Assembly: GCF_048128805.1 (NCBI RefSeq)
Contig: NC_136008.1
Location: 18,801,572-18,865,571 of the forward strand
Direction of reading: 5' to 3'
Length of the DNA: 64,000 nucleotides
Origin: Centroberyx gerrardi
Taxonomy: Eukaryota; Chordata; Actinopteri; Beryciformes; Berycidae
Numbering within the stretch: the first letter of the stretch is position 1; each line of letters starts with the position of its first letter. A model generated the notes under the pieces. It saw only the letters and a program-made list of their open reading frames with translations, was not told the origin of the DNA and ran no database searches. A program made the position numbers and the translations under genes. Below, one piece after another: positions 1-64,000 of the stretch.

Positions 1-335
1 CAAATGGCTTGGCATAACTTACTTTGACCACTGGTTTCTTTAACTATGGGTCACAGGTCATTCTCTGGTTGGTTCCCATATGGTAAATTAGCAACATGGA
101 TGAGAGACTACATCTTTCATTATGATGCAGGCCTGAGCCCATTTATTTATTACTGTTAGTATGGCTGGGATGGATATTACACAGGCTCGTATTTGAAGAA
201 ATACAGAAAGAAAATCCAATCAAGGGCATAGGCAAAGGAATATCTAACAACTTGTGAATGAGTCTGTTTTGTGAGTGTGTGGTGGCATGTCTGTAAGCAA
301 TGTATGTGTGTTAGTGTGTGTCTGTGTACACTCAC

Positions 336-2173
336 CCAGACTGTGTGTACTCCTGCATTACAGAGGCCACTCTCTGGACCAGCTGACCTGTGGGGATTGG
401 CTCCTGGTAAACCAGGAAGTACTGCTGGGCCAACTTCCTGGCTCGACGCACTAAAACCCTGCAAGGAGGACACAACTCATTAAACCTTCTGTGAGTGTGT
501 GTGTGTACACAAGACATAGAGCTAGCTTTGGGGTTTTCTCACCAATGACCAACACTTTAGGCAGTCTTTGGTCCAGAATAACCACCAACACCTGACAATA
601 AACACCGGCATAACTTACTTATCATAGACTCATTCTGTAAAAAGCCACCTTGATTCTGTTCCCTCTAACCCTCTCTCCTGACATACTCACATACAACTAC
701 ACTCAAACACACACTTGTAGAAAGTCTTATGCCAGTGGCACTCACTCTCCTTTCAAACACACGTGGACACACTCCCTACCTGTAGTCAGGTCCCATGCCG
801 CTGTAGACCATGCCTATGTGTTTGGTGATGGGTTCCACCTTGTGAACGCTCTGCTCATCATACAGGATGGACTTCTGTTTCTTCTCTGTCGCCAGGACAA
901 CTCCATTGGAAGCTGAAAGTGAAAGAGAATATATACCATAGTCAAGTGTATAATAATAATATATATAAATATATTATAATAACTTTTAATAGTTTCTCTA
1001 ATCAGTTTCAACTATGCTTTGACACGCCCAGGCGGATCAATAGCTAGAAGCAAGACAAAACAAACTCCACAGGTTCTGCAAATTAAAAACTGATTTAATT
1101 CAACACACAAAAAATAGTATTTCCTGATGTTTAGGTGTACCATAAAGATGTACAACAAAACATATATATATATTTTTATCCTTAACAATAACAAGCCATT
1201 GTAATAAATTATTTTTTAACTTCTTTTATTAATAGTGCCTTAAACTTCCCTCTTGTACAGCCAAAGTTCTTAAATTGTGTCAGTTTGGGACCCAAATAGG
1301 TAGATGTAAATTAAACGTTTGTCCCAGGCTCATGGAAAACATATTACTATTCACATGAGAACCCACCAGAAGTAGGTTCATGACCCATTTTGGGCCCCAA
1401 ACCCATAGTTTAAGAGAGACAGATTTCCAGGAATCCTTACCTTTGATCCCAACTGAGGGGGCTCCAGCTGCTACGGCTGCCAGGGCATATTCAATCTGGA
1501 CCAGTTTACCCGAAGGGCTGTGGGGAGAAATACAAGATGTTTCATAACTTTGCTGTGAAGCACTTTGTATAATATAAGTGTTCAAATAAACTACAAACTC
1601 TATAAGGATTAGGGAGGAGGGGCAAGAGTAGAGCATCAACTATAATGTTTTCGTAAAACAAGTACTGACACAGAGACAGCACTGTGCAAGCCAAACTGGC
1701 TAACACACATACAAAACTGAAAGCAAAAGCTGAATGGCTTCATTCTCATTTGAGCTAGCTAGGCTAACCTAGCCCGCTAGCGTGTGAAACAGGTTTGTTT
1801 CCGTCTGTTCCAGGGTGGAATCAAAAATCCCACAATTAAACCGTATTTATCACAGATAAAACAAAACGACTCGTTGCAATACCATTTTAACAGAGCACCG
1901 ATTTAACATTTTGACAGCAAACATGACAAACTTAGCAGACATGCTAACGGTACGCTTCATCCGTGCCCGGCAATGACAGTGCATCAACTACAACTGCACC
2001 CAAAACCTTCATTACAGGCCAAAAAGAAAAAAAGGACATACAATTTATGAAACAGTCATCCAAGAGCTACCATTACAGGACATGCGTTTGTGCCTATTTA
2101 TGATAATTCCTGACTATTCTGAAAAACTTTACCTAAATGTGGTGAGGGAGAAGCTGTATCCTCGTTCCGCCAT
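336..2173 (-). CDS. psma2: Proteasome 20S subunit alpha 2, N-terminal four coding exons (gene continues past window start)
   Basis: This is an alpha-ring subunit of the 20S proteasome core, which gates and frames the proteolytic chamber in cytosol and nucleus. Coding exons, in transcript order: 2133-2173 (starts [13 protein letters not shown]), 1441-1517 ([19 protein letters not shown]), 780-912 ([18 protein letters not shown] onward to GPDYR) and 336-458 ([20 protein letters not shown] onward to EYTQSG). Phases join cleanly (41+77+133+123 nt = 124 codons plus 2 nt) and every junction is AG/GT. The N-terminal alpha-subunit signature, [20 protein letters not shown], is intact. The vertebrate protein is about 234 aa, so roughly 110 C-terminal residues lie left of base 1. 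The start ATG (2173-2171) follows a CpG-containing leader and matches the family N-terminus. The gene is divergent from mrpl32, as in other vertebrates. No defect is visible in the part present. Confidence 0.97.
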
Positions 2174-2620
2174 CTTTGCTTTGTCAGGGGGAATCTACGT
2201 CACGCAGTAACGATAGATGTAATTGGTGGAGCTCAAGTTGGGGTCAAACAGTCTGTCAGTGGTTTATGCTTCAAATCCAATAAATATAAAATGTTACTTT
2301 TGTTCAGTTGTACTATGTACGCATCTAAAATACCAGCAAATGAAATAAAAAATGTTTTTTGTCTGTTATGAAATGATTGGTACCGGGAAACCGCAATGCC
2401 CGGAACTGGAGCGCATGCGTCGCGGTCTTTCTTGTTCAGAGCGGTTAATTTAAACATTTCTCGTCTTTATCTTGTTTTCATCATCATTATTTGTTTGATT
2501 TTTACATTTTAGTATAAGGGTGAAGGTTCTCTTGGTAGGCCTAATTAGCCCAAGGTTTAGCCTATGGCTTCGGCCTCAGGTGGAGACAGGGGATCAGGTG
2601 AAGGAGGCAGTGAGAGAAAG

Positions 2621-2676
2621 TAAGATAAGATAAGATAAGATATCACTTTATTAATCACTTTGGGGAAATTCGGGAT
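2621..2676 (-). repeat. LINE 3' tail with (GATAA)n end
   Basis: Read on the minus strand, the segment runs GAATTTCCCC, a short spacer, ATTAATAAAGTG, then a TATCT/TTATC microsatellite. This is the standard 3' end of CR1/Rex1/L2-like fish LINEs: a conserved terminal motif followed by a short tandem repeat. No coding part is attached, so it is a 5'-truncated copy. Confidence 0.6.
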
Positions 2677-3414
2677 GAGTGATGAGGCCAAGCAAAGGTG
2701 AGAGGAGACAGATAGCTATGTCTGCAGAAGGGAATACGGTCAGGAAAATTGCGTCTTGATGATCTCAAAATCCTAGGCTATATACATTGAAAGAAAGAGT
2801 GGAATTGGGGAGTTACATCTCTCCTATGAAAGTGATGAATGAAATTGATTCATTGATTATATATATACTATATACTATCATCTAAGGTGAAAGAAGCATT
2901 ATTAGCCTAGTACTCAATATTAGATTAATATAGTCAAGGTGTAAGATCAGGCCCTGATTTAGTAACTGATATTTTATTTTGCTTATTAAAAACAGAAGGA
3001 AAAAAAATCAGTTGTGTGGTAGGAATCTTGTGGGTACCAAATGTGCCATATGGCAGTATTATATAACAAGATCGTTTAAAAGAATGGAAAAAAAGGACTG
3101 GATCCAAGATCAGGAGTCTGTCCTGAGAAGTGTTTATATGATAGGAGAGACTCTGACAAGGTTGAAGTCAGGTCACTGTGCATTGAACAGTGGTCTAAAG
3201 GTAGTTAAGCATCCTGGTGGTCTGTGATTGTGGTCATGAAATACTACATTGAACAGATAGAACTGAACAGTCCGTATTAGACAGTCACAATGTTTCTCAT
3301 CCACTGCATGTAACAATATGTGACATATTATGTAACAATTTGCACAGATACTGTACAACATACTGCTTTGCACATATAGGCTACAATTGCACATGTTGTA
3401 CATACATAGTTTAT

Positions 3415-3878
3415 TCTTGCATTGGTATTTATTCTTTATTTTTTATTCTCCTAATTATGTACCTAATTTGTGCTTTGTTTTGGCTATATTTGGGGTCTTA
3501 AGTGTTACGTGGAGGTGTGGTGAGGACCCAAATGCAGGACAGCGAGGCAGGTGGTGATTAAACCCCAAGACTGGGTGTTTAATGTAACAGGTTGCATGTG
3601 ACACAGGAAACCAAAGAGCTTGTCACACATAAACTGACACATGTAACAGAAAGCAATGATCCGACCAAGACTGACTGGGGAACAAGACTAATATACACAT
3701 GGGGGGTGATTACAAATGAGACAGCTGGGGCAGACAGGAAACATAATACACAAAGAAATACAAAACCTAGACAATGAACAAAGGCAGAAAGTCACAACCG
3801 TGACATTAAGTGTCTTGCTGCTGTAACAATTTGAATTTCCCTCTGGGATTAATAAAGTTCTTATCTATCTATCTATCT
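3415..3878 (+). mobile_element. 5'-truncated LINE tail (Rex1/CR1-like), split by a DNA element
   Basis: The left part (3415-3497) is T-rich LINE 3'-UTR-like sequence. The right part (from 3806) carries the motif TTTCCCTCTGGGATTAATAAAG followed by (ATCT)n to 3878, a hallmark of teleost Rex1/CR1-like LINE ends. The two parts are separated by about 300 bp of unrelated DNA flanked by a short direct repeat, so the LINE tail was present first. Confidence 0.6.
3506..3805. mobile_element. Non-autonomous DNA transposon nested in a LINE tail
   Basis: The segment of about 300 bp is flanked by TTAAGTGT at 3498-3505 and 3806-3813, an 8-bp direct repeat as hAT elements make. The ends are partly inverted: TGTTACG on the left (from 3503) and the complement of the right end, TGTCACGG. 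If TGT belongs to the element, the duplication shrinks to TTAAG. It encodes no transposase. Superfamily assignment is tentative. Confidence 0.5.
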
Positions 3879-4210
3879 AAAGGATTTGTTCAAGGAGTTA
3901 TGGCATTAGGTTGTTTCTTCTTTTTCTTTCAAAACTTTAAGACGACTTGATATGCACCAATGGTGAGTAGGAAAATTATATTGTTTTCCATTCCATGGGC
4001 TTATACAGTATCATTGGATATAAATGTTGTAGCCTATTTTCTTCCTTTTTTCTACCGGTGGATGGCAGCATTAGGCTTCGGCTCGTTTAGTCTACTGTCA
4101 ATTAAAGAGAAAAGGAAGAAGTGCACCGTCGCAGTTCAATGACGTACGACGCCTCAGTGACCGTGAGCTGTCTGGCATGCAGGAGGGGAGTCGGCATGCA
4201 AACACCAAAC

Positions 4211-5725
4211 ATGATGAATTTAGCCGCTTTAGTGCAGAGCCTCCGGCGGTCATTGCTACAGATCGAAAGCAGGCTTCAGCAGGCAGCGGGATTTGACAGA
4301 CATTTGGGTAAGTTTATATGACTGTACATGTTTATGTTAGCCACCGCTGGTCATGATGCTAACAAGCTAAGCGTCTTGCCTGATAATACTAACATGGTCC
4401 TGATGGAGTCAGATGCAGTCTCTCTCTCGCCTCTTTTTGGTAATAATATTCTGTGATATTTTAGTAGATTTAAGGATATTTTAGGTTATATATCTCTTTT
4501 AAACATTTTCCTTCATGTGAGCTTTGTTGTTGACCTACAGTACTGTTGACTACCTGCTGTCCTGTGCTCTGTCTTTGCCCCCTCACCCCTCCGCCATACA
4601 CACTCCAACATATTGCACTGTATTGGAAGTAACAGTACGTCTCTGTGCTCCCCTCTGTCCAGGTCCAGCGCTGGCAGTGAACGGGCCCGGCCTCCTGCCT
4701 CAGCTCCAGCCCCCGCTCGATGAGGACTGTCCCATGGGGGAACAGGAACAGGAGCAGCAGAGCCCGGAGCAGCCGCCTGGCGTCCTGGACGGCATCCTGT
4801 GGATGGCAGTACCCAAGAAAAGACGCACGATAGAGGTCAACCGCACCAGGAGGAGAGCCGACAGCAAACTCCTCAAAGTCAAGGTACAGGGAATAGGCTT
4901 GGGCATCAAATATTTTGGCTTGGAATCCCTTGATCAGTTGTGGGAGGAAACATAAAGAATGCACATATTAAGTATTTCAAAAGCAAAAATAATTTATACA
5001 TCAATATGTAAATATGCTTCTTTCACCTGCCAAACCTCTGAGAACCACAGATTAGATTACAGAAGATGTAACATTTCAAATTCAGTGTAGTGGATGATGA
5101 TATTCTTTGTTGAATGCTTTCAGTGTAACACAAGCTGTTTTTTTCTTTCTTTCTTCCTCTCCGCTATGCTATATATGGCCTAATTTTTGTCCAGTGTCTT
5201 GGTTGGATCTAGCATGCTGCTAACAGTAGATTATATTTATTTAACAATTGCATTTAATTGGCGCTTGTTTGAAAGAGACCAAGCAGTTCTACTCAGACAG
5301 TGTTCTTATTCATAGAACTAACTTTATTTCTGATTCTCTCTCTCACACACATTCTTTGTTCATCCCCCTCTCTGTGTTTCCCTCTTTTCTCTCTATCCCT
5401 GTGACCCTGCCACCACCACCACCACCACCACCACCACCACACACACACACACTCTGTTTTGTTCTCCCCCTCCCAGACCAACATTGAGCCATGTCTAGAG
5501 TGTGGCCACTTGAAGCAGAAGCACGTCCTGTGTGGTTTCTGTTATCAGAAGGTGTGTCGGGAGACCGCTCTGATTCGTGGGCAGATTAACTCCATGGAGG
5601 GCGGCCCGCTGAAGGCTCCCGCCGTGGAGACCATCGTCCTGTATGAGGGTGAGACGCCGAGCGAACAGGACAAAGACAGGAGGGTAGTGGAGAGGTCCAG
5701 GAAGCGGCCTGCCTGGTTCAGCTAA
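4211..5725 (+). CDS. mrpl32: Mitochondrial large ribosomal subunit protein bL32m
   Basis: This is a structural protein of the mitochondrial 54S/39S ribosomal subunit. Its N-terminus is an import and maturation segment; the family is known to be processed by the m-AAA protease. Exons: 4211-4307, 4663-4883 and 5477-5725, total 567 nt = 188 aa plus stop, the same length as the human protein as I recall it. Residues 1-45 are a basic leader ([15 protein letters not shown]). The core motif [20 protein letters not shown] follows, with [17 protein letters not shown] near residues 112-128. The four cysteines C112, C115, C125 and C128 form the expected zinc ribbon. The C-terminus, KRPAWFS, matches the family. 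The start is the first of two adjacent ATGs (4211, 4214). An upstream in-frame ATG at 4196 exists but would add residues unlike the family. All junctions are GT-AG and phases agree. Confidence 0.97.
5410..5441 (+). repeat. (CCA)n microsatellite running into (CA)n in the last mrpl32 intron
   Basis: A triplet CCA/ACC run is followed by CA repeats just upstream of the exon 3 acceptor (AG at 5475-5476). The repeat forms part of the long pyrimidine-rich tract before that acceptor. Confidence 0.85.
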
Positions 5726-8700
5726 TTATTACAGCTACACATGGTACATACTTTCAATTTGATCCAGATCTGGTCAGATTTAGATTTAGAAATGGTTTCA
5801 AATATTTGGGCTACACTAGGAGCGCTTGTTTTGTCTTGCCAGATACTCGCACTGTGTTGTTTAGATATCACTTGCAAGATAAGGAAGTTTGAAAAAGTTT
5901 GAAATATTAAACATCATATTCTGCCCAGTCTGTTGTTCAGTAAATTTAAGAGGAGAATGTATCAGTTTTGTCTTCACGTACAAACTGTATGGAGGGATCT
6001 GCTTGGTGATGTTAGATCAGCACTGATGCTTACAGCCTTGATAAATATTGGTACATTAGATATGAATACAACTATGGATGGCAATACTTTGTCGCAGGTC
6101 AGGAAGGCTTGGCTTATCTCTGTAAATCTCCACTAGACACAAATCACATACTATACTATCATGCTCTGTATGAGGAAAAAATATGTAAAGATTTAGGGCT
6201 CATACCATGGCAAAATGACAAAAGTTATTGGCATTGTTCTTTGATGGTTTATTTTATAATGTCAGTATGACTTTGATTGTTGTTTGAGTTGCTCTTTGAA
6301 GCCAAGTCTGTCAGATTTTTTTGTCTGTAGTATATTCGTCACTGTTTGACAATAAATCCATTATTTGGAAAGTGTAAGTCCATCTTTGCCCAGCTTTTAT
6401 ATAATAAATGAATCTACAGTGTAAGTATCAATGATTACATTAGTTAACTAATTATTAGTTTAATACCATCGGCTCTCTTTGTGATTGGCACGGCAAAGCA
6501 TCCAGTTCTCTGTGTGCTGGGGACCTGGTGCTTCTACTTAATGTTACCTTAAAAAAATTGAGTAAAATGGATGTTTTTATGATGTATGTCTCTCCTCAAA
6601 TCATATTGGCATCTCAGTCAACAATGATCACTATTACAGTGCAAATCACCACCTGCAGGAGGAATATGAATTTTCAGCCTCTTCCTCTTCCTCTGAAACC
6701 GCTGTTAAGTAAAAGTACAACCTTTATCATCCTCTGTGTCACTATTGTCAATGATTTGTGTGGCTCAACCTTATAATACAAGGAGCTCATGACAGGCTGG
6801 ATTTAGACAGGCACCATCTGTTTTTTTTTTTAAGTATTAGCGGCACTAATCTGGTCTTCTCATGGCTGGCTAAAGAGGAAGAAACCACATGGATTCATCC
6901 TTCAGACCACCAGAAAAAGATCAGATCTGTGCCATGAAGAGGTAAACATCTGATTGATCAGTTGAGAAATAATTAGTAAAGATTGATATCAATATCACAA
7001 CAATATAATATTGAATGCTGAATATTAACATTAACGTTCTTCATTTAGACTGTAAATTGGTTTAATTAATGTCGAGCTGACTCATGATGGAAAAGTAATT
7101 ATCACTTCTAAACTGGAAGGGATACCTATTTGTGTTTGCGCATGTACATTCAGGTTGCTGCGGTAACGTCTATAAATCGGTATTTAGTTTCCAGACAAAT
7201 ATTTATCATTGCAGTTTCAGAGCCAAAATGAACTCATGGAATATCGGCCTCTGAGTGTGTTGGAGTGGCACAGACTGTTCCTGTTGGGATCAGACCAGCA
7301 TACCTTCCACTGCCTGACACCATCATACACCCTCTTACTCAGTTTCACCCTCACAGTTGGATGAAAGTGGGTGTTTCCCCTTGCCAGTGTCGTCACGACA
7401 GCCTGCCATCGAGGTTTAAAGTGATATTTGGTCATGCTGTAACAGAGTTTTTATTACTCATGTTCTCAAAGCAGTTCCTCAGCAGTCAACTGTATTGTGT
7501 ACAAAATAGTACAGACTAAATCTTGCTTAGCGTCCCCAATCTCTCTCCAAACTTTCATCTTTCATCTCATCAAGCATTGTGGACATCAGTGCTCATCACT
7601 TGCACTGCTGCAGTGCCCCATAACAGCAGTATGTGTGTGTGTGTGATAAATGCTTTGGCCGCAACACTGTAGCTGCAGCTTGTTGAGATGCGACTGTAGG
7701 AATCTCCCTTACCTGCCGTAACAGATACTCTTTATTCTTAAAATCCCATCCCTTTTTTTTGTGTTTTTGCTTTTATTTACCTTTCAGGATGACTGAGCGA
7801 GCATACTCTGTTTCAGTAAAACCGTACAGAACAATATTCCCAAGTTTATAAAAATTCACCTGTGGGAGCTGCCCAGTGCAACAGTGACCATCGCTCTACC
7901 TCATACCTGCAGATCAACAGAGAGGGTAACCATTCACAGGAGAAACGTACTCCTTTAAGACTGCAGTACTGATCTATACGCCTGCTGAACTTAGACTATG
8001 GACTTAAAGCCACAGTGTCCCCTGGAAGTAGTAGCAACTACATCAGGAGGTTGAAAAAAATCGTCACCACCTTGTTCTGCCCACTATTTGCTAAATTCAA
8101 AGATTTGTTAAAAATGAATTGTTGAATTTTGGATGGGTGATTTGCAGAATATATTGGTGGTGGTGACTGAGAACTTGTCTAAAAATCCTGAAGTCAGTCA
8201 GTTGTCCTCATCTCAGTTATATTTCTCATCTCCTCCTCCACCGTTTGACTCACCCACTCAAACTCTGGCTCCAAAAATACATTGTCATCCAGAAATCCCA
8301 CTTCCTGAGCTTCAAACAGGCCAGTTAACAGTCAACAGTCACTTTGTCCATTATTTTCTAGTCTAAGCATTCTTTTAACTGAAATCTGTAATCATTGTTT
8401 CAGTCTTAAACATGACTTTGGCCAAGGAACTGACATTTCTTTTGACTGACGAGTTTAGCTCTTGCTGTGGTTCAGTGATCTGGTTGCTCTCAGCTGTTTC
8501 CTTCCTGCGACATGCCGTCTATGTGAGAGACATCTGAGGAGCGGGAGCTTGTCACCTCTGACCTGCTGGGCTGAACCCTGGATCTCAATCAAATAGTCTG
8601 GGGATTAGTCATTCTACATCTCATCTGCCAACACACACACGCATGTACACACACAAACACAAACATATACCTGTGATGACACATCTGGAGGCTTTCCATT

Positions 8701-9170
8701 TTAAACAATCTTCATTTCACATTTAACCTGATTCTTCCCTTTCATCTACATCTCCTTCTCACAACAGAAGTGGAGTTAACAGGTGAAATCAACACACACA
8801 CACACACACACACACAACTGAAAATCAACCTTCAGGATGCCTGAAGTGGGGTCATTCACTGCATTCACCATGATATGAATCAGAAGAGTAAAAATAGTAA
8901 CTAGGCCTGATATTTAAGAGGTTGCACAACACAAATCTCAGGCTCCTCGGTACACACACTCACACACATTAGAACCCAAGACCCGGCACATCTTTCTCTC
9001 TCAAGTTTTATTGATGACTCAGTGATGTAGGACAGACAGACACAAAGGGAACTTACATAGACGAGTCGCATGGGCATAGCAATCACATAGATTCACATAC
9101 ACACCTTCGACTTGATCCTTTTCTCTTCACACTCACACACTCACACACACACACACACACACACCTCACC
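5726..9170. other. mrpl32 3' UTR and intergenic sequence
   Basis: After the mrpl32 3' UTR (to about 6370) I see AT-rich sequence without a convincing gene. It contains short CA repeats (near 8631-8660, 8792-8816 and 9127-9163). A short open stretch at 7214-7354 follows a good acceptor-like site but has no recognisable homology. Unrecognised 5' exons of the gene at 9171 could lie here. Confidence 0.4.
6350..6355 (+). terminator. Likely poly(A) signal of mrpl32
   Basis: An AATAAA hexamer lies about 625 bp after the mrpl32 stop and is the first canonical one downstream. The sequence between is AT-rich, without a conserved open frame, and fits a 3' UTR. Confidence 0.45.
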
Positions 9171-10518
9171 ATGCATTGTGTGAGCAGAGGAGGCTGCTAC
9201 CTGGTGAACTCCCACTGTGATCTTCAGGAGGAAGACCAGTGGAGGAGAGAGAGCTACCAAGCCAGCTGGCTGAGCCTGGTCATGGAGACAAGACCACAGT
9301 ACAAGTAGGTGGAAGCTCTATTCTATTCTGTTCTATTCTATTTTACCTGATAATAGAGACAACATTTCAGTACAGCAGGTGGAGGCTGTATCCTAGAATC
9401 TATACTCTATCCTTCACTGTTACAAGACAGATAGATGGAGGTTCCACTTTGCTGAAATTCTGCTTTATTCTATGTATTCTAACGGTTTAAATTAGTTGCT
9501 GCAGTGCATGTACTGTTTTACATTCTCTCTATTATTTTAATAAGTGTGTTCCTTAGGTATTGTTCTTAGTTTCAGTTGCAGATAGGTATTGTGGGGAGAG
9601 ATGGTTGAGAAAGCCGGAACAGCATCGCATAAACAGCGGTTAGAGCCCATGTACTCATTATGCGCAATTGCACATAAGCACACGACACATACTGTATTAT
9701 ATTACACAATACATACTGTACATACTGTAATATACTAATATTCTAATGTACATACTGTACATACTATACACACATTATCAGAATGAGCTAGAAGGATTCC
9801 TCAGTGCCTGCAGGCCATGGCTCTGTTCTATACTTAATCTATAAAATGAAAATAAGACAACAGCACAGCGACAGAGACTGTGGATAGAGGCTTTTTTTTA
9901 ACCCTCCATGAACACTTTGAAGTTTTTAAGACAATAAAACAGACAGGAGAGAAGGTAGAGAAAGAGGGACAGCATGCCATATAGTGGGATTGGAGTCTAT
10001 GCTCTTCACATTAGACTGAAAACAGCCCCAACAGCTTGATACAGCTGTTCAAGTCTAAACTATCTCTGTACTCTTAACTGTTGTGGGTGTTGTCTGGTGA
10101 GTCATTATTACTGAAACTCGACCAAAATCATTTAACTAAAGTATGTAATGTAACATATCCCAGGCTGACGCTGGCAGAGAAAGACGTCGCTCGTAGAGAG
10201 AGCTATGAGCAGCAACAGGTGGTCCACTTCCTGGTTGAGAGGAGTCCCAGACAGATACTGAGGCTGGGCACCCAAGGGAGAGCCGTGACAGAGCACCAGC
10301 TGCCCCTCAGGACCAGGAGCGCCCCCGCCAGGGCAGAGTCTCCCTGGCACCCACATCCAACCGGATCCCCCATTGGGTGCCTGCAGGAGCGGGGGCCGGT
10401 CATACTAGAGAAGGAGGATAGTGGAGAAGTGACCAAGCCAATCAGAGAGAACTTCAGAGCCTCGAGCTTGATGTCCTCTCCAAGGGAAACCTCTCATAGG
10501 GTGCAGATGAGGGAGTGA
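9171..10518 (+). CDS. Probable two-exon gene of unknown function (162 aa)
   Basis: I do not recognise this protein. Exon 1 is 9171-9304 (ATG in context CACCATGC; begins MHCVSRGGCYLVNSHCDLQ) with donor GTAGGT. Exon 2 is 10164-10518, with acceptor CCCAG after a pyrimidine-containing tract, ending in TGA. The lengths (134 + 355 = 489 nt) keep the frame and give 162 aa. Exon 2 composition is protein-like and far less AT-rich than its surroundings: charged/polar LTLAEKDVARRESYEQQQ, then VVHFLVERSPRQIL, then a Pro/Ser/Arg-rich tail, probably disordered. There is no signal peptide, membrane segment or known motif. Exon 1 may really be an internal exon with an acceptor near 9188, so the true start could lie upstream. 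The gene lies between mrpl32 and ccdc127 and converges on ccdc127. It could be a lineage-specific or rapidly evolving gene. Confidence 0.5.
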
Positions 10519-11098
10519 AGCGGGGAGGGGGGTATTTGAAACTGCAATTTACAAAATATAATGATATAGCCTTTATTCTTAATAATTGTCCTTATTAACT
10601 AGATATCAGACCCAAAAAATTTACTTATGAAAAAAAAAAAACCCCAAAAACACCTGAATTGATTGTCGATATGATCTAAGATATGAGGATGATACTGTAT
10701 TTGAAATTTGCAGATGAAAAATAATGCATAATATGATATAAAACAAATTGTGTTAAATAGATATTTTGTTAGGTACCACTCACATATCACTGGAGAGAAT
10801 GTATCAAACTGGAGCACACTGTTCAACTTGCAGCCTTTATTATAGAGCTCAGAGAGTTGAGTGTATTAATAGACTTCAAATCATTAAGTCCTGGGAGACT
10901 GAAATATTATGCTGTAACGAAAATGAAATGTGAGGTGTAAATGTGAAGATGTTACAACTACAAATACTGTGAACTGAATAATGTATACAGTATATAGTAT
11001 CGTATTTATGCATGGTGAACACCTAGATCATTATGTGCTAAAGAATTTTGCTTTTTTTTTTTTTGTATAACTAGAATTATTCTGAGGAAAAAATCAAA

Positions 11099-11104
11099 AA
11101 TAAA
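11099..11104 (+). terminator. Possible poly(A) signal for the 162-aa gene
   Basis: An AATAAA hexamer lies about 580 bp after the TGA at 10518, on the same strand. It is the first canonical signal I find downstream of that gene. Confidence 0.35.
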
Positions 11105-11824
11105 AACATTCTTGATTTCCAGCAGTGTTCTGGCTTATGTTGGGACAGGTAATTTATTACAAATTATTGAACTATTAAATTACCATGTTTGTATTTTCAA
11201 ACAGGTTGAATGATGTTGAATTAATGAATTCTCAAACAATTTGTTGTATGAGTTGTATAGTTACAGTATAAACATGTATTGCAGCTATGTACATATATGT
11301 TGTGTTATGTATAATCTACAATTCTGCAAAACCTGTAATTCACACCCAATTTGGAACTCGTGGGGGATTGAGATAGTTTTGGTTTTGATTCTGTCTATCC
11401 TGGTTTTGGTTTAGTGGCGGCTGCAGAGCTAAAACCATTCTGATAAAGCTTCTTTATTAAGCTAAAAACACTTATCTTAAACATTCAGGACATCCTATGC
11501 ATTTCAGGCAGAATTAGCATTTTTTTCCATTGTCTCTACCAGTGATTGCAGTTTCCTTGCTTTCCTTGTTGGAGAAAATACCACGAATAAATTTAGATCT
11601 TAATGTTGGTATTATGGATGGAGGTTAATGTATCGTCTGTTTCTGTGTATTCCTACTGCATACCATTTAGTCTATGCAGTAACAGTCAATGTATTAAATG
11701 AAATGGGCACTGGGTAAGATAACAACATCATAATAAGTAAGCTGGTATTAAACTACAAAGAGTATTTGCCACATTGCCGGTAATAAACACAGATAGACCA
11801 AAAATTAAGTACCTAAACCAAGGA

Positions 11825-11830
11825 TTTATT
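11825..11830 (-). terminator. Possible poly(A) signal of ccdc127
   Basis: TTTATT on the plus strand (AATAAA on the minus strand) lies 1.4 kb downstream of the ccdc127 stop. The interval 11831-13235 has no open frames of note and would be a long 3' UTR. A nearer, non-canonical signal cannot be excluded. Confidence 0.3.
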
Positions 11831-13235
11831 TGAGGATTGCACAGAATGGTCTCTTACAGTGTCTGTCGTAAGTCATCTCAATTTATGGCATTACATCCAT
11901 CATTCATACATTAAGGTACAATCAAAACAAAAATGTAACTTTAGTATAGAGAGGCCTGGCATCCTAATAAAAATGCTACGAGTTTAGTCATGCCTCTCAC
12001 AGGAGGTGTAAAGCTGCGAAATAGCGGAGTGCTGTTGGAATTGTTAAGTAGTAGTAATGTGGTAAGAGGTTGCAGTATGGAAGACTACTGTATGCCCCGT
12101 GTTCTTAATTCAGATTCAGGTCAACACACATGCAACACCTTCAGTATGTTCCTGTGGTTCCCTCATGCTTATGAAGCTCCCATGAACATGCATTATTTGC
12201 TATACAACTAAGGATTGAACAATGTTAAAAGACAAGTGACTTACAAGTGATCAGAGCCAGACGCACCATGCTATTGGCTTTTTGTCATCTTAAGTGGAAA
12301 AACACCAGACTGTAAGGAGAGACACCATGGGTGGAAGGCCAGTCCAAATAATGAACAGAAAGGTTGGCAAAAACAAAAACACAAACACACTAATATAATG
12401 ATATATCCCCCACACTATTCTATCAATACTTGAATGCCAAGCATCAACACATTTCAAGGATGTCTAAGACTTCAGTGATTTTTTCATCGAATGGCGGTGT
12501 TGACAAGATGTTCTCTTCATTCACAGCCGTTTTGCTCAAAACTATAATAGATTTGTTACATTTTATCGCCATAAATGATATTATTTTAGCCATTTCCTGT
12601 GATTGAAAACACAGTATCTTGCAAAACATGGAGAAGTGCATTATCATATCATGGCTCAAACATCATAATAAGTTATTTGGAGCCCTCTGGTGATTCGTAC
12701 CACAAGACAGAGGGACAATAATTTCATAATTTAAGCACAGATCAAGAGATAGAGGTAACTGTCAGTAATTCATGGCACTCACTGAACATGGAGTATAATT
12801 GACAAACACTTCCTGACAAAATTTCCCAAGGTGCTAAATGAAAAAAACAAAACATCTCTATATATTTAGGTGAACATCAGTTGAGTATCCAATATGGATA
12901 TGACCTGAATTATCCTTAATGCATTCCTTATCATCACGTTTGTTTTCACACAGTCAATTTAAGTCAATTTAATGTTTATATACTAAATAGTGTGTTTAGG
13001 GGCTTCTGAAATAATCCAAATATTATATTTCACATGCTCAAACCCTGACAAAATTTTCCTAATCCCTTTCTAATTCTTCGAGATCAGGGATGGAATTTAC
13101 AGATGTTATCTGGCTGGTGTCAGATAATCTCTCCTGCCACTTGCCACTCAAAACATGCCATTTCCATCCCTGATCTAGATATTTTCAACATCGCACAAAG
13201 TCAAATGAAAAATACCAGCTTGTCTTTGACTAAGG

Positions 13236-14795
13236 TCACTTGGTGTGCGTTTTCCCCCCTAGAATGGCTTCCTCAGCTCTCTTGTGTGTCTGGACAGTGA
13301 CCTGCAGCTGCCAGTATTTGAGATACAGCCACATGAGGCTGCCATTCTTCCTCTTGTCCATATTCAGCAGGTCAGCGCAGTGCTTATCGTTCTTAAAAAT
13401 ATCCTTCAGACCTGTCTCTAGATCCAGTTCTCCCCCGATGGGTGCTTTGACAACCTTTAGCAGCATGTTCTTCTCCATCTCCAGCCGTTGCTCTCGAGGT
13501 TGGAGGAGGGAGCAGTAGGCGCTCTGGCGCTCTATCAGCTGGCCTTCTATCTCCTTCAGGGTGACTGTGGCTCGCTGGTGCCAGTCCTTCTCTCGTTCCA
13601 GGGCCTGGTGCAGCACAGCACCCGTGGCTCCGGACTCCACCAGCCTTCGCTTCTCTTCCTCCAAGGCCTCGCGCTCCTTGTAGGGGAGAAGACGAAGAGT
13701 TTTGGTTTAGTGAGGAGAGGATACGGATTAGAAGAGAAAAGCAGAGAAGAGTAGGGGTGGAAGCGGGAGCCAAAGTGAGAGGAAGGGAGGGTAAATTGAG
13801 GAGAAAAGAAAGGAGCCACTTCTTCTGCTCCAAGGCCTCACTTTCTAGACAGAGGAGAAAAGATATACGTAGTTGTTAGGAGGAGGAAGAAGAGGAGGAT
13901 GGGTAGTGGGGAGGGAGGGGAAAAGAAGATGTGAATGAAAAGAGTAAAAGTAGAAACATTTCTCCTGCTCTGGATACAGAAAAAGAGAGGAGGAGAGGGA
14001 GAGAAGGAGAAGGGAGGGAAGGAGAGACAATCTTCACCCGCTGTAACTGTTTCCTCTCTTCCATTAGCTGCTGGCTCTGCGAGACCAGGGCCTGCTTGTA
14101 GCCTTTGACCCTCTGCCTCTCCTTCTCCAGCTCCAGCTCCAGAATGGCCGCTGCCCTGCGCCTCTCTGTCAGTGTCTCCCGGTACCGAGCCTCCATCTCG
14201 CTTCTAACTGTGCGCACGTCCTGGTCATACTGGGCCTTGACCTTCTGAATCTCCTTCTGAGACTCCCTGGTCCAGATCCAACCTGCAGAGACGGGTGGGA
14301 GGTGAGACAAAGGAGAGAGGATTGGTGGGATTCAGTCCTAGGCCAGCAGGAATACATGTTGTTCCAGAAGCAGGATGTGATAACCACTACGTCATGTCTG
14401 GCAATCTGACTTTGCTTTTTCATGAAAAAGATACAGCCCTAGTGAAGATGTATAATATTATACCTTTTTCTGAGAAGGCGTGTTTCCTGGAGAGTAAAGT
14501 ACTAAGATGACAGAGGGAAACTGTGGGTCTCATATATTCCAAAGCAGACTCACCCTGCTATGCACTAAAGCATTCAATAACTATACATTCAATAACTCAA
14601 ATTTTATGCTCTTCTCTCTGTGTCCTAACCTCTCTTTCACACACATACCTCCTTGTGTAACTTACGGAAAGCAGCCAGTCCCAGCATGGGGACCAGCAGG
14701 GCGTAGTTCCATTGGTTCCCATCACCGCCCCCCGCCCCCCTTCCTCTGGGCTCTGGTTGAATGTTCCATCTGGGGGGGTCATTCAAGTTGTTCAT
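13236..14795 (-). CDS. ccdc127: Coiled-coil domain-containing protein 127
   Basis: This is a vertebrate coiled-coil protein reported in mitochondrial proteomes; its exact role is not settled. Coding exons in transcript order: 14666-14795 (MNNLNDPPRWNIQPEP onward), 14038-14282 (WIWTRESQKEIQKVKAQ onward) and 13236-13676 (EREALEEEKRRLVE to KTHTK and TGA). Total 816 nt = 271 aa; the human protein is about 260. Residues 31-47 (NYALLVPMLGLAAFRWIW) are hydrophobic and fit a membrane or targeting segment. About 48-190 is charged heptad-like coiled coil, and the conserved C-terminal block has KNGSLMWLYLKYWQLQV and KRAEEAIL. The start ATG follows an acceptor-like CTGCAG, so a 5' UTR exon is expected upstream; a donor-like CAAG/GTGAGA at 15593-15591 is a candidate. 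Phases agree at both introns. The gene is divergent from sdha. Confidence 0.95.
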
Positions 14796-15952
14796 GGAGG
14801 CTGCAGTATCACACACACACACAAAACATACTTAGCATCACATCAGTGACAAGTGCTTTTTAAATTTACTGTACGCTCAGGTTGCTCATGGGCTGCAGTG
14901 TCTCCTTCACACACTTTCATAACAATGCTAGTACAGTAGCCACCAGGTTTTTCTAACTGGGTAACAGTAGTCGTAGCTAGTAGCAGTACTTAGGAACTAG
15001 CTATAAATTGGCTTTAAACTAGTTATAAAGTAGCTATAAACACAGCCACGTGATTATGACTAAAGTTACTTCCCACACTATGACAGACTTTCAATGCCTG
15101 ATGATTGTCTGAGTATCAATTTGATTTTGAGTTAACTAGAAAGATAAGGGTTTTATGACTGTCTGGGCTCACAAATGATATTACAATGGATAACAAAATT
15201 CGTGACAAGCTACCAAACATTACATAACCATCTCTGGGTTAGATCTGCATGGCATCTGAACACAGTGTTGCAAAGATACAGTAGCTGTGCAAGCCCGCTA
15301 GTAATTGGCTTGCTAGCATTTACCAATACACTACAAAACAGAGGCAATACCAGTCTAACATGACTTGCAAGCTTGACAGCTCAGCTATCCACAAACAAGG
15401 CTAGCGTTCATGACAGCTAACTTAGGTTAGCTATGAGCTAGCAAGCTAGCTAACCTTAGCTAACTCGGTAGCTTGCTAGCTCCTGCCATGGATGTGCTAG
15501 TGTATTTCACACTGACATAACACTGGGCAGAATAGCTTTTTGAGTCCAACAAGTCGATGTGTGTCTGTTAGAAGTACGGTGCTGTATCTCACCTTGAATG
15601 AAAAGTCTAGGTCACTTATACATTTGTTCCTGTGTACACCAGATTATACAATTTCTACGCAAGTTTATTAGTCATTCTGTACTTTGTCACAGGGTATTCC
15701 TGACGAATGTAGATATCTATCAATCTCTTCAAATGCTAAAGCGAACAGGTCTACTTATACATTTGGACTCGATTTAAAAAGTAAATTACGCTATACTGTT
15801 TAAAAACAGTTAATAAATGTGTATGGAGGTTGAACATTAGTCATGATTTATCTGGCACCCCCGGGTTTGGAACATGGTTTGGTCCAGTGGGCTGCAACAG
15901 AAATACTTCACCCTCCGTCGTGTCACAGAGAATCGGCCCTTCAGCTAACAAC
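14796..15952. promoter_or_regulatory. Divergent ccdc127/sdha promoter region
   Basis: The coding starts of ccdc127 (minus, 14795) and sdha (plus, 15953) are 1157 bp apart. A minus-strand donor-like site at 15593 suggests that a non-coding first exon of ccdc127 sits near 15594-15750, leaving a short space to sdha. The interval includes a GCTAGC-rich inverted repeat at 15435-15482. No TATA box is evident at either start. Head-to-head ccdc127/sdha order is also found in human. Confidence 0.55.
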
Positions 15953-26231
<10,279 letters not shown>

Positions 26232-26272
26232 GAAGACTCCCACACTGCTCCTCCTCTCTCCTGTCCACTGGT

Positions 26273-26298
26273 CCCCCCCCCCCCCCCCCCCCCCCCCC
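26273..26298 (+). repeat. 26-base C homopolymer in sdha 3' UTR
   Basis: An uninterrupted run of C starts 42 bases after the sdha stop codon. The mRNA would carry a poly(C) tract, a class of site bound by poly(C)-binding proteins; the other strand is G-rich and could form a G-quadruplex. Exact length may be affected by sequencing. Confidence 0.9.
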
Positions 26299-26887
26299 TT
26301 TCCCCCTCACATCCACCCTGCTCAACTTGAACGTCCTTTCATCCCCCATTCATGCAGGTGCTTTTCATGTAACGGTGACATTTTGGGGTAGTTCTGGTTT
26401 TGATTCCACATTTGTCTCCATTTAGAATAGTTAATTATAAAATGTCTTTGTCTTTGGACCTCGTTCCCTCTTGTCACCTTCCTGTTCCTCTCCTCCATAT
26501 ATGTATTGCCTTGATTTAATCTGTTTGCAGCAGATTAAACTCCAACACGGTTGTTGTGACCCTCACACCGTGTGAGCTGGTTTTGTACATAGTCATAATG
26601 CACTCAAGACAACTGGGAACTGGGGAATTTCTGACCTCCAATCTAAGAAGAAAAAAAATTGGAGAAAACACACACTGACCATGTGTTGCGCCACTTTTTG
26701 TGACCACACTGTCCTCTCATTTCCCAGTCCCGTACTGCGTTGAATGCTTCTTCATGAATTAAAATCCTTCCTTTGGCTCTCTGAAGTGGAAAGAGATTGT
26801 GGATATGATTGTTCTTTGAAACTCGCACACCGCAGTCTAGCCACAGAGGGAAGTTTTGTTAAGTATGTAAATATTGCGGAAATTTAC

Positions 26888-26893
26888 AATAAA
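26888..26893 (+). terminator. Likely poly(A) signal of sdha
   Basis: An AATAAA hexamer lies about 660 bp after the stop. A second AATAAA near 27604 could give a longer 3' UTR. Confidence 0.55.
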
Positions 26894-28510
26894 CATGGCT
26901 AATTATATATAACTGTCAAAGTATGAGGTAGTTTTTGCTCTTGCTCATTCACTATGGCCTTCAGTCTTTTGTCAGTATTGTGTATGCTGATTGTGTCTGG
27001 TCAAAAACCACAATACAGTGCATTACATTCATCTAGCCCATGTTCAGTAGATACACTCACTTGATAGACTTGTAGACGATAAGATATCTAAGGGGCTTCA
27101 CCCTATAAAAGCTTCAATCTATTTCATGTTGTAATGGTGTACCAGTTGTTGAAGCAATGACTTCTTTTCACAGTTGGGCATCACCTTTGAAATCTAAACA
27201 CTAAGGATAAATTCCAGTAGGGATCAATGAAGGGAATTAAGTTAGCCTAGTTAGCTGATAAGTGTGCTTCCCACAGTTATCTATAACTCCCAGCACCAAC
27301 ATTAGTGCCAGCTCCCCAGTGCTGTAAGTGTTGCTGCCACTAAAACACTAAAAAGGGCAGAGGGGTGATCCCTACTGACTGGATTTTACCAAGGGTTCCT
27401 GCAACTCCAGTAGTGATTGCTGCATTTTAACTGAAGGATGTACTCGGTCAATGTTGTTGTATTTGAAGTATTTATCAAACTGAGATGGTGTGCTTCCTAT
27501 ACTGTATCTACGCAAGGGTGACTGTTTAATTTATTTGCTTGTTCAAAAAATGTGAAGATAATTTTCTTCAGATTTTGGCATTTGTATTCATTTTATTATG
27601 TTGAATAAAGTGTAGCTTATGCATTGAAACCAAGCGTCTTGGTTGGTCTTGGTCTGTCTGTATTGTCTAATAAAATGGCCAGTAGGGGGCAGCAGAAGCA
27701 CAGTGTGGAGCCAGAGGTCTACCTCTACAGGAAAACATCTAGTAAAATTAAACATAATTTGTGTGCATGTGTTTTCCACCCATATGCATAGCCTATATTT
27801 ACACCATGACTCTGCCTGTTCTCTTATAATGAATGTTTGACATCTCACTATGGCAGTGTTACAGACGGCAGTTACATTATTATGAAGAAGGGCAGTAACA
27901 TCAAGTAGATAAACACTTCAGCTCTGTTTTAAACTGTTTATTCAGACTGGAAATCTTGCAGAGGAAGCCTGCATCATTAAGCAAACAATGTGAGAAAACC
28001 TCATCCTGTTTCACACCCTACATCATGGCCAACTGAGTTTATGCCAAAGGTGAAGGTGAGGGTGGGTGGCATAAAAATAGGCATAAAAGCATTTCCCTTG
28101 ATATCTTAACATGTTAGGGGAGAAGTAAGGGAAAACAATGTATTAGTTGACCTGCATACTATTCCCTTTGTTGAATCACCCACCGTGTCTACCTGTATCG
28201 GTGGTTTCAGAAGTAATATCAGCACTTATCTACAGTTTAGATTAGAGTGGATTTAGGTGACACTATAATGATCGGCATGGGGAAATTGGGTCATCGCAAC
28301 ATCAAAGAATATCAAAGATTTCCACTGCACTTTTTGTCTTCGCCCAAATGGAAATATTTTCAAAACTGATTTTGATTGATTTTGTTTTCTCTTCTCTCTA
28401 TCTACAGATAGATAGCAAGACAAGATAGATGACTGCACCACATCACATGTTAAGCATTTGCTTAGATCTATTTTTGGTCTTTACTGTTAGAGACAAGTGA
28501 GAAGCATGCA

Positions 28511-28582
28511 GCAACCACAGGACTAGCTGCAACCACAGGACTAGCTGCAACTACAGGACTTGCTGCAACCACAGGACTAGCT
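28511..28582 (+). repeat. Tandem repeat, 18-bp unit x 4
   Basis: Four head-to-tail copies of GCAACCACAGGACTAGCT. Copy 3 differs at two positions (CAACTACAGGACTTGCT); the others are identical. Confidence 0.9.
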
Positions 28583-28794
28583 GTAGCACAACAGTTATGA
28601 GAAAGCGGAGTAATAGAGTGATAATGGAGATTACTCAGGTCCAAGGCAGATGGATCATGGGAAATTCCTACAATTGTTTCCGCAACTAATTAGATGATGG
28701 ATAGATAAAAGATAGATCAGTGACCCATTTGGAACAAGAACCACGCCCTCACATCTTCTTCCTTCACACTGGATGAATTGAGGTAAAGACGGTT

Positions 28795-28833
<39 letters not shown>

Positions 28834-29771
28834 AGGAGTTTGAGAAGATAAAATGCTATACATAAACCAGTATACATATTTGGGTCTACAACTATGATTT
28901 GGTAGCAAGTACACAATATGTTTTAGCCGTCAAATAGCATGCAGTGTTTCCCTCTGTCACAATTATTATTTCAGAGCCAAATGTGAGGGATAATTTCCAT
29001 GGAGACGGCTATAATTTAGATAATGCATCATCAGAAGCACAGCATTGCATGCTCAGTCAACAAAAAAGAGATATTGGATGTTATTAGGGGCAACCAGGAC
29101 AGTTCATAGAATCATAGGGCTGTTATTCTTTTATTATTTTGTATTATTATTTTTTTTTTTTAAGTCACAAATCACATCCTGCAAACCAGGGTGAGGCAGT
29201 CACTGATTTAAAAGTGGGATATGGAGTGCATTGTTACATTACATTGTTACACTCAGCACTAGAAGAAGAAGTGAAGGAGGAAGGAGAGGAAGGGGAAGCA
29301 ATACTGCGTCCAGAGCAGAAGCTGTGGGTTGAGCTGAGGCGGGGTGAAGGGAGGGTCAGGATGAAGAAAGTAATCCAGGACAGCTGTCCCATGCAGGCCC
29401 ACACACACTTTTTAATAACGTGGATAACTATTTTCATTAATGCACTGAGTATCTTCCACTCTGCTCAATACACTGATTCTCTCACTTGCTCCTGTCCAAG
29501 AGGCTTTGTGAATCTGGGCCCCGGTCCTGCTCTAATCCCACCCCTGCTGAACTTCCTCCACTTGATGACATCATGGTGTCATCCTTCTCCTATGTGTCTC
29601 TTTTAGATCGATTTTAAACTGTCGTTTTGGTAATGATTCAATCATAACTGTCCACCACCAGCTAGTTCCTCTTTCGGGCATGTGTTGCACCGTCACCACA
29701 GTTTCTCCACATGAGATTTTCCCACACCATTTGCTGCCTAACACATGATGACACACTGATTAAGAATAAGG

Positions 29772-29803
<32 letters not shown>

Positions 29804-29939
29804 GGGCACAGGAAGATGAGTTGATCCTCTACTATCACTACTTTGAATAAAATGCCGCCTGCTCTTTCTCTCTCTACCTCTTTAGTGCTCATACAGATTT
29901 TTTTTGGAAAAGCCTATTCATATTTCACATAGGGATTGT

Positions 29940-30060
29940 GGACGACACACCAACTGAGGCAGAAAGACGACTTCCGCTTACAGCTTCTATAAAACTGATT
30001 CTGATTCTGGTTACATTAAGGGGAAAAATACATTTTATTTATGTAGCACTTTAAAAGACA
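29940..30060. repeat. Two LINE tail fragments back to back
   Basis: CTGATTCTGATTCTGG near 29994-30009 resembles a Rex1-type terminal repeat. TTTATTTATGTAGCACTTT near 30034-30052 is the reversed L2-type end, with the same motif as at 52228-52245. Both copies are short. Confidence 0.4.
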
Positions 30061-32871
30061 CTCAGTGACACTAAAAACAAAATAATGAGAATAAGAAGAA
30101 GTATTATTATAGTATTATTATATGAACAGCAGCAGGATAATGCTATCATGAACTTAGAATTAATAGCAAAAAGATAAAACTGCATAATATCAAAATATCA
30201 AGAAAAATAACATGAACGAAAATAAATTGTACAAAAAAGGGTCAAACAAACGATGCAGATTATGTGTTAATTGGACAAGAAATGTAAGCCCAATAATGAT
30301 TAAAGTTTGCTTGCATCCAAGATTTGATTCCCACGAGGCAGTCAGAGGGGAGAGAGTGTGACAGCAGACTGGTGACCATGGCAGCGGGTGACATGAGGGG
30401 AGCCATGCAGGGAACGAAGAGAACATATTAGATTTGAGGAAAGACAGAAAGGGATGATGCCAATATGTGGTAAATTTCCTCCAAATGCTTGCAGGACGGA
30501 CAAATCAGTGTCCCGGATAAGAACAATGTAACCCAGTGTGACGGGGATAGCAGTAGGATCCAGGAGCCTCGGGACAGAGGGGGAAATCTAACCTTGGTCT
30601 CTTTGTTCCGGCTCTTTTGGTGTGCTGTGTTGCTCTCATGTTGCTATGATTTGATTCTGGGTGCGTTTGGTGAGGAACGAGGCCGTGCAGTGATGCTGCG
30701 TCAGCACATCATCAGCCAAGAACCACGGCATGCTAAAGGTGGATATAGGTACAATCGAAAGTGTTTTTTAGTCCACTTGCATAACTTACTCATTCATGTT
30801 AATATCCATGTTGTAGACTCCAGTGACTGGCTGAGGAAGGCATTTTATAATATTTTATTTTAAGCCCAACAGGTAGAAACTCCCTCATGTATATTCTCTA
30901 ACCTTTAACCTTTCAATAATGATTATTTTATTCTAACATGATGTGTGTATTTTATTTTAGTTTATCTTGATGGTGCAATTGGGGTGCAGATGCTGTGGAT
31001 TTAAGTGATTTAAATCTTACAAGGTACATTAACGCGCATGTTGGTTTTACAAATATGTGATCATTTCCTTTTCTCTGTATTTATTGCTAATATTCATTTC
31101 CCCCACATTAGAATAACTTGACTTTTAGTCTCAACATGCCTGTTGCTCTGGGCTAATACAGGGCCGGGCAGTAGGGTGTCCAGAGTGACTCTTAAGTGCA
31201 TGGTTTGTAATATCCCAGTGTGGTGTGACAAACCAAATAACATGGTGTGTGTAACCACTTTAATGTAATTTGTTAGCCCTACGTCAACTGTGTGCCGGGA
31301 AACCAGTATGACACCCTTTGTTGTTGCTTATTCTGATTCACTAGCATACTTAAGCAGCACGTGTGTCAGTGATTAAATTACATGTCAGCTTTCATAAAGG
31401 GAAACCTCAGAGGAGCCGTACCTACAGTAAGAACGGAGGCCATGACAGATATCTGGGTATGATAAAATAAATCAGCTTGTACTTAAGAAGCTTTTATGTC
31501 CAATTTAACCTTTCTTGCACTGGAATTGATAGATGACATTCCCACTGAATGTCATCAAAGTGTCAATGTGATCCTGAGCCACTCTTTCTCAACTCCTGAA
31601 CAGCAGACGTCTACAGCAGGACACTGATGATGTCACTGCTATGCTAACCTGTTAAAGATCTAATCCATAACTGCAGAATGGCACCCCACATTGCAAAACC
31701 TTTTTTTACATAATGATTTATTGGATTTCAGACATTTTTTCACTCTAAAATTCATTGTCGGAGCTTTTGATACAAGATGTGTATGGTATGGGACAACAAA
31801 ACCTGAATTTAAAAATGGTGTTGTGAGGCTACAAACGGTTTGTTTACATTCATAATAATTGTAAACAATGGGGTAAATTAGACCTGTTTTTGCATTATTT
31901 GGCATTAAGAAAGTTCCCAAAAGCTTATCATCTACATGTTACATCTTTATATGTCAATAATGTCAATAGACCCAAAATTTAGATGGTCAATTCAAAATTT
32001 TAAATTGCCCATTCCCCTCTAAGCTTATTGTGAGTCTTGTTTGGTTTCAAGATTTTAATTAAGTGATGATTGCCAGAATGCACCATGAATATGCTGTACA
32101 GTAGCAATATGATCTGGAGATCAATTTAAAACATGCTGCCTCATGGCACAAGTCTTCTTGATCATGTAGATTGAATTAATGGACCAGGTGCATAAAATTG
32201 GTAGATGCCTTCTTCAACATCGTTACCCAGTGTCCCACAGTGCAAAGCGTCCAAACGTCAGTATCTGCTCTGAACAGTTCAGTACTTAGACCAAGAGGAC
32301 TGAATGGCATCAGTCCAGGAGGCGGCCATCTTTATGCACTTGAGGCATTTAACTTATTTTTTAAATGTGTCAGCTTTTGCTATGAGAAGCTGGATAAAAA
32401 CCTAAGATGTGCAAACTTACCACAAACAACATGATCAGGAGTCAGAGGTCACAGGTTCCCAAAACGCCCTCATGAGCAAAGAGGCCGAGCCTCAGTGTGT
32501 GTTTACTGTTCTAATTTCATTAAAACTATAACTGTGTTTTTAGTGTTTCTCTAATATGTTTAATATGCTGTTGTGGATGTATCTGTCCCATATAAAAAAA
32601 AAACCATTCTACATACAGTAGGCACAGGTATATAGGTATACATAGGCAAAACAGGAAAAGAGGAGTTAAGGAGTTAATATTTTACAGACAGCAATCAACA
32701 TTCAAAACATCCTCAGAGATTAAACCTATAAAAAGGAAATCATGTTTTCCAACTGGCATTTAGTGCATACAGGATAGGCAGCAGAACACAAATATGGTAA
32801 AACAAGAAAATATTTTCAAATGGTATAAAAGTGTTACAAAATTCATGGTTAGAAATTAGGCCATAGCAGCA

Positions 32872-32877
32872 TTTAAT
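32872..32877 (-). terminator. Possible ATTAAA poly(A) signal after the duplicate CD225 exon
   Basis: TTTAAT on the plus strand is ATTAAA on the minus strand, 184 nt beyond the TAA that closes the exon copy at 33061. It is a variant signal and weak evidence on its own. Confidence 0.25.
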
Positions 32878-33060
32878 CTAGAAGGCTATTATGCTTTAAC
32901 TTTTTTTCTCTAAGGCCCCACATTTATATTTTGTCTCACAAGTAAACATTTAGGCTATTCTATCATAACTTAGTTGCCATCATTTACTCAGTTTTCAGGC
33001 TAATCTACAGTACTTGTCCACAGTATCAATCAACCGTACAATGGAGGACATTGGGAAGGC

Positions 33061-33300
33061 CTAGGTAACCTTACATGATAAATAACTTTTACTGTAATTT
33101 AGTCCAGAACGAATTGGGGGGCATTTTTGTCCTAATTCTCGCGAGTCTCTAGTGTTAAGTGTTAAACTGTTAAAAACTCTACAAGATGCAGAAGAAGAAG
33201 TCCCGGTCCCGATGCCCAGGGCGGCGTTGTTGAAATGACGAGCCAGAGAGCTGCTGTGAGCAGCAGCCAGGCGGTCCCCGCGCTGCACCGCTCTCCTGGT
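33061..33300 (-). CDS. Duplicate or alternative terminal exon of the CD225 gene
   Basis: On the minus strand a strong acceptor (CTCTCTTGCAG, AG at 33302-33301) opens a 240-nt frame beginning TRRAVQRGDRLAAAHSSSLA and continuing RHFNNAALGIGTG, 79 codons plus stop. It aligns without gaps to the normal last exon ([32 protein letters not shown]) at 14 of 31 residues, including GD, the SS pair, N and LGIG. It begins in phase 0, as needed to splice onto exon 2 (phase 0 end at 60238). After LGIGTG the frame turns Ser-rich instead of forming the second membrane segment. A +1 frame reads LLLLHLVEFLTV and stops. It may be an alternative 3' exon, a remnant of a tandem paralogue, or a decaying copy. No matching second copy of exon 2 is visible nearby. 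Confidence 0.6.
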   Translation of the reverse strand, partial: TRRAVQRGDRLAAAHSSSLARHFNNAALGIGTGTSSSASCRVFNSLTLNTRDSRELGQKCPPIRSGLNYSKSYLSCKVT

Positions 33301-33320
33301 CTGCAAGAGAGGGAGAGAGA

Positions 33321-33380
33321 GGAGGGAGGAGGAGAGGAGAGGAGAGGAGAGGAGAGGAGAGGAGAGGAGAGGAGAGGAGA
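33321..33380 (+). repeat. (GAGAG)n microsatellite
   Basis: GGAGA/GAGAG pentamers repeat about ten times. On the minus strand this is a CTCTC tract about 20 bases upstream of the duplicate-exon acceptor at 33301, and it may serve as an extended pyrimidine tract. Confidence 0.88.
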
Positions 33381-36315
33381 GACGGCAGAGAGAAGGGAAG
33401 AGTCAGGGAGAAGAAGGGGACAAGGTGAGAGGGAGGGGAGAGAAAAGTACAAAATTGAGGATATTCAGGGGAGGAAAGGGATGGGCGCTGGGGGAAGGGA
33501 CAGGAGAGGAGGTTTTTTTTTCTTTATTTTTCTTCCTCACATCATACATTGCTGCTTTATTGAGTTGCCTTGACATCTTGAGGTTGAGTCTGTTCTTTCT
33601 CTACAGCAGACACGTCACAATGTGGGGAAAAGCTTCTGCGCTGCCACTAAAATCAACTGAAACTGTTACTTATAATTTCAGCACTGTAAACATGCCTTAT
33701 TCAAACCAAAGGGAGCGAGCTGCACCCACTGGCTGAACTACAGTAGAAATGTTCTTCCATAAGAAACTAAAAATCTAAATATCGAGACCTCTTATCATTC
33801 ATCATCATATATACACTTTTAAACATTTAAAACCAAATTTCTTTTTGTTTTCAGTTCTTTGCAACTGCATCACACATGACAATTATGGAATAAGCCATGA
33901 TATCTTAATATATGAAATATCAGAATATACAATCTAAGGCCAGAGACAGATAAATGCTTGATATGTCACAGAAATACAAGATTATATGCTCATGCACTGG
34001 ATATAAATGTAAAATAAAATCTATGCTTTTGATATTGACCAACTGTGTTAAAGTTGTTGTGGGGAAAGCGTAACTTTTTTTTGGATACAAAGTTCCAGCT
34101 GGACCTTACAAGCTCAATAAGTGACAGAAATATGAAATACTTAATTTTTATTTTTATTATTTTGCATAGAAAACATTTGTGCACACAGCTCTTCCCGTCC
34201 TACAGCCTGTCGTCTAGTAAAAGTCTTGTAGCCTGCAATAGCAGTTCATACAACAAAGAATACTGATTTGTTCCATCTCATCTCCAATAAATCTAAAACC
34301 AACTCCAGACAAATTTCAGATCTCAGGAATTACAGAATAAATGATGACAGATGAGAAGCAGACATGGATGATTGGTACGACACTTAGAGGAAAGACGACA
34401 CTCATCCTGAAATTAGTAGCTGGTCATTTTATTTTCTCGTCTCTAACTTGCTCTAATGAAGCCAGATTCTCTCCATCAAACGCTAAGTCAACAGAGAGAG
34501 AGGGAACAATCTGGCTAGTGAGATCAAACAGTAAATTTGGAAAACAACTGCTTTTTGACACTAAACTAAATCCATCAAAAGGAACTGTACACAGTACCAA
34601 CAAGTTCTGTACAGTGCCAAGGAACAGTTCATGTGATTACAACTCAAAGCACCAAATTTTGAAACTCCATTAAGAAATCTTTGCTTTATTATGTTCATCT
34701 ACAGTTCAGTACCGTTGCTGCCAAGGTCAGGCATGAAATCACAAGGCAGTTTAAGTACACAGCCAACTGCACACTGTATTCTGTCTGCTTCTGACCCGCA
34801 GTGTTTTTACTGCAGAGATGCAAATAGCAGATAAAGCAGATAAGTTGCAACTTTATTTTCCCCTAGGGACAAAGATAAATGCTCTTATGTAATGGGACAA
34901 ACTTCGTTATAAACTAGTGCTGGTCTGGTAAATGTCATATTAAGGAACAAGAGGGCACAAGAGGTTTTTTCTTTCAATATACTTTGAACTTTATTCATAA
35001 AGAAATTCAGTATACAGTAAAATCCTTTTTCAGTTATGGTTATGAAAAGAACATACACACATGGCGTGACGAACAACACCCAGTCAGGTGATCGATAAGC
35101 CACTACAGCTTTCAAAATAGTTGAGCCGGAGCCATCGATTGAGAGTTTTAACACTATACAGCTGACAGCGGCAGCCATGTTGGCTCCACAATCCTACTTC
35201 ACAGCTGCTGTTGCTAAGTCTCTGGTGATTCTCTGAGAAGCAGCGCGCTCCTGTCCAGCTTGAGAGAGGAAGAGGACTCTGGCGCTCAACTCTGGCCCAA
35301 AGCGTCACGTCATGGACACTTCAAAAGCACTTTCACATTAGATCTGATGACAAACAGGCTGACACACTCTTCAGCGCCTTTGTCTCTCTTTCCATGGGCA
35401 TTTTTGAAGTGTCCTACATTAGTCGTTCTATATTGGTTATTCTTTGTCAGAATATTTTTAGGATGTCGGGCCTCTCACCATGCTGATGTTATAGAGGGTG
35501 TTGTTGCATATTTACAGCCAGCAACTTCGATTAAAAGGGGCAGCTACATTTTGCCCATAGTACAATCTAATCAAACTCCCTATCGGAGGCTGAGCTAAGC
35601 AACACTGAAATCAATTTTAACTGAACACAAAACTTGAATTGCTTTGGATAATGCTTGAAATCTGCATGTGTGGTGGAACGACACTGAACTGAAGCTGAAC
35701 TCCTCAGATGAATTTTTAAGGCATCAACGTTAACAACAATTTTAGACGTGGGATAATATAAAAGCAAGTCACAAACAAACAGTTTGGATGAAAATATGCA
35801 TCTTTGGAAAAGTTGTAGCAGTTGCTCCCTTTGGTTGTGTGTGTGTGTGTGTGTATAATCAATTACTTATTGATACAGAAATAAGTATAACGCAGGATCT
35901 CAGAGTACAGATATCTAAATTGCAGATATTTAGATTACGCAGTCAAATGTTTGAAGGCAAAAAGGCATTTGACTGAAACACTGGGTGCTAGTGGTTCAGC
36001 AGTGTGATCATTTGAGTAATCTATTGCATTTCAAAAGGGATTACAATTTTAATCATGTAATTAATCATCTGCAATGGATTACCTCTCCACTACACACCCC
36101 GTGTGTGTAGAGGAGAGGTACTCACTCCATTTTACACCCTGGAATGAATTTAACCAAACACATAACTGATATTGGTGATGTACCAATGGGGCAGTTTAAC
36201 CAATCAGGTGATTTTTTCTTCAGGGGTACCAATGTCCAATAGAAATGCTTCTTGAAGATCAATAATGTTAGCCAGTGTAGAATGAGAAAAGGGATTGGGA
36301 CTACGGAAAAGGGAA
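33381..36315. other. Interval between the two CD225 terminal exons
   Basis: AT-rich sequence with no convincing exon on either strand. The 3' UTR of the normal last exon should start at 36315. Candidate minus-strand signals are ATTAAA (36048-36053) and AATAAA (34990-34995). A hairpin with near-perfect 17-bp arms lies at 36081-36119. Confidence 0.4.
36081..36119. repeat. Hairpin, 17-bp arms, 5-base loop
   Basis: ACCTCTCCACTACACAC at 36081-36097 pairs with 36103-36119, with one mismatch. It lies in the probable 3' UTR of the CD225 gene. Confidence 0.85.
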
Positions 36316-36468
36316 TTAGCGCAAACTGGACGAGACGACGACGACGTAGATGATGGAGAGGATCAAGAGGGTGAGGCCGATTCCCAGGGACACGTGGTTC
36401 AGTATCTTGGCCATCCTGCTGCTGCGCTCCGCCGACAGCTGGTCCCCCGCATGGTTGGCTTCACGCGC
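36316..36468 (-). CDS. CD225 gene, normal last coding exon
   Basis: The acceptor TTCAG precedes [17 protein letters not shown]; the exon ends with [12 protein letters not shown]-type hydrophobic sequence and TAA at 36318-36316. It encodes the intracellular loop and transmembrane helix 2 of the CD225 fold. Confidence 0.88.
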   Translation of the reverse strand, partial: AREANHAGDQLSAERSSRMAKILNHVSLGIGLTLLILSIIYVVVVSSSLR

Positions 36469-39400
36469 CTGAAGGAGGGAGGGAGGAGGAAGAGGGAGGA
36501 GGAAGAGGGAGGGAGGGAGGGGATGGGTGGTATTAGAGAGAAAAAAACAATTAGCAAAGATGAATGAGGGGGAGCGACGTGTCAGTGAGAGTCAAAATTA
36601 AAGTGAAAGGGAGAATACAAGTGTGAGAGCGACAGAGGGAGAGATGTGAAGGAGGGGTGAATGGAGGAATGGGGGAAATAGACACAGGTGAACAACAAGA
36701 AAGGGGTACAGAGTGAGAGAGGGAAGGAGACAGAAAACAGATGGGGAAGAGGAACATGTAAGGAAAGAAAGACTGAACATTTTGGAGCATGAGGACGACC
36801 ATGCAGGCCATGCAAGCAGAGTCCGAAATTCACTGTCTGGCCCACCTGCCAAGGGCTGATCACCTAAAAAATCAATCTGCTAAGAATAATTTTCACCGGG
36901 CCAAAATAATGAATATACATTTTTCATAGAAATATGTCACCTTACCGTGCTATTTCATGTATAGAATCAGGTACTGTGTGTTAATTTAAAACATTTAAAA
37001 TGACTCACTATATACTATAGATCAATTTTGTAATTTATCATGAAGTGCAACTGAACTCAGTATAACTGAGGCATTCAAATGTTATTGTCTTAAAAAGTTA
37101 AGACAATAACATTTATGTGCCAAAGACTAATATTACTGGTATTGGGTGGCTGTTGATTTCAGACCCTGTATGCAAGCAGTGTTGTGCAAGTTCACACTTC
37201 ACAAGAGCTAGCTCAAAGTTCAGTTCACACAGATTAAAATGAACTAGTTCACGTTCATAGTTCACAATTTTGAATTTTGAACTAAGTTCACAGTCCCAAA
37301 AAATGAACTAGTTCACGTTCATTTCTTCTGTTTTTTTTAAATGAGCTGCTCCGAGCTATTCATTTTCAATAGAACCTCCTCCTACCCATCCATCCCCAGC
37401 CCCCAATCATTGCCACTGCCCACTTCCCAAACTAAATTAATTACTGTAACATTATACTACTATAGAATCACAGACAGAGATTACTTTTAAAAGCCAAGAA
37501 AAACCAATGTGAGTAGGCTATATGTTTTACCACTTAAACAATGTGTCATATTATGCAGAAAGTGAAAAAAAGAGGTGCAGTAAAGGTATAGGCTACTGTA
37601 GATGCAATGGAAATTTTATTTAGCCTGCATGAACCAAATTATGCAGCAGTTCAAAAACATTAAATAGATTCATATGCTTCCAAGCGAGCTGGTACAGGCT
37701 CCACCACTGGCTTCATTACAGTCGCTAGCTGAAAGATGTGCTATGATTTCAGTTCTGCAGAGCAAACAATTTAGAGTATTTAGAGTACTTCAGCAGTACC
37801 GGTAGCTGTGTCTGAATTGCCTAGCCATGCCGGGTGCCGTAAATCCTCGGGTACCGTAAAACCCAGTGCGTGAGCGTCGTTATTAGTTGCAAACGGATAC
37901 GTTCAGTTCACCGTTCACCAAAAACATGAGCACGTTCATCAGCGCGTTCATGCACAACACTGCATGCAAGTCACTGAGACAGAATCATGTTGGCCTGATA
38001 GCACTAGCAGCTTGGCTGTGGAAATACTGTACATCTGAAGGACTAACACACAAGAGGAGTGCAGCCACAGCAAGACTCAATGTCAGATGAATGCAGCTTT
38101 TCACATTTCTTTTCAAAGAGATTTCTTGAGTAGTGTCAACAGGCGGAATCATAGTTGAGAGCGTTATTATCCTTTTTTGATAAGGTCATCTTAAACCTGA
38201 GATCATCTTTGACCATTAACTTTCATGTAACAAAGATGCAAACACACATTTAAAAAAGGATGCGTCATTTCTCAACACATCCATGAGTCTTTCTGGGGCC
38301 AACACATCCTGTGTTACTTTTCAACATAACGTGTGTTAAAGGGTTAATCATGACATTATTTTATGAACGTATTGAAAAGTAATGCAGGATGTGTCTTTGC
38401 TCTAGGCAGACACATTAATATGTTAAAAAGGCGAGGGCAGAGCCATGATAGCCTGGTAGTTCCAGTGTCAGGAGGGGTAGCAGCATGTCAGTCCTGATAA
38501 CACAGATACAGCAGTCTGGGAAACATCCAGCAAACTACCTCATGTGTTGACATTGGAAATGCTCTGGCCTGGAGTAGCAAGCTGAAGTGCAAACAATGCA
38601 TTGTACAGCAAAGTAATGAGTCTGAGTATGACTAAAAATGAATCTCATCCCCTATATCTCTCCTGCGTTTCCTGACATTCTCTCCACTGTATTATCACAC
38701 TATTATGAGTCCTTGCAATCAGAAACAATGGTTTAAAGTGTATGGCCGCAGTGCATTCCCAAAACAACAGCTGGAATAAATTCACCCATTGGGCAAACAC
38801 ACACAGTAATGCCAGAGCTACTATACTAAATACTCCCTAAAGCTTTAGCCAGCACATTAACCTACACACCAAACATTTTGATAAGAGTATTCATGCTGGA
38901 AGGGGAGTGTCGGGAGTATTTATCTCTACTCTATTAGCAAATGAGACAGAAATGGCTTCAAATAATAATGATATCGCAAGAAGAACCCCTGCCTGGCCTC
39001 ATCTGCTCTGGTCTGGTTTCTCTCTTCTATCTAGCATACTTTGAGGCAGGAGGAATAGTTGTGTGCCACAAAGAGCATCGTCCTGTGAGCGTAACATTGA
39101 GATTCAACGCAGCAGAGTCGAACAAACAGGACAGGAGGATATGAAACACATTCTTTAGCCAGCAGTCTGGCTCCCAGCGCCACGAGAGTCTGTAGGTAAA
39201 GTAACCCAAGAGGAACCGAGAGTAACAGAGTATATTAGCCGTTACAGGTTTAATCAGGTAAACAGCAATCTGCAAGAGATTACATTTACAAAGCAACCTT
39301 CACAGCCTTGGTTATGAGGTATGGTAGATGAATACGAGGCACACCTACTCTCTCCATGAAAAAGACTGATGAGGTGAATCCAGGCAAAAGCTTTAATGTA

Positions 39401-42400
39401 CAGTAGATGAGGGGGAGGAGAAAGATTTAAGAGGAACTTTTTCAGCCTTGATAAACAGGATTGTGAAAAAGAGAGCGAGCCTCAATATTGGGCAATGGGC
39501 ACGTGTCTGAATTTCTGTATAAAAAGATAACAAGCAATTGGCCTGCAATCCATTTTGGATGCGATCCTCCTGGTTTGAGAAACAAAGCTCCAAGTTCGTC
39601 TATAAAGCCACTCTGTGTCTTTAACCAGAAACCAGCCCACAGTTTTAATCTAATCAAACTCCCACTCCCTCTCACACACCCCTATTAAAACAAGCTCTGG
39701 TTCCTGCACTCGCCTGTCTCTGTGTGTACTTGAATGCATCTGAGTGTGTGTGTGTGTGTGTGTGTTTTCTGTATCTGCCGTGAGAAGGCATTGTCGGCTA
39801 TAGTAAAGCCGGTCATGATTACCAGCAGCTGTCTGGCTTGCTTTCATGCACGGCTGTGTCCCGTTCCAACAATGTGGCTCCATTCTCCTGCTCCTACACA
39901 CTTTACACATGGCTGCATCTCATTCCAACACCGCTGCTCCCTAACATTTACCCTTCGGAACTGAAATGCATCTCAAGTCAACTTTTGCTCCTTGCTATGT
40001 TCCTGCATTTTTGCTCACTCCCTTAAAGGAATACACCAATTTTTCTTTATCAACGAGTTTATAAAAGAACTTGTCAAACAGTTAGTGTATTTCTTTAACA
40101 GATCTGAAAAGAGTTCCATACGTTCCATACTTGCGTTTATATACTCTAGTCTTCCTGATTAATTCCCAAATACACTATCATTTATTATTTTTGCCTTCTG
40201 ATTTCCCTCTTCTTTCGTGTTTAAATTTAAGTAAACAAAATTAATTGGCCTATACTAAATTTAGCTAGACTAATTATACTAAACCATTAGCGTTTCTGTT
40301 GGTGACTTTGTTGTTCACATTTCAGCTTATAATCCTTTCAGATCTGTGAACTTAAATGGTCGAGGACATTAACAAAGTCAGCATCTCCGAGGAATGGAAC
40401 TTGGCCGAGGTCTAATTGCATAACAACCTCTTTATTGGATCATCTAGATGCCACTGCCTCGTCTCTCCTCCTGTCAAATGGCCACTCTGTTACAGTAAAA
40501 CAAAAATCTGCCCTATTTCAGTAAAATTAGACAACTGAATCAGTTTTTGTAAACATGAGCAACTCTCTCCCAAAGCTCGAACCAGAGAAGTCATGAAAGG
40601 ACAGTCAGGAGCTGCTCTGATTCTTTTTCAACGAAGCCCCAATCTGTCTTTACAGCATGGCATCCGTTGTTGTCAATGTCAAATTAACTGACTGAACATT
40701 TGAAACATGGACTGAAACATGGACTGATATTATATGATAGTATATGGCGAGTTTTTTTACATGTAGTTTGTAGCTGTAAAAGGTTTATTTACATATCTGT
40801 GTCTTGAGTTACAATAGGTTATGAAAGTTAGCAAAAAGCTTAGTTTACATGCACAAGTCAAGAGTCTTTATGAATGTATGTAGACTTCTATGGTCAAATA
40901 TATTGTGGATTGTGGCATCAAGGGGCGTAGAAACACTACAAAAGATGGCTTTGATTCAGCACCAATTAGGCCTTCCTACTCACTTAAAAACTCATTTTAC
41001 ATAACAACAACCTCTGTATTGGATCAACTAGGCACCACTTGCTCTGTTCTTCTCCATCTAAAGATTTTTTACTTTGTTTCATTGCTAGAATATTTGACAG
41101 TCAGGGATTGTGGACGATTGTAGACCGGGAGGTCAGAGGTCAGGAAGGTCTCTGTAAGCAGCAGGCCAAACTGCCAGAGTGACTTAAACCAAACAAATCA
41201 CATGTGAGTCACACATCGCTGCTATCTGTGGGCTAATACAGTCAGGTGGAAATTCCCTCAGTGGTCTTGATAAACAGTCATAAGTGGAAGAAGCTCTAAC
41301 CTCAAGACTAGTTTCACATTCAGGGTTCACACACTTTTTCACCAATGACTTTCAATGACTTTTCCATGACTTCTCCACAACCTTAACTTAATTTCCATGA
41401 CCGAAAGAAATGACTTCTCTGCGGTACCACTGAAAATTTTGTACTGTAACACTGTATAAGTAAAATTAGGTCTGCATTTCAAACATATGGTGCCTCTCTA
41501 GGACAAATAAACACCAGACACACCTAGATACATTTTGTCATATTTTAAATGCAATACCAGTTTAAAATTTTTGTCAGTGTCTCAAAAGATAAATCAAAAA
41601 TGCCATCACATTTTCTATCAGAGAGAGAGCATGAGAAAAAGAGAGAATGAAAGAGAGAGAGAGACAGACAAAGAGTAGTAGAGCAGTAGGAAGGCAAAAG
41701 GACTTTCAGCACTTATTAATGCTAATCCAAAATCAGCAGCTACAGTCATGCACTGTAGCTAGGAAAATCAATTAGTATGCAGTGTGTGCTTTTGGACACA
41801 CCCAACATCTATATTTCTTTAGTAGGAGGATAAAAGAAAGTAAAAATATATTTTACAAGAACAGGGACATGGTAAACACACTGGTCATGTCTGTTAATCT
41901 GCTGTTCCAAGAAGAATTTCACTCATATCAGGGTAGGTAAGGATTTTTCTGCAGTGTTTGTGGAACACTTTGTAAACCAAAACCGTGGCATGAAAACCTT
42001 CCAACTTCAACTGTGGTGTTTTTCTTTTTGTTTCTTTAACTGATAGACCTAAATGAATTACAGTGACAGCCCTTTATGTGCTGAGAAAATGTCATGACCA
42101 TGTGGGCCATAAAGCCATAAAATCCATTAGCATCAATCTAAAATTCAGGCTCATACTTCCTGAAAGAAGTTTTTTCGAAGCGACATCTGTCATCAGCGAT
42201 ATTAAAGGCAGAACACTTTATTGAAGATATCTAAGTAAAGGAAGCATACTGCAATCATATGAGGGAGAGAGCATTAAAGTTTACCAAACCCTCAGATCAA
42301 TTTCACTACTGCTGTAAAACCCCAAAGTGGCGCACAGCTTCCTCATCCAAAGACTTATTACAGGAAGAGATATTGAATCGACAACCCCAATAACCGTCAT

Positions 42401-44032
42401 CTCTACATTCATTAACCCTGTGACTGTGTGCATGTGTGTGTGTGTGTGTGTGAGATCTTTAATGTCTCCACCACACCAAACTGTCGAGCCTGTTAGTAAG
42501 CCTGTATCTGTCTGTAGCACTCAGCACAGCTTTGTTGCAAGCTCAACTATTAAAAGACTGACTCAGGTCTTCAGCAAATAAATAACTAATTTGGGCTGAA
42601 TCTCTACATAAGCGATTCTCAAACTACGAGTTGGGAGCTCCCAGCTCATCCACGCATTACAAGAAGGTTTTAGTAGAATATTTTAATACTTTAGTGAGTC
42701 CAATTTCAACACGGCACTTCAAAAAATGAAGCAAAATGTCTCCATCAGCCTGGGTGCCTAGAGACTAGATAAAGAGCTGCACTTTCCTGTTTACACAAAC
42801 CCTATTGATTGATTCATGCATGTGAGCCAGAGGAAAGGAGAGGTGATTTTCTGGTTGGGAGGGGGGCTAAAGCCTAGATGAGCATAGGATCTACCAGCTG
42901 AATATTTTGCAGTAGCGTTCAACCTAGTAACTGACGTGTAGCATACAAAGTGTAAAGGGATGGGACGATGTGTTGAAATTCAATATATCGCAATAGGTTA
43001 GCATGGCCTAAAGCCTATTGGAGGAATATTGTTTTCTAATGTTTTTGTTTTTGTTACTTTGTACAATAAATCTGAACTACAACTTACAGTGAAATATCTA
43101 ATGAACATTCTTCTTTATTATCGTCCTCATTATTATTATTACATATTAATTAACTTATTTTTGGTTTTTATATGCACTGCTGTATCACCAAGAATATTCT
43201 TATTATTTTTTCTTACTGTTATTATTATTTTAATTATTATTACTATCGATTCTATTTATTTATTTTATTTTATTATTAGTTTATATATAGGCTATATTTA
43301 TACATAGACTACTACTGCTATTTTATATGTTGAATTATTACTATATATTGTTTCTTCTTTCACTTCTCGTTTTCTGTATCCCCCTTCCCCTCACATAATG
43401 TTTACATGTTTGTCTTTTGTCTGCTTTTGTCAGTCTTAAAAAAGAGATGGTATCTGTAATGTCATAATTTGCATATTTACAAATGTTTCTGTACTTCGGT
43501 CTCCATTCTCAATAAAAAATGTTCAAACAAAAAAAAAAAATCTAATGAACATAAGAGCATTGTGAAAATCTTTTGAGAAAAAGTTCAGATAAGTGCTTCT
43601 TCAGAATAAACTGCTTGTATGTATCTTAACCAATATCTTATAATGATATTATTATATTGAATGACACACTGGCACTTCAATTCTATTTGATGCTTTCTGC
43701 TATTGGCTCAGTTTTCCTGTTTGTTCCTGTCTGTCTCTCCGCCTGGCTGGCCGTCTGTCTATCTCTCTTGTTTCATCTGCCAGCTGCATGTGTGTGACTC
43801 TGCCTGTCTGGCTGTTGATGTGTCTGCCTGTGGTTTTCTGCCTACTTCATGTGAAAGCTGTTTGTGCCATTGTAAAGAAAGATGGGGAGGAGAGAAAAAG
43901 AAAGTGGGAGAGAGAGAGAGTGAGTGAGAGAGTGGTGGGTGATATTTGTGAGAAAATCCCTGAGCGCAGAACTGAATACTGTTGATGAAAGACAGGATGG
44001 AACAGATATCAAAAGCATGGGCTTCCAGAGAG

Positions 44033-44101
<69 letters not shown>

Positions 44102-46529
44102 TGTTAAATGTTTATCTCTCTAACTGCTTGTTATAGAGAGAAGAGAGACATTATGATAACATAACTGTCACACAGTCCTGTACTATTTCCTTTCAGTTCA
44201 GTTCAGTTCATTTCAGTTCAGGTAAAATAAAGATTAAGTGCTAAACTGTGCAAAAACACAAAAGTGGAAAGTGCAACATAATCATCTGTCTGTCATTCCA
44301 CACTTTCAGTATCACTCTGTCCACAAGCCTGTCTGTCCGTCTTCCTGTCTGTGTGTATGGGTGCCCTATCAGTCGACATGTGCTGGAACATTCTGTGACA
44401 CCTCAGCCACCCACTCCCCACCCTTCACCCCCACCCCTTGACCTATGACTCCGCCCTGAGCCTTCCCCTCTGTGATTGGATGACGGCTGGGTCAGCAAGG
44501 GCCAACGGTGGGGAAAATGCGACCCCATTCCATTCCATGAAATTGCACCCTACACACATAGCTGTTTTCATACTAGAACAGATACACACAGATACAGGAA
44601 CACTGGCTCTGTGTTTAGCAGGTTTTTTTTAAAAGGGTCCGGGGCTCACGTGCACACGGCTGCTGTTGTTTACGTAGGCTAAACAGACGCAGCCTCCAGG
44701 CCGCAGCTTATTTCAGGGACGTCTGGCTCCTCAAAGTGCGCTCTGTGTGACTTCAAACTTCAAAGGTCCAGTAGGTAGCTGTTTAAAAAGCCATCTGGGA
44801 TTTATTACAGTCTGGCTAGAAGGGGTCACAAGCCTTTCCCTGGTGCTTCCACACACAAGAAAAAAACAGAAGCACAATGTCTCCATTAGCCCGAGTCCCT
44901 AGGTGAGACTAGATATATTTAAACGGCGAGGCAGTGATTTACAGCTAGGATAAGGCATGATGTAAAGCAGAGTGGATTCTTTAATTCTTTATTTTTGATC
45001 AACAGTAATTAAATGATAATAACTTTTAGATGTTATGCTTCTGCCAAGCATGTGGTTCGTCAACAGCAGATAATGTGGTTGCTAAGCGACACGCAAGCAC
45101 CGGTATGAGTGGCGATTTTCGTTTGGTGAATTAATATTTAAGTTCACTTTTATGTGGTCACAGCTAGGTGTGTGTTTGATATATTACGTCTTGAAATGTG
45201 ATTCAGCCAATCAGAATATAAGATTAGATCATATTTATACATCTTAGAGCTACAGAATGATAATTGGAATTTGTCTCAAACTGAAAAAGTTGGAAAAGAT
45301 CTTTTGAAAAGGTAAGGTACGAAAATTCTATTTTTTTAGTCCTATTTTCACCTCAATGATGGCAAGGCTGCTGGCTTGAGTTCTTGTGTATTCATAGTAT
45401 TTCATTTTACAGTACTCACAGGACTCTATGGAGTATTTCATGACCTCACGGCCATCTTGCCTGACTAATGACATGTGTTTGTAATCATGTTGTCTTCTAG
45501 CGCCAACACTGCCAGAGACAGAGATTCCAGTCCCACTGCAGCCACCCATACTACAATTACATGCAGTGCTTTGGGCAAATGTTTAATTCCAAAATGCTAT
45601 ACAGGTTATCCATTTTGGAAAGGTTTTGGTCCCTGAAATTGATCAGCCAATATTTCAATTATGGCTTCTATGGTGAAAACCATAACTTTTTTATGCAAAA
45701 AGTCTCGATATATGTCAAGTAATGTGCTTTACTTTTATTCCAGCAATCATTTTGTAAGAGTAGGCATCATTTTCGTATGGTGGATATCATTTTGTAATGA
45801 AACTAAGCGCTAATTAGTTGTAGAGAGCTGGGAAGCTTTGAATGGCTGTAATCAGTCTCTCATCCATTTTGCACTTGCCAGGTGGAACTGTTGTTCATCA
45901 AACTAAATCACATCAGTAGGGAAACAAGGAAGCGTGGAAATTTGTTTGGCAGTTGACCATCAAAGTTCCCCTGGTTGCTCAGCTCTGTAGGAAATTAATT
46001 GACTTGTGGTAAATTGTTGATTGTGTTGCTCACAGTGTGAACGCGGGCGAGTGTGGTACTTTCTGTTCTGACATGATCACAAACCCACAATACCCAAAGG
46101 GAAACTGTACCTACAGTGACCATTTCGATTACCATTATGTTTGCTTAGTGGACCATGATAGAAGGAACATGACATTTTTGACTAGTAAATTGTTAATTTG
46201 CAAGGCTTGAAATGGAGTCGTGTCAGCAACTACCTTTAATTCTTTTTTATCATTCATCAGTGCGATTGCCACTGAAACACAGTCACACCTTACAAGTTTG
46301 TCTGCTAATCATTAATAATGCAATGTTGGCACAATATTCATAGTATTCTGTTACATCACCACACGGCCATCATGGCAGGAAAATAACAGGTGTTGTAATC
46401 GAATGACAGCCACAGCCAATGAGCTGTGTAGGTAAATCACCATGAAATGCATGTGACATCATGGGAATATTATGAAGAGTCTGAATGCATGTGTGTGCAT
46501 AGGATGAGACAGAGGGAAAGTATCTGTGT

Positions 46530-46590
<61 letters not shown>

Positions 46591-49500
46591 ATTTGATAAT
46601 GTTTAGACAGTTATAACTGAGCCCTAGATAAGGAAATGTGTTTCCAGTAATAGAGGGAGTGGATCATTTCAGTGTCAGTCAATTTCATTTACTTCACTTT
46701 TTTGTTCCCAGAATCAGTTAGAAAACCTGGTTTCAAAATGAAGCGTTTTGTTTGACAATGAGATGAGACTATTAGAAGAAGAAGTGACACTTACTAAAAA
46801 AATGATACCACAAACATCCAGTAAATGATGGCAAAAATATAACTTTTACGGACGATCCCCTGTATATTTTAGACATATTAAATGTTGAACTTCATGTTTT
46901 TTCCCCCCAAAATGGATACATATTATTTTGGATATGAACTCTTCAAACAGCTTTTATTTGGGTAACTCTATCGTGATAAGCAAAAAATAAACAACTACGG
47001 GGAGGGAAACCATGGCCTCACACCACAAGGAGCCCAACCAGTCATTTACTGGAAGTTCATCCACTTTCTATGAGAGCGGAGCTGCGAGGAAAAGTTGATG
47101 TTTTGGGCAACAAAGGCTCCACAGACATGAGGCGACGGGTTGGAGCAGGAGACACAGAGGGCCGATGTCTTATCGTGACAAAAGCGTCATTTGTCCGCAC
47201 GCTCCAGTGGCGGCTGTGTTTACGATTCCAACTTTCCGAGTGTGTCATCCCCACAGGAAACGATCCACATTTCCCTGATATTATCGCATTTCTATGATAG
47301 CTACGACAGAAGAAAAGGAGATTAGCGTGATATGTCGGGAGGAGTCCTTTCTATCTATTTCAAGCTCTATGGCCAGTGTGAGAGAGAGGGACACAGGGTC
47401 AGTTTCTAAACGGGGATTGTTTGGGCTGTGACTTTGCTCTTTTGTCCACCACATTGGAAATGCCAGAGAGAGAATGTTAAGTGTGAGACAGATTCCAGAT
47501 CCCCCCCCCCCCTCTCTCTCTCTCTTTATCAATCTACTTCTTTCTCTCTCCATCCAATCCCCTCTCCCCTTGTCTCTCTTTCTCGCTCTATCTTGTATCC
47601 TTCTTCTCTGTTTGGCCCTCCAGCTGCTCTCCGCACGAACGCTTATACACACACACGGCATTCTGACGCAAATCCTAAACAAAACACGACTGTCGCCTCA
47701 ACTGTCTGCCAATTCCTCTTTCTCCACAACTTTCGCTCGCTATCTTTCTGTCCTTCTTTCCTTCCTTCCTTCCTTCCTTCCTCCCTTTCCAAACCCCTCT
47801 CTCTCGCTCTCTCTCCCTCTTGTCCTTTCTCTGTTTCTTCCTCTGTGGGTCTCACTGATAACTGGGCTCTATCTCCTCCCAATTATCCAGGCCCGTGTTT
47901 ATATAACCACATAACAGCATAATGGAGTAACAGTGAGCTGTCCACTCCCACCAATCTATACAAAGCAGCTTCGATAATAAGCTCATATAAGCTCTCTCTC
48001 TCTCTTTCTCTCTCTCTCTCAGTTTTCACTTAAAGTGGTCAAAAGAGTGCCTATGGACAGGAAACAGAAACGGATAATACAAAGCGCTTATCACCATGCA
48101 TTGATCTCTAATCTCTAATCTGCTCTGACTCAATTTCCCCACAAGGATCATTAATGTCTCATCTCATCTAATGTTAAACTTGAACAAAATCCCACAGCCT
48201 TCAATTAGAAAAAACAGCAGGGCCTCAGTTCTAAGAGCTGCTTTCTCTCTGCTGTCTCTCTCTCTTCACCCCTCTCTCTCTCTCTCTTTCTCTCTCCCAC
48301 TCTGTTGCTTTGTCTTTTGTCCGCCTGTCTCTCCTCTGTGTCATATTGTATTGTTTCACCTCACCTGTCTCTCTCTCTCTCTCTCTCCTTCGGTTAGCCA
48401 ATCCCTCTCTCTCCCTCCTCTGTTTGCCTCTGTCAGACTGGTTAGATCCTCATGAGCATGTGATCAGCAACATTCAATTCACACAATTTACAGTTAAAGG
48501 CATTTGCTGAAATCATCCAGTGAGACATTCAACAACTGTCAGCATTTGCATGATTCACAGCAATATCACCCCATGGCCCATGGATTATCATACGTATCAT
48601 ATGGTGAAGTCCATGGTAATAACCAGCAAATTATTCAAGTCTCACATATACATAGAGACATGACCGAACAAATAATTAAACAATTAAACAATAAGTAAAA
48701 CAACCAACAGTCTCAGAAAACAAGTGACCAAGAGCCTTATCTTATTATTTTATTGTTTTACTTTATTCTCCTTGCGTTTTTATTCTTGTTTTGTTTATGT
48801 TCCTTGCATTTTTATTCTTGCTTTTTTAACCAATCTCTGTAAAGCACTTTGGTACAAACTTGTTTTGTTTATAAAGCGCTATATAAATAAACCTGAACTT
48901 GAACTTCATCTAAAAGAGAGCAAGCTCTGAATTAAACTAAGATTTCAAACAGCATTATTGTTGTAATTCTGTGCAGAAATTGTAGCGTTCAGGTTGCAGC
49001 TGATTAGTGTTTGTGCCAATGTGCTGCTGTACCCTCCCATTGCTTGGCCTGGCCTTTATGTGTATTTGAGTGGGAGTGGGCATTCTCATTCAAGAGAGAG
49101 AATGTGCATGGGTGCCTTGCCTGTGTGTCAGGCAGGGTTATTGACACAGAGGGAGAGAGAGAGAGACAGAGAAAGAGAGACAGACAGAAATCAACAGTAG
49201 TTCATGTTTGGCTTCCAGCAAACACAAGAGAAACAGGAAGTTCAGTAACCTACAGTGGTGTGAACTGATGAGAAACGGCATAGACAGAATCTCAACCCTT
49301 CCACAACTAAACCTTTGCACACAATATTTCAACATTTCCCTTTTCAATGGGTTTTCCTTGTTATTGAGTTCACATCAGGCCAAAACACCTCAGAGAAGGT
49401 GAGTCTGAGACGATGTTTGTGTGTTCATTTCACCACACAGAAAACTCTATAAATACTTTTTTTTTTAAAGTTTTATGTAAGCTTGGAAAGTTTACTGAGC

Positions 49501-49885
49501 ACGCATGCCGTTTGTCAACACCACTGTTTCCAAATGAATGGGAATGAGTGGTGACGGATCATTCTTGTGGTGAAACCTAACAACATCACTGCCGTTTCAT
49601 CACTTATAACTGCCAGAGCAATGACTGAAGCAGGAACGGTGATTGATACTGGTATTGTGATTCATGGGAGGCACCGATGTTACATGGAGCAAACACACAC
49701 ATACGCACGCCTGGGAAAAAATCCACAAAGTCTTTATGATTTGGATGAGAGAACACAGATTTGAGGAACGGCATGTGTCTTTTCAAGGAAAATGAAAGTC
49801 ATTACAGTCAGTCACTCTTTCACTCACAGCTCTCTCCCTCCTCCCACACACACACAATGAGTTAACGGGTGCCTAGGCCTTCTGA

Positions 49886-49924
<39 letters not shown>

Positions 49925-52900
49925 TAGATGCATGCACGTACACACACATTTCAACAGACTTAGAAGAAAACGAAACCTACGGAGAGAGCATGAGGGTGTG
50001 AGCCTTGGGCAATTGGTGGAATCAAAACTTAAGAATAAAGGCTTCATGATGGATAACTGGGCTGAGACCCATGTTGAGATAAACAACATATGACAAGCAG
50101 AGTTACAGAGATAAACATCAACAACTCTCTCTCTCTTTCACCCTCTATGATGTACAGTAGTACAGTACAGGTTAGTACGTTTTTCAACTTTCAACATAGG
50201 ATCCAGAAAAAAGATTTAGTCACACCCTTGAAAATATACATGTAGATATGTCTTGTGGGTTACCACAGAGAGACATATGACCCATAGTTTACGGAACCTT
50301 TTTATCAATCACTCCATCTGACATCCTGTTGACAGCGAACAGGATGTGACTACACCGACTGATTAACTCAATAAAGCACATCAACTCATATTGGCACTTC
50401 CCACATGGATCCACTGAAAAAAAGCTACAGCTGAATGCACAGCAACACTTAAGGTCTGTGTGGAGGCACACACTTGATCTCGCCGTGACTGTTTAAACAG
50501 CAAAACCACATGGAATTTTTTTCCTCTGTTTAGACAGCCATGATTCGCGTGTGCCATGAAAGAGTCGATCTATGCTGCAAACGGTTAGACATCAGATTTT
50601 TCTGTTGCCGTGTAAAGGCGGCCAAAGTTAAATTCACTGAACTGAGCCGCGGTGATAGATGCCACAGTGTCGTGTATTGTACTAAACTATGAGTGGAACA
50701 TCTATGATGACTATGACTGTATATGGTCACAGACTCTGGCTTGGATCTTAAGAATCTCTCGTAAATGAGGCATGTGGTGCGACCACTATGGGATTTTGAA
50801 GGCCGATACCGATGCCAATACCAATATTTTTTTACCTGAGGCTGCCAATAGTCAATATTTTGCGCCAATATTCAATATCTTTAAATGTGACTGTTTTACG
50901 CCCCCCAAAATGACAAGTATTTAACATTACTGCCTTTAAATGAAGAATGAATAATAAATAGAATAAAATGTGAAAAAAATCATAATTGCAGGTACAGACA
51001 GTTACAGACAGTTTTTATGTGTCTGTGGTCAGGGTGGAGCCTCCATCACATTGGCGGTGGATATCCGATATTCGATATTTAATAGATTAGGCTTTTCCAC
51101 ATGCACTGTAAATCATACCCTATGTAGTGGAGGGGGGTGAGGATGTGGGCCGGTGGAGTACAGGGTCAGATACAGGTTAGCAAGTGAGAGTTATAGTTGT
51201 AAGTCTATAGAAACCTGAGGCGAGATGAGTCAGGCTGAGTGAAACAGAATCTCCTAACAATGGTTATGATATTTCCCTTCATGCTCCTTATAGCAGGCCG
51301 TCAGTATCTGAAACCCTGAGAACTATGAGGCTGCTCTGGTGCTTAGTTCAGTGGTTCAGTGAAGCTCTACTCAAGTACTTTAAACATTTCAGACTACTTT
51401 AGAAAAATATTTTCTCCCTGCCTCTGGACTTCCTCAGCCATTAGTGACAGCAGAGCAACTGCCATATAATGTAGTGGTAAAATAGAAGCTGGCCAAACTA
51501 TGAACTCTATGTTGACCATAAAATGAAAAGGCACAGGCAAAATGGTACTTAAAAAAAAAAAATAGTGTTATTTAATGTTTTAAAGCTGCACTGGACAAGA
51601 TTTTATATAAAAACTACACTCGTCTTATCAGCCTGAATCACAAAGTGGAGTTGCAGCAGAGAAGAGCGTCCCATTCCCCTAATTGAGACCCAGTAGTTTC
51701 GCCCTAGCTGCCCAAATGAAATTCTGGTGTCGGGTAAGGACACTAACACCCACGGGTAGTGATGCACTGAAACACAAACTGCAAAATACAAACTGTTTCC
51801 TAAAGAGCAGTGAGTTAGCGCTCTGTCCAGAGGAAGCTGGTCTCACCAATGTAAGATCTTGTTCCTTTTTCTGTCATTTGGTATCCTTTGGTATAAAGTG
51901 ATCACAGACCAATCGGGTTGGTAAACATGAGCTTGCCTTGCAGGTAACTTGCTGCACCATGTACAACAAAATCACAATGAAAAACTACTGTTGGTGGTAT
52001 ATGGCTAAATGTTGCATTTGAGTCTTAAATATGGTTTCAGAGACTTAAAAACGTATCAGTTTCTCTTTGCACTACTTTTCTAGTGAGAAATTTCACTGGT
52101 TACGCAGATGTATACTTTACTGTTTTTTTGTTGTTTTGTTTTGTTTGTTTTTTACTCTTCAGGCTTATTTGGGGATGCAATTATTCTAAAATGATATTTG
52201 AACTGGCATTAAAAAGTAAGTAAGTAAGCTTTATTTATATAGCACTTTTCAAAAACAAGTTACAAAGTGCTTTACAAAGACATAAAAACAAGAGAAATTA
52301 CCAGATAAAAAATAAAAGTAGAATTGATACAGTAATCATGACAAGCGAGGTATGGATTACAAAAACACAATAAAACAAATAAAATAAAATGGAAGAGTAA
52401 CCGATTCAAGAGAAAGCAATTCTGAAAAAGTGCGTTTTTAAGAGAGAATTGAAAGAAGAAACAGAGCTGGCCTGCCTGATCTCCTCCGGCAGGACGTTCC
52501 AGAGTCGTGGGGCCGTGATTCCAAAGGCTCGTTCTCCTCTGGTTTTTAGCCTTGACCTAGGGATTACTAACAGACCTCTGCCGGAGGATCTCAGGCTGCA
52601 TTTAGGCTTGTAAATTAAGTCAGAGATATAATCCGGGGCCAACCCCAAATGTGCTTTAAAAGTAATCATTAAAATTTTAAAATCAATTCTAAAAACGTAC
52701 AGGTAACCAGTGTAGAGATGCTAAAATAGGCGTTATGTGGGCTCTCCTATTGGATTTTGTGAGTAGTCTTGCTGCAGCATTTTGAACTAGCTGGAGTTTG
52801 GAGAGGTTGTATTGAGAGAGACAGGAATACAGCGAGTAATAGTCTAAGCGGGATGAAATGGAAGCGTGGATAACAGTTTCTAGATTCTTAGCGGATAAAA

Positions 52901-55488
52901 AAGATCTAATTTTCGAGATATTACGAAGTTGCAGAAAGCACAATTTAACGACTGACTTCACCTGCTGGTCAAAGTTAAGTTTGTTATCAAAGATAACACC
53001 CAAATTTCTGCACTGGGGTTTGATGCAACAGGATAGAGAACCTAAGTGAGAGGAGAAATGCTCGCTGGAGGGGTCCGGACCTATGATAATGGCTTCTGAT
53101 TTATCTGAGTTTAGCTGAAGAAAGTTTTGAGAGAGCCAGTTTTTAACATCTGTAAGACAGGATTGTATTTTGACCAGTTGTGTTGTGTTGTTGGAGTCAA
53201 ACGAGAAATAGATCTGGGAGTCGTCCGCATAAAAATGGAAACTGATGTACTTATGAAAGATTTGACCTAGCGGTAACATATAAATGGAGAATAAGAAAGG
53301 GCCAAGGACTGAGCCTTGAGGCACTCCATAGGAAAAATGGGAGGAGGAGGATTTAAAGTTACCAATGGCCACACAGAATTTCCTATTAGAAAGATAGGAA
53401 CAAAACCAATCTAAAACTGTACCTGATAAGCCAACCCAGTGCTTAAGACGTTCAATTAAAATCACATGGTCAACTGTATCAAAAGCTGCAGTAAGATCTA
53501 AAAGCAATAAAACAGATGTTAGGCCATTGTCAGCTGCTAAAAGAATATCATTGAGAACTCTAAGAAGTGCTGTCTCAGTGCTATGACCCGCCCTAAAACC
53601 TGACTGAAATTTATCAAAGAGCCCGTTGCCATTCATATGATCGATGAGCTGACCAGCGACTATTTTACCAAGACCTTAGCCAGGAAGGGAAGTTTAGATA
53701 TTGGGCGGAAGTTATTTTTAAAACGGATGAATCAAGAGATGGCTTTTTGAGAAGTGGTTGAACTGTAGCGGATTTAAAATAATCAGGCACTTGACCAGAT
53801 AAAAGTGAGGAATTGATAATGGCCAGGACAAATGGGGAGATTGAATGAAATATTTCTTTAAAGAAGTGAGTTGGAAGAAAGTCCAGTGAACAGGAGGATG
53901 ACTTCATTTTAGTAATGACATTGGTTAGATGCTTAGTAGTGACTGACTTAAATGCTAGCAGGGTGCAAGGTGTTTTATAGCAAAGGTCAGGGAGAGTTTG
54001 AGAAGGAGGGATAATTGCATTCCTAACAGCTTGAACCTTATTCTAAAAAAAACTCTTCGCATTTATCAACTGAGGGCTCAATAAAAAGTGGGGGAGGGTT
54101 TGTGGTGTGGTTGATTATATCGAAGAGGCGTCTGGGGTCATGTTTATGTTTAGCTATAAGATCCGAAAAATAATTAGTACGTCCAATTTTAACCTCCAAG
54201 TTAAAATTTTTCATGTAATCCTTCAGCCTTTCAAGATGAGTGGGAAAAAAAGGGCTTATAAAGTTTAAATTTAACTTGCAGAAACCTATAGTCACCCTAT
54301 TTATGGTTTGCACTTTTTTGTTTTTAGTTTTCCCTCAGAAATAAAAGGGATTTTTTCAGTCATAATTGTCTTTATTCATATTTTGTTCAAAATATTGAAC
54401 CGTGAACCCAGTATCATGAACCCAACCGTTAGCTGAATGCATTGTCACATTCCAAACTTAATATAATATACTTATACAATGAAACAATATCATTGAGATT
54501 TTTATATCTGCCCTTGAACAAAGCTCATACATGTGTATCGTACTGGTGCAAGAACAATCCTGGAAGCAGAGGCTGAATAAGGTAGCTAGCTGGTTCACTG
54601 CTCCTAACCCAACTACAATGCAGTCACAGTCCATGTCTCCTAGGATACAGGCGCCACTCTAATACTATATCACTTTATATTTTCCATGAGTAGATGCCTC
54701 CCTTAATGGACTTTAATCTGTACATATTATCAGGGTGCCTGTGTGGCCTGTGCTCTGATGTACTCTAATAACAGAGTCTGTGGTCATTGATCAGATGACA
54801 CAGTAATAGAAACGATAGCCTTACACAAATACGCCCATATAAACAGTGTGTAGTCACAGGCACATGCACATACACAAACTTTATGACTGTGATTTTTGAG
54901 CGTCAAGGTGAATATTTAAACCAAAATGTGGACTAAGGCTGCGTTCACATGTAGCGTTATTTTCCCCCAACTGCCAGCGCTTCTTTGTCATCAAAAGCAA
55001 TGGGAAGCTGCCGCAAGGCGCACAAAAGGCTGTTTCCCATAACAACAACAAAGATGGAGAAAGTGCCGGTGGAGAAATTGGTCGTTGTAATAAGGGAATT
55101 TCTGTTATGCTGGACGTGTATTGGGAATATCTGGTAAGCCTTTGCTTGTTGCTCAACACTGTATTGTCTGTTAGAAGTGCTAATCAGCTGGTTAGCAGCT
55201 AGCCAGCTGCTCAGCTAATGTCAGATGACGTTATCCTGATCCGCTTTTTATTTCTCCTCACAAAAAGCACTCCAGGCAGCACTTTTTCTACACAGAAAAC
55301 GCTGTGTGAACGCAGCCTAAGGCTAAAAATTGTGTTTAATATCTGCTGCTTTAGTGGGCATGTCACAATAACTTCTTCATCCCATGCTTAACCAAGAACC
55401 ATTCAGCGACAAACTTATACCTTCCCAAACTGAGTTCCCTTGAGACTACACAGACATGACATGCAGCCAACAGAATGTATGTATGTAT

Positions 55489-55528
<40 letters not shown>

Positions 55529-58500
55529 TTTCAAGAAGGTGACTTGAAATCTGGCAGATCACTCCACTAGTATCAAGAACGCACTCAAGAAAATTCTTGA
55601 TACAAGTCGTTGATTCACATTCACACATCTTACCCTACTTACCTCACATCTTATCTTACAGTTTCAAGAAAAAAAAAATGTTTTAAGACTCAAAACAGCA
55701 TTACATGGCTTGTTAAGATGGACAGTTTCTGCAGTGTACTCTGTCATCTACCACTGGATGGGTTCAGCTAACGGTCTACCTGGCCAAATAAACACTGGAA
55801 ACAATACCAGAACCAAACAACGCTAACAATTGGTGACACAGACACACATGCACACACACACACACACACAGGCTTTCTCTCCCCTGTCTATTTCTTTGTC
55901 TCTTTCTCTTTGTGTGCTGCTCTCAAATAAAATGCAAAGCAGCAACACACACACACACACACACACACATACACATACACACACAGAGAGAGATATGATT
56001 ATAGTGTCAGGTGATGATGAGGAAGGAAATGGTGATCTCATTACAGAGTTGACGTTGATGCATATGACTGTGTGTGTATGTGAGCAGATGTTGCTCAGTA
56101 TCAATGACTCAATGGTTACTTCACCACCTGCTGAAATTTCTGGATTTCAAAACTCACTTACCGGCCCGTACTGACACAACACATCCCGCCAACTGGTAAT
56201 ACAAGACACCCAATCGCCAACATTTCAATATTTCTCTGTCTGAGTTCTATGAAACTTCTCTATTCTAGGGTTGTAAATCTCAGCCTTCACCACAATACGA
56301 TGCAATATTGATACTTCAGGCAACAATTCGATAATTGGCAATATTTCAAATTTTGCTGCGATACGATTCGATGGGGTGCGATAGAATAACATCAGATACA
56401 ACATACCATAGCCATATTGACACCCGTGACCATCTGCGTGCTGTTTATGTTTACCGGCAAGACAAAGCACGTATGCGTAACGTTGTTTTTCCGTCTCTCA
56501 ACAATACGAATCGATTAACGCATGTTGCATCGACTGAATTGCACCATTGCCTTCTGCACTAATCGATGAATCTTTACACCCCTACTCTACTCTGTCCTGA
56601 AAAGTAACTTTGTGTGAAAGTGATTCAAATAACAGAGAATTTGACATTGTTTGCAAAAGTTTTCACCCCCCTTGGCTTCATTTGGGTTCAGCTGTCACAC
56701 AGCAGGCTGCGGCTCCTGAGGACTGCTAGATGGCAGCTTGATCCTTTTGTTGTTGTTGTTGTTTTCCCGGGTTTTAATTAGGTTTGATTGTTTTCACCTG
56801 TTTTGAGTAGCATGTAAGTTCTGCGTTTGTGCCAGTCTTTAGTTCCTTTGCTTCGGTATAGTTGTTGCTTCTCTGGTTTCGTCTGTCTATCTTGTTGTTA
56901 CGTGATCTCTGCATTGTTGACCCTTGCCTGGCTGACTGTATATTCTGCCTACCGATTCCCGTAAAGTCTACTTGATCCCTCCTACATCTGCCTCCTGCGT
57001 TATCTCTGCATTTGGGTTCACTCCCTGCCTTGTGCCATCAGCACTGCACACCATATGCCACTCAGATGTTGTTTTTAGACTGTATTAACCGCTTGTATGT
57101 TTTCCTTTCAGAATTTGTGGATCTATGTACACTGTGTTAATCTTAAGAAAAATATGTTTGTAGCCTAACAAAATATGCAGATGTTACTCTGCAGCTAGTG
57201 TTTTTCCAAGCTTTTAACACAGTGAAGGAGGCGGTATCTCGCCACACCCACAGCCAACACAGGATGAGAACAACATATAATTAGATATGAAACTTTTAAA
57301 ACCTAATCAGCACTCAACAGAGAACCAGGAAGTAATGCTGCAAGAACACCAACAGATTAAACTAAACACAATGCTGCCCTTCTGGACGACTTTTCAAAAA
57401 TCAGGGTGCTCTTCCCAGGAGGTGAGAATAACCATGAGAAGTTTTAAGACTTGGTCTACACCCCGATCTTCTAAATCTGGGTGGTACAGCCAGTCCAAGG
57501 CTAATTATGGTAAAATCAACGTTTGGAGCAGATTTTGCTATGACCCAATTAAGACCGTATGAAAATCTTGCTTCTGTGTGTTTTTTCGTGCCATCCTTAA
57601 TTGAAATAAAGTCTCTTATATCCAGCTTGAATGTCTTTCCCATTTGTGATTCAGGTCTACTTTTATCCAGCATCCCACCATAATCTTTGTTGTATTGAAG
57701 TCATTTTGGCAATCTCAAATAGATTGACTGAGATATTGATACAAGGACTCACAAAATCTATATAAGGCTGTAAAAACGGTTTGCATTTCAAATGTTTGTA
57801 ATCAGTAAGTAAAAAATTGTAAAACTTGTATTTTCAGTTAAGATGGGTTATTCGTAAACAATCTTGGTGAATAAACTTTTTATTTATATGGTCTAATAAA
57901 TTTTGGATTGGGGCTTTAATTAGTTTAGGAAATCTGTAAGAAGTCCCATAAGAGTTTTTCCACTCTGAGGATTAAAGACACTCAGTCACATGGCTGCAAT
58001 CAACCAACTTCTCTTCCTGAAGAAGTGTATTTTCCATTCACCATTCCACGTCCATGACTCACAAGGTAAAAACAAACACATTAAGTTTTTGGAATACCTC
58101 ACAGACCCAAAAGATCTGGCTACGTTTGGACTGGAGAGGCAATATAATATGAAAGGCATGTCTAATGTTTAACAAATTTGTGAATAAAGCTTGGGACAAT
58201 ACATTAAGTGTTAACATTACTGCATGCTTTGTTGAAAAGTAACAGTTGACCCAAACTACACTCATGGATGCGATGAAACTGACACTTTTTGAAGACCTCT
58301 CACAATGTATCCATGATTTTATTCACTAATCTTCCATCTTTTGTTTGCTCCTGTCATTCAAAACAGTAATTTAACATCAATATCTAATCATGTACTTTTT
58401 TTTAAACCAGCTGTTTGTTGTATAACATACCCACAGGTCTGGTCACAAAAACCACCAAGCTGTAGTTTGGTAAACAAGAAAGTGAGGCTGACATATAGGG

Positions 58501-58954
58501 ATGACATGAAAGGTTACGATTCAAATAATGAGACATGCTGTAAGGTTTAATTAAGAAATTGTTGATGAATTTAGGAGTAAATTAAAACAATATTTTGGGT
58601 CGTGCTGGTGGATGAACCATGGCACTTGTTTTGCTAAACTCATTTTAAACTAAACTAATTTCCCCCACAACTACTTAACCACTGTGTGTACTTTGGAATA
58701 GAAGAAATTGATATTTTGATGATTGGATGAACCAAGACACCGTCCAGAGCAGTAGGGGATAATGTACTGTACAGTACAACGTTTGGGACGTCAGAACCTC
58801 TTCACCGTTTTCCTGTTGACATCTGACTGCCTCACTCCCTGTTCTCTCTCTCTTCCAAACCTCCCCCCGCCTCCTCCCATCCCCTCCCGCCATTCCTGGA
58901 ACTCTCATTCGCTTTCCCAAACTTTGCCCTCTTACACTCACACAAACACACACA

Positions 58955-58989
<35 letters not shown>

Positions 58990-61900
58990 CATCTGCTATC
59001 AACACTATAAATTATTTACAAGTATAGGACACACAGACACAGAGTACACTGTTATTTTTCACCATTGGCCAAATAATTAAGTATTTATCTTAGGCTTGAT
59101 TCTGGCCCATTTTTACAATAATAGGGCTCCCCTTCATGAATCAAGTCTGTATTTATCCTGCATTAATACTACAGTGGCAGCCATGGCAGAAGGCTTCCCA
59201 ACAGTCTTCTAGTTTGTATTAGCACTGTAAACGCCACTTTTTCACTTTAGTAATATAGATCTAAAAAGAACTGAGTCTGAATTTGACATTATTTCTTTCA
59301 AACAGGGACGTTACAGTGCAGTAAACACTAACGCTAAGGAGAAGATGATTTGCTTACAGTACAGAAGTGAGAATTCTGCAAATCAATTAGCCAACCACAA
59401 GACTACATTCACTTTCACTACTACTATAAATAGGACTACTGAAATTAGTAGGCATGCCTCTTCTTAGTTGATCATTGTCAGTCACTAATGTGGTAAAATG
59501 CTAAGTTTATAGATCTGTTGATTAAGTCGATTAGGTGACAAAATCCTTTTGACTCTTATTTGACTGGGAATTTCTTAGTTAAGACCCCTTCTGATTCTTC
59601 TTAGCCCCGGGGCTAAGAAGAACTGTGTGAATCATTAGCCCTAGGCTGAGAGTTAGCCATGGGTTAAATGTCTGTGTGTGAAAAGGGGTTAAGCTAACTC
59701 TCAGCCAACTGTTTGCCCAGGGCAGGGTTAAGATAACTGTAGGCTAACTGTAGCGCGTGCTGTGTGAAAAGCCCTTAAGATAACTAAGATAACTACAACT
59801 ATTAAAAGGTTTAAATCGTTCTAAACATCCAAAACTATAACTATATTTTTTGGTCTGATCTCAGAGTGATTTTTTAGATGCAGACACAATGATAAAACAT
59901 TTTCAACCAATCAAATTCAAGTCCTAAGGAGGAAGGGGGTGGGAGAATTCGGTAGCTCACAGCAGTGAGACTTTGTTTCTGAGGAACTTTGTAGTTTGTG
60001 TTTGAACTCATTGTAGCATGAATGCTTGAGCAACAATGCTTGAGCAACAGCCTACGTTATAGTTTATAGTCATCTTTATAGTTATCCATCTAGATGTGAA
60101 TGGGCCTTAACATGGTTGCCAAGGGAAACTGCAATGGATAAACTCTGTCTATCCATGGCTCTGCACCAGGCCACTACCATGACCACATGCAACTCTGACA
60201 GACTATAAATCCTGCTGAAATAAGCGGTGAAACTCACTGAGATGGAGTAGATGAGGGCAGCTATTCCAAGTGGCAGGCAGCAGCACAGCAGGGTGAAGAC
60301 GGAGTAGCAAAGGTAGTCGTTGACTGGGTGCTCCAGCGGGGGGCGAGTCACGTACACCGTGGGCTGGACAGTGACGGTGGCGACCCCAGGCTGTCCTGGG
60401 TACTGCTGCCCAGCGCCCATGGGGTATGGCTGTTGTCCATATGCTGGACCCCCATACTGCGATGGGGATCCGTAGCCCTGTGTGCCAAAGACATGAAACG
60501 CAATTCAAATTTTTGGTAAAATGAAACTTGTGCAATGTGAGAGCAAACAGGGTGGCTGCCAAAAGCAGATAGCCATGGCACCCCCATGGCTATCTGCTTT
60601 TTTCAGGGCAGGGCATTGGGAAACTTCACTAGAAATGAAACTGAAATTTGAGCCACAAGTCCGGATGGATGGTGAAATAATTACTGTATGTGCCCATTAT
60701 GTGCACATCACATTCCCCTCGGGGCAATAAATTAATTCATTCATTCATAATCACATCAGATTTAGCAAAACAAAGCTCCACCTGTGGTTCCTGAACTTAA
60801 AATAGAGGCAGAGACACTATACACTATACTATAGATAATCTTCATTTTAAGCAATGTAAACCAAGGTACAAAGTCTCTTTTAGTGCTGAAATGTTGCCAA
60901 AAATCTTGGGCTGGGTAATGGATCCATTAGCACTGCAATACATTATACAACAGTTACTGCCATTACTGCTCCAGTTCTTGTCATTCTGAACAATGTAGGC
61001 ATACTCCAAGTTTGACATGTAAGAGAGGGTTTTATTTTGATTTCAAGAGGAGATAAGTACAGATGCATATCCCGATGACAGTGTTTAGCAGGTGCTGCAG
61101 AGTAGCAGCTTAAAATGAATCATGCAAAAGGAGAACGTCACACAGGACTTGTTCAATTATTTTACAGCGCTTCCACATGAGGTCTTCATCAGGAGCTTTA
61201 CTCTATTCTAGTTGCCTTACTTATGTGCGCCATAAATGTGGTAATTTTAATTGTCGTTTGCTCACTTTGGAGGCTCTTCAAAACTTTTTCAAACGTTTTA
61301 CCTTTTAATCAATCAGTAGACGCTCTTATTCTACTTAAAAGAGCTATGGTACATTTTATATAACAGATGATGTAACGATAAACGGTGTATAATAAAAGAA
61401 TACCAGGCTATAGGAATATAATAGTGAAATAACAATAATATAGAGTTCGGAAAAGTCTATATAACTTCACTATTGAGTAGGTTGTATCAGTAAATGAGTT
61501 TAAATCCAAGCATCAACAACAATTGCAACGCGTTAATAAGTAGTGAGATAATTTCACTTGTTGCCAATGCAGTCACAGCCGTTTTGAGAGTCACATTTTT
61601 TCTTTTCTATCTTTCTAAGGCAGATCACTCACTTACATAAAGACAACGTCGCTTGATGAGAAAATTCTTGAAACAAGTCGCTTTGCATTGGAAGCATGTG
61701 AAATTATCTTTCCCTATTGGCAGATTTTTTTTTTTTCACTTGCTTTAAGAAAAATAAGATTTTGATAAGATTTTGATAAGACTTGTTAAGATATCTTTTG
61801 CTGTGTATATGGACTAGGCCTAATTGCTGTAATAACTGTATAGTATGCTTCGAAATTTTATTATAGGATTAATATTTTCTAAGGATGATGTACTAGATCA

Positions 61901-62092
61901 TGCCAAGAAAAGGGCTGAGTGGTTTTCATCTGTGAGGGCCTGGTGGTTGTTGCCTACCTGCAGGTTAGCTGGGGGGTATCCCGGGTTGGGGTACTGGGGA
62001 TGGTCTTGGTAGGGTGGAGGGGGCGTCTGGCCCATCATGGTTTTCTCATCAGAGGTCCATCCAGGAGCGCTTTGTGACTTGCTGGGGTCCAT
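36316..62092 (-). CDS. CD225/dispanin-family proline-rich membrane protein, whole gene (3 coding exons)
   Basis: A small membrane protein of the CD225 (dispanin) superfamily, which includes IFITM, PRRT and SYNDIG1-type proteins; the exact orthologue is not certain (fish SYNDIG1-like/PRRT1-like proteins are closest by eye). Coding exons in transcript order: 61958-62092, 60238-60477, 36316-36468 (135+240+153 nt), giving 175 aa. Residues 1-97 are Pro/Gln/Tyr/Gly-rich and cytosolic in this family, with a PPPY motif at 25-28 that could bind NEDD4-type WW domains. [20 protein letters not shown] (from 98) begins the first, re-entrant membrane segment, with a CCC cluster (110-112) typical of palmitoylation. 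The [20 protein letters not shown] loop precedes the second membrane helix (about 151-171) and the C-terminus SSSLR. Both introns are phase 0 and GT-AG. Intron 2 is 23.8 kb. Confidence 0.88.
37077..37114. repeat. Perfect 17-bp hairpin with AAAG loop
   Basis: AAATGTTATTGTCTTAA at 37077-37093 is followed by four bases and then its exact reverse complement at 37098-37114. It lies 60 bp from the hAT element at 37177. Confidence 0.9.
37177..37962. mobile_element. Non-autonomous hAT element (786 bp)
   Basis: The terminal inverted repeats begin CAGTGTTGTGCAAG (left) and, on the complement of the right end, CAGTGTTGTGCATG. They are flanked by 8-bp direct repeats TATGCAAG (37169-37176) and CATGCAAG (37963-37970), one mismatch, as expected of hAT transposition. 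The left subterminal region repeats AACTAGTTCACGTTCAT twice. There is no transposase frame. It inserted into intron 2 of the CD225 gene. Confidence 0.85.
40419..40480 (+). repeat. Diverged duplicate segment, copy 1
   Basis: CATAACAACCTC, TATTGGATCA, a CTAG-type step and TGCCACTGCC match in order the segment at 41000-41060, with small indels. Confidence 0.55.
41000..41060 (+). repeat. Diverged duplicate segment, copy 2
   Basis: The counterpart of 40419-40480: ACCTCTGTATTGGATCAACT and then GGCACCACTTG. The 580-bp spacing suggests an old tandem duplication or two copies of one repeat. Confidence 0.55.
43109..43539 (+). mobile_element. Poly(A) retroposon with 13-bp target-site duplication
   Basis: ATCTAATGAACAT occurs at 43096-43108 and again at 43540-43552. 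Between them lies about 430 bp ending in an AATAAA-containing segment and a 12-base A run. A duplication of this length plus a poly(A) tail is the signature of L1-type target-primed insertion. I do not recognise the body, which is AT/TTA-rich with no open frame of note. It could be a 5'-truncated L1-clade LINE or a processed 3' UTR. Confidence 0.75.
44029..44098 (+). repeat. (GA)n microsatellite
   Basis: About 70 bases of GA with few interruptions (GCGA, GACAGA). Confidence 0.92.
46531..46588 (+). repeat. (AG)n microsatellite
   Basis: 29 uninterrupted AG units. Confidence 0.95.
48720..48908 (+). mobile_element. L2-type LINE 3' end, 5'-truncated
   Basis: TGTAAAGCACTTTGGTACAA, a T-rich stretch, then AAAGCGCTATATAAATAAAC and a TGAACT-like tail form the typical 3' end of teleost L2 LINEs. 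No coding sequence is attached. Confidence 0.65.
52206..54360 (-). mobile_element. L2-clade LINE, 5'-truncated, reverse transcriptase broken
   Basis: The minus strand carries pieces of a non-LTR retrotransposon ORF2 in order: linker (54038-54313), start of RT (53665-53907), RT core (52689-53636) and C-terminal domain (52406-52669). The RT core has [39 protein letters not shown] and the catalytic FYADD. The C-terminal part has [19 protein letters not shown], typical of L2. The 3' end is the plus-strand motif GCTTTATTTATATAGCACTT followed outward by (TAAG)n at 52215-52228. Frameshifts between the pieces and the missing endonuclease make it non-functional. Confidence 0.92.
52406..54313 (-). pseudogene. 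Broken ORF2 of the L2 LINE
   Basis: Four open pieces lie in different frames, with breaks near 53907-54037, 53637-53664 and 52670-52688. The longest piece (315 codons) keeps all visible RT motifs from the fingers to the thumb. Confidence 0.88.
54937..55317. mobile_element. PIF/Harbinger-like MITE (381 bp)
   Basis: GGCTGCGTTCACA at the left end (54937) and its reverse complement at the right end (to 55317) are flanked by TAA at 54934-54936 and 55318-55320. A 3-bp TWA duplication is typical of Harbinger elements. Inside is a short stretch starting AAGATGGAGAAAGTGCCGG with no long frame. Confidence 0.75.
55490..55525 (+). repeat. (GTAT)n then (CA)n compound microsatellite
   Basis: GTAT repeats up to about 55490 pass into about 17 CA units. 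Confidence 0.9.
55850..55985 (+). repeat. Cluster of (CA)n and (CT)n repeats
   Basis: CA runs at 55850-55871 and 55946-55982 enclose a CT-rich segment. Confidence 0.85.
56266..56584. mobile_element. Short hAT-like MITE (319 bp)
   Basis: The left end TAGGGTTGTAAATCTCAG mirrors the right end (complement TAGGGGTGTAAAGATTC). Flanks are CTCTATTC (56258-56265) and CTCTACTC (56585-56592), an 8-bp duplication with one mismatch. The interior has repeated ACGATTCGAT/AATCGAT motifs, common in this fish repeat family. Confidence 0.75.
56648..56682 (+). mobile_element. Relic of a Tc1/mariner terminal repeat
   Basis: TTTGCAAAAGTTTTCACCCC and then CCTTGGCTTCA resemble the inner part of a common fish Tc1 terminal inverted repeat. 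No opposite end or transposase is visible within a few kilobases. Confidence 0.45.
58948..58987 (+). repeat. (CA)n microsatellite
   Basis: About 20 CA units with one GA interruption. Confidence 0.9.
59575..59774. repeat. Hairpin-rich MITE-like segment
   Basis: Contains a perfect 28-bp palindrome (59595-59622, centre CCCCGGGG) and a second hairpin with 14-bp perfect arms, GGCTGAGAGTTAGC (59644-59657) and its complement (59693-59706). TTAA lies at both margins, which would fit a piggyBac-type duplication, but the proposed ends match only weakly. Confidence 0.55.
60238..60477 (-). CDS. CD225 gene, exon 2
   Basis: The acceptor CACACAG opens [20 protein letters not shown]. The exon ends in [13 protein letters not shown] with donor GTGAGT. 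Its 80 codons hold the rest of the proline-rich region and the CD225 membrane segment with its CCC cluster. Confidence 0.92.
60561..60601. repeat. Perfect 18-bp hairpin, 5-base loop, upstream of CD225 exon 2
   Basis: AAAAGCAGATAGCCATGG (60561-60578) pairs exactly with 60584-60601. In the minus-strand transcript it lies 84-124 nt before the exon 2 acceptor. Confidence 0.92.
60701..60749 (+). repeat. LINE 3' tail with (ATTC)n end
   Basis: CATTCCCCTCGGGGCAATAAA followed by ATTC repeats is the CR1/Rex1-like terminus seen elsewhere in the window with other tails. Confidence 0.6.
61958..62092 (-). CDS. CD225 gene, exon 1
   Basis: 45 codons, [17 protein letters not shown] onward to PPANLQ, with donor GTAGGC. 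The ATG follows TGCAGG; upstream in-frame sequence shows no better start. It contains the PPPY motif and a string of PxY/PxxP repeats. Confidence 0.9.
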
Positions 62093-63099
62093 CCTGCAAC
62101 AGCTTCGGTCTCTGAGTTTTCACAAATGTTTTCTCGCTTTTTTACCCCACGTCCACGCCCCCTTTTCTCACAGTGGCCTGGTGTTGCTGTGTTTGTCTTT
62201 GGGTAAATTTCCACTCGTTTTTTGATGTCGCCCCTGCGGTGAAATGAACAAGTGGGTGGTTTGATAAGTTTCACTCACGAGTGTCAAGCCAGCCAGAGTA
62301 AAGAAGGACACTTCCGGCCAAGACTTTCAAAATAAAAGAATTGTGTGTTTGTTCCAAATAAAATAAAAAAATATGTTGAAGCAAGAATCTGTAGTAACTG
62401 AAAATACAATTGTTGGTTACCGAAAAATATAATTTTCAAAGCACACAAGATACGATAGCCTAAGATAAGATAAGATAAGATATGAGAGCCGATGGAGGGG
62501 GCATCTAACTTTCTGCTTGTTTTCCTCTCCAAACTAAAACTTTCAGCCACTAGCTAACATTCTCTGCAGTTAGGACCCGCCTTCTGTCAATCACAACCAA
62601 TTCAACCCAACAGATAAACCAAAGCAAGACGCTTCCGCCAGCTAGATGTAAGTGAAACGGAAAATAAATCTATTTTTCCACAAAAACGGCTTAAATTTGG
62701 CGCCCTCTTCTTTACTGGGAGCACCGGGATGGATGGGTAGTATGCTCCCCTACACTTGCTACCTGCTACCAAGGAGGTTCTATATTAACTGGCTCCAAAA
62801 AATGTCAACATGGCGGCGATCGTAAACCCAATCTTCAGTACGCAATATTTTTTTTTTTTTACACAATCTGGTGCTGTGTTTGAGTACCTCGTAAACTTTA
62901 GACAGTGTTTATTTCAAAATATTTAGTCTGAAAAAAGACGAATTATTTGGAAAACAGCTCACATCACAACTCCTATGTGATAAAAGCTCTGGTAAACGAT
63001 TTACAGTGAGGTAAAACAATAAGGGGATGCAGGAAATTGGTAAAGTTAAACACCGTCTGTAGCCTAACCTACTTCCTGTAAATACAACGGCCATAGATG
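62093..63099 (-). promoter_or_regulatory. 5' flank of the CD225 gene
   Basis: The 5' UTR and promoter of the minus-strand gene must lie here. The stretch has several GTCAATCA/CCAAT-like motifs near 62585-62610, a GC-richer patch at 62130-62240 and a short (GATAA)n at 62463-62482. No TATA box or defined start is identifiable. Confidence 0.35.
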
Positions 63100-63514
63100 G
63101 GCCCTTTTCACAAACATGGCTGCCATTTCTGTCGCCCATATAGTCTGTGACTTTCTGTTGTCAGTTGACTGCAAGTAAATGTGATCGAGGCTCACAAAAT
63201 GCTAACTGGCTAACCAAGGCTAACGGTTCTGTCTCTGTAGTTAGCATTTTGTGACCCTCGATCAAATCTCTCTCTTTTTTTTTTTATTTTTTATAGTTGC
63301 GCAGTCGTCTGACAACAGAAACAGAACGATATGTCAGTGACAACACCTGTATTGTGTTATACATTATATTGAAACACAAAATAAGTGATCACACAGTTAA
63401 CAGGCGACAAAAAGTTCGTTTTTTAACATTGCTGCCAATCCTGCTGCCAGTGGTGAGAACCGATGTATAACGTTACCCTGCGGAAGTACAGCAGCCATGT
63501 TTGTGAAAATGACC
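63100..63514. mobile_element. Foldback MITE-like element (415 bp)
   Basis: The ends are inverted copies: a block with TTTTCACAAACATGGCTGC at both termini (22 of 24 matches over GGnCnTTTTC...). TTTCTGTTGTCAG then GACTGC recurs further in on both arms. The centre has 26-bp arms (63182-63207 and 63239-63264) matching at 25 positions. The target-site duplication is unclear. Confidence 0.65.
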
Positions 63515-64000
63515 TATTCTATTCTTTCATAGTAGCTTTGCTGGAGTTCAACTTCTTCTAATGTGAAGTAACTGGCAGCTAGTAAAACCATATGTTCAAA
63601 GTAGCTTCCACGACACTGCAAATAGCCCTGAGGAAAATGCCATATTATACTTTTAATTTGAAGGTAACATCGCCTACCTTCCGGTCTTATTCTTGCTACT
63701 TTTGACTAGCTTGACGCTGTTTTCCCTATTAAAAGGAGAGGGAGGGGCGATGGGAGTGGACGGCACGCCCTAGCGAGAGGTCCAAATAACAGTCCTATAT
63801 ACGGCTATAGGCACTTAATGTGTGTGTGTGTGGTGCGTTTAGTTACGGAGCCCGAGAGGGGCCACAGAGAGAGAAAAAAAGTAATATGGTTTCCATCATA
63901 TTATTACTTTTCAAAAACAAAGAACGTCACATAAATTATACCAAAAAAGCCGCGCCTTTGATTTCAACCAACTCTGACTCGGAGCCTCTGTTTTCTTGCA
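63515..64000. other. Right edge of window, no gene identified
   Basis: Moderately GC-rich near 63740-63780, with a short (GT)n at 63820-63832. It may approach the promoter of a neighbouring gene beyond the window, but nothing coding is visible. Confidence 0.3.

Follow-up and report, generated by a model that had tools for sequence, protein, structure and literature searches.

The window analysed here, the whole 64-kb stretch of DNA from contig C12 of an assembly that, judging by its content, is probably that of a bony fish, carries on its minus strand a CD225 gene of three exons, joined throughout in phase 0 and encoding a product of 175 residues (Table 1). This product scores 84.4 bits against the CD225 domain profile (PF04505; curated cut-off 27.1 bits), and an exon border falls inside the domain. 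The second intron of the gene spans 23.8 kb and accommodates an open reading frame for a reverse transcriptase (RVT_1, 97.3 bits; 52689-53675, minus strand), just upstream of which lies another open reading frame (53665-54042) in a different frame. Elsewhere on the plus strand of the window are an open reading frame matching telethonin (TCAP; 10078-10518, 44.3 bits) and two FAD_binding_2 open reading frames (20150-22719; 36.9 and 55.5 bits), which we take to be exons of sdha. Two further matches score below their respective cut-offs, namely a proteasome alpha N-terminal signature (1280-1639, minus strand; 22 bits against 27.7) and an L32p-like ribosomal protein (5405-5725, plus strand; 17.1 bits against 21.3).

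Table 1. Exons of the CD225 gene and parts of the additional terminal exon (positions are those of the window).
Feature	Position	Strand	Basis
Exon 1 (coding part; Pro-rich N-terminus)	62092-61958	minus	ends CAG/GTAGGC (slash marks the exon end), phase 0
Exon 2 (Cys-rich first hydrophobic segment; profile positions 2-29 of 68)	60477-60238	minus	donor GTGAGT
Exon 3, normal terminal exon (loop, membrane helix and stop codon)	36468-36316	minus	Pfam 31.3 bits, profile positions 32-67; acceptor ranks 1 of 4371
Pyrimidine-rich tandem repeat forming the acceptor tract of the copy	33301-33443	minus	TCTCC-type repeat at 33307-33381, weaker up to 33443
Duplicate terminal exon, conserved part (31 phase-0 codons homologous to the loop half of exon 3)	33300-33208	minus	alignment, Pfam, tblastn, assembly search
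Putative degraded membrane-helix half of the copy	33207-33162	minus	non-hydrophobic in the acceptor frame; hydrophobic only after a one-base shift, to a stop at 33164-33162; alignment ambiguous
Rest of the open frame of the hypothetical 204-residue product (GC-poor; probably non-coding)	33161-33061	minus	tail GC 0.355; 114 of 3000 resampled tails open

About 3.2 kb downstream of exon 3, and beginning at the same splice position, the window contains a second copy of this exon, the first 31 codons of which are a genuine homologue of the gene's own terminal exon. A reading made earlier from the sequence alone had described a gapless, phase-0 alignment with the normal last exon, and this holds: 14 of the 31 residues are identical (45%), including GD, SS, N and LGIG, and the ungapped BLOSUM62 score of 66 was reached by none of 20,000 shuffles, compared with a score of 25 for the best place on either strand of the window besides exon 3 and the copy. 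With exon 3 as the tblastn query, the copy was recovered at E = 6e-5 and the next match at 0.26. The Pfam CD225 model also recognises the copy alone, both as the full frame of 79 residues (E = 0.0078, 16.8 bits, profile positions 31-63) and as its 31 conserved residues (E = 0.0037, 17.8 bits, profile positions 31-61). The match starts at the intron position of the domain (profile position 31); it covers half a domain only, and both scores lie under the curated cut-off of 27.1 bits. Joined to exon 2, the copy completes a CD225 domain of 72.7 bits, compared with 85.9 bits for exon 2 joined to exon 3. Searches with the copy alone gave no match among solved structures at E <= 10, an NCBIfam search returned nothing informative, and no DNA homology was found between the flanks of the copy and those of exon 3 beyond purine/pyrimidine repeats. 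Chance resemblance to exon 3 is rejected by the tblastn result, by the shuffles and window scan, and by the assembly search described below. What we find is thus an exon homologous to its neighbour, in the same phase and with an acceptor of its own, as expected of a tandem duplicated terminal exon.

The 3' splice site of the copy ranks second among the 4371 minus-strand AGs, behind that of exon 3 itself, when scored with a splice-site frequency matrix. The strong acceptor and phase 0 that the sequence-only reading ascribed to the copy are borne out, with the proviso that most of the pyrimidine tract consists of a TCTCC-type tandem repeat (33307-33381, less marked up to 33443), so that the strength of the acceptor is partly owed to the repeat. 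Exon 2 can be joined in one and the same phase to exon 3 or to the copy, and computed splicing from 60238 to 33300 yields the 204-residue protein that had been predicted, ending at a stop codon at 33063-33061. The frame set by the acceptor is open for 79 codons, the 31 homologous ones being followed by 46 further codons that were counted in the tail test. Just 114 of 3000 resampled tails (3.8%) stay open for these 46 codons, which is uncommon by chance, not compelling, and mildly favours the sequence-only reading. As regards a reading of the copy as an internal exon, nine GTs follow its codon 20, and three of them are GTA followed by a purine (33182, 33092 and 33074). Eight AATAAA signals and one ATTAAA separate the exon 3 stop from the copy, which allows the normal transcript to end ahead of the copy; the first ATTAAA past the copy is at 32877 and the first AATAAA at 31722.

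Several comparisons bear on whether the copy has been under selection as protein-coding sequence. Its identities with exon 3 by codon position are 18, 21 and 13 of 31, which is the order expected under protein selection, and the fraction of codons with matching third positions is 0.42, where composition predicts 0.32, which makes the duplication an old one. The residues kept in the copy sit in the more conserved columns of nine other family members (mean 4.5 vs 2.3; reached by 579 of 20,000 permutations), these being the members left besides exon 3 once the PRRT1 sequence from the PDB and one of two exons from contig C4 had been dropped as near-duplicates. Counting against constraint, an Arg present in eight of the nine members is Ser in the copy. 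The GC content of the 31 codons is 0.68, a value reached in 12 of 2062 bins of the window, the copy's own included; the other bins lie over the telethonin-like open reading frame and over CD225 exons 2 and 3. In simulations with strict matching criteria, a copy that was neutral throughout fits in 21-30 of 1500 runs at best, as against 120-171 for a constrained or relaxed one, and with looser criteria the difference is about twofold (0.217 at best for a neutral copy vs up to 0.465 for the others). When a dead time was simulated, the fits fell from 119 of 1500 with none to 85 at 0.2 and 25 at 0.5 substitutions per site; the simulations hardly separate a copy that is alive from one that has been dead for up to 0.2 substitutions per site. 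With moderate confidence, then, we take the first 31 codons to reflect past protein constraint, such that long use of the exon is favoured, whether or not that use continues.

The second half of the copy presents a different picture. Similarity to the family stops where the loop ends, and in the acceptor frame there is no C-terminal membrane helix beyond this point: the peak 19-residue hydropathy is 0.49, compared with 2.6 for exon 3. To this extent the Ser-rich C-terminus without a clear membrane helix described in the sequence-only reading is confirmed. Its further proposal, that an alternative terminal exon would switch the topology of a CD225 protein, is not supported, since the omission of one base past the loop gives a tail that resembles that of exon 3 (similarity score 17, compared with -16 in frame) and raises its hydropathy to 1.83. 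Among 5000 resampled tails, 26 matched or exceeded the score of 17 in one or other of the registers tried. The helix half aligns ambiguously, with codon-position identities of 3, 10 and 0 of 12 in the shifted register as against 2, 3 and 1 in the acceptor frame. Joined to exon 2, the three tail registers score 72.7 bits (in frame), 75.8 bits (one-base shift) and 73.7 bits (the opposite shift) in Pfam. A global DNA alignment of the helix half favours another register, which would run into an early stop. No register gives a hydrophobic helix half without a change of frame, and we therefore read the Ser-rich C-terminus as degradation and not as a topology switch; loss of frame in the membrane half explains the tail at least as well, and the sequence-only interpretation as a whole is partly supported.

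Our preferred interpretation, which we hold to be reasonably probable, is that the copy is a tandem duplicate of the third and terminal exon that probably once served as an alternative last exon and is now most likely disabled or decaying. The third exon of this CD225/dispanin gene, presumably the exon rather than the gene, would have been duplicated in tandem, the copy would long have been usable as an alternative last exon, and its membrane-helix half would have lost its frame, with the use of the exon presumably now lost as well. That the copy is disabled is judged most likely because its helix half lacks hydrophobicity when read in the acceptor frame. Standing against disablement, neither the acceptor nor the first 31 codons are damaged, and these codons contain no stop, so any such loss would be recent or partial. 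Were the copy still spliced in, the product would consist of the Pro-rich N-terminus, the Cys-rich hydrophobic segment and the loop, lacking the C-terminal membrane helix, and its loop would retain an Arg at exon position 2 and a small-xxx-small pair at positions 8 and 12.

The same tail admits another explanation, in which the copy is a working alternative terminal exon with an intact helix and the one-base offset reflects an assembly error or an indel polymorphism; the real exon would then code for about 45 residues, a diverged loop and helix used in place of exon 3. Consistent with this, the shifted tail is hydrophobic, scores 17 against that of exon 3 and reaches its stop after 45 codons (exon 3 has 50), and the 31 codons, with their codon-position pattern of constraint, and the acceptor are intact. 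However, the shifted helix contains His and Glu, identities at codon positions 1 and 3 are 3 and 0 of 12, the conserved Arg has been lost from the copy and its branch is long (see below). We consider a live exon of this kind unlikely.

More doubtful again is the possibility that the exon works as the sequence-only reading described it, producing a 204-residue protein without the C-terminal helix, of changed topology, which might regulate the normal protein either in soluble form or when bound peripherally. Here the acceptor, the phase and the 79-codon frame are all intact, the last 46 codons of which remain open in no more than 114 of 3000 resampled tails, and the spacing of the retained Arg (position 2) and the two small residues (positions 8 and 12) matches that of R85, G91 and G95 in IFITM3. 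We infer this placement of the copy's positions on the IFITM3 residues from sequence; the residues themselves have been tied to SNARE-like binding and oligomerisation, as described in two papers (PMC11730294; PMC7665892). Two features weigh against such a product: a low GC content (0.355) in the tail past the homologous stretch, and a family resemblance that breaks off at the point of frame loss. If an ancient alternative last exon were still spliced in, the gene would give rise to a membrane-anchored protein together with an unanchored, built-in antagonist that keeps the loop residues linked to SNARE-like binding and oligomerisation, and competition between this unanchored form and the normal product is conceivable; we give this scenario a correspondingly slim chance.

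The origin of the copy was addressed by comparison with the rest of the assembly. A search of all 779 Mb with 33 residues of the copy returned, at E <= 10, only the copy itself and exon 3, in a procedure in which two candidates passed the first look and distant relatives can be missed. Terminal exons for comparison were placed by hand on the conserved Gly and comprised 11 from this assembly (exon 3 included, and two from the C4 cluster) together with the PRRT1 sequence from the PDB; those of the loci on C15, C18 and C8 are missing from the set, as they were not found in the stretches fetched. The copy scores 66 against exon 3, 55 against the PRRT1 exon on C19, 53 against the PDB PRRT1 and no more than 34 against any other, and origin from another CD225 locus is rejected on these scores. 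Trees of 31 columns and 13 terminal exons join the copy to exon 3, if with modest support (SH-like 0.85, ultrafast bootstrap 56), and most of the change lies on the copy, the branch lengths of copy and exon 3 being 0.85 vs 0.12 with FastTree and 1.41 vs about 0 with IQ-TREE.

The upstream exons tell in the same direction. No second exon 2 was found in the window, either by tblastn or by an exon-2 pattern scan that matched the gene's own exon only; a single CD225 exon 2 was reported on C12, where only the best candidates were scored; and the flanks, 20 kb above and 10 kb below the window, gave weak matches only (best E 0.007 over 18 residues). A filter for upstream exons, loosened until the true exon 2 was recovered, left 17 candidates between 33301 and 60237 in four 500-base bins, and the best candidate in each of the four was inspected and none was CD225-like, by which a separate upstream exon set owning the copy is rejected. 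A separate tandem paralogue would have exons 1 and 2 of its own, and no such second exon 2 was detected in the window or among the best C12 candidates, the 30 kb of flanks giving nothing beyond weak matches. The absence of a second exon 2 noted in the sequence-only reading, and its preference for exon duplication over a whole paralogue, have both stood up: since exon 3 is the single other match in the assembly at E <= 10 and a second exon 2 was not detected in the window or on C12, the simplest explanation is that the terminal exon was duplicated in tandem, and the evidence speaks for a duplicated last exon in preference to a paralogous gene that survives.

A variant of the paralogue idea, in which the copy is all that remains of a tandem gene that lost its exons 1 and 2 by deletion, appears very unlikely to us. 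Identity between the copy and exon 3 (14/31) is no higher than that of exon 3 with the C6 gene at 19.05 Mb (14/31), with 12/31 for the PRRT1 gene on C19, and CD225 genes do cluster in this genome, with 13 of the 32 listed Pfam matches lying within about 77 kb on C4 (8963764-9040741). Against this stand the lack of any exon-2 signature besides the gene's own in the window or among the best candidates scored on C12, and the weakness of the matches in the flanks. The C4 cluster has IFITM-like terminal exons, and two of its 13 matches contain a stop. Viral contigs gave two pattern matches and no relative of the CD225 gene.

If the exon is live, the gene would offer a natural pair of anchored and unanchored isoforms in a family where SNARE-like binding and oligomerisation have been linked to the loop and helix. 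If instead it is a decaying duplicate, it would be an ordinary but clean case of an alternative terminal exon being lost, and it carries the warning that an apparent 'topology switch' can be loss of frame. A keyword search for literature combining IFITM or CD225 with alternative last or terminal exons or with exon duplication found none.

The duplicated terminal exon is nonetheless of a well-known kind. Protein ends are enriched in tandem duplicated exon substitution events, which frequently coincide with membrane helices (PMC9741552), and duplicated or mutually exclusive terminal exons are exemplified by the 3' exons of TPM1 (PMC9741552) and by Drosophila pip (PMC9013439). The present pair resembles these in consisting of adjacent homologous exons in the same phase, each of which can be joined to the same upstream exon; it differs from them in that the copy has no helix in frame, shares 45% identity over 31 residues and is a candidate known from genomic sequence alone. 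With the CD225/dispanin family (IFITM, PRRT1/SynDIG4, PRRT2, TUSC5) the gene shares a full CD225 domain with an exon border inside it, and the copy covers the second half of the profile, whereas the copy by itself has no helix and scores under the cut-off of the family. A closer match to PRRT1 is found on C19 (39 of 45 residues shared with PDB 9zks chain M), so the gene described here is not PRRT1. Finally, the copy is like a pseudo-exon derived from exon duplication in being homologous to its parent exon, in having apparently lost its frame in part and in its long branch, and unlike one in that its splice acceptor and 31 codons are still intact.
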